From assembly GCF_014837295.1 (NCBI RefSeq), contig NZ_JACYHB010000006.1:1-64000 (forward strand): a stretch of DNA of 64,000 nucleotides, in the 5' to 3' direction. Shown piece after piece: positions 1 through 64,000 of the stretch. The notes beneath the pieces are model-generated. The model worked only from the letters and a program-made list of their open reading frames with translations. It was not told where the DNA came from and did not search any database. Both the position numbers and the translations under genes were made by a program. This stretch comes from Cellulosimicrobium arenosum. Lineage in GTDB: Bacteria > Actinomycetota > Actinomycetes > Actinomycetales > Cellulomonadaceae. Numbering within the stretch: position 1 is the stretch's first letter; the number at the start of each line of letters is the position of its first letter.

Positions 1-229
1 CAGGTTCACAAAACTGGCCAAACGAAACATGATGCTGACATCATCTTCCGAAATCAACCAAACAAAACCCTCCAGCACAACCAACCAGACCACCCGACGG
101 GCAACCCAGCCAACCACGCCACAAGGCAAAACTTGGCACTGACTTACAAGCACACTGTTGAGTTCTCAAACAACCGACACACACCAACTCAGCCCCACCC
201 AACCGGGCAGAACCTCACTTGGGGCAACT
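1..229 (-). other. Leader of a ribosomal RNA operon; 16S gene is off the left edge
   Basis: Read on the minus strand, positions 173-150 give TTGTTTGAGAACTCAACAGT followed by GTGC. This is the leader element that precedes 16S genes in many actinobacteria, with a boxA-like core. The stretch is much richer in A and T than the genes around it. A small perfect hairpin, ATGATG-CTGA-CATCAT, lies at 29-44. The 16S start sequence is not inside the window. Short open frames crossing this area are not genes. Confidence 0.8.
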
Positions 230-234
230 TCTCA

Positions 235-264
235 ACCCTACCAGAGCCGGCGCCCGCTCTCCAA
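235..264 (-). promoter_or_regulatory. Proximal rrn promoter (P2)
   Basis: On the minus strand a -35 TTGGAG (264-259) is followed by 18 bases and a -10 TAGGGT (240-235). Transcription would start near 229 and run into the rRNA leader. The assignment rests on spacing and on the leader element downstream. Confidence 0.6.
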
Positions 265-445
265 CCTCGGATCCTGGGATCGAGAGGACTCGCTGCTGCC
301 GGTCCAGCTCCCCCGGTGGCAGGTACGGCGCGACTGCGCCAAGACCTTCACAGAGGGGAATCGTCCGGGGGATCCAGCCACATCGCGCCTGCTCCGAGGA
401 GCTACACCGTGGTGTCTGTTCCTCCCTGCCGGGCGAACATCGAGA

Positions 446-474
446 ACAGTACACGCCACCGGTCTCGATGCCAA
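446..474 (-). promoter_or_regulatory. Distal rrn promoter (P1)
   Basis: The minus strand reads TTGGCA (474-469), 17 bases, TACTGT (451-446). This is the best sigma-70-type match in the first 2 kb. It lies between the tyrS stop and the rRNA leader, so the rRNA operon probably has two tandem promoters. The rest of the 1-533 gap shows no gene and no clear terminator. Confidence 0.65.
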
Positions 475-533
475 CTCCGCTGATCCTCGGCCTGTCGGCG
501 TCCCCCTCGACGCGCCCGCAGGCACCCGACCGC

Positions 534-1802
534 TCAGACCTGCGCGCCGGCGTCCGCGAGCCCCAAGGTCTTCTTGCCACGACGGAGCACCGCGAATCGC
601 CCGTGCAGCAGGTCCGTCGGTTCGAGGCGCGCGTCCTCGGCCTCGACCTTGACGTTGTTCACGTAGGCGCCCCCTTCGGTGATCGCGCGTCGCGCGGCAC
701 CCTTCGACGTCACCAGGCCGGAGTCGGCGAGCAGGTCGACGACGGCGTCGCCGACCTGTGCCGACGTCCTGGGGAGCTCGGCCACGGCCGCGGCCAGCGT
801 GCGCGCGTCCAGGCCGTCGAGGTCCCCTCGACCGAACAGGGCACCGCTGGCGGCGACGACCGCGGCCGTGGCGTCGCCGCCGTGCACCAGCGTCGTCACG
901 TCGGCGGCCAACGCCCGTTGCGCCTCACGTGCTCCCGGGCGCTCGCGCACCGCCGACTCGAGCGTGTCGATCTCCGCGCGCGAGCGGAACGTGAAGATCT
1001 TCAGGAAGCGCACGACGTCGTCGTCGGCCGCGTTGAGCCAGAACTGGTAAAACGCGTACGGGCTCATCATGTCGGGGTCGAGCCATACGGCCCCACCCTC
1101 GCTCTTGCCGAACTTCGTCCCGTCCGCCTTGGTGATGAGCGGCGTCGTGAGCACGTGCACGCCGGCGCCCTCGCTGCGGCGGACGAGGTCCACGCCGGAC
1201 AGCAGGTTGCCCCACTGGTCGTTCCCGCCCGTCTGCAGCGTCACGCCGTGCCGGCGGTACAGCTCGAGGAAGTCGATCCCCTGCAGGATCTGGTAGCTGA
1301 ACTCCGTGAAGCTGATGCCTTCGTCGGAGCGCAGCCGACGAGCGACCGTGTCCTTGGCGAGCATCGTGCCGAGCCGGTAGTGCTTGCCGACGTCGCGCAG
1401 GAGATCGATGGCGGACAGGCCGGAGATCCAGTCGAGGTTGTTCACCAGCCGGGCCGGGTTGTCGCCGTCGAAGTCGAGGAACCGCGACACCTGGTCCTGG
1501 AGCCGGACCGTCCACTCGGCGACCGTCTCCTTGGTGTTCAGGACCCTCTCGCCGGACTGACGCGGATCACCGATCAAGCCGGTCGCCCCTCCGACGAGAG
1601 CGACCGCGCGGTGACCGGCGAGCTGCAGGTGTCGCAGCACGACGAGCTGGACCAGGTGACCGTGGTGCAGGCTCGGCGCGGTGGGGTCGAAGCCGCAGTA
1701 GTACGTGATCGGGCCCTCGGCCAGTGCGGTGCGCAGCGCGGCCTCGTCGGTGGACTGGGCCACCAGACCCCGCCATTGCAGCTCGTCGAGAACGTCGCTC
1801 AC
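534..1802 (-). CDS. tyrS: Tyrosyl-tRNA synthetase
   Basis: Charges tRNA-Tyr with tyrosine in the cytoplasm. The 422-residue length fits the bacterial TyrRS family. It carries the class I HIGH-type motif as HHGHL near the N-terminus, the tyrosine pocket GGNDQWGN, the KMSKS loop as KFGKS, and a C-terminal S4 RNA-binding domain (residues about 355-415). The GTG start is chosen because GAAGGAG lies 6 bases upstream and the protein begins with the usual family N-terminus; the frame stays open upstream only because it shadows the next gene. It is the last gene before the rRNA operon on the same strand. Confidence 0.97.
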   Translation of the reverse strand: MSDVLDELQWRGLVAQSTDEAALRTALAEGPITYYCGFDPTAPSLHHGHLVQLVVLRHLQLAGHRAVALVGGATGLIGDPRQSGERVLNTKETVAEWTVRLQDQVSRFLDFDGDNPARLVNNLDWISGLSAIDLLRDVGKHYRLGTMLAKDTVARRLRSDEGISFTEFSYQILQGIDFLELYRRHGVTLQTGGNDQWGNLLSGVDLVRRSEGAGVHVLTTPLITKADGTKFGKSEGGAVWLDPDMMSPYAFYQFWLNAADDDVVRFLKIFTFRSRAEIDTLESAVRERPGAREAQRALAADVTTLVHGGDATAAVVAASGALFGRGDLDGLDARTLAAAVAELPRTSAQVGDAVVDLLADSGLVTSKGAARRAITEGGAYVNNVKVEAEDARLEPTDLLHGRFAVLRRGKKTLGLADAGAQV

Positions 1803-1860
1803 TACTTCTCCTTCGTCGGGCACCCGTCGGCGGGCACGTGGTGGGCGGCCACGGGCCGCG

Positions 1861-1866
1861 ACCCTA
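1861..1866 (-). promoter_or_regulatory. Possible tyrS -10 element
   Basis: TAGGGT on the minus strand lies 58 bases before the tyrS start, in the gap after the glycosylase gene. No good -35 is visible, so this is tentative. No T-box leader was found. Confidence 0.35.
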
Positions 1867-1876
1867 GTGTGCCGTG

Positions 1877-2569
1877 TCAGCGCGCGCGGGTGCTCACCCG
1901 ACGGTAGGCGGACACCGTGCGGTCTCCCGCGAGCCAGTAGCGCCACGGGTACAGCGTCCCGTCTCCCCCGGTGCCCGAGACCCCCACCCGAGGGCCGGCG
2001 GCGACCGCCGGTCGGCCGGGCGTCGGCGCCCGGTGCAGCACGAGCTCGCCGTCCGGGTCGGTCAACACGGCACCGTAGTGGCGCAGGTCGAGGTCGAGCG
2101 AGACGGCCAGGCGTGCCGGCCCGCGTGCGATCTGCTGGTCGGAGTCGCACCGACCCACGGCCGACCGCCTGGCACGAGCGGTGTCCGCACCGCGCACGAC
2201 CTCCCCGGCACGGATCAGGACCGCCGACGGCCGACCGACCGGACCGGTCACAACGTTGACGCAGTGGTGCAGGCCGAGGTGGCGGTACACGTACAGGCGT
2301 CCGGGCTCGCCGTACATGGCGCGGTTGCGCTCGGTCCGTCCGCGGTAGGCGTGCGAGCCGGGGTCGCGCTCGCCGTCGTACGCCTCGACCTCGCTGATGC
2401 GCAGCGTCACGTCGCCCGCCTCGCTGCGCCGCGTGAGCAGAGAGCCCAGCAGGTCGCGCGCGACGTCGTGGACGTCGCGCGCGAACCAGCCGCGCCCGGG
2501 TACGTCCCAAGGCACGACGAACTCGGGTGCTGCCGCGCCAGGGGCGCTGCGCGTCGTCGGCTCCGGCAT
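1877..2569 (-). CDS. 3-methyladenine DNA glycosylase (AAG/Mpg family)
   Basis: Removes alkylated purines such as 3-methyladenine from DNA as the first step of base excision repair. The 230-residue protein matches the AAG fold family along its length: ISEVEAY (residues 58-64) with E62 as the likely catalytic glutamate, D69-P-G-S-H-A-Y substrate loop, the RNRAMYGEPG segment, and LYVYR-HLGLHHCVNVV. A start at the ATG is supported by GGGAGG just upstream. It sits between a kinase gene and tyrS on the same strand with 74-100 base gaps, so it may have its own weak promoter (TAACCT at 2633-2638). Confidence 0.92.
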   Translation of the reverse strand: MPEPTTRSAPGAAAPEFVVPWDVPGRGWFARDVHDVARDLLGSLLTRRSEAGDVTLRISEVEAYDGERDPGSHAYRGRTERNRAMYGEPGRLYVYRHLGLHHCVNVVTGPVGRPSAVLIRAGEVVRGADTARARRSAVGRCDSDQQIARGPARLAVSLDLDLRHYGAVLTDPDGELVLHRAPTPGRPAVAAGPRVGVSGTGGDGTLYPWRYWLAGDRTVSAYRRVSTRAR

Positions 2570-2670
2570 CCGTCCTCCCGCACGATCTCGCTGCCGAGCT
2601 GCTTCGAGCCGCTCGCGCGGACTCGTGGGGACAGGTTACGCCGCGGGCGGGGTACGGGCGGCCCGACGGC

Positions 2671-3267
2671 TCACGTGACGCGGCGGCCGAAGCCGTCGAG
2701 ACGCACGTCCGCCCGCTCGCGGGTGCGGTTGCGCGCGTAGTGCTCGACCTCGGTCTCCATCCAGGCGAGCCAGTGCTCACGCATCGCCTCGCCGTCACGG
2801 TCGAGGCCACGCGCGAGGCGAAGGCCGTCGGGAGCCTCGACCCAGACCCGCAGGGAGGCGACCGTGCCCGCCTCGAGCCGGCCCGCACCGCATCCCTCGA
2901 CGACCAGGAACGGGGCGACCGGTACCTCGTGCCACTCCGCGAACGCGTCCTGCACCCAGTCGAACCGGCGGTACCGGCCGCTGCGACCTGTGGCGAGCGG
3001 GCGCAGCACCCACTCGTCGAGTCGCTCCCAGGCCGGCTCGAGACCGCGCCAGCCCTCGTAGAGGTCGTCCATGTGCAGCACCTGCGCCGGGAGCGACTCG
3101 CCGAGCTGCGCGGCCAGGCTCGTCTTGCCCGAGCCGGCCGGCCCGTCGATCACGACGAGCCGAGTCCCGGACGAGGGCCCGGCATCGGGCGGGACCGACC
3201 CGAGGCGAGGCGCGCGGTCACGCACCTGACGAACGAGGTCGGCCAGGACGTCAGACCCCACACTCAT
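2671..3267 (-). CDS. P-loop kinase of the uridine kinase-like group
   Basis: Predicted ATP-dependent small-molecule kinase. It has a clear Walker A, GPAGSGKTS (residues 42-50), followed by the HMDDLYEGW segment typical of uridine kinase-like proteins, an RRFDW motif, and VVEGCGAG as a Walker B-like strand. At 198 residues it is close to other actinobacterial proteins annotated as uridine kinase or AAA family ATPase. The ATG is preceded by AGGGAGGAG. The true substrate is not shown by the sequence. It lies downstream of argH with a 106-base gap and may be read from the arg transcript. Confidence 0.75.
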   Translation of the reverse strand: MSVGSDVLADLVRQVRDRAPRLGSVPPDAGPSSGTRLVVIDGPAGSGKTSLAAQLGESLPAQVLHMDDLYEGWRGLEPAWERLDEWVLRPLATGRSGRYRRFDWVQDAFAEWHEVPVAPFLVVEGCGAGRLEAGTVASLRVWVEAPDGLRLARGLDRDGEAMREHWLAWMETEVEHYARNRTRERADVRLDGFGRRVT

Positions 3268-3373
3268 CCGGCTCCTCCCTCGCCGCCGACACGATCGACT
3301 CTGCGGAGCAGCCGGTCGGGGCTCGTCCCGTGGTCAGCACGGATCCCGATCGGCTGGTCGGCGAGTGCGGTCG

Positions 3374-6048
<2,675 letters not shown>

Positions 6049-6132
6049 GGCGATCTCTTTCTGTGACGTGAGAGGTGGTCTGTGTTCAGTGTGACAGGGG
6101 GCGACGCCGGGCCGGTCCCCGTCGCGTCCGGG

Positions 6133-8906
<2,774 letters not shown>

Positions 8907-8910
<4 letters not shown>

Positions 8911-9869
8911 GACTCTCCTCCGACCGGGTCGGGCACGACCATGGTCCCGTTGCCGCGGGTCGTGAAGACCTCGAGCAGCAGCGAGTGCGGGACACGGCCG
9001 TCGATCACGGTCGCGGCGGGGACGCCGCCCGCGACCGCGCGCAGGCACGCCTCCATCTTGGGCACCATGCCGGACTGCAGCGAGGGCAGCAGCGCCGCGA
9101 GCTCGGACCGCGTGATCTGCGCGACCAGCGAGTCCTTGTCGGGCCACGACGTGTACAGCCCCTCGACGTCGGTCAGCACGATCAGCTTCTTCGCGCCGAG
9201 CGCGACGGCGAGCGCCGCGGCAGCCGTGTCGGCGTTGACGTTGAGCACCTGGGTCGGGTCCTCGAGGTCGGGCGCGATCGTCGAGACCACGGGGATGCGG
9301 CCCGCGTCGAGCAGGTCCTGGACCGCGGCCGGGTGCACCTCCACGACGTCGCCCACGAGGCCGACGTCGACCGGCTCGCCGTCGACGGTCGCGTGCCGCC
9401 GCTGGGCCTGGAGCAGACCGCCGTCCTCCCCGGAGAGCCCGACGGCGTGGGGGCCGTGCGCGTTGATGAGCCCGACGAGCTCGCGCGAGACCTGGCCCGT
9501 CAGGACCATCCGGACCACGTCCATGGCCTCCGGGGTCGTGACGCGCAGCCCGCCGCGGAACTCGGACTCGATGCCGAGGCGCGCGAGCATGGTCGAGATC
9601 TGCGGACCGCCGCCGTGCACGACGACGGGGCGCAGGCCGACCTGGCGCAGGAACACCATGTCCTGCGCGAACGCTGCCTTGAGCGTGTCGTCGACCATGG
9701 CGTTGCCGCCGTACTTCACGACGACGAGCGCCCCCGCGAACTCCTGCAGCCACGGCAGCGCCTCGATCAGCACCTCCGCCTTCTGCTCGGGGCGCAGGTC
9801 GGTGCGGGTGTCGAAGACGAAGTCGTCCGGCGCGGGCGCGGTCGGCCGCCCGGGCATCGTGTCGCTCAT
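8907..9869 (-). CDS. argB: Acetylglutamate kinase
   Basis: Phosphorylates N-acetylglutamate. The 320-residue protein has the amino-acid kinase fold: VVKYGGNAM (50-58), [11 protein letters not shown], and the late strand block [27 protein letters not shown]. The long N-terminal helix (about 25-45), linked in this family to arginine feedback inhibition and hexamer formation, is present. The ATG overlaps the argJ stop. Confidence 0.96.
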
Positions 9870-11077
9870 GAGGAGTACGCGCTGTTCTCGTGGACGTAGT
9901 CGTGCGTGAGGTCGTTGGTCCAGACCGTCGCGGTCGCCGACCCGGCGTGCAGGTCGATCTCGACGAGCACCTCGCGCGCCGCGGCGAGGTCGACGAGCTC
10001 GCGCGGCTCGCCCACTCCTCCGGCGCGGCACACCTGGACGCCGTTGACCGTGACGTCCAGCGCGAGCGCGTCGTAGGGAGCGACGTCCTCGGGCACGGTG
10101 CCCACCGCGGAGACGATGCGACCCCAGTTCGGGTCGTTGCCGAAGATCGCGGCCTTGAACAGGTTGGACCGGGTCACGGCGCGGGCGACCGCGACGGCTG
10201 CGTCCTCGCTCGACGCACCGACGACGGTGACGGCCACGTCGTGGCTCGCACCCTCCGCGTCGGCGACGAGCTGGCGCGCGAGGGAGCCGCACGCCTCGGT
10301 GAGCACGCCGGTGAGCTCCTCCGTGCCGACCGCCACCCCGGAGGCGCCCGAGGCGAGCAGGATCACGGTGTCGTTCGTCGACATGCACCCGTCGGAGTCG
10401 ACACGGTCGAGCGTCGTGCGCGTCGCCGCGCGCAGCGCCGCACCGGCGGCGGTGGCGTCGACGACCGCGTCGGTCGTCAACACGCACAGCATGGTCGCGA
10501 GCCCCGGCGCCAGCATGCCCGCACCCTTGGCCATGCCGCCCACGGACCAGGTCGTGGCGCCGTCCGGCGACGCCGGGTCGCTCGCCTCGCGCTCGACGTG
10601 CACGGTCTTGGCGACGGTGTCCGTGGTCATGATCGCGAGGGCCGCGTCCTCACCGCCGCGCGTGGCGGACGACGGGTCGTCGAGCGCGCTCGCGGCGGCG
10701 TCGACGCCCGCCAGCAGCTCCGTCATCGGCAGCCGGAGGCCGATGAGGCCCGTGGAGCAGACGAGGACGTCGCCTGCCGACGTGGACAGCGTGTCCGCGA
10801 CGTGCTCGGCCGTGCGGTGCGTGTCGGCGAAGCCCTCGGTGCCCGTGCAGGCGTTCGCGCCGCCCGAGTTGAGCACGACCGCGCTCGCGCGCCCGTCGCT
10901 CACCGCCTGCCGGCTCCACGCGACGGGCGCGGCGAAGACACGGTTGCTGGTGAAGACGGCTGCGGCGACGTCGAGCGGGCCGTCGTTGACGACGAGCGCG
11001 ACGTCCTTGGCGCCGGTGGACTTCAGGCCGGCGGCGACGCCGCTGGCCCGGAAGCCCCGGGGCGAGGTGACGGTCAC
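9866..11077 (-). CDS. argJ: Glutamate N-acetyltransferase (ornithine acetyltransferase)
   Basis: Moves acetyl from N-acetylornithine to glutamate, closing the acetyl cycle. The 403-residue precursor should cleave itself at the conserved nucleophile T195 in GLATMLCVL, giving alpha and beta chains. [17 protein letters not shown] and the C-terminal [13 protein letters not shown] are family hallmarks. The GTG start overlaps the argC stop (GTGA). With argJ present and no argA or argE in the operon, this is the recycling pathway. Confidence 0.96.
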
Positions 11078-12162
11078 GGGGCGACCCCTTCGGTGGTCAG
11101 GCCGGCCGCCTGCGGCAGGCCGAGCGCGATGTTCATGGACTGCACCGCGGCGCCCGCGGTGCCCTTGACGAGGTTGTCGAGGGCGGTGACCGTCACGACA
11201 CGACCGGCCGCGTGGTCGACCGCCACCTGGACGAGCGCCGTGTTGGCGCCGAGCGTCATCGCCGTGCCGGGCCACTGCCCCTCGGGCAGGAGCTGGACGA
11301 ACGGCTCGCCCCCGTAGGCGTCGTCCCACGCGCGGCGCACCTGCGTCGCCACCTCCGGCGCCGGCAGGTCGCGCACCGCCGCCGCGAGCGGCGCGGTGAC
11401 GGTCGCCAGGATGCCGCGCGCCATCGGCACCAGCACCGGGGTGAACGAGATCCGCACCTCGGGTGCTCCCGCGGCACGCAGGTTCTGCGTGATCTCGGGG
11501 ATGTGCCGGTGGGTGCCGCCGACGGCGTACGGCTGGGCCGACCCCAGCCCCTCCGACGCGAGCAGGTGCGGCTTCAGCGCCTTGCCGGCGCCGGAGTACC
11601 CGTTGGCGAGGACGGCGACGACGTCGGTCGCGTCCACCACCCCCGATGCCACCCCGGGCTGGATGCCCAGCGTCACCGCGGTGACGTTGCAGCCGGGGAC
11701 GGCGATCCGACGCGCTCCCGCGAGCTTCTCGCGCTGCTTGGTCTCGCTCGCGCCCGCACCGGGGTGCTCGGTCAGCAGCAGCTCGGGCAGACCGTAGGGC
11801 CACGTCCCGGCGTGCGCGCTGCCGTAGAACCGCTCCCAGTCGTGGGCCGACGACAGCCGGTGGTCGGCCCCCAGGTCGAGGACGAGGACGTCGTCGGGCA
11901 GCTGCGCGGCGATCTCTCCCGACGCGCCGTGCGGAAGTGCGAGCACGACGACGTCGTGCCCTACGAGGTTCTCCACGGTCGTGGGGAGCAGCACGCGGTC
12001 CGCCAGGGATCGCAGGTGCGGCTGGTGCGCGCCGAGCGGCGAGCCCGCGTTGCTGTGCGCCGTGAGGGCGCCGACCTCTACCTCGGGGTGCCCGGCGAGC
12101 AGCCGGAGCGTCTCTCCGCCCGCGTACCCGGACGCACCCGCGACCGCGACTCTGATCGTCAT
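11074..12162 (-). CDS. argC: N-acetyl-gamma-glutamyl-phosphate reductase
   Basis: NADPH-dependent reduction step of arginine synthesis and first gene of the operon. The nucleotide loop GASGYAG is at residues 9-15 and the catalytic cysteine is C158 in VPGCN. I chose the ATG at 12162 (362 residues, MTIRVAVAG) over a GTG three codons upstream because a -10 TATAGT ends 7 bases before this ATG. That fits a leaderless mRNA starting at the ATG. The ARG box overlapping the promoter implies repression by ArgR with arginine. Confidence 0.95.
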
Positions 12163-12169
12163 ATGCAGC

Positions 12170-12175
12170 ACTATA
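12170..12175 (-). promoter_or_regulatory. argC -10 element (leaderless promoter)
   Basis: TATAGT on the minus strand, seven bases before the argC ATG. It is one of the closest matches to TATAAT in the window. No strong -35 is visible. Confidence 0.65.
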
Positions 12176-12189
12176 CATACTTATGCAGC
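12172..12189. promoter_or_regulatory. ARG box, probable ArgR operator
   Basis: The minus strand reads TGCATAAGTATGTA (12187-12174). This fits the 5+4+5 layout of ArgR half sites (TGnAT-N4-ATnCA) with one mismatch. It overlaps the argC -10 and lies 22 bases from the -10 of the divergent quinone reductase gene. A further TGCATA copy sits at 12167-12162, at the start codon. ArgR is encoded in the same operon. Confidence 0.7.
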
Positions 12190-12210
12190 CCGCCGGTTCG
12201 TGCGCGACCC

Positions 12211-12216
12211 TAAGGT
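12211..12216 (+). promoter_or_regulatory. -10 element of the quinone reductase gene (leaderless)
   Basis: TAAGGT ends 6 bases before the ATG at 12223, the spacing expected for a leaderless transcript. It is divergent from the argC promoter across a 60-base gap. Confidence 0.6.
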
Positions 12217-12222
12217 GGGTCC

Positions 12223-13266
12223 ATGCACGCGATCGTGGCCCGCGAGGCGGGCGGCCCTGACGTCCTGGAGCTCCGCGAGGTCCCCGACCCGACGCCGGGA
12301 CCGGGCGAGCTGCTCGTCCGCGTCGAGGTCGCGGGCGTGAACTTCATCGACACGTACCAGCGCTCGGGCGTCTACCCGATGGACTTCCCGCACGTCGTGG
12401 GCAGCGAGGGCGCCGGTGTCGTCGTGGCGGCCGGCACGACGGGCACGGCCGGCTCCGGCGACGAGACCCCGGCGTTCGCCGTCGGCGACCGCGTCGTGTG
12501 GACCGACGCGCCGGGCTCGTACGCCGGGCTGGTGGTCGTCCCCGCCCGCTCGGCCGTGCACGTACCCGCCGCGGTCGCGCTCGCGGATGCGACCGCCGTC
12601 GCCCTGCAGGGCCTCACCGCGCACTACCTGTGCACGTCGTCATACCCGGTCCGGCCCGGCGACCAGGTCCTCGTGCACGCGGGCGCGGGTGGCGTCGGAC
12701 TGCTGCTCACGCAGATGGTCACGGCGCGGGGCGGGCACGTCATCTCGACCGTCTCGACGCCGGCGAAGGCCGAGCTCTCGCGGGGCGCGGGCGCCGAGCA
12801 CGTGATCGAGTACACCGCGCTGGGCGACCTCACGCACGACCTGCCCGAGATCGTGCGCGGCCTCACCGGCGGCGAGGGCGTGGCCGCGGTCTACGACTCG
12901 GTCGGCCGCGACACGTTCGACGCGTCGCTCGCGTCGCTGCGCCGCCGCGGGACGCTCGTGCTGTTCGGCGGGTCGTCGGGCCAGGTGCCCGCGTTCGACC
13001 CGCAGCGCCTCAATGCGGGCGGCTCGCTCACCCTCACGCGGCCCACGCTCAAGGACTTCACCGCCACGCGCGCCGAGCTGGACGAGCGCGCGGCCGAGGT
13101 GCTCGGCGCCGTCGCGGGCGGGACGCTGCACGTGCGGGTCGGCGCCACGTTCCCGCTCGCCGAGGCGGCCGACGCGCACCGCGCGCTCGAGGGGCGCGCC
13201 ACGACGGGCAAGGTGCTGCTGGTGCCCGACGCCGCGTCGTCGGGCAGCGTGGGCGAGGGCCGGTGA
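12223..13266 (+). CDS. NADPH:quinone oxidoreductase (zeta-crystallin type)
   Basis: Predicted one- or two-electron quinone reductase of the zinc-free medium-chain dehydrogenase family. The 347-residue protein starts with a GroES-like domain (VAGVNFIDTYQRSGVYP, residues about 42-58) and has a Rossmann domain with VHAGAGGVGLLLTQM (about 149-163). The zinc ligands of alcohol dehydrogenases are absent. A Qor-type tail KDFTATRAELDERAAEVL follows. It is divergent from argC, and its stop overlaps a small membrane protein gene (GTGA). Confidence 0.85.
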   Translation: MHAIVAREAGGPDVLELREVPDPTPGPGELLVRVEVAGVNFIDTYQRSGVYPMDFPHVVGSEGAGVVVAAGTTGTAGSGDETPAFAVGDRVVWTDAPGSYAGLVVVPARSAVHVPAAVALADATAVALQGLTAHYLCTSSYPVRPGDQVLVHAGAGGVGLLLTQMVTARGGHVISTVSTPAKAELSRGAGAEHVIEYTALGDLTHDLPEIVRGLTGGEGVAAVYDSVGRDTFDASLASLRRRGTLVLFGGSSGQVPAFDPQRLNAGGSLTLTRPTLKDFTATRAELDERAAEVLGAVAGGTLHVRVGATFPLAEAADAHRALEGRATTGKVLLVPDAASSGSVGEGR

Positions 13267-13532
13267 GCTGGGACTGGGTCCCGGCGCGCCCCGGGGAGGA
13301 CCCGAGGGACGGCCCCTCTCCCGCGCTCCGCCGCGTGGTGACGGTGCTGGTCGTCCTCGTGACCGCGGTATTCGTCGTCTACTACGCGACGATCGGCCTG
13401 GGGCAGGGCGAGGACCGGTGCGTCGCCGAGCGCCCGCAGGGCGTGAGCGCGGGCCAGGTCGAGGCGCGATGGCGCTGGTGGCCGCCCGGCACCGCGTGCG
13501 TCTACCCCACCGGCGACGTGACGCGCGCCTGA
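13263..13532 (+). CDS. Small one-TM membrane protein, unknown function
   Basis: An 89-residue protein that I do not recognise. A short acidic/proline N-terminus is followed by one transmembrane segment (about 24-46, VVTVLVVLVTAVFVVYY). A short outer part holds two cysteines (C53 and C79) and a tryptophan cluster (WRWWPPGTAC), so a disulfide-linked external loop is possible. The GTG start overlaps the stop of the quinone reductase gene, so the two are translated together. The last 31 bases overlap the end of thiD on the other strand. Confidence 0.65.
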   Translation: MSWDWVPARPGEDPRDGPSPALRRVVTVLVVLVTAVFVVYYATIGLGQGEDRCVAERPQGVSAGQVEARWRWWPPGTACVYPTGDVTRA

Positions 13533-14425
13533 GCCGCGGGCGCCACGGCGTGCAGGTGGTCGACCGGCCCGCGACCGCTCCCGACCCGCAGCGCGGCACC
13601 CGCCCGCAGCGCGCCCGTGAGCCAGCCCTTGGCGTCGCGCGCCGCCTCCGGCCAGCCCGGACGCTGCGGGCGCAGCGCCGCGAGCGCCGCCGACAGCGAG
13701 CACCCCGTCCCGTGCGTGTGGGGCGTGTCGACCCGCTCGGCGTCGAACAGCGTCACGCGCCCGCCGTCACCGGGCACGTCGCCGGGCACCGGAGCCGGCT
13801 CTACGAGCGCGTCCGGGGAGGTCGGGCCGTCCAGGTGCCCGCCCTTGAGAAGTACCGCGGTCCCGCTCGCGGCCACGAAGGACCGAGCCTGGTCGAGGGC
13901 CGCGTCCCACGTGGTCGCGCGCTCCGTGCCCGCCAGCACGGCGAGCTCGGGGAGGTTCGGCGTGACGACGTCGGCGCGGCACGCCAGCTCGCGCACCGCC
14001 TGCTCCGCGCCCGCGTCGAGCAGTCGGTGGCCCGACGTCGCGACCATGACCGGATCGAGCACGACCCACGGGACGGGCGCGCCCGCCGCGCGACGCGACG
14101 CCGCCAGGTCGTCCAGCCACGACACGATCTCGTGCGCGTTCGGCTCGTCGGCGACCATCCCGATCTTCACGGCGTCGATCTCGACGTCGTCGGACACGGC
14201 GTCGAGCTGGGCGCGCAGGAACTCGCGCCCCGGCACGTGGACGGACCGCACGCCGTGGGTGTTCTGCGCGACCAGCGCGGTGGTCACCGCCATCCCGTAG
14301 GCGCCGTGGGCGCAGAACGACTTGAGGTCGGCCTGGATCCCGGCGCCGCCGGTCGGGTCGGTCCCCGCGATCGAGAGCACGCGCGGGCGTGACGGCGGGG
14401 CGGTCGGTGCAGGATCGAGCAGCAT
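13502..14425 (-). CDS. thiD: Hydroxymethylpyrimidine (phosphate) kinase
   Basis: Phosphorylates HMP and HMP-P for thiamine synthesis. The 307-residue ribokinase-fold protein has GTDPTGGAGIQADLKSF (residues 21-37), the KIGMV block, VLDPVMVATSG, and the C-terminal anion hole DTPHTHGTGC. The ATG at 14425 follows the TPP riboswitch directly. The AAGGGA that ends the riboswitch core also serves as ribosome binding site, 9 bases from the start. A second ATG ten bases upstream is in another frame. No other thi gene is next to it. Confidence 0.93.
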   Translation of the reverse strand: MLLDPAPTAPPSRPRVLSIAGTDPTGGAGIQADLKSFCAHGAYGMAVTTALVAQNTHGVRSVHVPGREFLRAQLDAVSDDVEIDAVKIGMVADEPNAHEIVSWLDDLAASRRAAGAPVPWVVLDPVMVATSGHRLLDAGAEQAVRELACRADVVTPNLPELAVLAGTERATTWDAALDQARSFVAASGTAVLLKGGHLDGPTSPDALVEPAPVPGDVPGDGGRVTLFDAERVDTPHTHGTGCSLSAALAALRPQRPGWPEAARDAKGWLTGALRAGAALRVGSGRGPVDHLHAVAPAAQARVTSPVG

Positions 14426-14434
14426 CGATGGACA

Positions 14435-14510
14435 TCCCTTCGCTGGTGCGAGCCAGAGCAGGTTCGGCGGGTGTGATCTCAGCCCCAGCGGCGGGGCACC
14501 CCGTGTCTTC
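14435..14510 (-). promoter_or_regulatory. TPP riboswitch (THI element)
   Basis: On the minus strand the stretch contains the conserved blocks in order: ACACGGGGTGCCCC, CTGAGA (14482-14477), ACACCC, GAACCTGCTCTGG, and ACCAGCGAAGGGA (14447-14435). The last block overlaps the thiD ribosome binding site, so TPP binding probably blocks translation start. Confidence 0.93.
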
Positions 14511-14516
14511 GCGGTC

Positions 14517-14522
14517 ATCCTA
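14517..14522 (-). promoter_or_regulatory. thiD -10 element
   Basis: TAGGAT places the predicted RNA start at about 14510, the 5' edge of the riboswitch, so the mRNA would begin with the aptamer. The -35 is weak. Confidence 0.55.
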
Positions 14523-14572
14523 GACTGCGCGCGCAACCCCGCGCCCACCCTGCGACGGGCATGGCGTCGGGC

Positions 14573-15244
14573 TCAACCCTCGTGGATCGCCTCGCCCGCG
14601 ATCTCGATCTGGACCTTCTTCCCGACGAGGAAGCCGCCCGTCTCGAGCAGGACGTTCCACACGAGGCCGTAGTCCTCGCGGTCGAACGAGCCGGTCGCGT
14701 GGAAGCCGAAGATGTCGCGCTCGTAGGGGTCCCGGCGCGCACCGCCGTAGCGCATCGTCAGGTCGATGGGGCGCGTGACGCCGCGGATCGTCAGCAGTCC
14801 GCTGACGACGAAGCTGCCGGCCTCGGCGGGCGAGACGCGGTCGGCGGCGATCGTCGCGCGCTCGGGCGAGCGGTTGCGCAGCCGCGCCCACGCGAGGATC
14901 GCGTCGTCCTGCGCACCCTGCCACCGCACGCCGGTGCTGCGGAACTCGATCGTCGGGTAGTTCTCGACGTCGAGGAAGTCGCCACTGTGCAGGTGCACGT
15001 CCCGGTCCGGGTTGTGGGTCGTGAGGCTCGCGGCGTCGATCGACGCGGCCACGACGGACCGCAGCGGGTCCTGCGCCACGACGATCGTGGCGTCGGCGCG
15101 CGTGAACTCGCCCCGGATCGGGGAGACCATCATGTGCTGACCTACGAAGCCGACGCGCTTGTGCGCCGCGTCGAGAGTGTAGGTCCCCGCGTCGGGGACG
15201 CTCATCTCGTTCCACTGCCGCACGGGCCGTGTCGGGGTCGTCAT
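14573..15244 (-). CDS. YceI family lipid-binding-fold protein
   Basis: The 223-residue protein matches the YceI lipocalin-like family: YTLDAAHKRVGFVGQHMMVSP near the N-terminus, FLDVENYPTIEF, a LTIRGVTRPI strand, and FDREDYGLVWN before the C-terminus. YceI proteins bind isoprenoid-like lipids, but no substrate can be read here. No signal peptide is seen, so it is probably cytoplasmic, as for many actinobacterial members. The ATG is chosen for the GGAGG 7 bases upstream. An imperfect palindrome sits in the upstream gap. Confidence 0.88.
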   Translation of the reverse strand: MTTPTRPVRQWNEMSVPDAGTYTLDAAHKRVGFVGQHMMVSPIRGEFTRADATIVVAQDPLRSVVAASIDAASLTTHNPDRDVHLHSGDFLDVENYPTIEFRSTGVRWQGAQDDAILAWARLRNRSPERATIAADRVSPAEAGSFVVSGLLTIRGVTRPIDLTMRYGGARRDPYERDIFGFHATGSFDREDYGLVWNVLLETGGFLVGKKVQIEIAGEAIHEG

Positions 15245-15327
15245 GGGTCGCCTCCGGCGCTCTTCGTCGAGTGACGACGCCGTCGTGCGACTCGGGTGGT
15301 CGGTTGTCCGTCCGAGCATCCCCGATC

Positions 15328-15346
15328 AGTCGGTGAAACTTCAACT
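15328..15346. promoter_or_regulatory. Imperfect palindrome upstream of the YceI gene
   Basis: The minus strand reads AGTTGAAGTTTCACCGACT. The core TGAA-GT-TTCA is symmetric and the ends AGT/ACT match. MarR-type regulators bind sites of this form, but no regulator gene is near, so the role is a guess. Confidence 0.3.
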
Positions 15347-15424
15347 ACCGGACCGTGACGTTCCATACAGCGTCTCTGCCTGCCCCGCTGTCAGAACCTC
15401 GTCTGCCGCCGCCTCCCCGCGGTC

Positions 15425-16315
15425 TCAGCGGCGGGGCAGCTCTCCCGGCATCGGGTCGTGGTCGCCCCACCGCGTCACGCGCAGGCGGCGTCCGTCCGGC
15501 CCCGGCACGTCGAGGCCGTGCCCCGCCGCGCGATCGATCGCGCGGCGCAACGACTCGGGCGAGTCGTGCGTGACCCGGACGAACGCGCCCGAGTACGCGT
15601 CGAGCTCGCCGCGCGCGATCGCGACCACCATCTCGACGGTGCGTTCGACCGGCGTCCACTCGGTCCGGCCCCGGTGCATCGCCATCGACGCGGTCATGTC
15701 CGTCTGCACGACGCCCGGCGCGACCTCGAAGGTGCGCAGCCCGCGGGCGTGACCCGAGCGGTGCAGGTTCGCGCCCATCCGCAGGAGCGCCGTCTTGCTC
15801 GCGTTGTACGCGCTCGCGCCGTCCATGTCGTGCGAGCCCGCGCCCGAGCTGAGGTCGACGACGCGACCGCCGCCCCGAGCGAGCATCCCCGGCACGACGG
15901 CACGCGCCAGGAGGAAGGGTCCGCGCACGTTCGTCTCCACGACGCCCCACCACTGGTCCGGGTCCGCCTCCCAGAGCGGGACCTCGGCGTCGACGAGACC
16001 CGCGGCGTTGACCAGCAGGTCGATGTCCCCGAGCACGCCGGCCACGTGCCGCACGGCGCGGTCGACCGCGTCCGCGTCGACCACGTCCGCCGGCACGACG
16101 ACGGCGCGACCGGCGCCCGGCCGCAGCGCGATCTCCGCCGCGACCTCCGCCAACCGCGTCGCGTCCCGCGCGAGCAGCGCGACGTCCAGGCCCGCCGCGG
16201 CGAGCCCGACGGCGAGCGCCCGGCCGATCCCCCGCGAGGAACCCGTGACCAGCGCGGTGCGAGCAGCGGGCACGACCGTGTCGTCCCCGCCGCGCTCGGG
16301 GCTCGTCGGGCTCAC
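15425..16315 (-). CDS. Short-chain dehydrogenase/reductase
   Basis: NAD(P)-dependent oxidoreductase of unknown substrate. The 296-residue protein has the cofactor loop TGSSRGIG (24-31), the NAAG motif (103-106), and the catalytic set S156/S157, Y170 and K174 (YNASK). The final 45 residues are a hydrophilic extension beyond the SDR core. The GTG start overlaps the pheT stop (GTGA), so it is read as the third gene of the pheST unit. No functional link to tRNA charging is evident. Confidence 0.88.
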   Translation of the reverse strand: MSPTSPERGGDDTVVPAARTALVTGSSRGIGRALAVGLAAAGLDVALLARDATRLAEVAAEIALRPGAGRAVVVPADVVDADAVDRAVRHVAGVLGDIDLLVNAAGLVDAEVPLWEADPDQWWGVVETNVRGPFLLARAVVPGMLARGGGRVVDLSSGAGSHDMDGASAYNASKTALLRMGANLHRSGHARGLRTFEVAPGVVQTDMTASMAMHRGRTEWTPVERTVEMVVAIARGELDAYSGAFVRVTHDSPESLRRAIDRAAGHGLDVPGPDGRRLRVTRWGDHDPMPGELPRR

Positions 16316-18899
16316 GCCCGCAGCTCCGCGCCCACCTGGTCGCGAGCCGCAGCCACGGCGCCCTCGCGCACCCGCACGACGTCGTCCGCCGTCAGGGTCC
16401 GGTCCGGGGCCCGCAGGCGCAGCGAGAACGCCAGGGACTTGCGGCCCTCCCCCACCTGGTCGCCGGCGAAGACGTCGAAGAGGGCGATCTCCTCGAGCAG
16501 CTCGCCCGCGCCGTCGACGACCGCGGCCTGCAGCGCAGCGGCGGGGACGGCGTCGGGCACGACGAACGCGAGGTCCTCCTTCGCGGCCGGGAAGGCCGAG
16601 ACGGGCGTCGCGGTGAGCGGTGCGCCGTCCGTCGCGGCGACGAGCGCGGTCAGGTCGACCTCGAACGCCGAGGCCCGCGCGGGCAGGCCGAGGTCCTCGA
16701 CGACCTTCGGGTGCAGCTCGCCCGCGTGCCCGACGACGGTCGCGTCCTCGAGCTCGAGGCGCGCGCACCGCCCGGGGTGCCACGGTGCGCGGTCGGGATC
16801 GGCGACGACGCGCACGTCCACGCCCGCCCGGCGCGCCACGAGGAGCGCGGCGTCGAGCGCGTCGGACCAGTCCGCGGCGCGCCCCTCGCCCCACCAGCCC
16901 GCGCGCTCGCGCCTGCCCACGAGGACGCCCGCGACGTGGCGGGGCTGTTCGGGCGTCGCCGCGGCGAGCGCCGCGAGCGCCTCGTCCGACGGCCGGACCC
17001 CGGGCGGCAACGACGGGGCGGACGGGGCTCCGACCCGCGGGTGCGTGACGAGGCCCACCTCGAACAGGGCCACGTCCCCGAGACCACGACCGACGTTGCG
17101 ACGTGCCGTGTCCAGGAGCGTGCTGAGCAGGTCCGTGCGCAGGAGCGGGCGGTCTGCCGCGAGCGGGTTGCGGAGCCGGAGGGCGCGGCGACGCGCGTCG
17201 TCCGCCCCGAGGCGGAGCACGTCGAGGTCCGCCTCGCCGACGAACGGGTAGCTGAGGGTCTCCACGAACCCGTCCTCGGCGAGCGCTCGCGCCACGGAGC
17301 GGCGGACGGCCTGCTCGTGGGTCAGACCGCGACCACCGGGCGCCGCCGGCAGCACCGACGGGATCGCGTCGTACCCCTCGAGGCGCGCGACCTCCTCGAC
17401 CAGCTCCGCCGAGCCGGTCAGGTCGGGCCGCCACGACGGCGGCGTCACGACGAGCACGCCGGTCTGCGCGTCCTCGGCGACGTCGCAACCGATCGCCTCG
17501 AGCGCTCCGCGCACCTGCTCGGGCGTGTACGCCACGCCGACGAGCCGCTCGGCCTCGGCCGCGCGGAAGTGCACGGGACCCGGCGGGACCGTCCGGTCCA
17601 GGTCGCTGACGGCCGGGTCGGCGGTCCCCCCGCCGAGCTCGACGAGCAGGTCCACGACGCGCTGCGCGGCGACCGCGGGCAGGCGCGGGTCCACGCCGCG
17701 CTCGAACCGCTTGGCCGCCTCGCTCGAGAGCTTGTGGTGGCGCGCGGTGCGCGCCACCGACACCGCGTCGAAGTGCGCGGCCTCGACGAGGACGTCCCGC
17801 GTCGACGGGCCGACCTCGGACGAGGCACCACCCATGACCCCGGCGATCCCGAGCACCCGGGAGCCGGGGCCCACCTGCCCGTCTGGGCTGTCGGTGATCA
17901 GCAGGTCCTGCGGGTCGAGCGCGCGCTCCACGTCGTCGAGCGTCACGAGGCGCTCGCCGGGCCGCGCCCGGCGGACCACGATCGGAGCGGCGACCTGGTC
18001 GAGGTCGTAGGCGTGCAGCGGCTGACCGAGGTCGAGCATGACGTAGTTGGTCACGTCGACGGCGAGGGAGATCGGGCGCATGCCCGCACCCGTGAGCCGG
18101 CGCTGCAGCCAGGCGGGCGAAGGCGCGGCCGCGTCCACGCCGCGCACCACCCGCGTCACGAAGCGGTCGCAACCGGGTGTGCCGTCGCCGGGCGCGGCGT
18201 CGTCCACCTCGACGGGAAACCCGTCCGGGGTCGCCGCCGGCAGCGGTGCGCTCAGCGCCTCGGGCAGGCCCCGGTCCGTGAACCGTGCGCCGGTGGAGTG
18301 CGCGTACTCGCGGGCCACGCCCCGGTAGGAGAACGCGTAGCCACGGTCGGGCGTGACGTTGATCTCGAGCACCTCGTCGCCGAGACCCAGCAGCGCGACC
18401 GCGTCCTGGCCGGGCGTCAGGTCGGCCTCGGCGTGGCCGAGTCGCGGGAGCACGATGATGCCGTCGTGGTCCTCGCCCAGCCCCAGCTCCTTCGCCGAGC
18501 AGATCATGCCGTCCGAGACGTGCCCGTACGTCTTGCGGCTCGCGATCGCGAACGGTCCGGGCAGCACGGCGCCGGGCAGCGCGACCACGACGAGGTCGCC
18601 CTCGCCGAAGTTGTGCGCGCCGCACACGATCCCGCGCGCCACGGTGGGCTCGCCCGCGTCGTCGGTGGTGTTGTGCACCCCGACGTCCACCTGGCACCAG
18701 TTGATGGTCTTGCCGTTCTTCTGCGGCTCGGGCACCAGCCCGAGGACGCGGCCCACGACGAGCGGCCCCGTGACCGCGGCCCCGTGGATCTCCTCCTCCT
18801 CGAGCCCGACCCGCACGAGGTCGGCCGCGAGCTGCTCCGCGGTCAGGTCCGCAGGAAGCTCGACGTGGTCTCCGAGCCAGTCGATGACGATGTTCGGCA

Positions 18900-18900
<1 letters not shown>
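16312..18900 (-). CDS. pheT: Phenylalanyl-tRNA synthetase beta subunit
   Basis: Large subunit of the alpha2-beta2 PheRS. The 862-residue protein has an N-terminal tRNA-binding OB domain (about 40-150, with VGRVLGLVPEP), B3/B4 editing region, B5 domain, a catalytic-like core (LSSEAAKRFERGVDPRL), and the C-terminal ferredoxin-fold anticodon-binding domain (about 765-862, AFPAAKEDLAFVV). It starts at the base where pheS stops (TGATG), showing tight coupling. Confidence 0.97.
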
Positions 18901-21372
<2,472 letters not shown>

Positions 21373-21376
<4 letters not shown>

Positions 21377-22242
21377 GGACCCACCCCACGGTGCGCGCGG
21401 CTCGAGGCGTACAGGCACACCGTGGCTGCCGTGGCGAGGTTGAGCGACTCGGCACGTCCACGGATCGGCACACGCACGACCGCGTCGGCCAGCGCGCGGT
21501 CCGCAGCGGGCAGACCCCAGGCCTCGTTCCCGAACACCCACGCGGTCGGCCGAGCGAGGTCGACCACCGCGTCGGAGCCGGCGACGTCGAGCAGGTCGTC
21601 GAGGTCGTGGCGGCCGTCACCGTCCGCGGCGAGCACGAGCAGTCCCGCGGCGCGCAGCGCGTCGACCGTCTCGGCGAGGGTCGCTCCCGTGACCACCGGG
21701 ACGTGGAAGAGCGACCCCGCGGTCGACCGCACCACCTTGGGGTTGTGGACGTCGACGCTCTCGCCCGACAGGACCACGGCGTCTGCGCCCGCCGCGTCGG
21801 CGGCGCGGATCACCGTGCCGGCGTTGCCCGGGTCACGCACCGTCGCCAGGACCGCGACGAGCGCGGGACGGGAGACCGGGAGGTGCGCGACGAGCTCGGC
21901 GAGCTGCTCCGCCGGGCTCCGACCGTCGGTGCGCGCGACGGCGAGCACGCCCTGCGCGTCCGGGCTCATCGCCTCGAGCACCTCGGGCGTCGCGAGGTGC
22001 ACGTGCAGGCCTGCGGTCCTCGCCGCGCCGACGATCTCGTCGTACCGCGTCGCGGCGGTCGACGTGACGTACAGGTCCAGCACGCGGGACGTCGCGTGGC
22101 GCACGATCTCACGCACCCCCTGCGGTCCCTCGACGAGGAACTGACCGTGGCGCGAACGTGCCGAACGCCCGGACAGCGACCGGACCGCCTTGACCCGGTC
22201 GCTGCGAGGGTTCGTCAGCGTCGGGTCCGGCAGGTCGGGCAC
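21373..22242 (-). CDS. TrmH/SpoU family RNA methyltransferase
   Basis: SAM-dependent 2'-O-methyltransferase acting on rRNA or tRNA; the exact target cannot be told. Of 289 residues, the first 110 form the substrate-binding part (FLVEGPQGVREIV). The SPOUT knot motifs follow: NAGTVIRAADAAGAD, VFGNEAWGLP and SLNLATAATVCLY. The start is uncertain. I use the GTG 33 bases after the rplT stop because there is no ATG in range. It follows infC-rpmI-rplT, as in many actinobacteria. Confidence 0.85.
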
Positions 22243-22274
22243 CGTCCGGGCGTCCGTGTCGTCGTGGGGCGGCG

Positions 22275-22661
22275 TCAGGCCGCGGCCTTCGGCGCGTTGA
22301 CGTCCTCCGGGAGGGCGTCCTTCGCGACCTGGACGAGCGCGTTGAACGCGGCCACGTCGTTGACCGCGAGCTCGGCGAGCAGGCGACGGTCGACCTCGAC
22401 ACCCGCGGCCTTGAGGCCCTGGATGAGGCGGTTGTACGTCAGGCCCTGGGCTCGCGACGCCGCGTTGATGCGCTGGATCCACAGCTTGCGGAAGTCTCCC
22501 TTGCGCGCCTTGCGGTCACGGTAGGAGTAGACGAGGGAGTGGGTGACCTGCTCCTTCGCCTTTCGGTAGAGACGCGAGCGCTGGCCGCGGTAGCCCGCAG
22601 CGCGCTCGAGGGTCGTACGACGCTTCTTGTGGGCGTTGACCGCCCGCTTCACGCGTGCCAC
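22275..22661 (-). CDS. rplT: 50S ribosomal protein L20
   Basis: The 128-residue protein is L20 along its full length ([15 protein letters not shown] start, [30 protein letters not shown]). It binds 23S rRNA early in 50S assembly. A short Ala-rich tail (DVNAPKAAA) is extra. It is the third gene of infC-rpmI-rplT. In Bacillus L20 can repress this operon through its leader; whether that holds here is open. Confidence 0.98.
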
Positions 22662-22737
22662 GTGATGCTCCTTGCAGTTCGGGGTTCGGCAGATGGGTGG
22701 GCGTCGCGGCCGTCAGAGGGGCCACGCCGCCGTCGGC

Positions 22738-22932
22738 TCACTTGCCGAGCATCTTCTTGATGGTCTTGACGTCGGCGGACGAGACGGCCTGGTCCTGGGA
22801 CAGGCGGCGCGTGCGCTTGGACGACTTGTGCTCGAGCAGGTGGCGCTTGTTGGCCTGCTCGCGCATGACCTTGCCGCTGCCGGTCACGCGGAAGCGCTTC
22901 TTGGCGCCGGAGTGGGTCTTGTTCTTCGGCAT
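22738..22932 (-). CDS. rpmI: 50S ribosomal protein L35
   Basis: A 64-residue basic protein with the standard L35 start [14 protein letters not shown] and the [15 protein letters not shown] core. An in-frame extension 11 codons upstream is not used in the family. It lies between infC and rplT with gaps of 102 and 76 bases. Confidence 0.98.
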
Positions 22933-23034
22933 GGCTGCCGTGTCTCCTTGTGGTCGGTCGTCCACCTCGCGGTGGTCGACGTGTGCGAGGCCGGGCCGGT
23001 GGGCCCGCCTCCGAGTCAGGTCGGGTGGTGCCGC

Positions 23035-24102
23035 TCAGCCGGCCTTCCCGCGCGGGGCGGGCCGCGGCGCCGGCCGGGGGGCCCCCGGCTTCGGCGCGGC
23101 CGGACGCGGCGCGGCCGGTGCCGTCGTGGTCGACGCCGCAGGCTTCGACGCAGGGTCAGCAGGCTTCGACGCCTCCGACGACCTCGGTGCCGCGGCGGAC
23201 CGCGGAGCGGCCGCGGAGCGCGGCGCGGCGGACCTCGAGCTTGCCGGCTTGCGCTCCTGGGGCGCCGCGGTCGGTGCGGGCGTCGACCTCGGCTTCGACG
23301 CCACCGGTGCTGCCGCGGCGGCCGGAGCCTCGTCCTTCGGGGCGGCCGGAGACTCGGCCTTCGGGGCTGCGGGAGCCTCGGCCTTCGGTGCGGCGGGGGT
23401 CTCGACAGCCTCAGGGGCGGACGAGTCCACCGACCGGGAGGTCTCCGGCGCGGCCTGCGGCGCCTCGGGTGCCTGCTCCTCTGCGGCCGGCGACGGCGCC
23501 TCGGGCGCCTTCTCGGCCGCCCGCTGTGCCGACTTGGTCAGCCGCGGCTCGGCCTCCTGCGCGCGCTTGCGCTGCTCGCTCTTGGCGTCCGCCTTCTTCT
23601 TGACCGGACCGAGGACCATCGTCATGTTGCGCCCGTCCTGCTTGGGCATCGACTCGACGAAGCCGAGGTCCGACACGTCGTCCGCGAGGCGCTGCAGCAG
23701 GCGCACGCCCATCTCGGGGCGCGACTGCTCGCGGCCACGGAACATGATCATGACCTTGACCTTGTCGCCGGCCGAGAGGAAGCGCACGACGTGGCCCTTC
23801 TTGGTCCCGTAGTCGTGCGGGTCGATCTTCAGACGGAAGCGGATCTCCTTGAGAACCGTGTTCGCCTGGTTCCGACGCGCCTCTCGGGCCTTCATGTCCG
23901 ACTCGTACTTGAACTTGCCGAAGTCCATGAGCTTGCAGACGGGCGGGCGGGCGTCCGGCGCGACCTCGACGAGGTCGAGGTCCGCGTCCTGGGCAAGGCT
24001 CAGGGCAACCTCGGTGCGGACGACGCCGACCTGCTCCCCGCCGGGACCGATGAGTCGGACCTCGGGGACGCGGATCCGATCGTTGATGCGAGGCTCGCTG
24101 AT
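23035..24102 (-). CDS. infC: Translation initiation factor IF-3 with long Ala/Pro tail
   Basis: IF-3 keeps 30S and 50S subunits apart and checks start codons. The core (residues 1-168) has the N-domain starting [10 protein letters not shown], the linker [14 protein letters not shown] and the C-domain ending [12 protein letters not shown] place the start at ATC (24102), not at the internal ATG at 23928, which would delete the N-domain. AGGAG lies 6 bases upstream of the ATC. A non-standard AUU/AUC start is the known basis of IF-3 autocontrol. Residues 169-355 are a low-complexity tail of Ala, Pro, Lys and Ser. Confidence 0.93.
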
Positions 24103-24420
24103 GTGATGCTCCTAGGAAGTCGTCGGTAGACCGCCTGGAACGGAGGAAGGCCTCCGTCCCTGAGCACAGAGCGGAGGCCATCATGATCCGAGAGGCACGA
24201 TCCTGCACCGCGCCTGCCGGCCCCGGGCAGGTGGACGCCGCGGCGTGCCACCGACCGGAGAGAACCCGGCCTCTGTCGCGGCAGCTGCCGACGGTCGAGA
24301 CCCGGGTGGGATGGAATCCACTTGCGCACCTGGTCGAGCCTGCCCACCACGCTGTGGACGACGTCACGAACAGCATGGACGTCCAGCACTTCGGCGGATC
24401 GGATCGAACAGGTCGGTCAG
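24103..24420 (-). promoter_or_regulatory. infC: Long infC mRNA leader
   Basis: About 320 bases separate the predicted RNA start from the ATC start of infC, unusual in a window where many mRNAs are leaderless. There is no open frame with coding character. The region holds a strong hairpin near its end. The infC operon is controlled through its leader in both E. coli and Bacillus, so a cis-regulatory role is likely here too, though the fold does not match a class I can name. Confidence 0.55.
24149..24179 (-). promoter_or_regulatory. Hairpin in the infC leader, possible attenuator
   Basis: On the minus strand GGCCTCCG (24179-24172) pairs perfectly with CGGAGGCC (24156-24149) across a 15-base loop, followed by TTCCTCCGTTCC. 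The CCTCCG repeat after the stem could pair instead with the GGAGG in the stem, allowing a switch between two folds. It ends 47 bases before the start codon. Confidence 0.5.
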
Positions 24421-24426
24421 CCATCA

Positions 24427-24432
24427 ATGCTA
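24427..24432 (-). promoter_or_regulatory. infC operon -10 element
   Basis: TAGCAT preceded by TGC on the minus strand (TGCTAGCAT), an extended -10 form. The -35 is poor. The stretch 24433-24540 shows no gene. Confidence 0.5.
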
Positions 24433-24545
24433 GCAGACCCTCGGCGGGTCGCTGTTCGCCCTTCGCGAGCCGTCCCCATGCCGTCCGCGTCGCTCCCTCC
24501 GCGACCGCCGCACGCGCCGCGCGTTCGATGGGATCGGTCCATCAT

Positions 24546-24558
24546 TGGAACGATTCCA
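24546..24558. promoter_or_regulatory. Probable Fur-family operator
   Basis: TGGAA-CGA-TTCCA is a perfect 5+3+5 palindrome, 22 bases before the ATG of the Fur gene. A further TGGAA half site lies at 24574-24578, overlapping the promoter. The pair suggests self-repression by the Fur protein. Confidence 0.55.
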
Positions 24559-24568
24559 CTCTAGTGGC

Positions 24569-24574
24569 TAGGGT
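24569..24574 (+). promoter_or_regulatory. fur -10 element (leaderless)
   Basis: TAGGGT ends 6 bases before the ATG at 24581. Confidence 0.6.
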
Positions 24575-24580
24575 GGAACC

Positions 24581-25030
24581 ATGACCGCAGCCACCCCGAC
24601 CTCGGCCGCACCGGCGCGCCGTGCCCGGCACGAGGCAGAGCTGCGCGCTCACGGCCTGCGGGTCACGGCCGCGCGGCTCGCCGCGCTCGACGCGGTGGAC
24701 GACCACCAGCACGCCGACGCCGACACCGTGCTTCGTACGGTCCGCGGCGCCCTGGGCTCCGTCTCCGTCCAGGCCGTCTACGACGTGCTGAACACGCTGA
24801 CCGACAAGGGCATCGTGCGACGCATCGAGCCGGCCGGCCATCCCGCCCGCTACGAACGACGGGTCGGCGACAACCACCACCACGTCGTGTGCCGCGAGTG
24901 TGGCGCGGTGGCCGACGTCGACTGCGCCGTCGGGCACTCCCCCTGCCTCACGCCCGCGGACACCGCCGGGTTCCGGATCGACACCGCCGAGGTGACGTTC
25001 TGGGGCCTGTGCCCCGACTGCGCGCGCTGA
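24581..25030 (+). CDS. Fur-family regulator (FurA/CatR type) next to catalase
   Basis: A 149-residue metal-dependent repressor. The winged-helix part (about 20-90) includes [15 protein letters not shown] and [12 protein letters not shown]. The dimer domain has [12 protein letters not shown] and the C-terminal CPDC, giving the two CxxC zinc sites of the family. It is followed by the catalase gene on the same strand, the layout of catR-catA in Streptomyces and furA-katG in mycobacteria. It is thus probably a peroxide sensor that represses both genes. Confidence 0.88.
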
Positions 25031-25197
25031 TCCTCGACCGTCCGCCCACGCCTCCGACGCCCACCGACGCCTCCCGACATCCACCGACACCCAGCGACCC
25101 GGCACTGCCCGTGCCGTCGACCCGGAATCTTGCGAAGAACATCACCTCTGCGCGGGTCGGAACACGACCCGTGCACCGCCCCGACGAAGGAGCACCC

Positions 25198-26709
25198 ATG
25201 ACCGAACCGTTCACCACCACGACCTCCGGCGCCCCGGTCGCCTCGGACGCCCACGCACTGACCGTCGGTGCGGACGGCCCCGTCGTCCTGCACGACCACT
25301 ACCTCGTCGAGAAGCTCGCGCAGTTCAACCGCGAGCGGGTCCCCGAGCGTGTCGTCCACGCGAAGGGCGGTGGCGCGTTCGGCACGTTCACCGTGACGGG
25401 CGACGTGTCCGCGTACACCCGCGCCGCGGTCTTCCAGCCCGGCGCCGAGACCGGCATGCTCGCCCGGTTCTCGACCGTCGCGGGCGAGCACGGGTCGCCC
25501 GACACGTGGCGCGACCCGCGCGGCTTCGCGCTGAAGTTCTACACGTCCGAGGGCAACTACGACCTCGTCGGGAACAACACCCCCGTCTTCTTCATCCGCG
25601 ACGGCATCAAGTTCCCCGACTTCATCCACTCCCAGAAGCGCCTGCCGGGCTCGAACCTGCGCGACAACGACATGCAGTGGGACTTCTGGTCGCTCTCCCC
25701 CGAGTCGGCGCACCAGGTGACGTGGCTGATGGGCTCGCGCGGGCTGCCCCGCTCGTGGCGCGAGATGAACGGCTACGGCTCGCACACCTACCAGTGGATC
25801 AATGCGGCCGGCGAACGGTTCTGGGTCAAGTACCACTTCGTCTCGGCGCAGGGCGTGCACGCGCTCTCGGACGACGAGGCGGCCCAGCTCGCCGGCTCCG
25901 ACGCCGACCACCACATCCGCGACCTGCACGAGCACATCGAGGCCGGCGAGCACCCCCGCTGGACGCTCAAGGTCCAGGTCATGCCGTACGAGGACGCGAA
26001 GAGCTACCGGTTCAACCCGTTCGACCTCACGAAGGTCTGGCCGCACGACGACTACCCGCTCGTCGAGGTCGGGGTGATGGAGCTGAACCGCAACCCGGAG
26101 AACTACTTCGCCGAGATCGAGCAGGCGACGTTCGCCCCGTCCAACTTCGTGCCCGGCATCGCGGCCAGCCCCGACAAGATGCTGCTCGCGCGGATCTTCT
26201 CCTACGCCGACGCCCACCGGTACCGCGTGGGCACCAACCACGCACAGCTGCCCGTGAATGCGCCGCAGACTCACGACGCAGGGCACTCGTACGCCAAGGA
26301 CGGGAACATGCGGTTCGAGTTCGCCGGCGCCACCACGCCGGTCTACGCACCGAACTCGCGCGGCGGTGCGCACGCCGAACCCGCGCGCGCGGGCGAGTCG
26401 TCGGGCTGGGAGTCCGACGGCGAGCTCACCCGCAGCGCGGCGACGCTGCACGCGCAGGACGACGACTTCGGCCAGGCCGGCACGCTCTACCGCGAGGTGT
26501 TCGACGACGCGGAGCGGTCCCGCTTCCTCGACACGATCACCGGCCACGTGGGCGGCGTGCGCGACGACGAGATCCGCGAACGGGCGATCGGGTACTGGAC
26601 GAACGTCGACGCCGACCTCGGCGCGGCGCTGCGGGCCGCGCTGCGCGCCGACGGCGCCCCGGTGGAGGTCGGCGAGCCGGGCACCGCGAGCGAGCCGGTG
26701 CGCGTCTGA
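25198..26709 (+). CDS. katA: Monofunctional haem catalase
   Basis: Breaks down hydrogen peroxide. The 503-residue protein is a small-subunit catalase: distal H54 in [12 protein letters not shown], distal N127 in GNNTPVFF, and proximal haem ligand Y336 in [13 protein letters not shown] with R332. The NADPH-site region is present. GAAGGAG precedes the ATG. The 167-base gap after the Fur gene holds a small palindrome TCTT-GCG-AAGA (25128-25138) that could be a second operator, but no clear promoter is seen. Confidence 0.96.
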
Positions 26710-26729
26710 CCGCTGCCCAGCAGCCGGGT

Positions 26730-26771
26730 CCCGGGTGCAGGTGGCGTCAGGTCACGCCACCTGCACCCGGG
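26730..26771 (+). terminator. Strong hairpin terminator after katA
   Basis: Two perfect 18-base arms (26730-26747 and 26754-26771) flank a 6-base loop CAGGTC. There is no T run, as is common in high-GC actinobacteria. It isolates the catalase transcript from the next unit. Confidence 0.8.
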
Positions 26772-26811
26772 CGACTGCGAGCGGTCCTGCGCGGATGGGA
26801 TGATGGAACGC

Positions 26812-27174
26812 ATGAGCACCGAGGAGTCATCCGCGTACGGCGCGACCGACCAGGCCGTGCGGGACATCGCCGACGTGGCAGCGGTCGAGGTCATCACCTC
26901 GGCCGCCGTGCACCTCATGAGCGCGGCAGCGGTCAAGTGCGGGCTCGCGGAGGACGCGGACGCGCACGAGCACCTCGACCTCGACGAGGCCCGCAAGCTC
27001 ATCACAGCGCTCGCGGCGCTCGTCACCGCGAGCGCCCCCGACATCGGCAACCAGCACGCCCGCTCGCTGCGCGACGGGCTGCGCTCGCTCCAGCTCGCGT
27101 TCCGCGAGGCCTCCGTCTACCCGGACCCCCCGGGCGACGGTCCCGGCGAGAAGTTCACGGGCCCCGTGAGTTGA
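26812..27174 (+). CDS. DUF1844 family protein
   Basis: A 120-residue conserved actinobacterial protein of unknown function. The family core VAAVEVITSAAVHLMSAAAVKCGL (given here in two parts, VAAVEVITSAAVHL and MSAAAVKCGL) is followed by a DLDEARKLITALAALV helix. I use the third of three in-frame ATGs because a GATGAT -10-like element ends 7 bases upstream. In related genomes this gene usually sits on the infC strand; here it is divergent from infC. Its TGA overlaps the TTG start of the next gene. Confidence 0.8.
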   Translation: MSTEESSAYGATDQAVRDIADVAAVEVITSAAVHLMSAAAVKCGLAEDADAHEHLDLDEARKLITALAALVTASAPDIGNQHARSLRDGLRSLQLAFREASVYPDPPGDGPGEKFTGPVS

Positions 27175-27935
27175 GCACACCCTCCACGTCGTCGTCCCCG
27201 GACGGGGCCGACGACGCTCCGCCGCCGGCTCGTCGCACTCCTGCCGGCTCCACGGGGGTGTTCGAGCCCGTGGCCCCGCCCCCGAGGCACGCCCACCCCG
27301 ACGCGGTGCCGTCCGGTACCGACCCTGCCAGCCCGCCGTCCGACCTGGCCGAGTCGTCCGAGCCGTCCGAGCGGACGTCGACGCCGGCCGAAGGGACGTC
27401 GACGCGCGGCACCGCGCGACGACGCAGGGCACGACGGAGCACCGTCGTGATCGTCCTGCTGTCCCTCGCACTGCTCGCGATGCTCGGCCTGGCGGCCTAC
27501 CTGTGGGTCACGACGACCCGGTGGCAGGAGTCCAGCGCCGACTGGGAGGACGAGGCGCGATCGCTCGGCGCCGACGTCGCGTCGCTGCAGTCCGAGCTCG
27601 ACGGCGCGAACGCCGAGCTGGACTCGGCGCGGACCCAGCTCGGCACGGCGCAGGACCGCATCGCCGACCTCGCGAACGAGAAGGCACAGCTCGGCGACGA
27701 GAACGAGGCCTCGCAGCAGTATCTCGACTACCAGAGCCGCGTCTCCGACGCTGCCGGGACCGTCGCCGCCGCGCTCACCCAGTGCACGACGGCGCAGTCC
27801 GAGCTCATCGGCTACCTGGACGACCCCGACGCGTACGACCAGGAGGACCTCGACCGGTTCGCCGAGCAGGTCGACGACCTGTGTCAGGCGGCCACCGACG
27901 CGAACGACCAGCTCCAGCTGGAGCTCGCGGAGTGA
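27171..27935 (+). CDS. Membrane-anchored coiled-coil protein, unknown function
   Basis: I do not recognise this 254-residue protein. Residues 1-90 are Pro/Ser/Thr-rich with an RRRRARR stop just before a single transmembrane helix (91-114). The outer part has a coiled coil (about 118-175, with repeated ELDSARTQL-type heptads) and a helical end with two cysteines (CTTAQS and LCQAATD). The start is TTG, overlapping the DUF1844 stop (TTGA). The stop overlaps the next gene (GTGA), so three proteins are translated in a chain. Confidence 0.7.
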   Translation: MSTPSTSSSPDGADDAPPPARRTPAGSTGVFEPVAPPPRHAHPDAVPSGTDPASPPSDLAESSEPSERTSTPAEGTSTRGTARRRRARRSTVVIVLLSLALLAMLGLAAYLWVTTTRWQESSADWEDEARSLGADVASLQSELDGANAELDSARTQLGTAQDRIADLANEKAQLGDENEASQQYLDYQSRVSDAAGTVAAALTQCTTAQSELIGYLDDPDAYDQEDLDRFAEQVDDLCQAATDANDQLQLELAE

Positions 27936-28675
27936 GCGGCCCTCGCACCGCGCACCGCACCCGTGCCGCGCTCGCCCTCGTCGTCACCGCGACCCTCGGC
28001 GCCGGGTGCGGGATCCTCCCCGAGCTCCCGCCCGACCTCCCGGACAGCGTCGTGCCCTCGGTCCCCCCGGCTCAGGACCCGGCGGGCGCCGACACCCTCT
28101 CCCCCGACGGCTCGGACGCGGTGGAGCGCATGGCCGTGCGGATCCGCAACGTAGGGTGCGACGGCCTGTCGACGGGTTCCGGCTTCGCGATCGACGCACG
28201 CACGCTCATCACCAACAAGCACGTCGTGGACTCCTCGCGCTCGCTGCAGCTGCTCTCCTACGACGGACGGGACATCCCCGTCGACACCGCGAGCACGGCA
28301 GAGCTGGCGGACCTCGCCGTCGTGCGCACGAGCGAGGACCTGCCCTCCTACCCGGACCTCGCGACGTCCGATCCCGTACGGGGCGACCCCGTGACCGTCG
28401 TCGGGTATCCCGAGGGGGGACGGCTCACGATCACGGCGGGCAGCGTCATCGGCACCACCACCGACCCCCTCCACGAGAACCTCGGAGAGGTCCTGCTGAC
28501 CGACGCACCCGTCGAGCCGGGCAGCTCGGGCTCTGCCGCGCTCGACGACGACGGCCGGGTGATCGGTGTCGTCTACGCCAAGACCTCGACCGACAAGTCG
28601 CTCCTGGTCCCGGTCAGCACGCTGCAGGACATGCTCGCCGACGAGGCCATGTTCGTCCCGCTCACCGAGTGCTAG
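27932..28675 (+). CDS. Trypsin-like serine protease, predicted lipoprotein
   Basis: A 247-residue exported protease. The signal peptide ends in a lipobox LGAG-C26, so the mature protein should be lipid-anchored outside the membrane. The chymotrypsin-fold triad is visible: H97 in TNKHVVD, D127 in ELADLAVV and S199 in PGSSGSAAL. The oxyanion loop reads GSSG rather than GNSG. No PDZ domain follows, unlike HtrA. The C-terminal residue is a cysteine, which could bond with C76. It is the third member of the stop/start-linked trio. Confidence 0.8.
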   Translation: MSGPRTAHRTRAALALVVTATLGAGCGILPELPPDLPDSVVPSVPPAQDPAGADTLSPDGSDAVERMAVRIRNVGCDGLSTGSGFAIDARTLITNKHVVDSSRSLQLLSYDGRDIPVDTASTAELADLAVVRTSEDLPSYPDLATSDPVRGDPVTVVGYPEGGRLTITAGSVIGTTTDPLHENLGEVLLTDAPVEPGSSGSAALDDDGRVIGVVYAKTSTDKSLLVPVSTLQDMLADEAMFVPLTEC

Positions 28676-28681
28676 GCACGC

Positions 28682-28710
28682 CCGGGCGCACGGCTCCGGG
28701 ACGCGCCCGG
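28682..28710 (+). terminator. Hairpin after the lipoprotease gene
   Basis: CCGGGCGC (28682-28689) pairs with GCGCCCGG (28703-28710) over a 13-base loop, 6 bases after the stop codon. It is a likely terminator for the DUF1844 unit. Confidence 0.55.
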
Positions 28711-28741
28711 CGGTTCGCGAGCGGTGCCGCGCCACGCGGTC

Positions 28742-28747
28742 TAGTCT
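28742..28747 (+). promoter_or_regulatory. -10 element of the GerW-like gene
   Basis: TAGTCT lies 8 bases before the ATG at 28756, close to a leaderless arrangement. Confidence 0.5.
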
Positions 28748-28755
28748 CGGGAGCC

Positions 28756-29241
28756 ATGGGCACACAGGAGAACACGGGCGCCGACGTCGACCCGGCGTAC
28801 ATCACCAACGCAGCACGGGACACCTTCTCGGTCCGCCGGGTGTTTGGCGAGGCCTACGAACGCGAGGGCACGCTCGTCATCCCGGTCGCGACCGTCTGGG
28901 GCGGAACCGGTTCCGGGTGGGGGGCGGGCTCCGGCGAGCTGTCCGGCAAGGGTGCCGCGGGCCTGCCCGCGATCGGACGCCGGCCACGCGCGGACGACGG
29001 GCCCGCGGGCGACCCGGGGTCCGGCAACGCCGACGGCGAGGCCGGCGGCGAGGGCTCGGGCGGCGGCGGCGGGTTCGGCGTGCGGGTCAAGGCCACCGGC
29101 GTGTACGTGGTCGACGCGGACGGCGTGCGCTGGCAGCCGAGCCTGGACGTCAATCGCATCATCCTCGGTGGCCAGGCCGTGGCCGCGGCCGTCGGCGTGG
29201 CCGCGGCGATCGCGTGGGGTGTCTCCCGGCTGCGTCGCTGA
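28756..29241 (+). CDS. GerW/YtfJ-like protein
   Basis: A 161-residue protein of the spore protein YtfJ/GerW family, recognised by RRVFGEAYEREGTLVIPVATV followed by a Gly-rich GTGSGWGAGSG loop and the VYVVDADGVRWQPSLDVNRI strand pair. A C-terminal hydrophobic helix (about 137-155) may tether it to the membrane. In Bacillus the family acts in spore germination; this lineage does not form spores, so the role here is unknown. It is convergent with the SseB gene. Confidence 0.75.
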   Translation: MGTQENTGADVDPAYITNAARDTFSVRRVFGEAYEREGTLVIPVATVWGGTGSGWGAGSGELSGKGAAGLPAIGRRPRADDGPAGDPGSGNADGEAGGEGSGGGGGFGVRVKATGVYVVDADGVRWQPSLDVNRIILGGQAVAAAVGVAAAIAWGVSRLRR

Positions 29242-29284
29242 CGACGTCGGAGGATCGCCGTGGGCCGGGCGGGCCGTCCGTCCG

Positions 29285-30025
29285 TCAGGCCGCGCGACCG
29301 ATCCTGAGCTCGAGACCGTCCACCCGCTCCGAGACGACCTCGGCGCGGGCGAGCGCGGCGTTCACCTGCGCGAGCACCACGTCCAGCCCGGCGCGGTCGA
29401 GGCCCGGCTCGATCCGCAGGACGACAGCCACCTCCGCGCGCCGGCCCGGCTCGGCCCATGCGCGGGCGAGGTGCGTGATGCCTGCCAGCGCGGTGCGGAT
29501 CGCGCTGTCGACCTCCGGTGCGACGACGCCGTCGGTCACCGCCGGGAGCCACGGCCTGCCCTGGGCGAGAGCCCACACGGCAGGACGCGGGACGAGCGCG
29601 GTGATCGGTCCGGCGGGGTCGACCACGAGCAACGACCAGTCCTCGTTCACTGCCGAGAGCGCGGCCCGGCGCGCCTCCACCGGGACGGGCCGAGCGTCGG
29701 CGCGCCACGCGGCCATCGCTGCGACGGAGGTGAACACGGGCAGCGCTCGGCGCCCGTCGGGAGACTCGAGCGCGACCACCCCGGCGCTCGCCTCCTTGTC
29801 CACCTCGTATCCGTGCTCCCCCGCGCCCGACTCGCCGAGCTCGGCGAGGATCGGCACGAGCACGCGCGTCCCGGCCAGGAGGGCGACGACGTCGGGCAGC
29901 GCGGCCTCGCCGTCCCGGTAGCGCGTGAGCGCCGTGGCGAGCCCGGGGTCCGCGGACCCGTCGTCGCCCGCGAAGCCCGACGACGGCGGGAGCGGCTTGC
30001 CCGCGGACTCGGGGCCGGGTGTCAC
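29285..30025 (-). CDS. SseB family protein
   Basis: A 246-residue protein with an N-terminal SseB domain (about 30-130, with VLVPILAEL and [13 protein letters not shown]) and a related C-terminal half (ELRIGRAA end). The family is widespread in actinobacteria beside his genes, and its function is not settled. The GTG start overlaps the stop of priA (GTGA), so it is the last gene of the second his unit. Confidence 0.75.
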
Positions 30026-30753
30026 GCTCTGCCCGCGACGTCGAGCGCCTGCGGCAGGGTGAACGCTCCCGCGTACAGCGCCTTGCCCACGATCGCGCCC
30101 TCGACGCCGGCCGAGACGAGGGAGCGCAGCGCCTCGAGGTCCGCGAGGCTCGAGATGCCGCCGGAGGCGACGACGGGAGCCTCGGTGCGCGACGCGACGT
30201 CGCGCAAGAGGTCCAGGTTCGGCCCGCGCAGCGTCCCGTCCTTGGTCACGTCGGTGACGACGTAGCGGGCGCAGCCCGCGACCTCGAGCCGGTCGAGCAC
30301 CTCCCACAGGTCGCCGCCCTCCTGGGTCCACCCGCGCGCGGCCAGCGTCGTCCCGCGCACGTCGAGGCCGACGGCGATCGCGTCGCCGTGCTCCGCGATC
30401 ACCTTCGCGGTCCACTCCGGGTTCTCCAGCGCCGCGGTACCCAGGTTGACCCGGCGGGCGCCGGTGGCCAGCGCGCTCGCGAGCGACGCGTCGTCACGGA
30501 TACCGCCCGAGAGCTCGACCTGGACGTCGAGCCGGCGCACGACGTCCGCCAGGAGGTCGGCGTTCGAGCCGCGCCCGAACGCCGCGTCGAGGTCCACGAG
30601 GTGGATCCACTCGGCGCCCCCGGACTGCCAGTCGAGAGCGGCGGCGAGCGGGTCGCCGTAGGATGTCCCGGAGCCCGCCTCCCCCTGGACGAGGCGGACG
30701 GCCTGGCCGTCGGCGACGTCGACGGCGGGCAGCAGGACGAGGCGGTCGGTCAC
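30022..30753 (-). CDS. priA: Phosphoribosyl isomerase HisA/PriA
   Basis: Isomerises ProFAR in histidine synthesis. In most actinobacteria the same enzyme (PriA) also does the TrpF step. The 243-residue (beta-alpha)8 protein has the catalytic pair region [15 protein letters not shown] (D11) and [11 protein letters not shown] (second aspartate), plus ELSGGIRDD and VASGGISSL phosphate sites. Whether it is bifunctional depends on trpF being absent, which this window cannot show. The start is GTG with GGAG 6 bases upstream. Confidence 0.94.
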
Positions 30754-30793
30754 GTGGGTCTCCTGGTTCGGGGCGTGCGGTGTCGTGGGGCGC

Positions 30794-31462
30794 TCAGAGC
30801 GAGCGCACCCAGTTCTCGAGCAGGGTCGCTCCGGCGTCGCCGGACTTCTCGGGGTGGAACTGCGTCGCGGACAACGGCCCGTTCTCGACGGCGGCGACGA
30901 AGCGACCGCCGTGGTCGGACCACGTCACGAGCGGCTTGCGGATCGGAGAGTCGGGCGGCAGGTCGGCACCGACGGTGAACGAGCGCGCCGCGTACGAGTG
31001 CACGAAGTAGAACCGTTCCGCCTCGACGCCGCGGAACAGCACGCTGCCGTCCGGGACGTCGACGGTGTCCCACCCCATGTGCGGGACGATCTCGGCCTCG
31101 AGCCGGTCCACGACGCCCGTCCACTCGCCGAGACCCTCCGCCTCGGTGCCGTGCTCGTCACCGCGCTCGAACATGACCTGCATGCCGACGCAGATGCCGA
31201 GCACCGGACGTCCCCCGGCCAGCCGGCGTCCGACGACCTCGTGGCCCCGCACCTCCCGGAGGCCGGCCATGACCGCGGCGAACGCCCCCACGCCGGGGAC
31301 GACGAGACCGTCGGCGCCCTCGGCGCGGGCACGGTCCGCCGTCAGCTCGACGTCGGCACCGACCCGCTCGAGCGCTCGGACCGCCGAACGCACGTTGCCG
31401 AACCCGTAGTCCAGCACGACGACCGAGGGGCGGCGCGGGCCGCCGGGCGTCCCGGCGCTCAC
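30794..31462 (-). CDS. hisH: Imidazole glycerol phosphate synthase, glutaminase subunit
   Basis: Class I glutamine amidotransferase that feeds ammonia to HisF. The 222-residue protein has the oxyanion strand PGVGAF, nucleophile C91 in [11 protein letters not shown], and the His/Glu pair in FHPEKSG near the C-terminus. Its partner hisF is not in this window. The GTG overlaps the stop of the upstream unknown gene. Confidence 0.95.
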
Positions 31463-32016
31463 TTCTTGCGCGCCTTGCGTGCCGCGGAGGTCAGCATCCG
31501 CATGGCCTTGAACCGCGAGATCGACCCGGAGGGGACGATGCCGTCGAGCGCGCCGATCGTCGTCGTGCCCGTGAGCAGGTCCTCCAGCGACTCGGGCGCG
31601 CCGCCGAGGACCAGGCCGGGGGCGAGCGTGTCGCCCGCCGCGCCGTCGGTCCACCGGGTCATCGTCAGCTGCTCGCCACGACGCTCGACGAGGATGAGCG
31701 GGACGCCCTTGACGAGCGTCGTCAGGGCTGCCGCGGCGTGCGCCGGGGCGTCGCCCGCGGCGTCGCGCAGCACCGCGACGGCTCCGACGTCCGTCGCGAC
31801 GACGTCCGCCTCCACCTGACCGAGCGAGCACGCGGCCGCGAGCGGCTCGGCCCCGGCGATCTGGGTCACGAGCGCGGCGAACGGCGGTTCGTCGGACGCC
31901 GCCAGGCCGGACAGGTCGTCGGGGATCTCGAACCCCTCGAACGAGCCGTCGTCGGAGGTGTCGGCGACCGGGTCGCGGTCCTCGGCGGGGTCACCGGTAC
32001 GGTCCTGCGAGCTCAC
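31459..32016 (-). CDS. Unknown protein between hisB and hisH
   Basis: A 185-residue protein I cannot assign. It has an acidic, probably disordered N-terminus (1-40), an alpha/beta middle with hydrophobic strands ([34 protein letters not shown]) and a basic helical end ([21 protein letters not shown]). The GTG start overlaps the hisB stop and its stop overlaps hisH, so it is fully embedded in the his unit. That suggests a tie to histidine synthesis, but nothing in the sequence shows a catalytic motif. Confidence 0.7.
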
Positions 32017-32630
32017 AGCGTTCCCTTCGTGGACGGCACGCCGTCGACGCGCTCGTCGGGCGCGACAGCAGCACGCAGCGCCCGCGCGAGCGCCTTGAAC
32101 TGGGCCTCGACGACGTGGTGGGGGTCGCGGCCGGCCAGGACGCGCACGTGCAGGCAGATGCCCGCGTGGTGCGCGATGGACTCGAGCACGTGCCGCGTGA
32201 GCGACCCGGTGAAGTGTCCGCCGATGAGGTGGTACTCCTGCCCCTCGGGCTCGCCGGAGTGGACGAGGTAGGGGCGTCCGGACACGTCGACGACGGCGAG
32301 CGCGAGCGCCTCGTCGAGCGGCACCGTGGCGTCGCCGAACCGCGAGATGCCGCTCTTGTCGCCGAGCGCGACGCGCAGCGCCTCACCGATCGCGATCGCG
32401 ACGTCCTCGACCGTGTGGTGGGCGTCGATGTGGGTGTCGCCGCTCGCGGTGACCGTCAGGTCGATGAGCGAGTGCTTGCCCAGCGCGGTGAGCATGTGGT
32501 CGTAGAACGGGACGGTCGTCGAGATCTCGGTCCGACCGGTCCCGTCGAGGTCGAGCTCGACGAGGACGCTCGACTCGCTCGTCGTGCGCTCGATACGCCC
32601 GGTGCGCCCGGTTCGCTGCGTGCGGCTCAC
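32013..32630 (-). CDS. hisB: Imidazoleglycerol-phosphate dehydratase
   Basis: The 205-residue protein is the single-function dehydratase. The manganese sites are carried by DAHHTVED and HHVVEAQFK, and the [13 protein letters not shown] segment is intact. There is no phosphatase domain as in E. coli HisB. The GTG overlaps the hisC stop (GTGA). Confidence 0.96.
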
Positions 32631-33775
32631 AGTCCTGCCACCTCCACCAGGGCGTCCTTGAACGCCGTCATCTCCTTGCCGGTGCCGATCGACACCCGCA
32701 GCCAGCCGTCGGGACCAGTCTCCCGGATGAGCACGCCGCGATCCAGCAGGCCCTGCCAGAGCGCGTGGCGCTCGTCGAACCTTCCGAAGAGCACGAAGTT
32801 CGCGTCCGACGCCGCGACCTCCAACGGCCGACCGTCGGGCAGGTGGCGCCCGCGCAGCCACGCGACGGTCGCATCGCGCTCGGCGCGCAAGGTGTCGACC
32901 TGCGCGAGCAGCTCGGTCGAGTGCGCGAGCGCGGCACGCGCGACCGCCTGGGTCACGGCCGACAGGTGGTACGGCAGCCGCACGACGCGCAGCGCGTCGA
33001 CCAGCTCGCGCGACGCCGCGAGGTACCCGACCCGGGCGCCCGCGAGCGCGAACGCCTTGGACATCGTGCGGCTCACGGCGAGGTTCGGGTAGCGGTCCAG
33101 CAGCTCGAGTGCCGAGGGCGTCCCGGCCCGGCGGAACTCGCCGTACGCCTCGTCGACCACGACGACGGCCGGTGCTCCCGTGCCGTCGACGTCGGCGCCC
33201 AGCGCGGCCTCGCAGACGGCCTCGACCGTCGCCGCGGGCAGCGCCGTCCCCGTCGGGTTGTTGGGGCTCGCGAGCAGCACCACCGACGGCCGTTCACGCG
33301 CGATCACGGCGCGCGCGTGGTCGGGGTCGAGCGTGAAGTCGTCCGCGCGCCGCCCCACGACCCACCGCGTGTGCGTGTCGCGCGCGTACTCGGGGTACAT
33401 CGAGTACGTCGGGGCGAACGACACCGCGGTGCGACCCGGTCCGCCGAACGCCTGCAGCAGGTGCAGCATCACCTCGTTGGACCCGTTCGCCGCCCACACC
33501 TGCTCGGGGGCGAGCGACACCCCCGACTCCGTCCCGAGGTACGCGGCGAGGTCCGAGCGCAGCGCCAGGAAGTCACGGTCCGGGTACCGGTTGAGCCCCG
33601 TGGCCGCGGAGCGCACCGCCTCGGTGATCGTGTCGACCACGCCGGGAGCGGGCGGGTACGGGTTCTCGTTCACGTTGAGCAGGACGGGCACGTCGAGCTG
33701 CGGTGCGCCGTAGGGCGCGGTGCCGGAGAGCTCGGGACGCAGCGGCAGACGCCCGGAGACGAGGGGTGGGGTCAC
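32627..33775 (-). CDS. hisC: Histidinol-phosphate aminotransferase
   Basis: The 382-residue PLP enzyme has NENPYPP near the N-terminus, ASPNNPTGT, the [10 protein letters not shown] block and PLP-lysine K240 in [17 protein letters not shown]. The start is GTG with a -10 TAGACT ending 6 bases before it, so the mRNA is probably leaderless. This makes hisC the head of a new transcript, separated from hisD by about 4 kb of other genes. Confidence 0.95.
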
Positions 33776-33781
33776 CGGGAC

Positions 33782-33787
33782 AGTCTA
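33782..33787 (-). promoter_or_regulatory. hisC -10 element (leaderless)
   Basis: TAGACT on the minus strand, 6 bases before the GTG start of hisC. Confidence 0.6.
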
Positions 33788-33832
33788 CGGAAGCCCTCGA
33801 CGTCGTGGCCCGTGACGTCCGGCACGCGGGCG

Positions 33833-34315
33833 TCAGGCGGTCGTGACCTCGTCGCCGTCGACCGTGACCGCCACCTCCGGCAGCGGCTCGGGTGCCGGAC
33901 CGCCCAGCACCGCGCCGGTCGCGAGGTCGAACCTCGACGCGTGGCACGGGCAGCGGAGCTCGTCCTCACCGGGTGCCACCGTGCACCCCTGGTGGGTGCA
34001 GATCGCGCTGAAGGCGGCGAAGGTGCCCTCCTCGGGCTGGGTGACCAGGAGCTGCACCCCGTCGAGGGACACGCTCAGTGCACCACCGACCGGGACGTCC
34101 TCGACCGCCGCGAGTCCCTGTCCGGGTTCGAGGGCCGACGGCGCGGCGTCGGGGCCGCTCGTGGACGTGCTCTCCTGGGCGCCGCCGTCCCCTCCGCACG
34201 CCGCGAGCGTCACCATCGCCGCGCCCGCACCGGTCGCGGCGAGCAGTGTCCGTCGGGTCGGCCCGGGGACGTGTGCCGCCGCCCGCTGGTCGGAGGTATG
34301 AGGCATGCTGGTCAT
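33833..34315 (-). CDS. Tat-exported Rieske iron-sulfur lipoprotein
   Basis: A 160-residue protein with a twin-arginine signal (PTRRTLL, R21-R22) that ends in a lipobox LAA-C40. The mature part is a small Rieske domain: C106-T-H108 and C122-P-C124-H125 bind the 2Fe-2S cluster, and C111 with C124 can form the stabilising disulfide seen in high-potential Rieske proteins. No redox partner domain is attached. Its electron donor and acceptor are unknown. It is divergent from a 4-TM membrane protein. A start three codons inside (34306) is an alternative. Confidence 0.85.
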   Translation of the reverse strand: MTSMPHTSDQRAAAHVPGPTRRTLLAATGAGAAMVTLAACGGDGGAQESTSTSGPDAAPSALEPGQGLAAVEDVPVGGALSVSLDGVQLLVTQPEEGTFAAFSAICTHQGCTVAPGEDELRCPCHASRFDLATGAVLGGPAPEPLPEVAVTVDGDEVTTA

Positions 34316-34319
34316 TGAA

Positions 34320-34340
34320 GCACCGCTCCCGGCCCGGTGC
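34320..34340. repeat. Inverted repeat between the Rieske gene and the membrane protein gene
   Basis: GCACCG and CGGTGC flank a 9-base GC-rich spacer in the 74-base divergent gap. It may be an operator shared by both genes. No -10 is obvious in either direction. Confidence 0.3.
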
Positions 34341-34389
34341 ATGACCGGGACCACACCTGAAGATGCCGGACGACACCAGGAGGGCCACC

Positions 34390-34812
34390 GTGACGACCCG
34401 CCCCACCCCGCCCGTGCGCGAGGGCCACTTCTTGGGTGCGTGGGTGCTGCGCGCCCTCGCGGCCGCGGGGGTGCTGCTGTCCGCGGACATCCACCTCGTC
34501 CTGTGGTCGGAGGGCTATCGGGACATCGAGGTCGTGGGCCCGGCCTTCCTCCTGAACGCCGTCGCCGGTCTGGTGCTCGGCGTCCTGCTCGTCGCGTGGC
34601 GGCACTGGCTCCCGCTCGTCGGCACGATGGGTTTCGCGGTGCTGACGCTCGTCGCGTTCTACCTCTCGATCACCGTGGGGTTCTTCGGCGTGCACGAGAC
34701 CGTCGCCGGCACCCAGGAGGTGCTCGCTGCGGTCGGCGAGTGGGTCGCCCTGCTCGCGGCCGCGGCAGCGCTCGTGGTCGAGCACCGGTGGTCGCGGGAC
34801 GCCAGGTCCTGA
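34390..34812 (+). CDS. Four-TM membrane protein, unknown function
   Basis: A 140-residue protein with about four hydrophobic helices (near 16-35, 48-69, 74-98, 110-129) and a short basic tail. I prefer the GTG at 34390 over the ATG nine codons upstream because AGGAGGG sits 6 bases before the GTG. A histidine-containing first helix (SADIHLVLW) and an outer HETVAG loop are notable, but no known redox motif is present. The divergent Rieske gene makes a shared membrane process plausible. Confidence 0.65.
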   Translation: MTTRPTPPVREGHFLGAWVLRALAAAGVLLSADIHLVLWSEGYRDIEVVGPAFLLNAVAGLVLGVLLVAWRHWLPLVGTMGFAVLTLVAFYLSITVGFFGVHETVAGTQEVLAAVGEWVALLAAAAALVVEHRWSRDARS

Positions 34813-34899
34813 TCCGTACGCCGTCGGGATTCCGGCGGCGAGGGCCTGCCGGGCGCGAGGTCGCCTGGGGACGACCGCACACAGGCCCGTGCGGGCGCC

Positions 34900-34905
34900 T
34901 ACGAT
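34900..34905 (+). promoter_or_regulatory. recQ -10 element (leaderless)
   Basis: TACGAT ends 7 bases before the GTG start at 34913. Confidence 0.6.
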
Positions 34906-34912
34906 CGGACGG

Positions 34913-37309
34913 GTGAGCTTCACCGACCCGTATGCCGATCTGCCCGTCCGCCCGGCCGACGAGCCGCCCCCGGAAGACCCCTACGACGACCCCTGGGACG
35001 CGCCGGAGGGATCGACCGGCACGGCCGCGGGCAGCGGCCCCGCCGGGTCGGCATCGGAGCGCCGCGACGCGCCGGACGCCGGCGGCCCGCGCGACGACGC
35101 CCAGGTCGTGGCGCGCAGCGCCGACGCGACGAAGCGCGCGAAGCTCGCGATGCTGCGCGGGCTGCTCGACGGCGAGTCGTTGCGCGAGGACGCCGAGTCC
35201 GCCCTGCGGGCCCTCGTCGGCCGCGACGACGCACAGCTGCGCGACGACCAGTGGCGTGCCATCGAGGCGCTGGTGGCGTTCCGGCGCCGCGCGCTCGTGG
35301 TCCAGCGGACCGGGTGGGGCAAGTCCGCCGTCTACTTCGTCGCCACCAAGCTCCTGCGCGACCGCGGCGCCGGGCCCACCGTGATCGTCTCGCCGCTGCT
35401 CGCGCTCATGCGCGACCAGATCGCCGCCGCGGCACGCGCCGGCATCCGTGCGGTGACGATCAACTCGGCGAACATGACCGAGTGGGACGAGGTCCACGCA
35501 GCGATCGCCGCGGGTGAGGTCGACGTGCTGCTGTGCTCGCCGGAACGGCTCAACAACCCTGGCTTCCGCGACGAGGTGCTCCCCCGGCTCGCGGCCGACG
35601 CCGGGCTCGTGGTCGTCGACGAGGCGCACTGCATCTCGGACTGGGGCCACGACTTCCGCCCGGACTACCGCCGCATCCGCACCCTGCTCGCAGACCTTCC
35701 GCCCGGCATCCCGGTCCTGGCGACGACGGCGACCGCGAACGAGCGCGTGACCGCCGACGTCGCGGAGCAGCTGGGTGTGCGTGCCGAGGTCGCCTCGGGC
35801 GCCACCGGCTCCGACGACGTGCTCGTGCTGCGCGGAGGGCTCGACCGCGAGTCCCTGCACCTCGCCGTGCTCCCCCTCGCCGACCAGCCGACCCGGGTGG
35901 CGTGGCTCGTCGAGACCCTCCAGGACGTCGACGGCTCGGGGATCGTGTACTGCCTCACGGTCTCCGCCGCCGAGCAGGTCGCGAGCCAGCTGCGGGCGTC
36001 CGGGCTCGCGGTCGCCGCCTACACCGGGAAGACCGACCCCGCCGAGCGTGAGCGTCTCGAGGGCGACCTCAAGGAGAACCGCGTCAAGGCTCTCGTCGCG
36101 ACGTCCGCGCTGGGGATGGGCTTCGACAAGCCCGACCTGGCGTTCGTCGTGCACCTGGGTGCTCCGAGCTCGCCGATCGCGTACTACCAGCAGGTGGGGC
36201 GCGCGGGCCGCGGCGTCGACGACGCCGTCGTCGTGCTGCTCCCCGGCGAGGAGGACCGGCGCATCTGGGAGTGGTTCGCCTCGACCGCGTTCCCTCCGCA
36301 GGCGCAGGTGCGCGACACGCTCGCCGCCCTCGAGGCGGGCGGCACGCAGTCGGTGGCGCAGCTCGAGACGCAGGTGGACCTCAAGAGGTCCCGGCTCGAG
36401 GGCATGCTCAAGGTGCTCGACGTCGACGGCGCCGTACGCCGCGTCAAGGGCGGCTGGGTGTCCACGGGCGAGCCCTGGACCTACGACGCCGAACGCTACG
36501 CACGTGTCGAGGAGAACCGGGCCGCCGAGCAGCGCGCCATGCTCGACTACGAGTCCACGACGGGCTGCCGCATGGCGTTCCTTCGTGCGGTGCTGGACGA
36601 CCCCGAGCTCGGGCAGGACTGGGAGTGCGGCCGGTGCGACCGCTGCGGCGGGGTCGACCTCCCCCCGGCCCCCGACGCGGAGGCCGTCTCGGCAGCACGC
36701 GCCGACATGGACCGTCCCGGCGTCGACGTCGTCGCACGGCGGCAGTGGCCGAGCGGGATGGACCGGCTCGGGCTGGACCTGCGCGGACGCCTCGCCGCGG
36801 ACGAGCTCGCCGAGACCGGCCGCGCCGTGGCCCGCCTGGACGGACTGGGGTGGTCGGGACCGCTGCGCGAGCTGTTCGCACCCACGGCGCCCGACGCCGA
36901 GACGCCCGTGCCCCTGCGCAGCGCGGCCGCACGCGTGCTCGACGACTGGCCCGGGCTGCTCGTCGACGGGGTGGTGGCCGTGCGCTCCGTGACCCGACCG
37001 CGCCTCACGTTCCACCTCGCGAACGGCCTGGCGGCCTATCTGGAGCGCCCGCTCGTGGGGGCGGTCGGGCCCACCGAGGGACGTGAGGAGCCGGGGCGCC
37101 ACGACGTGAACTCCGCGACCCGGCTCGCGGGTGCGGCCGCTCGCCTGCGTCTGGAGCTGCCCGAGGCCGCTCTGGCCGGGCTCGCGGGCAGACGCATCCT
37201 GCTCGTGGACGACTACACCGAGTCCGGGTGGACCCTGACCGTCGCGGCACGGCTGCTCCGGCAGGCCGGCGCCGCCGCGGTGCACCCGTTCGTCCTCGGG
37301 GTGCGCTGA
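34913..37309 (+). CDS. RecQ-type DNA helicase with C-terminal phosphoribosyltransferase-like domain
   Basis: A 798-residue protein. Residues 1-75 are acidic and probably disordered. The helicase core has Walker A TGWGKS (133-138), DEAH (236-239) in VVDEAHCISDWGHDFRPDYR, and the motif VI QVGRAGRG. A zinc site CGRCDRC lies near 572, with a leading cysteine in GCRMAFL. No HRDC domain follows. Instead the last ~100 residues end with ILLVDDYTESGWTLTVAARL, the PRPP-loop signature of type I phosphoribosyltransferases. The leaderless promoter and GTG set the start. It sits between the two his units. Confidence 0.88.
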   Translation: MSFTDPYADLPVRPADEPPPEDPYDDPWDAPEGSTGTAAGSGPAGSASERRDAPDAGGPRDDAQVVARSADATKRAKLAMLRGLLDGESLREDAESALRALVGRDDAQLRDDQWRAIEALVAFRRRALVVQRTGWGKSAVYFVATKLLRDRGAGPTVIVSPLLALMRDQIAAAARAGIRAVTINSANMTEWDEVHAAIAAGEVDVLLCSPERLNNPGFRDEVLPRLAADAGLVVVDEAHCISDWGHDFRPDYRRIRTLLADLPPGIPVLATTATANERVTADVAEQLGVRAEVASGATGSDDVLVLRGGLDRESLHLAVLPLADQPTRVAWLVETLQDVDGSGIVYCLTVSAAEQVASQLRASGLAVAAYTGKTDPAERERLEGDLKENRVKALVATSALGMGFDKPDLAFVVHLGAPSSPIAYYQQVGRAGRGVDDAVVVLLPGEEDRRIWEWFASTAFPPQAQVRDTLAALEAGGTQSVAQLETQVDLKRSRLEGMLKVLDVDGAVRRVKGGWVSTGEPWTYDAERYARVEENRAAEQRAMLDYESTTGCRMAFLRAVLDDPELGQDWECGRCDRCGGVDLPPAPDAEAVSAARADMDRPGVDVVARRQWPSGMDRLGLDLRGRLAADELAETGRAVARLDGLGWSGPLRELFAPTAPDAETPVPLRSAAARVLDDWPGLLVDGVVAVRSVTRPRLTFHLANGLAAYLERPLVGAVGPTEGREEPGRHDVNSATRLAGAAARLRLELPEAALAGLAGRRILLVDDYTESGWTLTVAARLLRQAGAAAVHPFVLGVR

Positions 37310-37318
37310 GCGCTGTCG

Positions 37319-37792
37319 TCACCAGCGCAGCCGCAGCTCGGTGTACGTCGTGTCCGCGAATCCGAGCGACCGGTAGAGCGCCTCGCCCTCCGGCGTCGCG
37401 TGCAGCGAGACCGAGTCGACGTCCGCGTCGCGCGCCCAGGCGATCGCGGCCTCGACGCACGCTCGCGCCAGACCCCTGCCCCGTGCTCGTGGCAGCGTGC
37501 AGACGTTCGACAGGTGCGCCGTCGTGCCGTGCGGGTTGCGCGCCGACGGCGCGCCCCGGCCGATCGTCATGAGGGCGCCCGCCACGACCTGGTCGCCGTC
37601 GTCCACGAGGAACGCGGCGGCGACGTCCCCGTCGAGCGCCGAGTCGAACCACGCCAGCGCGCGCTCCTGCCACGCGGGGTCGTGGACGTCCTCCTCGCCC
37701 ATCGCGCGCATGAGCTCGACTCGCAGGAGGACGAGCGCCGGCGCGTCCTGGCGACGCGCGCGGCGCACGACGACCGCACCGGTACCGGTCAC
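37319..37792 (-). CDS. GNAT family N-acetyltransferase
   Basis: A 157-residue acetyltransferase. The acetyl-CoA loop is LPRARGRGLARACVEAA (about 104-120), followed by SLHATPEGEALYRSLGF, the usual end of the GNAT fold. The substrate is unknown. It follows hisD by 11 bases and is convergent with recQ. The GTG start is not well supported by a ribosome site, and a GTG eight codons downstream is possible. Confidence 0.75.
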   Translation of the reverse strand: MTGTGAVVVRRARRQDAPALVLLRVELMRAMGEEDVHDPAWQERALAWFDSALDGDVAAAFLVDDGDQVVAGALMTIGRGAPSARNPHGTTAHLSNVCTLPRARGRGLARACVEAAIAWARDADVDSVSLHATPEGEALYRSLGFADTTYTELRLRW

Positions 37793-37803
37793 AGGAGGTC
37801 CGC

Positions 37804-39129
37804 TCAGAGGAACCGGGCGCGGACGGCCTCGCCGTGGGCCGGCAGGTCCTCGTCGTCGGCCACCGCGACGATCTTGTCCGCGAGCTCTTCGAGAGCGTCC
37901 CTGTCGTACTCGATCACCTGGACCGCCTTGACGTAACTGTGGACCCCCAGGCCGCTCGAGAAGTGCGCGCACCCCCCGGTGGGCAGGACGTGGTTCGAGC
38001 CGGCCATGTAGTCGCCGAGCGACACCGGCGACCACGGACCGACGAAGATCGCCCCCGCGCTGCGCACACGGTCGGCGAGCGCGGCGGCGTCCTGCGCTTG
38101 GATCTCGAGGTGCTCCGCACCGTAGGCGTCCACGACGCGCAACCCGTGCTCGAGGTCGTCGACGAGGACCACCGCGGACTGCGGACCCGCGAGCGCCTGC
38201 GCGACGCGCTGCGCGTGCTTGGTCGACGGGACGAGGTCCACGAGCCGCGACTCCACGGCTGCGGCGAGCTCGACGGACGGCGTGACGAGCACCGCCGCCG
38301 CCGACGGGTCGTGCTCCGCCTGGCTGATCAGGTCAACCGCGACGTGCCCCGGGTCGGCGGACCCGTCGGCCAGGATCGCGATCTCCGTCGGCCCGGCCTC
38401 GGAGTCGATACCCACCACACCCCGCACGAGCCGCTTGGCCGCCGCGACGTACACGTTGCCCGGGCCCGTCACGACGTCCACCGGCTCGCACAGCACCGCA
38501 CCGTCCTGCGGCTCGGTGCCCGCAGCACCGTAGGCGAACATCGCGACCGCCTGCGCACCACCGGCGGCGTAGACCTCGTCGACGCCGAGCAGCGCGCACG
38601 CGGCGAGGATCGTCGGGTGCGGCAGGCCCTGGTTCTCCCGCTGCGGCGGCGAGGCGAGCGCGAGACCGGGCACACCGGCCTCCTGGGCGGCGACGACGTT
38701 CATCACGACCGACGACGGGTAGACGGCGAGGCCACCCGGTGCGTACAGCCCGACCCTGCCGACCGGCACCCAGCGCTGGCGGACCTGGGCGCCAGGGGCG
38801 ACCTGGACGGTGAAGTCCTGCGGTCGCTGCGCAGCGTGGACGAGTCGCACCCGGCGGATCGCCTCCTCGAGCCCGGCGCGCACACGCGGGTCCAGGGTGC
38901 GCAGCGCCTCGTCGATCGCGGCTGCCGGCACACGGAGGTGCTCGGGCCGCACCCCGTCGAACCTCTCGGCGTACTCGCGCAGCGCATCGGCGCCGCGCGA
39001 ACGGACCGCCTCGATGATCGGTGCGACCCGGTGCGTCGCGTCCTCGACGCCGGACTCCGCCCGCGGCAGGGCCTCGACGAGCTCGCGCGCGGACAGGGAG
39101 CGGCCTCGGAGATCGATGCGGGTGATCAT
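37804..39129 (-). CDS. hisD: Histidinol dehydrogenase
   Basis: Last two steps of histidine synthesis: oxidises histidinol to histidine with two NAD. The 441-residue protein shows the family blocks [55 protein letters not shown] and [13 protein letters not shown], with zinc ligands in the last two. The ATG is leaderless (TAGAAT 6 bases before). In most Micrococcales hisC follows at once; here other genes intervene. Confidence 0.96.
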
Positions 39130-39135
39130 GCCCCG

Positions 39136-39141
39136 ATTCTA
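39136..39141 (-). promoter_or_regulatory. hisD -10 element (leaderless)
   Basis: TAGAAT on the minus strand, 6 bases before the hisD ATG. The divergent S4-domain gene has a weaker GACACT 7 bases before its ATG (39167-39172, plus strand). Confidence 0.65.
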
Positions 39142-39179
39142 GGGCCGTCCCGCGGGCCGGGCCTGAGACACTGGCGTCC

Positions 39180-39416
39180 ATGGACACGAACGACGCGCCC
39201 CGGCCGGTCGAGATCTCCGACGAGGTCATCCGGCTCGGCCAGTTCCTCAAGCTTTCCGGCCTCGTCGACTCGGGCGCCCAGGCGCGCGAGCTGGTCGCCG
39301 AGGGCGAGGTCCGGGTCAACGGGGAGGTCGAGACACGCCGTGGACGGCAGCTCCAGCGCGGCGACGTGGTCGCGCTGGACCACCCGCAGGGGTCCGAGCA
39401 GGCCGTCGTCGCCTGA
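39180..39416 (+). CDS. Small S4-domain RNA-binding protein
   Basis: A 78-residue protein that is one S4 domain: IRLGQFLKLSGLVDSGAQARELVAEGEVRVNG (split here as IRLGQFLKLSGLVDSG and AQARELVAEGEVRVNG), then VETRRGRQLQRGDVV. It resembles the YaaA/RlbA-type small S4 proteins, one of which sits beside dnaN-recF in other bacteria. The RNA target is unknown. It is divergent from hisD, with 50 bases between starts. Confidence 0.82.
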   Translation: MDTNDAPRPVEISDEVIRLGQFLKLSGLVDSGAQARELVAEGEVRVNGEVETRRGRQLQRGDVVALDHPQGSEQAVVA

Positions 39417-39442
39417 GTCTCGGCGGTCGGACCGGCGCCCGG

Positions 39443-39847
39443 TCAGGCCATGTAGGTCGAGGCCATGACCTTGTCCGGGGTCAGGCGCAGCACCACGCGC
39501 TCCGGGTTCGGCTCGAGCCGGCGGTACCGGCGGCCGTAGCGGGCCACGGCCTCCGCGATCTCGGACGCGTCGTCGACGACCTCGACAGTCCCCTCCAAGG
39601 TCATCCAGCGCCCGCCGTCGACCTGGCAGACAGCCGCTCGCGAGGGGCCGCCGTCCGGGCCCGGACGACCTGCGTTCCGCGTCTTGACCGAGGTACGGTT
39701 CGCCGTGATCCGCACGACGCACTCCTCCGGGTCCCAGGTGAACGCGACCGGGACCACGTGCGGAGTACCGTCCGCCCGCAGCGTCGTGAGGGTGGCCAGG
39801 TGACGTTCCGTGACGAAGACCCGTTGCTCGGGGTTGAGGTGGATCAC
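39443..39847 (-). CDS. PPOX-class F420- or FMN-dependent flavoprotein
   Basis: A 134-residue split-barrel protein of the pyridoxamine-phosphate-oxidase-like family (LATLTTLRADGTPHVVPVAFTW, then MTLEGTVEVV and a final KVMASTYMA). Such actinobacterial proteins bind F420 or FMN and reduce small molecules. The cofactor cannot be told from the sequence alone. The GTG start is leaderless (TAGGCT 7 bases upstream). Confidence 0.82.
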   Translation of the reverse strand: MIHLNPEQRVFVTERHLATLTTLRADGTPHVVPVAFTWDPEECVVRITANRTSVKTRNAGRPGPDGGPSRAAVCQVDGGRWMTLEGTVEVVDDASEIAEAVARYGRRYRRLEPNPERVVLRLTPDKVMASTYMA

Positions 39848-39854
39848 GTGTCCG

Positions 39855-39860
39855 AGCCTA
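39855..39860 (-). promoter_or_regulatory. -10 element of the PPOX-class gene (leaderless)
   Basis: TAGGCT on the minus strand, 7 bases before the GTG start at 39847. It lies in the 58-base gap after the dnaE stop. Confidence 0.55.
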
Positions 39861-39905
39861 CGGTCTCCGGTCGCCCCCGACGCCCGGTGCCGGCCTACGC
39901 GGTGC

Positions 39906-42900
39906 TCAGCCCACGAGGCACGACGGTCCCAGCAAGGCCTTGAGGTCGCCGAAGAGTGCAGGTGACTTCTCGACCCGCAGCGCGTCGCCGGCCCGCACGA
40001 CCGTCGTCTTGCCCGGTTCGAGCACCTGGACGTGCACCTCGGCCGAGCCGGGGTGCGTCGCGAGGACCTCGCGCAACCGCGCGACGACCGGCTCGACGCA
40101 CCGCGTGTGCGGCACACGGACCGCGACGGGCGACTCCGGACCGACCGTGACGTCCGGTAGCGAGACCTCCATGGCCTGCAGCTGCATCGTGTCGTCACGC
40201 CGACGCACCCGGCCGCGCAGCACGACGACCTGGTCCTCCGCGAGGGTCGTGGAGTACGCGAGATAGGTCTCGCCGAAGAACATCACCTCGACCGCGCCCT
40301 CGAGGTCCTCGATGGTCACGGCCGCCCACGGGTTGCCGTTCTTGCTCATCTTGCGCTGGAGCGAGGTCACCAGGCCGGCGACCGTGACCGTGGACCCGTC
40401 CGGTCGGCCTTCGTCGGCGAGGAGGGCCGCGATCCCCGTGTCGGCGGCCCGGGTCAGGACGTGCTCGAGCCCCGAGAGCGGGTGGTCCGAGACGTACAGC
40501 CCGAGCATCTCGCGCTCGAACGCGAGACGCTGCTTCTTGTCCCAGTCCGGCAGGTCCGGGATGTCGACGCTGAACGTCATCGAGGGGTCGTCCTGCGCGC
40601 CGAGGTCCGCGAACAGGTCGAACTGGCCCTCGGCTTCCTTGCGCTTGACGCTGATCACCGAGTCCACGGCCTGCTCATGGATCACCACGAGCGCCCGCCG
40701 CGGATGCCCGAGGGAGTCGAAGGCCCCCGCCTTGACGAGCGACTCGATCGTGCGCTTGTTGCACACGACCGCGGGGACCTTGTCGAGGAAGTCCTGGAAC
40801 GACGTGAAGGCGCCCTGCTCGTCGCGCGCGGCGATGATCGCGGCGACGACGTTCGCGCCCACGTTGCGCACCGCGGTCAGACCGAAGCGGATGTCCGTGC
40901 CCACGGCCGTGAACTTCGCGGCCGAGTCGTTCACGTCCGGCGGCAGGACCGTGATGTGCATGCGGCGGCACTCGTTGAGGTAGAGCGCCATCTTGTCCTT
41001 GTCGTCGCGCACGCTCTGGAGCACGGCGGCCATGTACTCGGTGGCGTAGTTCGCCTTGAGGTACGCGGTCCAGTACGCGACGAGGCCGTACCCCGCCGAG
41101 TGCGCCTTGTTGAACGCATACCCCGCGAAGGGCACCAGGACGTCCCACACGGCCTTGATCGCCGCGTCGGAGTACCCGCGCTCCTTGCACCCCGCCTCGA
41201 AGTTCACGAACTCCTTGGCCAGCACCTCGGGCTTCTTCTTGCCCATCGCGCGACGCAGCAGGTCGGCCTGGCCGAGCGTGTACCCGGCGAGGACCTGCGC
41301 TGCACGCTGTACCTGCTCCTGATAGACGATGAGGCCGTGGGTCTCGCCCAGGACCTCGGCCAGCGGCTCCTCGAGCTCGGGGTGGATCGGCTCGACCTTC
41401 TGCAGGCCGTTCTTGCGCAAGGCGTAGTTGGTGTGCGAGTTCATGCCCATCGGCCCCGGGCGGTAGAGGGCGATGACTGCCGAGACGTCCTCGAAGTTGT
41501 CCGGTCGCATCTGCCGCAGGAGCGCGCGCATAGGGCCGCCGTCGAGCTGGAAGACCCCGAGCGTCTCGCCGCGGGCGAGCAGCTGGTAGGTGGCGACGTC
41601 GTCGAGCTGGATCTCCTCGATCGAGACGGCGTCCTTGCCGTTCATCTCGATGTTCTCGAGCGCGTCGTCGAGGATCGTGAGGTTCCGCAGCCCGAGGAAG
41701 TCCATCTTGATCAGGCCGAGGCCCTCGGACGTCGGGTAGTCGAACTGCGTGATGACCGCGCCGTCCTGGGGGCGGCGCATGATCGGGATGATGTCGATCA
41801 GCGGTTCGCTCGACATGATGACGCCGGCGGCGTGCACGCCCCACTGGCGCTTCAGCCCCTCGATCCCGCGCGCGAGCTCGACGACGCGCTGGGCCTCCGG
41901 GTCCGCGTCGTGCTGCTGACGAAACTCTCCCGCCTCCGCGTACCGCTCGTGCTTCGGGTCGAAGATCCCCGACAACGGGATGTCCTTGCCCATGACGGCG
42001 GGGGGCATGGCCTTCGTCAGCTTCTCCCCCATCGCGAACGGGAAGCCCAGGAGGCGTGCGGAGTCCTTGAGCGCCTGCTTCGCCTTGATGGTGCCGTACG
42101 TGACGATCTGGGCGACGCGGTCGTCACCGTACTTGTCGGTGACGTACCGGATCACCTCGCTGCGCCGACGCTCGTCGAAGTCGACGTCGACGTCGGGCAT
42201 CGACACGCGCTCGGGGTTGAGGAACCGCTCGAAGATCAACCCGTGCTCGATGGGGTCCAGCTCCGTGATCCCCATGAGGTAGGACGCCATGGACCCGGCG
42301 GCCGACCCGCGGCCCGGCCCGACGCGGATCCCCTGCTCCTTGGCCCAGTTGATGAAGTCGGCCACCACCAGGAAGTATCCCGGGAAGCCCATCTGGACGA
42401 TGACCTCGGTCTCGTACTCCGCCTGCTTGCGCGACGCGTCCGGCACGCCGCCCGGATAGCGCCGGTGCAGCCCCCGCTCGACCTCCTTGACGAACCAGCT
42501 CGTCTCGTCCTCGCCGTCGGGGACCGGGAAGCGCGGCATGTAGTTCGCCGCCGTGTTGAACGACACGTCGCACTGCTCGGCGATGAGCAACGTGTTGTCG
42601 CACGCCTCGGGCAGCTCGGCGAACAGCCGGCGCATCTCGGCGGCAGACTTCACGTAGTACCCCGTGCCACCGAACTTGAAGCGGTCCGGGTCGTCGAGCG
42701 TCGAGCCCGAGTTGATGGCGAGCAGAGCCTCCTGGCTCGAGGCGTCCTCCTCGCGCACGTAGTGCAGGTCGTTCGTGGCGACGGTCCGTGCCCCGATGGT
42801 CTCCGCGAGACGCAGCAGGTCCTTGGTGACACGCGTCTCGATGTCGAGGCCGTGGTCCATGAGCTCGACGAAGTACGAGTCCTTGCCGAAGAGGTCCTGC

Positions 42901-43454
42901 AGCTCGCCCGCGGCGCGCACCGCCTCGTCCCACTGACCGAGCCGCAGCCGCGTCTGGATCTCGCCCGACGGGCATCCCGTCGTCGCGATGAGTCCCTTGC
43001 CGTACCGCTGCAGCAGGTCGCGGTCCATGCGCGGCCACTTGCCCATCTGGCCTTCGAGCGACGCGAGCGACGACGCACGGAAGAGGTTGTGCAGGCCCTC
43101 GTTGTCCTTCGCGAGCAACGTCATGTGCGTGTAGGCGCCGCGGGCCGAGACGTCGTCGGACTCCTGGCCCTTCTCGCCGAACCGCACGCGCGTCTGGTCG
43201 GTCCTGCTCGTGCCCGGCGTGACGTACGCCTCGACACCGATGATGGGCTTGATCCCCTTGGCCTGAGCCTTGGACCAGAAGTCGAACGCCCCGAAGACGT
43301 ACCCGTGGTCCGTCGTCGCGATCGCCTTCTGCCCGAGGCGGTCCACCTCGTCGAAGAGGTCCCCGATCCGCGCCGCCCCGTCGAGCATCGAGTACTCGGT
43401 GTGCACGTGCAGGTGGACGAAGTCGTCGCTCGTCGACGGGCTCGAGGTCGGCAT
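39906..43454 (-). CDS. dnaE: DNA polymerase III alpha subunit
   Basis: Replicative polymerase. The 1182-residue protein starts with a PHP domain (HLHVHTEYSMLDG, residues 13-25, and further His/Asp sites). It has the polymerase palm with catalytic aspartates in PDVDVDFDERRR (near 418-429), the fingers, a helix-hairpin-helix region and an OB domain near the C-terminus (VTVAGLVTSLQRKMSKNG). This is the DnaE1 type by length. The ATG is leaderless, with TAGGAT 6 bases upstream. Confidence 0.98.
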   Translation of the reverse strand: MPTSSPSTSDDFVHLHVHTEYSMLDGAARIGDLFDEVDRLGQKAIATTDHGYVFGAFDFWSKAQAKGIKPIIGVEAYVTPGTSRTDQTRVRFGEKGQESDDVSARGAYTHMTLLAKDNEGLHNLFRASSLASLEGQMGKWPRMDRDLLQRYGKGLIATTGCPSGEIQTRLRLGQWDEAVRAAGELQDLFGKDSYFVELMDHGLDIETRVTKDLLRLAETIGARTVATNDLHYVREEDASSQEALLAINSGSTLDDPDRFKFGGTGYYVKSAAEMRRLFAELPEACDNTLLIAEQCDVSFNTAANYMPRFPVPDGEDETSWFVKEVERGLHRRYPGGVPDASRKQAEYETEVIVQMGFPGYFLVVADFINWAKEQGIRVGPGRGSAAGSMASYLMGITELDPIEHGLIFERFLNPERVSMPDVDVDFDERRRSEVIRYVTDKYGDDRVAQIVTYGTIKAKQALKDSARLLGFPFAMGEKLTKAMPPAVMGKDIPLSGIFDPKHERYAEAGEFRQQHDADPEAQRVVELARGIEGLKRQWGVHAAGVIMSSEPLIDIIPIMRRPQDGAVITQFDYPTSEGLGLIKMDFLGLRNLTILDDALENIEMNGKDAVSIEEIQLDDVATYQLLARGETLGVFQLDGGPMRALLRQMRPDNFEDVSAVIALYRPGPMGMNSHTNYALRKNGLQKVEPIHPELEEPLAEVLGETHGLIVYQEQVQRAAQVLAGYTLGQADLLRRAMGKKKPEVLAKEFVNFEAGCKERGYSDAAIKAVWDVLVPFAGYAFNKAHSAGYGLVAYWTAYLKANYATEYMAAVLQSVRDDKDKMALYLNECRRMHITVLPPDVNDSAAKFTAVGTDIRFGLTAVRNVGANVVAAIIAARDEQGAFTSFQDFLDKVPAVVCNKRTIESLVKAGAFDSLGHPRRALVVIHEQAVDSVISVKRKEAEGQFDLFADLGAQDDPSMTFSVDIPDLPDWDKKQRLAFEREMLGLYVSDHPLSGLEHVLTRAADTGIAALLADEGRPDGSTVTVAGLVTSLQRKMSKNGNPWAAVTIEDLEGAVEVMFFGETYLAYSTTLAEDQVVVLRGRVRRRDDTMQLQAMEVSLPDVTVGPESPVAVRVPHTRCVEPVVARLREVLATHPGSAEVHVQVLEPGKTTVVRAGDALRVEKSPALFGDLKALLGPSCLVG

Positions 43455-43460
43455 GCGTCG

Positions 43461-43466
43461 ATCCTA
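43461..43466 (-). promoter_or_regulatory. dnaE -10 element (leaderless)
   Basis: TAGGAT on the minus strand, 6 bases before the dnaE ATG. Confidence 0.6.
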
Positions 43467-43503
43467 GGCCGTGGCGCAGACATCCCCCGAGCGCCGCGGC
43501 GGC

Positions 43504-44028
43504 TCAGCGGGCGACGACGACCTTCACGGCGTCGCGATGGTCGATCCCGGCGTCGAGGTAGACCGCGCCCTGGATCTCGTACCCGAGCCGTGCGTAGAAC
43601 CCCGCGGCACGGACCTGTGCGGAGAGCTCGACCCGGACCGTCCGTCGACCGCCCCCGCCCCGTACCGCGTGCTCGGCCAGCGCGACGTCCTCCAGTGCGG
43701 TCATGACCGCGGCGCCCGCCCCGGTCCCCCGCGCCACCGCGGCGACGGCGACCCGACCGACGTGCACGACGCCCGGGTGACCGGGATCGGTCAGCAGGCG
43801 CCCCGTCCCCACGACGGCACCACCGGCCGTCGTGTCCCGCACGAGCACGTGCGTCGTCGTGGTCGCGGTGTCGAGGTCGTCCACCTCCTCCTCCACCGGG
43901 ACGCCCTGCTCGGCGACGAAGACCTCGAGCCGCAGCGCGTGGGCGGCGGCGAGCCCGGCGTCGTCGCGCACGCGCTCGACGGCGAACCGTCCCGAGGACT
44001 GCGCGGCGGCCGCACCGTCCCCGCTCAC
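43504..44028 (-). CDS. GNAT family N-acetyltransferase (YjcF-like)
   Basis: A 174-residue acetyltransferase with [21 protein letters not shown] at residues about 29-49, typical of YjcF-like members, and the acetyl-CoA loop [12 protein letters not shown]. The substrate is unknown. The GTG start overlaps the stop of the pseudouridine synthase gene (GTGA), so it belongs to the lspA-rluD unit. Confidence 0.8.
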
Positions 44029-44957
44029 GTGTATGCCCCGCGCACGACCTCCAGCGCGTGCTGGAGGTCCTCCGGGTACTCGGACCCGACCTCGAACCAG
44101 CGGCCGGTCCCCGGATGCTCGAACCCGAGCCGCACGGCGTGCAGCCACTGGCGGGTGAGCCCGACACGCGAGGCCAGGACCGGGTCCGCGCCGTAGGTCA
44201 GGTCTCCGACGCACGGGTGGTGCAGCGCGGAGAAGTGCACCCGGATCTGGTGGGTGCGCCCGGTCTCCAGGTGCACCTCGACGAGGGACGCGGCGGGCAG
44301 CATCTCGAGCAGCTCGTAGTGCGTCACGGACGGTTTGCCCTCCGCCGTGACGGCGAACTTCCAGGCGTTGCTCGGGTGACGTCCGATCGGGGCGTCGATC
44401 GTGCCGGTGGTGGGCTCGGGATGCCCCTGGACGAGCGCGTGGTAGACCTTGTCGACCGTCCGCTCCTTGAACGCCCGCTTGAGGGCGGTGTAGGCGGTCT
44501 CGCTCTTGGCCACCACCATGAGACCGGAGGTCCCGACGTCGAGTCGGTGCACCACGCCCTGGCGCTCCGCGGCGCCCGACGTGGAGATGCGGTAGCCGGC
44601 CGCCGCGAGCGCGCCGACGACGGTCGGCCCGGTCCAGCCGGGAGACGGGTGCGCGGCCACGCCGACCGGCTTGTCGACCACGACGAGGTCGTCGTCGTCG
44701 TGCACGATGCGCATCCCCGGGACGGGCTCGGCGACGACCGGCGGGCCGGGAGGCGCGACGTCCGGTACGTCGACCTCGAGCCACGCCCCGGCGGGCAGCC
44801 GGTCCGACTTCCCGACCTCGCGACCGTCGAGCCGGACCCGGCCGTCGGCGGAGAGCTCGGCCGCGCGCGTGCGTGAGAGCCCCAGGAGCCGCGCGATCGC
44901 CGCGTCGACGCGCTCGCCGGCCAGCCCGTCGGGAACGGGGAGCGACCGCAGGCTCAT
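44025..44957 (-). CDS. rluD: RluA/RluD family pseudouridine synthase
   Basis: Converts uridines in 23S rRNA to pseudouridine. The 310-residue protein has an N-terminal S4 domain (about 10-70), the catalytic motif [10 protein letters not shown] (137-146, D140), and the KVYHALVQG and [12 protein letters not shown] blocks. The gene symbol follows length and S4 domain; the precise sites are not known. The ATG overlaps the lspA stop (ATGA), a pairing common in Gram-positive bacteria. Confidence 0.88.
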
Positions 44958-45649
44958 CGGTGGCCCTGCGCCTCTCCCGCGGCGTCACCCGTGGCCGGGT
45001 CCGAGAGCTCCGACGGCTCCCCGGCACCGAGCGGCCCCTCGACCGGTCCCGTGGCCACGTCGACGTCGTCGTCCGAGCCCTCGGCAGGCTCGGACGGGGT
45101 GCCGTGACCGGGCCGCGAGCCGTCGAGACCGACGCCGAGCACGGAGAGGATCGCGATCATGACGGCGGCGGCGACGATCGCGATGTCCGCCACGTTGCCG
45201 ACGAAGAAGTCCGCGTAGGCGATGAAGTCCACGACCTCACCGCGGGCGAATCCCGGCTCGCGGAACAACCGGTCCACGAGGTTGCCGACCGCTCCGCCGA
45301 GCAGGAGGCCGAGCGCCAGCGCCCACCCACGCGACCGGATCCTGCCCATCATGCGCACGATCACGACCACGACCGCGACCACCACGATCGTCAGGAGCCA
45401 GGTCATGCCGCTCGCGATCGACAGCGCCGCGCCGTCGTTGTAGACGAGGCGCAGCGAGATCAGGTCGCCGAGGACCGGGACCGGGGCCTCGCCCTGTTCG
45501 AGGTCGGACTCCGCCCACCACTTGGTGAGTTGGTCCGCGGCGAGGACGAGGAGCGCGATCGAGGCGGTCAGGCCGACGAGCCGACGACGCGCGGTCGTCG
45601 CGGCAGGCTCCGACGGCTCGGGCGCGGCAGGGGGTTCGGTGTGGGACAT
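44954..45649 (-). CDS. lspA: Lipoprotein signal peptidase (signal peptidase II)
   Basis: Cuts the signal peptide from prolipoproteins in the membrane. The 231-residue protein has four transmembrane helices. The two catalytic aspartates are D126 in GNLVDRL and D155 in GNVADIAI, and the AADQLTKWW helix is present. An acidic tail of about 55 residues follows the last helix, which the family normally lacks. An ATG six codons upstream (45667) is an alternative start. Neither has a strong ribosome site. Confidence 0.93.
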
Positions 45650-45708
45650 CGGCGGCAAGTCTGCCATGCCCGGCCCCCGACGGCGGAAGCCGGTCACCGA
45701 CCGTCCGG

Positions 45709-46170
45709 TCAGCGACGCTCCTGGCGCTGCTTCGCCTCGACCGACAGCGTGGCGCGCGGGAACGCCTGCAGCCGAGCCTTGCCGATCGGCAGCCCGGTCG
45801 CCTCGCACGTGGCGTACGTGCCGTCGGCGATGCGTGCGAGCGCGTGGGTCGTCTGAGCGAGCAGGTCGCGCACGTTGTTGACGAGGGTGAGCTCCTGCTC
45901 ACGCTCGAGCGCGCTCGACCCGTAGTCGGCCTGGTCGTCGCCGGCGCCGTCGCCCGAGTTGCGCAGGAGGTTGGACAGCTCGGCGTCGGCGGCCTCGAGC
46001 TCTTCCTCGAGGCGCTGCTTCTCGTCGAGCAGCCCTGAGGCGAGCGCCTCGATCTCACGCAGCGTCCACGGGTCCTCCCCGTCGCGCACGGGGAAGGACC
46101 TCACGTCCTTCGCAAGGTTGGGAAAGGTCTCGCGCACGGCCGACCTGGCCGCGGTGGTGAGCTTGGTCAT
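45709..46170 (-). CDS. TraR/DksA family protein with degenerate zinc finger
   Basis: A 153-residue protein with a helical coiled-coil part (about 33-110) and the DksA-type end YATCEATGLPIGKARLQAFP. The four-cysteine zinc finger of the family is mostly lost: only C122 remains, and the other three positions read T125, S143 and A146. The surrounding residues match the family closely, so the loss is specific. In DksA the coiled coil enters the RNA polymerase channel; whether this one does is untested. GGAGG lies just before the ATG. Confidence 0.85.
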   Translation of the reverse strand: MTKLTTAARSAVRETFPNLAKDVRSFPVRDGEDPWTLREIEALASGLLDEKQRLEEELEAADAELSNLLRNSGDGAGDDQADYGSSALEREQELTLVNNVRDLLAQTTHALARIADGTYATCEATGLPIGKARLQAFPRATLSVEAKQRQERR

Positions 46171-46197
46171 GGCGCCCCTCCTGGATCAAGTTCCGCG

Positions 46198-46227
46198 ACA
46201 GTAGACGCTGGCGGCCGGTGCGCACAA
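46198..46227 (-). promoter_or_regulatory. Promoter of the DksA-like gene
   Basis: TTGTGC (46227-46222), 18 bases, TACTGT (46203-46198) on the minus strand. It should also feed lspA and rluD downstream. An 11-base inverted repeat (46213-46223 with 46270-46280) overlaps it. Confidence 0.6.
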
Positions 46228-46301
46228 CACACCACGCCGACCGCCGCGGGGCGGAAGATCGCAGGTGGGGCGCACCGGCCGTGGCCGACTGCACGCAGGA
46301 G

Positions 46302-46979
46302 TCAGATGCCGGAGGCGAGGTCGCCGGAACGACCGCCGGCGCCACCGACGTTGCTGCGAGGCGGCAGCGCGCTCCCCCGGTTGTCGATGTCGCCCAGGAG
46401 GTTCTGCAGGTAGCTCTTGAGGCGCGTGCGATAGTCGCGCTCGAACAGCCGGAGCTCGTCGATCTTGCGCTCGAGGAGCGACCGCTCCTGCTCGAGCTGC
46501 GACAGCGTCCGGTGGGAGGTCTCCTCCGCCTCCGTCACGATGCGCTCGCCCTCGGACTTCGCCTCGGCGATCAGGCGGTCACCCTCCTCCTGGCCGGAGC
46601 GCACGTAGTCGTCGTGCAGCTTCTGGGCCAGCTGGAGCATTCCCGTCGCGGACTCCGGCTCGGCGCCGCCCTTCTGGACGACGGCCTGGGAGATCGGTGC
46701 CGGAGCAGGCGTGGGCGCCGGCTGCGGCTCTGGCTCCGCCGGCGCGTCGTGGACGACCGGAGGCGCCTCGGAGGACGCGTCCTGACGGCTGAGCTCGGCG
46801 ATCCGGCGCTCGGCCGTGGCGAGCTTCGACTTGAGCCCCTCGTTCTCCTCCTGCACGGAGTTGAGCGTCCTGACGACCTCGTCCAAGAAGTCGTCGACCT
46901 CTTCGACGTCGTAGCCCTCGCGGAACTTCGTCGCTGAGAACTTCTTGTTCAGGATGTCCTCTGCAGTCAGCAGTGCCAT
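46302..46979 (-). CDS. divIVA: DivIVA/Wag31 polar growth protein
   Basis: Marks the cell pole and septum and directs peptidoglycan synthesis in actinobacteria. The 225-residue protein has the conserved N-terminal lipid-binding domain (LTAEDILNKKFSATKFREGYDVEEVDDFL region, residues 3-33), a Pro/Ala-rich linker (about 85-115), and a long coiled coil (about 125-200). GAGGTG precedes the ATG; longer in-frame starts lack this. It is the last gene of the dcw region on this strand. Confidence 0.95.
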   Translation of the reverse strand: MALLTAEDILNKKFSATKFREGYDVEEVDDFLDEVVRTLNSVQEENEGLKSKLATAERRIAELSRQDASSEAPPVVHDAPAEPEPQPAPTPAPAPISQAVVQKGGAEPESATGMLQLAQKLHDDYVRSGQEEGDRLIAEAKSEGERIVTEAEETSHRTLSQLEQERSLLERKIDELRLFERDYRTRLKSYLQNLLGDIDNRGSALPPRSNVGGAGGRSGDLASGI

Positions 46980-47172
46980 CGGTTCACCTCGTTGCGTTTG
47001 CGTGTCGGTCCGGAAGACCTCGCGGTCACCACGGTCCAAAGTAGCGGAGATTACGGCGTTCGGTCGGGCGTACCCACCGTGCTGCGCGGCGTGGCGCACG
47101 GACCGTCGACGGGCGAACCGGACGTAGCGGCCACTCGGACGCGGTTGCGGCGGTCCGACGGTGAGATACGCC

Positions 47173-47463
47173 TCACAGTGCCGACACGACCTGCGCCGCG
47201 ATCGTCACCGCGAAGAACAGGATGAGGAACGCCAGGTCGAGCCGTACCTGCCCGAGCGTCAGAGGCGGGATCACGCGGCGGATCGCGCGCAGGGGCGGAT
47301 CGGTCGGGGTGTAGATCACCTCCGCCAGCACGAGCATCGCACCGCGAGGTCGCCACTCCCGCGCGAAGAACTGCACCCAGTCGAGCACGAGCCGACCGAT
47401 GAGCAGCAGGAGGTACAGCCAGAGCAGCAGGCCGAGGATGTCGGTGACGAGGTCCCAGATCAC
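47173..47463 (-). CDS. YggT family membrane protein
   Basis: A 96-residue protein with two hydrophobic segments and the YggT core RLVLDWVQFFAREWRPRG, then YTPTDPPLRAIRRVIPP. The usual place of yggT is between sepF and divIVA, as here. Its function is not established. I use the GTG at 47463, whose product starts like the family; an ATG ten codons upstream is possible. Confidence 0.85.
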   Translation of the reverse strand: MIWDLVTDILGLLLWLYLLLLIGRLVLDWVQFFAREWRPRGAMLVLAEVIYTPTDPPLRAIRRVIPPLTLGQVRLDLAFLILFFAVTIAAQVVSAL

Positions 47464-47583
47464 GGGACAACTGTGCCAGACGTCGTCAGGCATCCCGAAC
47501 GCACGACACGCGCCGCGAGCACCCGGCGACGGGTGCTCAGGACGCGTGCGTGCATGTCACCGAGGTCGGCGACGCGTGCGCGG

Positions 47584-48066
47584 TCAGGACTGGTTGTAGA
47601 ACGCCGAGGTGCTCTGCGGGGGCGGCGCCTGCTCCTCGCCCGTGATCTCGACGTGCTCGGGCGAGAGGAGGAACACCTTGTTGGTCACCCGCTCGATCGC
47701 GCCGTGCAGCCCGAAGATCAGGCCGGCGGAGAAGTCCACGAGCCGCTTCGCGTCGGCGTCGTCCATGTCGGAGAGGTTCATGATGACCGGCGTCCCTCCC
47801 CGGAACGCCTCGCCGATCACCCGGGCGTCGTTGTACGACCGCGGGTGCACGGTCGTGATGCGGCGCAGCTCCGAGGCCGACATCGAGGTCTGCGGGACCT
47901 CGCGCGGACCGAGTCCGCGATGCAGCGGAGTCACCTGGGCCTGGTAGTCGTTCGGCACGTCAGCCCCCGTCTCGTCGTACTCCTCGACGTACTCGTCCTG
48001 CTCGTCCTCGCCTCGATCATCTGCGAGGCCCAGATACAGCATGGTCTTGCGCAGTGCTCCAGCCAT
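47584..48066 (-). CDS. sepF: Cell division protein SepF
   Basis: Anchors FtsZ to the membrane in organisms that lack FtsA and ZipA. The 160-residue protein has an N-terminal amphipathic helix ([11 protein letters not shown]), an acidic linker, and the SepF core (about 65-145) with [25 protein letters not shown] split over two strands and [24 protein letters not shown] lies before the chosen ATG. No ftsA gene appears in the cluster, consistent with this role. Confidence 0.94.
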
Positions 48067-48124
48067 GGGCCTAGCTCCGTCCTCACTCGCCACCTCGGAC
48101 CTCCGACCTGCGGCCGGTCCCGCC

Positions 48125-48130
48125 ACGCTA
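48125..48130 (-). promoter_or_regulatory. Possible sepF -10 element
   Basis: TAGCGT on the minus strand in the 143-base gap between pgeF and sepF. The -35 is poor. Confidence 0.3.
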
Positions 48131-48209
48131 GCCGAGCCGCGACGTCAGGTCCGGGACGACACGCCCGGCACGGGCGAACCGTGCAGCTCGGTGCGGAGGT
48201 CGGTGCACG

Positions 48210-49076
48210 TCAGTCCGTGAGCGCGACGACACCTGCGAAGCGTCCGCTGCGCAGCCCGCCCCGGGTCGCACGGCGGTGGGAGTAGAACCGATCGTCCTCG
48301 ATCGTGCACGCCCGCACGCGCGTGACGTGCTGCACGCCGCCGGACACCAGGTCCGCCTCCACGCCGGCCGGCAGATCGAGCGCCGCGGTCCCCCACGTCG
48401 TCGTCGAGCGCGTGGTGGGCCGACCGGCCGCGACGTCGTCCCGCATGGTGGCCGGCACCTCGTAGCAGGTTCCGCACGCGCACGGTCCGACGACGGCGCG
48501 CACCCGGTCCAGGCGCGCACCGGCCAGGGCCATCGCGCGCAGCGCCGTCCCCACCACACCATGAACCAGCCCGCGCCGACCCGCGTGGACCGCGGCGACC
48601 ACGCGCGACGTGGGGTCGGCCAGGAGGACGGGCACGCAGTCGGCGACGAGCACGCCCACCGCGCCGGTCGCTGCCGCGACCAGGGCGTCCGCCTCGCCGA
48701 CGCTGTCCGGTGGCAGACGCGCCCCGGTCCCGGCCGCGCCGGGGACGCCCTGCCCGACCCCGGCGGACGGCTCCCCTGGGCCGGACACCGTGAGCGCGTG
48801 CGTGCCGTGCACCTGGGTGCCGAAGAGCACCGGTACGCCCACGAGGTCCGCGACGCGGGCACGGTTCGACCGCACCCGCGCCGGGTCGTCGCCGACCCCG
48901 AGCCCGAGGTTGAGCGACTCCCACGGGCTCGGCGAGATGCCGCCGTGGCGCGTCGTGAAGCCGGCACGGATGCCCGGCCCGAGGTCGACCTCGAGCAGCG
49001 AGGTCGTCGCCGAGCCGGCTCCGTGCTCCACCGGCACGGAGCCGACCTGCCGTGCCGTCGGGGTCCCCGGGGACAC
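48210..49076 (-). CDS. pgeF: Peptidoglycan editing factor PgeF (YfiH/LACC1 family)
   Basis: The 288-residue protein has the multicopper-like fold of the YfiH family: FTTRHGGISPSPWESLNLG, QVHG, EADALV, VADCVPVLLADP, AAVHAGRRGLVHGVV and the final DDRFYSHRRA. E. coli PgeF keeps wrong dipeptides out of muropeptides, while relatives act as purine nucleoside enzymes. Both His and Cys ligands (H of QVHG, C in VADC, H of VHAG) are kept. It starts 3 bases after the ftsZ stop, so it is probably translated with it. Confidence 0.9.
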   Translation of the reverse strand: MSPGTPTARQVGSVPVEHGAGSATTSLLEVDLGPGIRAGFTTRHGGISPSPWESLNLGLGVGDDPARVRSNRARVADLVGVPVLFGTQVHGTHALTVSGPGEPSAGVGQGVPGAAGTGARLPPDSVGEADALVAAATGAVGVLVADCVPVLLADPTSRVVAAVHAGRRGLVHGVVGTALRAMALAGARLDRVRAVVGPCACGTCYEVPATMRDDVAAGRPTTRSTTTWGTAALDLPAGVEADLVSGGVQHVTRVRACTIEDDRFYSHRRATRGGLRSGRFAGVVALTD

Positions 49077-49079
49077 GGT

Positions 49080-50429
49080 CTACTTCAGGAAGTCCGGGAC
49101 GTCGAGGTCCTCGACCTTGCGCCGCACGGGCTCCTCGTCGTAGATCCGCGGCGGGACGTCGACCCCGGGGTTCTGCCCGCCGGGGCTCCGCTCCGTGTTC
49201 TGGTTCGGGTCCTCGGTCGCGCCGACCACCCGGAACTGCTCGCCAGGACCGACCGGGACCGGACGCCCACCCCCGTCGAGCGAGACGGGGACGTCGTCGG
49301 CGTCACCCTGGATCGGCACGAGCGGGCGCGGGAGCGTGTGCGCCCCGGTGGTCGGCGCAGGCGGCGGGACGTCCTGCCCCGTCTGCCGGGGACCCGGCAC
49401 CGCAGGGATCGCGCTCGTCGCGGGCCGGCTCGCGCCGGACGCGACCTGACCGAGCGCGCGCGAGTCCCCCCGGACCTGCGGAGCGCCCCCGTCGAACCCG
49501 GCGGCGATGACGGTGACCCGCACCTCGTCGCCCAGGGCGTCGTCGATGACCGCGCCGAAGATGATGTTCGCCTCGGTGTGGGCGGCCTCGTGGACGAGGC
49601 GCGCCGCCTCGTTGATCTCGAACAGGCCGAGGTCCGAGCCACCCTGGATCGACAGGAGCACACCGTGCGCGCCGTCGATGCTGGCCTCGAGCAGCGGTGA
49701 CGAGATCGCGAGCTCGGCCGCCTGGACCGCCCGGTCCTCGCCGCGCGCGGACCCGATGCCCATGAGGGCGCTCCCGGCGCCCTGCATGACCGACTTCACG
49801 TCCGCGAAGTCGAGGTTGATCAGACCGGGTGTCGTGATGAGGTCCGTGATGCCCTGGACCCCGGAGAGCAGCACCTGGTCGGCCTGGTGGAAGGCCTGCA
49901 GCGCGCTCACGCTGCGGTCGGACATCGACAGCAGACGGTCGTTGGGGATGACGATCAGGGTGTCGACCTCGTTGCGCAGGGCCTCGATCCCCTGGTCCGC
50001 CTGCACACCGCGGCGCCGCCCCTCGAACGTGAAGGGCCGGGTCACGACGCCGACCGTCAGCGCGCCGAGCGACCGGGCGATCCGTGCGACGACCGGCGCA
50101 CCGCCCGTGCCGGTGCCGCCGCCCTCGCCCGCGGTCACGAAGACCATGTCGGCGCCCCGCAGGACGTCCTCGATCTCCTCCTCGTGGTCCTCGGCGGCCT
50201 TCTTGCCGACCTCCGGGTCGGCGCCGGCCCCGAGCCCGCGCGTCAGCTCGCGGCCGACGTCGAGCTTCACGTCGGCGTCGGACATCAGGAGCGCCTGGGC
50301 GTCGGTGTTGATGGCGATGAACTCGACACCCTTGAGGCCGACCTCGATCATCCGGTTGACGGCGTTCACGCCCCCGCCGCCGATGCCGACCACCTTGATC
50401 ACCGCTAGGTAGTTCTGCGGAGTTGCCAC
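49080..50429 (-). CDS. ftsZ: Cell division GTPase FtsZ
   Basis: Tubulin-like protein that forms the division ring. The 449-residue protein has the GTP loop GGGTGTG (103-109), the NTDAQAL segment and the T7 loop [14 protein letters not shown] 120-residue Pro/Gly linker leads to the C-terminal peptide DVPDFLK, which binds SepF and other partners. I use the GTG at 50429, not a GTG 14 codons upstream, because AGAGG is 7 bases away and the product starts [15 protein letters not shown] like other actinobacterial FtsZ. Confidence 0.97.
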
Positions 50430-50463
50430 GTCAATGCCTCTCGATCTGTCAGCCTGAACCTTC

Positions 50464-50480
50464 ACCCTCAACTAGAGGGT
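50464..50480 (-). promoter_or_regulatory. Inverted repeat in the ftsZ 5' region
   Basis: ACCCTC-TAGTT-GAGGGT on the minus strand forms a perfect 6-base stem, 35 bases before the ftsZ start. Directly upstream is an A/T-rich CATAACTATAA that may serve as -10. The hairpin could be the 5' end of the ftsZ mRNA or a regulator site. Confidence 0.5.
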
Positions 50481-50600
50481 TATAGTTATGTCAGGTGGTG
50501 CCATGAGTTGACCGTAGGGGTCCGCACCACCTTCATCAACGACCCGCGCGCGCGTGTCGTCGATCATTCCTGCAGCCTCCGGCGTCCCCGCGTGCCCACC

Positions 50601-51605
50601 TCACCGGGTGACCGGCGTGGTCGGGACCGACACGTCGAACACCGTCACGTCCGCGTTCTCCGGGAGGGCGCGCAGGGTCTGCAGGACCCGGACCTTGAGC
50701 GCCACGTCGCCGCCCCCTCCCCAGACCACCAGTGCACCGTCGCGCAGCCGCATCTCGACGGTGTCGCGCGTGCGCGCCGAGACTTCCGCGACCTCGGCGT
50801 GCAGGTCCGCCGGCAGAGCGTTGAGCACGACGAGCGCCGCCGCCAGCGCCACGGCGCCCTCGTCGTCGAGCGGTACGTCCACGACGGGCAGCCCCTCGGG
50901 CTCGGCATCGTCCGTCCGCACCCGGACCCCCTCGGCGTCGAGCAGCGCGAAGCCGTCGTCGACGGGCACCGCCGCCACCGGCTCGCGCGAGGTGAGCCGC
51001 AGGACGAGACCGTGCGGCCAGGCACGTCGGATCGTGACGTCACGCACACCGTTCAGCCCGAGCACCTCGTCGCGCATCGCCACCGTGTCGAGGCGCGGCA
51101 GCGGCACGCCCTGCGACCGTGCGGCCACGGCCGTGACCTCGGCCGGGTCCACCACGGTCCCCTCACCGCTGACCCGCACGTCGTCCGGGTCGAGCCCGAG
51201 CAGCGGGGAGAAGAGCGCGGCCCAGACGATCCCCGCGGTCGCGACGGCCGCGACCGTCCACAGGACGACCCGTCGCAGCACACGGTGCCGGCGCATCGCC
51301 TCGCGCTCCGCGAGGCGGTCGGCCATCCCGTGCGACACCACGCCGACCGGCCCGGTCGGGGGCCGCGGGACCGGGCCGGCGCCACGCGGGGGCGGACCCG
51401 GGACCCGCGGCGGGGCCGGCACGACCTCCTCCCGGGAGGCACGACGGCGCACCGGCGGCGCCGACGCCGAGCCACGCCGTGACGTATCCCGCTCGCCAGT
51501 CCGCGGTGCCGCCGGCGCCCGCGGCGCGGGCTCCGCGCGAGGCTCGGCCGGCGGCGCCGACGGACGAGCGCTCGGAGGCGTGCGGGGGCGAGGGGGCGGG
51601 CGCAT
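50601..51605 (-). CDS. ftsQ: Cell division protein FtsQ/DivIB
   Basis: Bitopic division protein that holds FtsL/FtsB-type partners at the septum. The 334-residue protein has a long Pro/Arg-rich cytoplasmic part (1-105), one transmembrane helix (112-132), a POTRA domain (about 140-205, with DDVRVSGEGTVVDPAEV) and the FtsQ beta domain. The start overlaps the last base of the murC stop (TGATG). A 171-base gap separates it from ftsZ. Confidence 0.92.
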   Translation of the reverse strand: MRPPPRPRTPPSARPSAPPAEPRAEPAPRAPAAPRTGERDTSRRGSASAPPVRRRASREEVVPAPPRVPGPPPRGAGPVPRPPTGPVGVVSHGMADRLAEREAMRRHRVLRRVVLWTVAAVATAGIVWAALFSPLLGLDPDDVRVSGEGTVVDPAEVTAVAARSQGVPLPRLDTVAMRDEVLGLNGVRDVTIRRAWPHGLVLRLTSREPVAAVPVDDGFALLDAEGVRVRTDDAEPEGLPVVDVPLDDEGAVALAAALVVLNALPADLHAEVAEVSARTRDTVEMRLRDGALVVWGGGGDVALKVRVLQTLRALPENADVTVFDVSVPTTPVTR

Positions 51606-53059
51606 CAGTCGTCACGCTCCGTGCGGGCAGCCAGTCTCTCGAGCACGAGGGGACCGAGCTCGGTCACGTCGCCCGCACCGACGGTGAGCACGACGTCGCC
51701 GGGCCGGGCGGCGTCGGCCACCCGGTGCGCGGCCTGGACGCGATCCTCGACCGCGATGCCCGCGCCCGGTGCCATGAGGTCGACGATCGTACGTGCACCC
51801 ACCCCGGGCTCGGGGTCCTCGCGTGCCGCGTAGACCCCGGTGACCACGACCGTCTCCGCCGCGCCCAGCGCGTCGGCGAACTCGGTCGCGAACGTCCGCG
51901 TCCGCGAGTAGAGGTGCGGCTGGAACAGCACGACGAGGCGACCGGCGCCCACGACCGTACGGGCCGCCGCGAGCAACGCCCGGATCTCGGTGGGGTGGTG
52001 GGCGTAGTCGTCGATCACCCGTACGCCACCCGCCTCCCCGCGGGCCTCGAACCGGCGGCCGGTGCCGCAGAACGTCGCCGCGCCGGCGACCGCGCGCTCG
52101 GGCGCCACCCCGAGCAGGACCGCCGTCACGACCGCCGCCGTCGCGTTGAGCGCGTTGTGATGACCCGGCACGCGCAGCCGGAGCTCGAGCGGTCCGACGT
52201 CGAGCCCGTCGACCCGACCGACGAGCGTCGCGCGCACGCCCCCGAGTGCGTCGACGGGTGCGGGGTCGACGTCGCGCAGGACCAGGTCCGCGTCGTCCGC
52301 CGTCCCGTACGTCACGACGTGCGCCCCGGCGGCACGGCGCGCTGCCGCGAGCTCGCGGGACCCCGGGTCGTCCGCGCACGCCACGAGGGCACCGCCGGGG
52401 ACGACGCGCTCGGCGAAGTCGACGAACGCCTGCTCGAACGCCGCGCGGGTCCCGTAGTGGTCCAGGTGGTCCGGCTCGATGTTCGTCACGACGGCGACGT
52501 CGGGCGCGTAGGCGAGGAACGAGCCGTCGGACTCGTCCGCCTCCGCGACCAGGACGTCCCCGGCCCCGAGATGCCCGCCGGGGACGACACCGTCCTCGGT
52601 CACGACGGTCCCTCCGATCGCGAAGGACGGGTCGACGCCCGCGGAGCGGAGCACCGTGGCGACCATCGCGGACGTCGTCGTCTTGCCGTGCGCCCCCGCC
52701 ACGGCGACCGACCGGCCGGCGGCCATGAGGGCCGCGAGCGCCTGCGAGCGGTGCAGCACCCGCAGTCCCGCGGACCTGGCGGCGGCGAGCTCCGGGTTGG
52801 TCTCGCGCACCGCGCTGGAGACCACCACGGTGTCCGCGCCCGCGACGTGCGCGGCGTCGTGCCCCACCCACGTGCGCACGCCGCTCGCGGCGAGCTCGTC
52901 GAGCGTCGTCGAGCCCGTCGCGTCGGAGCCCTGGACGACGACGCCGTGCGCGACGAGGAGGCGTGCGACGACGGACATCCCGGCCCCACCGACGCCGACG
53001 AGGTGGACGACACCGAGCTCGGCGAGTCCCGGTACCTCTCCCGTGCGCTCCGGCGTCAT
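51605..53059 (-). CDS. murC: UDP-N-acetylmuramate--L-alanine ligase
   Basis: Adds the first amino acid, L-Ala, to UDP-MurNAc. The 484-residue Mur ligase has the N-terminal Rossmann loop GVGGAGMS (22-29), ATP loop AGAHGKTTTS (121-130), EADESDGSFL and the C-terminal DDYAHHPTEI. The ATG overlaps the murG stop (ATGA). Confidence 0.97.
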   Translation of the reverse strand: MTPERTGEVPGLAELGVVHLVGVGGAGMSVVARLLVAHGVVVQGSDATGSTTLDELAASGVRTWVGHDAAHVAGADTVVVSSAVRETNPELAAARSAGLRVLHRSQALAALMAAGRSVAVAGAHGKTTTSAMVATVLRSAGVDPSFAIGGTVVTEDGVVPGGHLGAGDVLVAEADESDGSFLAYAPDVAVVTNIEPDHLDHYGTRAAFEQAFVDFAERVVPGGALVACADDPGSRELAAARRAAGAHVVTYGTADDADLVLRDVDPAPVDALGGVRATLVGRVDGLDVGPLELRLRVPGHHNALNATAAVVTAVLLGVAPERAVAGAATFCGTGRRFEARGEAGGVRVIDDYAHHPTEIRALLAAARTVVGAGRLVVLFQPHLYSRTRTFATEFADALGAAETVVVTGVYAAREDPEPGVGARTIVDLMAPGAGIAVEDRVQAAHRVADAARPGDVVLTVGAGDVTELGPLVLERLAARTERDD

Positions 53060-54180
53060 CGCCGCTCCTCGACCGCGCGGACGACGAGGTCCGCGACGCG
53101 GGCCGCTCCGTCGCGCACGCCTGCACCTGCGGCCGCTCCCGCCATCGCGGCGAGCCGGTCGCTGTCGGCGAGCAGCGCGGGCACGCGCTGCGCCACCCAC
53201 GCCACGGAGAGCTCGGCGTCGTCCACGAGGAGCCCGCCCCCTGCCTCGACCACGGGTGCCGCGTTGAGTCGCTGCTCTCCGTTGCCGATCGGCAGCGGCA
53301 CGTACACCGCGGGGATGCCGAGCGCCGCCAGCTCGCTCACCGTGCCGGCCCCCGCACGGCAGACGACGAGGTCCGCGACGGCGAGCGCGAGCTGCATCTC
53401 GGCAAGGTACTCGCGCACGTCGTACCCCTCCACCCCGGCTGCGGCGACGGCCGCACGGACCGTGTCGGCCTTGCCCTTGCCCGTCAGGTGCAGCACCTGG
53501 GCGCCCGCTGCGGCCAGGTCTCCCGCCGCCCCGGACACGGCCTGGTTGAGGGACAGCGCACCCAGCGAACCGCCCGTCACGAGCAGCGTGGCGCGTTCGG
53601 GGTCGAGGCCGAGGGCTCCGGCGGCGTCCGCGCGAGTGGTCGGGGCGTCGACCTCGCGCGCACGCACGAGGTCCGCGATCTCGCGTCGCAGCGGCAGCCC
53701 GGTGACGACCCCGCCCTTGAGGGGGGTGCCGGGGAACGTCACGCCCACGGCCGCGGCCCAGCGCGCTCCGGCGCGGTTCGCGAGACCGGGGCGCGCGTTC
53801 TGCTCGTGGACGACGACGGGGACGCCGCGCCGCTTCGCCGCGACGTAGGCGGGGGTGGACACGTAGCCGCCGAAACCCACGACCACGCGCGCGCCCGTCT
53901 CGTCGATCGCCGCACCGGCGGCGTCGACCGCGGCCTTGAACCGGCCGGGCAGGTTGACCCACTCGGTGCTCGGCCGGCGCGGCAACGGGACGCGGGGGAC
54001 GTGGCGCAACGGGTAGCCTCTCGCCGGCACGAGGTCGTCCTCGAGCCCTCCCTGCACACCCAGCGCCGTGATCACCACACCGGGCTCGCGCCCGCGCAGC
54101 TCGTCCGCCACGGCAAGCAGCGGGTTGACGTGCCCTGCCGTCCCGCCTCCGGCGAGTACCACCGATCCGATCGTCGTCAC
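53056..54180 (-). CDS. murG: N-acetylglucosaminyltransferase MurG
   Basis: Transfers GlcNAc to lipid I to give lipid II on the inner membrane face. The 374-residue GT-B enzyme has the G-loop GGGTAGHVNP (11-20), HEQNARPGLANR, GGSLGA, and the donor-binding VCRAGAGTVSELAALGIP. The GTG start is set by family length; a GAGG lies 12 bases upstream. The 92-base gap to ftsW is the second largest in the mur block. Confidence 0.97.
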   Translation of the reverse strand: MTTIGSVVLAGGGTAGHVNPLLAVADELRGREPGVVITALGVQGGLEDDLVPARGYPLRHVPRVPLPRRPSTEWVNLPGRFKAAVDAAGAAIDETGARVVVGFGGYVSTPAYVAAKRRGVPVVVHEQNARPGLANRAGARWAAAVGVTFPGTPLKGGVVTGLPLRREIADLVRAREVDAPTTRADAAGALGLDPERATLLVTGGSLGALSLNQAVSGAAGDLAAAGAQVLHLTGKGKADTVRAAVAAAGVEGYDVREYLAEMQLALAVADLVVCRAGAGTVSELAALGIPAVYVPLPIGNGEQRLNAAPVVEAGGGLLVDDAELSVAWVAQRVPALLADSDRLAAMAGAAAGAGVRDGAARVADLVVRAVEERR

Positions 54181-54272
54181 GTGTGCTGTCGTCCTCTCCT
54201 CGCGGCCGGGCCGCGCTCGTGCGGCCGACCGGTCGGCCGTCGCTGGGGTTCCGTCCTGGGTCGACACCCTGG

Positions 54273-55538
54273 TCAGGGGGCACGCCGCGAGCGTCGCGCC
54301 GAGCGCCCGACCACCGCGAGCGATCGTCGCACGACGCTTCCGCGGGCGGCGAACGCCTCCGCAGCGCCCGGCTCGCTGCGGGCGAAGGAGATGACGACGC
54401 CGAGTGCCGCCATCGTCGTGATGAGCGCGGTCCCACCGGCCGACACCAACGGGAGCGGGACCCCGATCACGGGCAGGAGACCGGCGACGACGCCGATGTT
54501 GACGAGCGCCTGCCCGACGATCCAGCACGCGATCGCCGCCGTCGCGATCTTGACGAACGGGTCGTCGTGGCGGCGCACGACGCGGCTCATCGCGAGGCCG
54601 AGCAGGACGAACAGCCCGAGCACCAGCAGCGTGCCGAGCAGCCCGAGCTCCTCGCCGATCACGGCGAAGATGAAGTCGTTGTGCGCCTCCGGCAGATAGC
54701 TCCACTTCTCCCGGCTGGCACCGAGACCGACGCCCGTCACGCCGCCCGTGCCGAGCGCCCGCAACCCGTGGGTGAACTGGTAGCACTCGTCCGCCAGGTC
54801 GGTGCACTCCCCGTACACCGCCGCGATGCGGTTCAGCCGGTCGCTGCCGTGCTGGAGGTAGATGAAGACGTAGGCGACGACGAACGCGGCGACCGCCGCA
54901 CCGCCGAACAGGAGCCGGGCGTCGGCGCCGGAGACGAAGAACGCGCCGGCGACGAGGAGCATGATGACGAGCGCCGTCCCGAGGTCGTTCCCGCCCAGCA
55001 CGAGCCCGACGACCGCGAGCGCTCCCGGAACCGCGGGGAGCAGCACGTGGCGCCACTGCCCGAGCAGTCGCTGCTTGCGGCCGAGCACCATCGCGAGCCA
55101 GAGCGCGAGGGCCAGCTTCGCGAGCTCGGACGGCTGGAAGCGGAACGAACCGAGAGGGATCCAGTTCGTGTTCCCGCCCACCGACGTGCCGACCAGCACG
55201 ACCGCGACGAGAAGTCCCAGCGCGATCAGGAGCCCCGGCCACGCGAGGCGCTTGTACCAGCGCACGGGCAGGCGCGCGCACACGAGCAGCAGCGGGAGGC
55301 CGATGAGGGCGAACCGCGCCTGGTTCAGGAACGCGACGTACGGCGAACGGCCCGCCGCGATCTCGGTCACGGCCGAGCTCGAGAACACCATGACCACGCC
55401 GATCACGGTGAGCAGGGTGGTCGCACCGACCAGGAGGTAGAAGCTCGTCACCGCGCTGTTCCACTGCCCGAGCCACGGCCGCTCGGGCTCCGCGGCGGGC
55501 CGTGCGGTCGCCGTGCCACGGCTCGCCGTCTGCGTCAT
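54273..55538 (-). CDS. ftsW: Septal peptidoglycan polymerase FtsW
   Basis: SEDS-family glycosyltransferase that polymerises lipid II at the septum with FtsI. The 421-residue protein has about ten transmembrane helices and the SEDS blocks RFQPSELAKLAL, GGNDLGTALV, REKWSYLPEAHNDFIFAVIGEE (split at PEAHNDF) and GVPLPLVSAGGTALI. The catalytic aspartate region of SEDS proteins (EAHNDFIF) is intact. The position between murD and murG is the standard dcw place for ftsW rather than rodA. Confidence 0.95.
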   Translation of the reverse strand: MTQTASRGTATARPAAEPERPWLGQWNSAVTSFYLLVGATTLLTVIGVVMVFSSSAVTEIAAGRSPYVAFLNQARFALIGLPLLLVCARLPVRWYKRLAWPGLLIALGLLVAVVLVGTSVGGNTNWIPLGSFRFQPSELAKLALALWLAMVLGRKQRLLGQWRHVLLPAVPGALAVVGLVLGGNDLGTALVIMLLVAGAFFVSGADARLLFGGAAVAAFVVAYVFIYLQHGSDRLNRIAAVYGECTDLADECYQFTHGLRALGTGGVTGVGLGASREKWSYLPEAHNDFIFAVIGEELGLLGTLLVLGLFVLLGLAMSRVVRRHDDPFVKIATAAIACWIVGQALVNIGVVAGLLPVIGVPLPLVSAGGTALITTMAALGVVISFARSEPGAAEAFAARGSVVRRSLAVVGRSARRSRRAP

Positions 55539-55541
55539 GGG

Positions 55542-57008
55542 CTACCGGTGCTCGGACGCCAGCGCACGAGCGGCGGCGGCGAAGGCCTCGCCGCGTGCGG
55601 CGTACGAGCGGAACTGGTCCATCGAGGCGCCCGCCGGCGCGAGCAGGACCGTGTCCCCGGATCGGGCCAGCGCGCGGGCGGAGTCGACGGCGCGGATCAT
55701 CACGGTCCCAGTGTCACCAGGATCGACCCGGACGACGGGGATATCGGGCGCGTGTCGAGACAGTGCCGTCGCGAACGGCTCGGCGTCGGCCCCGACGAGC
55801 ACGACGGCGCGCAGCCGGTCGCGCTGCGTGGCCACGAGCTCGTCGAACGACGCGCCCTTCGCGAGACCACCGGCGATCCAGACCACGGTGCCCGCCGCGA
55901 ACGACGCGAGGGACGCCGCCGCGGCGTGCGCGTTCGTCGCCTTCGAGTCGTCGACGTACGCGGCACCGTCGACGGTCGCGACGACCTCGATCCGGTGCGC
56001 CCCGGACCGGAAGGCCCGCATTCCGTCGCGCACCGCCGTCGCGTCCACGCCGTGCGCGCGTGCGAGGGCGGCGGCGGCGAGCGCGTCCGCGAGCACGTGC
56101 CCCGGGACGACGCCGTCCGGCCCGCCGAGGTGGGCCAGGTCGGCGAGCGTGGCGAGCTCGGCGGCGTACGTGTGCCGGTCGCGCGCGTCGGACGGCGCGT
56201 GGAACGCACGGTCCACCAGGACGCCGTCGACCACGCCGAGCTGTCCCCGGGCCGGCGCCCCGAGCGTGAACCCGACCGCGCGAGCCCCCTCGAGCACGTC
56301 GGCCTCCTCGACGAGAGCCAGGGTGCGGGGGTCGGCGACGTTGTAGACGCAGGCGACGCGGACGTCGGTGTAGACGCGTCCCTTGTCCGCCGCGTAGGCG
56401 TCGAGGCCACCGTGCCAGTCGAGGTGGTCGGGCGCGACGTTGAGCACGACGGACGCCTCGGGGGACGTCGTCCAGGTGTGGTGGAGCTGGAAGCTCGAGA
56501 GCTCGACGGCCAGCACGTCGACGGTCGGGTCGAGGGCGGCCTCCACGACGGGCGTGCCCACGTTCCCCACGGCGCGCGCGCGACGGCCCGACGCGACGAG
56601 GACCGACTGGAGCATCTCCACCGTCGTGGTCTTCCCGTTCGTCCCCGTGACGGCGAGCCACGGTGCCGGGGCCCCGGACGGACCGGGGACGCGCAACCGC
56701 CACGCGAGCTCGACCTCGCTCCACACGGGCACGGCGTGCCGACGCGCCGCGACGAGCAGAGGGTGGTCCGGCGCCCAGCCCGGCGAGACGACGACGAGGT
56801 CGGTGGTGGCCAGGTCCACCGCGGCCACGTCGTGCAGGTCCGCGTCGGTCGCCCGTGCGTCGACGGTGCGGACGCTCCCCGCTCGCGGTGCGAGCGCCGC
56901 GGCCGCCGCGCGACCGGACACCCCGAGGCCGGCGACGACGACGCGTGCCCGCTCGAGGGGGACCGCCGGCTCGTGCCCGTCCTGCCTGTCGTGGGAGGCG
57001 CGCGGCAC
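55542..57008 (-). CDS. murD: UDP-N-acetylmuramoylalanine--D-glutamate ligase
   Basis: Adds D-Glu to the growing stem peptide. The 488-residue ligase has the Rossmann loop GLGVSGRA (27-34), ATP loop TGTNGKTTT (121-129), LSSFQLHHT, NVAPDHLDWHG and DDSKATNAHA. The GTG start shares a base with the mraY stop (TAGTG). Its stop is 3 bases before ftsW. Confidence 0.95.
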   Translation of the reverse strand: MPRASHDRQDGHEPAVPLERARVVVAGLGVSGRAAAAALAPRAGSVRTVDARATDADLHDVAAVDLATTDLVVVSPGWAPDHPLLVAARRHAVPVWSEVELAWRLRVPGPSGAPAPWLAVTGTNGKTTTVEMLQSVLVASGRRARAVGNVGTPVVEAALDPTVDVLAVELSSFQLHHTWTTSPEASVVLNVAPDHLDWHGGLDAYAADKGRVYTDVRVACVYNVADPRTLALVEEADVLEGARAVGFTLGAPARGQLGVVDGVLVDRAFHAPSDARDRHTYAAELATLADLAHLGGPDGVVPGHVLADALAAAALARAHGVDATAVRDGMRAFRSGAHRIEVVATVDGAAYVDDSKATNAHAAAASLASFAAGTVVWIAGGLAKGASFDELVATQRDRLRAVVLVGADAEPFATALSRHAPDIPVVRVDPGDTGTVMIRAVDSARALARSGDTVLLAPAGASMDQFRSYAARGEAFAAAARALASEHR

Positions 57009-58090
57009 TACCCGACCACCCACTCCGCGTAGAAGATCCCGATGCCCAGCGCGGCGAACAGCCCTGCGATGAGCCAGAAGCGGATGACGATCGTGACCTC
57101 GCCCCAGCCGGAGAGCTCGAAGTGGTGGTGGAGCGGCGCCATCTTGAACACGCGTCGGCCGGTCATCTTGAAGAACCCGATCTGGATGATGTCCGAGAGC
57201 ACGATGATGACGAACAGCCCGCCGAGGATGGCCGCGAGCACCTCGGTGCGCGACAAGATCGACAGGCCCGCCAGCGCGCCGCCGAGCGCGAGCGAGCCGG
57301 TGTCGCCCATGAAGATCCTGGCCGGGCTCGCGTTCCACCACAGGAAGCCGAAGCACGCACCGACGATCGCGGCCGCCACGATCGCCAGGTCCTGCGGGTC
57401 CCGGACCTCGTAGCAGCTCGGACCGGCCGACGCGAGGCGCTGGCACGTCTGGTTGAGCTGCCAGATGCCGACCAGCACGTACGAGCCGAAGACGATGAGC
57501 GAGACCCCGGTCGCCAGGCCGTCGAGCCCGTCCGTCAGGTTCACGGCGTTCGACCACGCGGTGATGAGGAAGTTGGCCCAGACGACGAACAGGATCAGCC
57601 CGACGGTCACGCCGGCGAACGCGAGGTCCAGGTTCGTGTCGCGCAGGAACGAGATCCGCGTCGAGGCGGGCGTGCGGCCGTTCGCGTTCGGGAACTGCAG
57701 CGCGAGCACCGCGAACGTGATCCCGACCGCGCCCTGGCCGACGATCTTCGCACGCGCCGTCAGTCCGAGGCTGCGCTGCTTCTTGATCTTGGTGAAGTCG
57801 TCCAGGAACCCGACCAGGCCGAGGCCGGTCATGAGGAACAGGACCAGGAGCGCGGACACGCTGGGCCACCGGCCGGAGACCACGTAGGACATCGCCCAGC
57901 CGACGAGCGTGGCGCCGATGATCACGACACCGCCCATCGTGGGTGTGCCGCGCTTGGTGAAGTGGGCGGTCGGCCCGTCCTGGCGGACGAACTGGCCGTA
58001 GTTGCGGCGCACGAGGAACCGGATGAACAACGGTGTGCCCAGCAGCGCGACGACCAGCGCCACGCCGGCCGCGACGAGGACGGCGATCAT
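57008..58090 (-). CDS. mraY: Phospho-N-acetylmuramoyl-pentapeptide transferase
   Basis: Makes lipid I from UDP-MurNAc-pentapeptide and undecaprenyl phosphate. The 360-residue membrane enzyme has ten predicted helices, the catalytic aspartates in FLDDFTKI and [10 protein letters not shown], and the [10 protein letters not shown] and MAPLHHHFE motifs. The ATG overlaps the murF stop (ATGA). Confidence 0.97.
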
Positions 58091-59514
58091 GCGTCGCCAC
58101 CCGCCCGTCCGGTCGCGTCCGGGGCGGCGAGCTCGTCACCGAGCCGCCACAGCCCGGACCCGTTGGACGCCTTCACGAGCACGACGTCCCCTTCCCTCAG
58201 CTCGTCCCGCAGCAGGGCCGTCGCCGCCTCGACGTCCGGCGCGAACCGGACCTCGTCGCCCCACGAGCCCTCCTGCGTGGCGCCGTCGTGGAACCCGCCG
58301 GCGCCCTCACCGACCACGACGAGGAGCTTGATGTTCAACCGGACCACGAGCCGGCCGATCTCGTCGTGCGCCGCGCGCGAGCCCTCTCCGAGCTCGAGCA
58401 TCTCGCCCAGGACGGCGACCGAGCGTCGCTCCCGCCCGGCCATGACCGCGAGCGCCCGCAGGGCCGCACGCATCGAGTCCGGGTTGGCGTTGTAGGAGTC
58501 GTCGATGACGGTGATGCCGTCGGGGCGGTCCGTGACCTGCATGCGGTGCGGGCTCAGCGCGCTCGCGCCCGCCAGCCCTGCCGCGACGTCCGCGGGGCGC
58601 AGGCCGAGCTGCAGCGCGGCGGTCGCGGCGGCGAGCGCGTTCGTGACGTGGTGCTCGCCGACGAGGGCGAGCGTCACGGGGGTGCGCTCCTCGCCGCCGT
58701 CGTGGCGTACCCGCAGGGTGAACGACGCGCGACCGGCGCGGTCGATGGCGAGGTCCTCGGCGCGGACGTCTGCGGACGGGATGGTCCCGAACGTGACGAC
58801 GGCGCCGGGCGCGACCTCGGCCATCGCGACCACGCGCCGGTCGTCGGCGTTGAGGACCGCCGTCCCGCCCGCCGCCAGACCGGTGACGATCTCGGCCTTC
58901 GCGCGCGCGACCCCCTCGATGCCGCCGAACCCCCCGAGGTGCGCGCTGCCCACGGTCAGCACGACCGCGACGTCGGGCGGGGCGATGCGCGTCAGGTACG
59001 TCAGGTGCCCGACGCCGCTCGCCCCCATCTCCAGGACGAGGAAGCGGGTCTCGCGCGTCGCCTCGAGCACGGTCAGGGGCAGGCCGATCTCGTTGTTGAA
59101 GGACCCGCGCGGGACGACGGTCGACCCGTGCGGGCCGAGCAGCTGTCCGAGCAGGTCCTTGGTCGTCGTCTTGCCGACCGACCCCGTGATGCCGACGAGG
59201 CGCAGGTCGCCCTCGGCGCGCAGGGTCGCCAGCACGTGCCGGGCGAGCTCGCCGAGAGCCGCCTGCACGTCGTCGACCACGACGCACGGCACGTCCAGCT
59301 CGCGCCCTGCCAGGACGAGCGTCGCACCGGCGGCGACGGCCGCGACGGCGTAGTCGTGCCCGTCGACGTGCTCGCCGGGCAGGGCGACGAAGAGCGAACC
59401 GGCCTGCACGCGACGTGAGTCGACGACGACCGGGCCGCGCACCAGCACCTCGGCGTCCGCTGCGAGGCGCCCGCCGGTCGCTGCGGCGACCTGTGCCGCA
59501 GTGAGCTCGATCAT
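58087..59514 (-). CDS. murF: UDP-MurNAc-tripeptide--D-alanyl-D-alanine ligase
   Basis: Adds D-Ala-D-Ala to complete the pentapeptide. The 475-residue ligase has the N-terminal [15 protein letters not shown] (31-45), ATP loop [10 protein letters not shown] (111-120), [10 protein letters not shown] and [11 protein letters not shown]. The ATG overlaps the murE stop (ATGA). The frame's longer in-frame extension is a shadow of murE and is not used. Confidence 0.96.
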
Positions 59515-61211
59515 GCGTGGGGCTCCTTCGGGTCGTGCTGCTGAACGGTCTGCGGCCGGTCGTGCCGGGAGGGTGGGGCTGCTGGGGCGGACGGTCCCGA
59601 CCGAGCGGCCCGGGCCGCGAGCGCGGCGCGCGCCTCGACCCGGTCGTCGAGCGCCAGGTCGACGCCCGCGACCTCCTGCCACACCTCGTGACCGCGACCG
59701 GCGACCAGCACCGTGTCCTCGGGCGCCGCCGCGAGGATCGAGTCGTGGATCGCCCGGGCGCGGGGCGCGACCTCGGACACCACGACGTGACGTGGTTCCG
59801 GAGCGGCGGCGGCGACGTCGCGCGCGGCGTGCGCACCCGGCAGCACCTCCGCGCGGACGGCAGCCGGGTCCTCGCCGTGGGGGTCGTCGTCGGTCACCAC
59901 GACGACGTCCGCGCCGTCGACCGCGACCGCGCCCATCGTCGGCCGCTTGCCCCGGTCACGGTCTCCCGTGGCACCGAAGACGACGACGAGCCGGCCCGTC
60001 GTCGTCGGGCGCAGCGCCTCGATCGCGAGGGCGAGAGCGTCCGGGTTGTGCGCGAAGTCCACGACGACGCGCGGCGCGTGCGGCGGCTCGGACACGACCT
60101 CCATCCGCCCCGGCACGGCGGCGGTGAGTCCTCCCGCGGCGTCCAGCGCCGCCTCGAGGTCACGCGGGTCGGTGCCGGCCTCGAGCACCATCGTCAGGGC
60201 GAGCGCCGCGTTGGCGACGTTGAAGTGCCCGGGCAGGGACGTCGTCGTGCGGACCTGCACCCCGTCGCGGTGACGCAGCGTGAAGGCCGTCCCGCCGGGC
60301 GCCGGGACGACGTCGGCGACGCTCCAGTCGGCCGTCGCGGCCCCGGTCGTCCCCGCGTCCGCGGCCGGGCCGACGCGCAGCGTCGTGACCGGCACCTGCG
60401 CGGCGCCGACCATGCGCTCTCCCCAGGCGTCGTCGACCACCACGACACCACGGCGCGCGTGCTGCTGCGTGAACAGCGTCGCCTTGGCCTCGAAGTAGGA
60501 CTGCAGGTCGCCGTGGAAGTCCAGGTGGTCCTGGCTGAGGTTCGTGAACCCGACGACGTCGAACACGAGGCCGTCGACCCGGTGCAGCGCGAGGGCGTGC
60601 GACGACACCTCCATCGCGAGCGTCCGGACCTCGTCCTCGACCATCGTCGCGAGGACCGCCTGCAGGTCCGCGGCCTCCGGGGTCGTCAGCCGGCTCGCGA
60701 GGACGCGGTCCCCCGAGCGCGTCTCGACGGTACCGACCAGGCCGGTCTTCCACCCGAGGGCACGCAGGACGTGGTCGACGAGGTAGGTGGTCGTGGTCTT
60801 GCCGTTCGTCCCGGTGACGCCGAACGTGGTGAGCCGCTCCGCCGGCTCCCCGTAGACCCAGGCCGCCACCGGTCCGAGCAGCTCGCGGGGGTCGGCCGCG
60901 ACCAGGACGGGCACGGCGACCGCGGCGTCCGCCAGCAGGGCCGCGCCCGCGGGATCGGTCAGCACGGCCCGTGCGCCGCGGGCCACCGCCGCGCCCGCGA
61001 ACGCCGCACCGTGCGCCCGCGCGCCGGGCAGCGCGACGAAGAGCTCGCCCTCGCCGACCGTGCGGTCGTCGGAGGCGACGGACCCGATCTCGACATGGCC
61101 GGTCCTGTCCGCTCCGGCGCCGCGGACCTCCAGGTCGAACCTCGCGGCCAGCTCCTGCAGCGTGCGGTGCGCGCTCGCGACGGGACGGAAGCGGTCGATC
61201 GGGGATGTCAC
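59511..61211 (-). CDS. murE: UDP-MurNAc-dipeptide--diamino acid ligase (non-DAP type)
   Basis: Adds the third residue of the stem peptide. The 566-residue ligase has VASDDRTVGEGELFVALPG (45-63), ATP loop GVTGTNGKTTTT (131-142) and NLSQDHLDFHG. At the site where diaminopimelate enzymes read D-N-P-R, this one reads D442-D443-P444-H445, so the arginine that grips the second carboxylate of diaminopimelate is missing. This points to L-lysine or, given the likely family, L-ornithine. The GTG start is leaderless (TAGGTT 7 bases upstream), giving the mur block its own promoter. Confidence 0.94.
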   Translation of the reverse strand: MTSPIDRFRPVASAHRTLQELAARFDLEVRGAGADRTGHVEIGSVASDDRTVGEGELFVALPGARAHGAAFAGAAVARGARAVLTDPAGAALLADAAVAVPVLVAADPRELLGPVAAWVYGEPAERLTTFGVTGTNGKTTTTYLVDHVLRALGWKTGLVGTVETRSGDRVLASRLTTPEAADLQAVLATMVEDEVRTLAMEVSSHALALHRVDGLVFDVVGFTNLSQDHLDFHGDLQSYFEAKATLFTQQHARRGVVVVDDAWGERMVGAAQVPVTTLRVGPAADAGTTGAATADWSVADVVPAPGGTAFTLRHRDGVQVRTTTSLPGHFNVANAALALTMVLEAGTDPRDLEAALDAAGGLTAAVPGRMEVVSEPPHAPRVVVDFAHNPDALALAIEALRPTTTGRLVVVFGATGDRDRGKRPTMGAVAVDGADVVVVTDDDPHGEDPAAVRAEVLPGAHAARDVAAAAPEPRHVVVSEVAPRARAIHDSILAAAPEDTVLVAGRGHEVWQEVAGVDLALDDRVEARAALAARAARSGPSAPAAPPSRHDRPQTVQQHDPKEPHA

Positions 61212-61218
61212 GAGCGCA

Positions 61219-61224
61219 AACCTA
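61219..61224 (-). promoter_or_regulatory. murE -10 element (leaderless, internal dcw promoter)
   Basis: TAGGTT on the minus strand, 7 bases before the murE GTG, in the 116-base gap after ftsI. It would let the mur ligase block be transcribed apart from rsmH-ftsL-ftsI. Confidence 0.6.
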
Positions 61225-61327
61225 CCGTGCCACCGGGAGCGGCCCCGCAGGCACGGCGGCCCCGCGTGCGCCCGATGAGGATGCTTCACGGGACCTTCAC
61301 GGAGCGACGGGGCGACCCGTGGCCCGG

Positions 61328-63346
61328 TCACCAGGTCGTGGGGAGCGGGACGTACGGCTCCGAGCTGGGCGGCACACCCTCGTGCTCGAGCGTGAACCCC
61401 ATGATGTCGCTGAACACCGGCGCAGCGACCACGCCACCGTAGATCGACGTGCGGGGGTTCTTGAGGAACACGGAGACCGTGTACTGCGGGTCGTCGGCAG
61501 GTGCCACGCCGATGAACGAGGCCATGATCCCCGAGAGCTTCCCGTCCGCACCGGCGGCCTCGGCCGTGCCGGTCTTGCCTGCCACGCGGTACCCGGGCAC
61601 CTCGGCGGCGGCCCCGGTGCCCTCCTCCACGACCGACTCCATCATGTGCAGCACGGTGTCGGCCGTCTCCTGGGAGACCACGCGCTGCGGCTCGTCCGCC
61701 GGCAGGGGTGCGAGGTCGCCCGAGACGTCGGTGGTGCCCGCGACGACGCGAGGCGTCATCCGCAGGCCGCCGTTCGCGACGGTGGCGAACACGCTCGTGG
61801 CCTGGACCGCGTTCACCGACACGCTCTGCCCGAAGAGCACCGCGTACTCGGTGCGCCCGTCCCACGAGTCGGCGGGGTGCAGGATCCCGGCCGACTCGCC
61901 GGGCAGGCCGAGACCGGTGTACTGCCCGAACCCGAACTTGTGGAGGTAGTCGTACCGCACCTGCCGCGGGATCTTCTCGCCGACCTGCACCGTGCCCGTG
62001 TTGGACGACTCCGCGAGCACGCCGGCCAGCGTCAGCCGCTCGACCCCGTGCTCGTGCGAGTCGCGGAACGTCTGACCGTTCTCCGTCGTGTACATGAAGG
62101 GCACCTCGAACTGCGAGTCGACCTTCGCGTAGCCGCCCTCGAGCGCCGCGGCCATCGTGACCACCTTGCCCGTCGACCCGGGGTCGAACACGTTCGACAC
62201 GGCCCGGCTGGGACGAGACACCGCGTCCGTCTCCCTGTTGTTCGGGTTGACCGTGCCCGAGTCCGCGAGCGCGAGGATCTCCCCCGTGCCGACCTTCTCC
62301 ACGACGGCGATCCCGTAGTCCGAGCCGCTCTCGCGCACCGCCCGGTCGACCGAGTCCTGCGCCTTCCACTGCACGTCGCGCGAGAGGGTCAGCCGCACGT
62401 CCTCGCCCGGGACGGGATCGACCGCCGTGCACTCACCGGTGGGGATGAGCTGTCCCCCCAGCCCCACCTCGCAGTCGCGCGATCCCGCGGTCCCTGCCAG
62501 GACGTCGTCGTAGGCCGACTCGATGCCGCCCATGCCCTCCTGGCTCGAGTTGACGTACCCGACGAGGTTGCCCGCGACGGTGTCGGCCGGGTAGGTCCGT
62601 TCGCTCGTGGGCTCCGTGATGACGTAGGCGCCGAGACCGAGGTCGGCGATCGCCCGCTGGACCTCCGGCACGACGTCGTGCTGGAGGACCTTGTACCGGG
62701 ACTCGCCGTTGAGGTCCGCCGCGAGCTCCGGCGCGGAGCGGCCCAGCACCGGCGCGAGGAGCTTCGCGACGCCGACGGCACCGCCCTCGGTGAGCGGCTC
62801 GCCGTCGACGACGTCGCCGTCCCGCGGGGTGAAGTCGGCGATCGCCTGCTGGTCCGCCACGATCGTGTAGCGGTCGACCGAGGTCGCGAGCACGACCCCG
62901 TCGGCGTCGGTGATGTCGCCCCGGTGCGCGAGAACCGTCGTGCTCCGCATCCGCTCGTCCCGCGCAGCCTGCGCGAGCGCCGGCCCCTCGAACACCTGGA
63001 CCTGCACGAGGCGCCCGACGAACAGCACCACGATCAGGGTCGTGATCGCCATGAGCCAGCGCTGACGGCGCTCCGGTCGACCGGGCTCGCGCGGCGGACG
63101 GCCGGGGCGTGCGGGCCGTGGCGGACGCGTCGGCGGCTGTGCCCGACCGGGACGTGCCGGCGTCGCGGTGCCGCGCGACGTGCCTGCGGAGCGACCGGTG
63201 CCCGACGCGCGCGCGGTCGCCGGCGCGCGGGTCCGGCCCGACGAGCGCGTGGGCCGGCGCGCCGCCGAGGTGGGACGGGCCGTGCTCGTGGCGCGCGAGC
63301 CGCCCGCACGACGGGTCGCCGTCTGGTTCGAGCGGCCCTGCGTCAT
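61328..63346 (-). CDS. ftsI: Septal transpeptidase FtsI (class B PBP)
   Basis: Cross-links septal peptidoglycan. The 672-residue protein has a long basic cytoplasmic N-terminus (1-96, Arg/Thr/Ala/Pro-rich), one transmembrane helix (97-117), the class B pedestal domain and a transpeptidase domain with S391-T-G-K394, S447-S-N449 and K591-T-G593. No PASTA domains follow. The ATG overlaps the ftsL stop (ATGA). It works with FtsW, encoded 6 kb away in the same cluster. Confidence 0.95.
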   Translation of the reverse strand: MTQGRSNQTATRRAGGSRATSTARPTSAARRPTRSSGRTRAPATARASGTGRSAGTSRGTATPARPGRAQPPTRPPRPARPGRPPREPGRPERRQRWLMAITTLIVVLFVGRLVQVQVFEGPALAQAARDERMRSTTVLAHRGDITDADGVVLATSVDRYTIVADQQAIADFTPRDGDVVDGEPLTEGGAVGVAKLLAPVLGRSAPELAADLNGESRYKVLQHDVVPEVQRAIADLGLGAYVITEPTSERTYPADTVAGNLVGYVNSSQEGMGGIESAYDDVLAGTAGSRDCEVGLGGQLIPTGECTAVDPVPGEDVRLTLSRDVQWKAQDSVDRAVRESGSDYGIAVVEKVGTGEILALADSGTVNPNNRETDAVSRPSRAVSNVFDPGSTGKVVTMAAALEGGYAKVDSQFEVPFMYTTENGQTFRDSHEHGVERLTLAGVLAESSNTGTVQVGEKIPRQVRYDYLHKFGFGQYTGLGLPGESAGILHPADSWDGRTEYAVLFGQSVSVNAVQATSVFATVANGGLRMTPRVVAGTTDVSGDLAPLPADEPQRVVSQETADTVLHMMESVVEEGTGAAAEVPGYRVAGKTGTAEAAGADGKLSGIMASFIGVAPADDPQYTVSVFLKNPRTSIYGGVVAAPVFSDIMGFTLEHEGVPPSSEPYVPLPTTW

Positions 63347-63810
63347 GGCCGGTCCTCGTCCTTCCCGCCGGCACCCACCACGGCACCGTCCGAGAGCCGG
63401 ACCATCGCGGGGTCCTCGGCCTCGACCATGCCGAGCGCACGGGCGCGATCGGGCAGCGCCGCCTCGGCCTCGCGGACCGCTGACTGGAGGGACTGCGTGT
63501 CCTCGGCCACCCGCCCCATCTCCCGCCGCAGGTCCGACATCTCGTACGAGCCGCGGGCCATCGAGGTGTTGAGCACGAGCGCGAGCAGCAGCGCGGTGCC
63601 CAGCACCGACATGCAGACCACGAGGAACGGCACGCGCGAGCGCGCCTGCAGCGGTGCGCGCACGAGCTCCAGGCGCGAGCGGGTGCCGCGGTCGACCGCG
63701 CCACCGGGCAGCGCCGTGAGCGCGGGACGGCCGCTGACCGTCGGGCGCGTCGCAGGTCGTGCGCTGCGCGCGGGCGGACGGCTCGTGGCCGCGGACGTCG
63801 AAGCGCTCAT
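63343..63810 (-). CDS. ftsL: FtsL-like division protein
   Basis: A 155-residue bitopic protein between rsmH and ftsI, the standard place of ftsL. It has a basic cytoplasmic part (1-58), a transmembrane helix (about 60-82, VPFLVVCMSVLGTALLLALVL in part) and a short leucine-poor coiled coil (92-120). FtsL proteins are poorly conserved, so the call rests on position and topology. The ATG overlaps the rsmH stop (ATGA). Confidence 0.82.
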   Translation of the reverse strand: MSASTSAATSRPPARSARPATRPTVSGRPALTALPGGAVDRGTRSRLELVRAPLQARSRVPFLVVCMSVLGTALLLALVLNTSMARGSYEMSDLRREMGRVAEDTQSLQSAVREAEAALPDRARALGMVEAEDPAMVRLSDGAVVGAGGKDEDRP

Positions 63811-64000
63811 GTGGCACTCTCCCCGTGTCGTTCCTGACGCCGTCGAGGTCGTCGACGGTCTGGTGTCGCCCGGACCCGCTCGGCCGCCCGCAGGCGGACC
63901 GACCCGGACCGTGGGTTGCGTTCGCGCTCGGCGTCGTCGGCCTCCTCGGCTCCACGCGTCAGCAGCCGCAGGTAGGGCTCGTCGTCCGCCGGCACCACCG
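63807..64000 (-). CDS. rsmH: 16S rRNA m4C1402 methyltransferase RsmH, C-terminal end only
   Basis: Only the last 63 or so codons are inside the window; the start lies beyond the right edge. The visible part, LRLLTRGAEEADDAERERNP followed by RSGSVRLRAAERV, matches the end of RsmH (MraW), and a basic tail of about 20 residues follows. RsmH opens the dcw cluster after mraZ in most bacteria. Confidence 0.88.
   Translation of the reverse strand, partial: VVPADDEPYLRLLTRGAEEADDAERERNPRSGSVRLRAAERVRATPDRRRPRRRQERHGESAT

Follow-up and report, generated by a model that had tools for sequence, protein, structure and literature searches.

Three overlapping genes lie on the forward strand of the window, by which we mean the whole 64,000-nucleotide stretch of Cellulosimicrobium arenosum DNA that was analyzed. 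Their open reading frames occupy 26812..27174, 27171..27935, and 27932..28675, and the gene positions and both junctions reported in the initial annotation were correct. The first gene encodes a DUF1844 protein of 120 aa when read from the ATG at 26812, and a second in-frame ATG is present at 26800. The middle gene starts with TTG within a 4-base TTGA overlap and encodes a coiled-coil membrane protein of 254 aa. The third gene starts with GTG within a 4-base GTGA overlap and encodes a probably lipid-anchored trypsin-fold protease of 247 aa. As described below, the second and third genes form a pair, and the first is an operon neighbor that is probably not a functional member. Genes for a Fur-type regulator and a catalase (24581-26709) separate the DUF1844 gene from infC, and a YtfJ/GerW-like gene (28756-29241; Spore_YtfJ, 3.8e-6) is the next gene 3' of the protease. 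A YtfJ/GerW-like ORF, recognized by eye, was also seen 3' of the pair in the Cellulomonas locus L033. The operon had been thought to be closed by an RNA hairpin after the third stop codon. The stretch 3' of the protease stop folded at chance level (z 0.28), 117 of 200 shuffled versions being equally or more stable, and a search for a terminator-like site found none. The hairpin was not confirmed, and we rejected it as a terminator.

The protease (27932..28675) matched Trypsin_2 (PF13365) over residues 82-213 of 247, with an E-value of 1e-25 and 91.6 bits against a cut-off of 27.6. Its His97/Asp127/Ser199 triad is complete and Pfam gave no PDZ match, as had been noted. When 24 proteases were aligned, Cys26, Cys76, His97, Asp127, and Ser199 were invariant, and Cys247 was kept in 90% or more. 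In the putative lipobox, Cys26 follows a signal-like stretch; the LGAGC motif of the window protein is imperfect, and several relatives carry LAGC. The active-serine motif was GSSGS in 20 of the 24 proteins, compared with GNSGG in HtrA2, and the others had GNSGS (two), GMSGA (one), or GNSGG (one). An AF2 model of the protease (mean pLDDT 77) showed the HtrA-type protease fold. It aligned with DegP/DegQ at Z 21.9-22.3 (rmsd 3.0-3.6 over 186-189 residues) and with MarP at Z 21.3, which are near ties. Against PDB sequences, the protease family profile matched MarP best (3k6y, 2.6e-27), with HtrA2 close behind (5e-27). PADLOC matched the protease domain to RT-Protease (3.5e-19) and to other entries more weakly, which fits the shared trypsin fold.

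No Pfam family matched the coiled-coil protein above its cut-off. Of the features ascribed to it, the single transmembrane helix was recognized as a TM-like stretch, and the outer coiled coil was confirmed as a heptad-regular helix. It begins with a cytoplasmic tail of 89 residues (27171..27437), which is of low complexity, variable, and weakly constrained among relatives. The transmembrane helix (27438..27509; about residues 90-113) was recognized from the sequence and falls within a long helix of residues 86-174 in the AF2 model. The outer coiled coil (27555..27692; residues 129-174) is marked by heptad register, conservation, and the model. Its register is clean, with a mean hydropathy of 2.48 and 2.33 at the two core positions and negative values at the other five. 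The model (mean pLDDT 76, pTM 0.37) ends in a two-helix hairpin that carries Cys205 and Cys238 (27783..27884). A Foldseek search of this model against the PDB, which is a weak test for long helices, returned nothing under E 0.001 (best 0.54).

Conservation of the coiled-coil protein is concentrated outside the membrane. The most conserved stretch is the end of the coil, RI..LANEKAQLGD (residues 163-176), where identity to the window protein was 0.89, compared with 0.17 in the tail. Trp118, Cys205, and Cys238 (window numbering) were invariant in 23 aligned coiled-coil proteins. Among the 18 rows of alignment A2 whose start is defined, tail length ranged from 9 to 138 residues; the sequences of L033 and L034 start inside the tail and not at a start codon. 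Longer tails occur in family f9, as in the 339-aa protein of L126. Over six species pairs, dN/dS was 0.42-0.88 in the tail, 0.06-0.82 in the transmembrane helix, 0.00-0.45 in the coil, 0.03-0.31 in the cysteine hairpin, and 0.00-0.25 in the protease domain, and the values for the closest pairs rest on few changes. The coil, the cysteine hairpin, and the protease domain are thus under purifying selection. Since the tail is variable and weakly constrained, cytoplasmic signaling by the stalk is unlikely. Six members of family f8 (L118-L123, one genus), which are outside the 23-protein alignment, end shortly after the EKA motif and lack the cysteine hairpin, indicating that the hairpin is not required everywhere. 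In these six loci, the protease retains its cysteines though its partner has no cysteine hairpin.

We examined whether the genes stay together among relatives. Scanning bacterial genomes yielded 79 loci. We used 35 of them (L003-L037; 60-81% identity) and left out the other 44 as distant trypsin-fold proteins with 24-41% identity. The loci used come from records of Cellulosimicrobium, Oerskovia, Promicromonospora, Isoptericola, Cellulomonas, Sanguibacter, and the like. In all 35 loci, the coiled-coil gene was upstream of the protease gene, and the protease start codon lay inside a 4-base overlap with it. The gene overlaps across these loci exceed chance. Within the order, a clear protease ortholog was found in 39 of 218 genomes (best copies 208-430 bits). 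The ortholog threshold was set by eye at a gap in the scores, the next other protein scoring 93 bits and tandem second or third copies scoring 109-223 bits. A profile built from the C-terminal 174 residues of the coiled-coil protein matched 40 of the 218 genomes at 1e-5, namely all 39 ortholog genomes, each with the match just upstream of the protease, and G082, which has no protease ortholog and gave a weak partial match (1.1e-7). Position had helped to find some of the genes behind both profiles, but the profiles themselves carry no positional information. Across relatives, the unit consists of two genes, those for the coiled-coil protein and the protease, and not three; these two would form the functional unit.

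The pair is also found in other surroundings. In family f8, it was near recA in the three loci read of seven, and in family f17 it lies in another setting. Of 25 pair copies in 20 further loci (L114-L133), the two genes overlapped in 15 and were within 2 bases in three. In six copies, all from one f8 genus, the nearest start codon found was 26-41 bases away (four copies) or none was found within 60 bases (two). In L125, the coiled-coil match used for the spacing was not the adjacent one, and the profile shows an adjacent match. Seven of 14 genomes of one f9 genus carry a tandem double pair, in which each second protease has its own coiled-coil gene. Quick trees were made of 24 proteases and of their 24 partners, for which the program warned of long branches. 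The second copies of four genomes formed a clade in both trees (SH-aLRT 98 for the protease and 85 for the coiled coil). The first copies, together with the single-copy L133, also grouped (89 and 94, respectively). In these trees, the tandem copies behave like pairs that were duplicated together. The copies of G191 are very divergent and fell outside the first- and second-copy clades in the protease tree. This small genome, which has no DUF1844 gene, holds three protease copies and five coiled-coil matches (L124, L125), with two coiled-coil genes side by side before one protease at two places.

We also searched the class. A narrow protease profile at 1e-25 gave one pair outside the order, in G350, a distant pair with the same 4-base overlap, both cysteines, and a GNSGG active site. 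A broader profile at 1e-15 matched 291 of 296 genomes. Judged by length, most of the matches listed, with frames of at least about 400 aa, resemble MarP or HtrA. The coiled-coil profile, applied to five of these broader-profile loci (L203-L207) with E-values up to 10, gave no match. The proteases of L205 and L206, both truncated at a contig end, are MarP-like, and L207 encodes a longer HtrA-like protein. L203 (G511) and L204 (G498), from other families of the class, each encode a lipoprotein-like protease that shares the fold and the cysteine pattern but stands alone. The two lone proteases read suggest that the fold can work without a partner.

The nearest described relatives are MarP and the HtrA/Deg proteases. 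The mycobacterial MarP (Rv3671c, NF033740) resembles the window protease in having an extracytoplasmic trypsin-fold domain with His-Asp-Ser and no PDZ. MarP has a stabilizing cysteine pair with one member near the C-terminus (PMC4992679). The window protease, too, has a cysteine ahead of the first conserved strand and another close to its C-terminal end; Cys76 aligned with the MarP cysteine preceding the GTGF stretch, and the C-terminal cysteine is beyond the end of the alignment. However, the window protease reached 78.2 bits against the NF033740 cut-off of 250 bits. Having only a signal-like stretch and Cys26 at its N-terminal end, and a match that began at position 177 of 390 of the profile, it lacks the MarP four-helix domain. 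MarP is anchored by four N-terminal helices and cleaves the wall hydrolase RipA under acid stress (PMC6628586), and it requires its membrane tether (PMC4992679). The window system instead combines a probable lipid anchor with a coiled-coil partner that is a protein of its own. MarP scored above its cut-off in 13 of 39 pair genomes versus 93 of 179 others (Fisher p 0.051, kinship uncorrected). Replacement of MarP by the pair was considered as a rule and rejected, since those 13 genomes hold both. HtrA/Deg proteases share the fold (DegP, DegQ, and DegS; Z 19.6-22.3 among the matches listed), the HtrA2 sequence match, and the envelope location with the window protease. The latter differs in having no PDZ domain, in being a probable lipoprotein, and in having a dedicated partner gene.

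In HtrA proteases, PDZ domains and trimer contacts serve clustering, positioning, and substrate presentation. Apart from MarP and a few HtrA enzymes, little is known about how envelope proteases work in Gram-positive actinobacteria. The initial annotation had suggested that the protease acts on the coiled-coil protein or is controlled by it. The gene pairing in all 39 ortholog genomes strongly supports a link between the two, and sequence accommodates activation, inhibition, and cleavage alike. Our preferred reading, which we hold tentatively and at a little under an even chance, is that the protease is bound by the coiled-coil stalk, which serves it as an adaptor or activator. Stalk and protease would be anchored in the same membrane, both facing outwards. 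The protease would be a lipoprotein with a trypsin fold and no PDZ domain, and a disulfide between Cys76 and Cys247 would probably hold it. The stalk would be a single-pass protein, probably an oligomer, ending in the conserved EKAQ-GD turn and, in most families, tipped by a helical hairpin with two cysteines, which may also be joined. Through physical contact, with control presumably running from stalk to protease, the stalk would cluster the protease, set its height above the membrane, and present substrate. By analogy, it would do the jobs of the HtrA PDZ and trimer contacts and of the MarP four-helix anchor, and the protease may then cut one or more envelope proteins, as MarP cuts RipA. 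The wider proposal is somewhat more doubtful. It holds that the pair is an undescribed two-component envelope protease whose obligate coiled-coil stalk with a two-cysteine tip replaces the PDZ and trimer elements, and whose duplicated lines in one family keep private pairs. Among open-licence full texts, we found no paper on the coiled-coil/protease pair. If the proposal is true, a stalk governs how far a lipid-anchored MarP-like protease reaches, how it assembles, and how active it is. As the clear orthologs never occurred without the membrane partner, the pair would be a small clean system in which to see how PDZ-less trypsin-fold proteases are switched and aimed outside the cell.

Envelope protease-regulator pairs in which the partner is an inhibitor or a substrate are known. 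The same pairing evidence would also fit a coiled-coil protein whose outer coil is trimmed or shed by the protease, or one that silences the protease until stress, and the strongly conserved EKAQ-GD turn, which links two helices, might be where the protein is recognized or cut. We regard this as unlikely, at roughly one chance in four, because the protein has no conserved cytoplasmic part to carry a cleavage signal inwards, and the cysteine hairpin past the turn is conserved except in the six f8 genomes, which is unexpected for a discarded piece.

The initial annotation had placed the DUF1844 protein in the system as a cytoplasmic member. The first of the three genes clearly belongs to the family (PF08899; E 1.3e-16, 60.9 bits against a gathering cut-off of 27). 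DUF1844 was near the pair in 28 of 39 pair genomes, within 1.2 kb in 25 and at 2.0-3.1 kb in three (match edge to edge), and the two co-occurred above expectation (Fisher p 9e-6, kinship uncorrected). It was also present in 34 of the 35 named loci, the contig of L014 starting within the coiled-coil gene. In 30 of these 34 loci, the DUF1844 and coiled-coil genes overlapped or were 1 base apart: 13 had a TTG in a 4-base overlap, 11 an ATG in a 1-base overlap, and six an ATG 1 base away. One further locus had an ATG 27 bases away, and L013 had no in-frame start near the stop. In L033 and L034 (Cellulomonas), coiled-coil similarity began about 1.8 kb downstream of DUF1844; in L033, an opposite-strand MFS-like ORF (named by eye) splits DUF1844 from the pair, and the gap in L034 is of equal size. 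Given the 28 genomes and the 30 loci, DUF1844 is a true operon neighbor in the families where it lies near the pair.

However, 128 of the 218 genomes carry a member of the family, and most of these, 93, lack the pair, which is present in the other 35. Conversely, four of the 39 pair genomes had no DUF1844, and seven had it elsewhere (on another contig in six and about 776 kb off in one). We checked 20 of the 128 DUF1844 loci, 18 without the pair and two with the pair elsewhere, and infC was near DUF1844 in all 20, whether or not the genome has the pair. The distance was within 0.65 kb in 17 loci, 1.5 kb in two, and 2.6 kb in L197, which resembles the window in having catalase and Fur genes in between. 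In other families, catalase and Fur genes (L184, L188, L191) or Fur alone (L185) were seen on the opposite side of DUF1844. In three of the four pair genomes that have no DUF1844 (G101, G170, and G191), the pair is still flanked by infC-rplT on one side and by SseB or hisA on the other (genes named by eye). This corresponds to the place of the pair in the window, and DUF1844 was therefore probably lost there. Docking of DUF1844 on the coiled-coil protein is disfavored, as the variable, weakly constrained tail offers no conserved cytoplasmic part. Thus, of the adjacency supposed for the trio, the coiled-coil and protease genes were kept together across the order and, the weak G082 match aside, were not found apart at the thresholds used, whereas DUF1844 was not constant and was kept without them. 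DUF1844 is a steady infC neighbor that the pair adjoins in two of five families. We consider a three-part system with DUF1844 improbable and have demoted it from functional member, so that it drops out of the account of the pair.

Distance correlations, corrected for hisA over 41 taxa, were 0.549 for stalk and protease, 0.637 for protease and SseB, and 0.455 for stalk and SseB; as a test of co-evolution, the stalk-protease value showed no excess over the neighboring control gene SseB. This would agree with a pair co-transcribed by chance with separate jobs for each protein, which we nevertheless judge the least probable reading and very improbable, since neither gene stood alone in the 218 genomes at the thresholds used, save for the weak G082 match, and the pair occupies different loci in different families, is duplicated jointly, and mostly keeps its overlap. 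One of the 35 named loci, L012, is titled Sphaerisporangium cinnabarinum ATCC 31213, and its operon was very close to that of Cellulosimicrobium funkei JCM 14302 (dS 0.02-0.16), suggesting that the record may be mislabeled.
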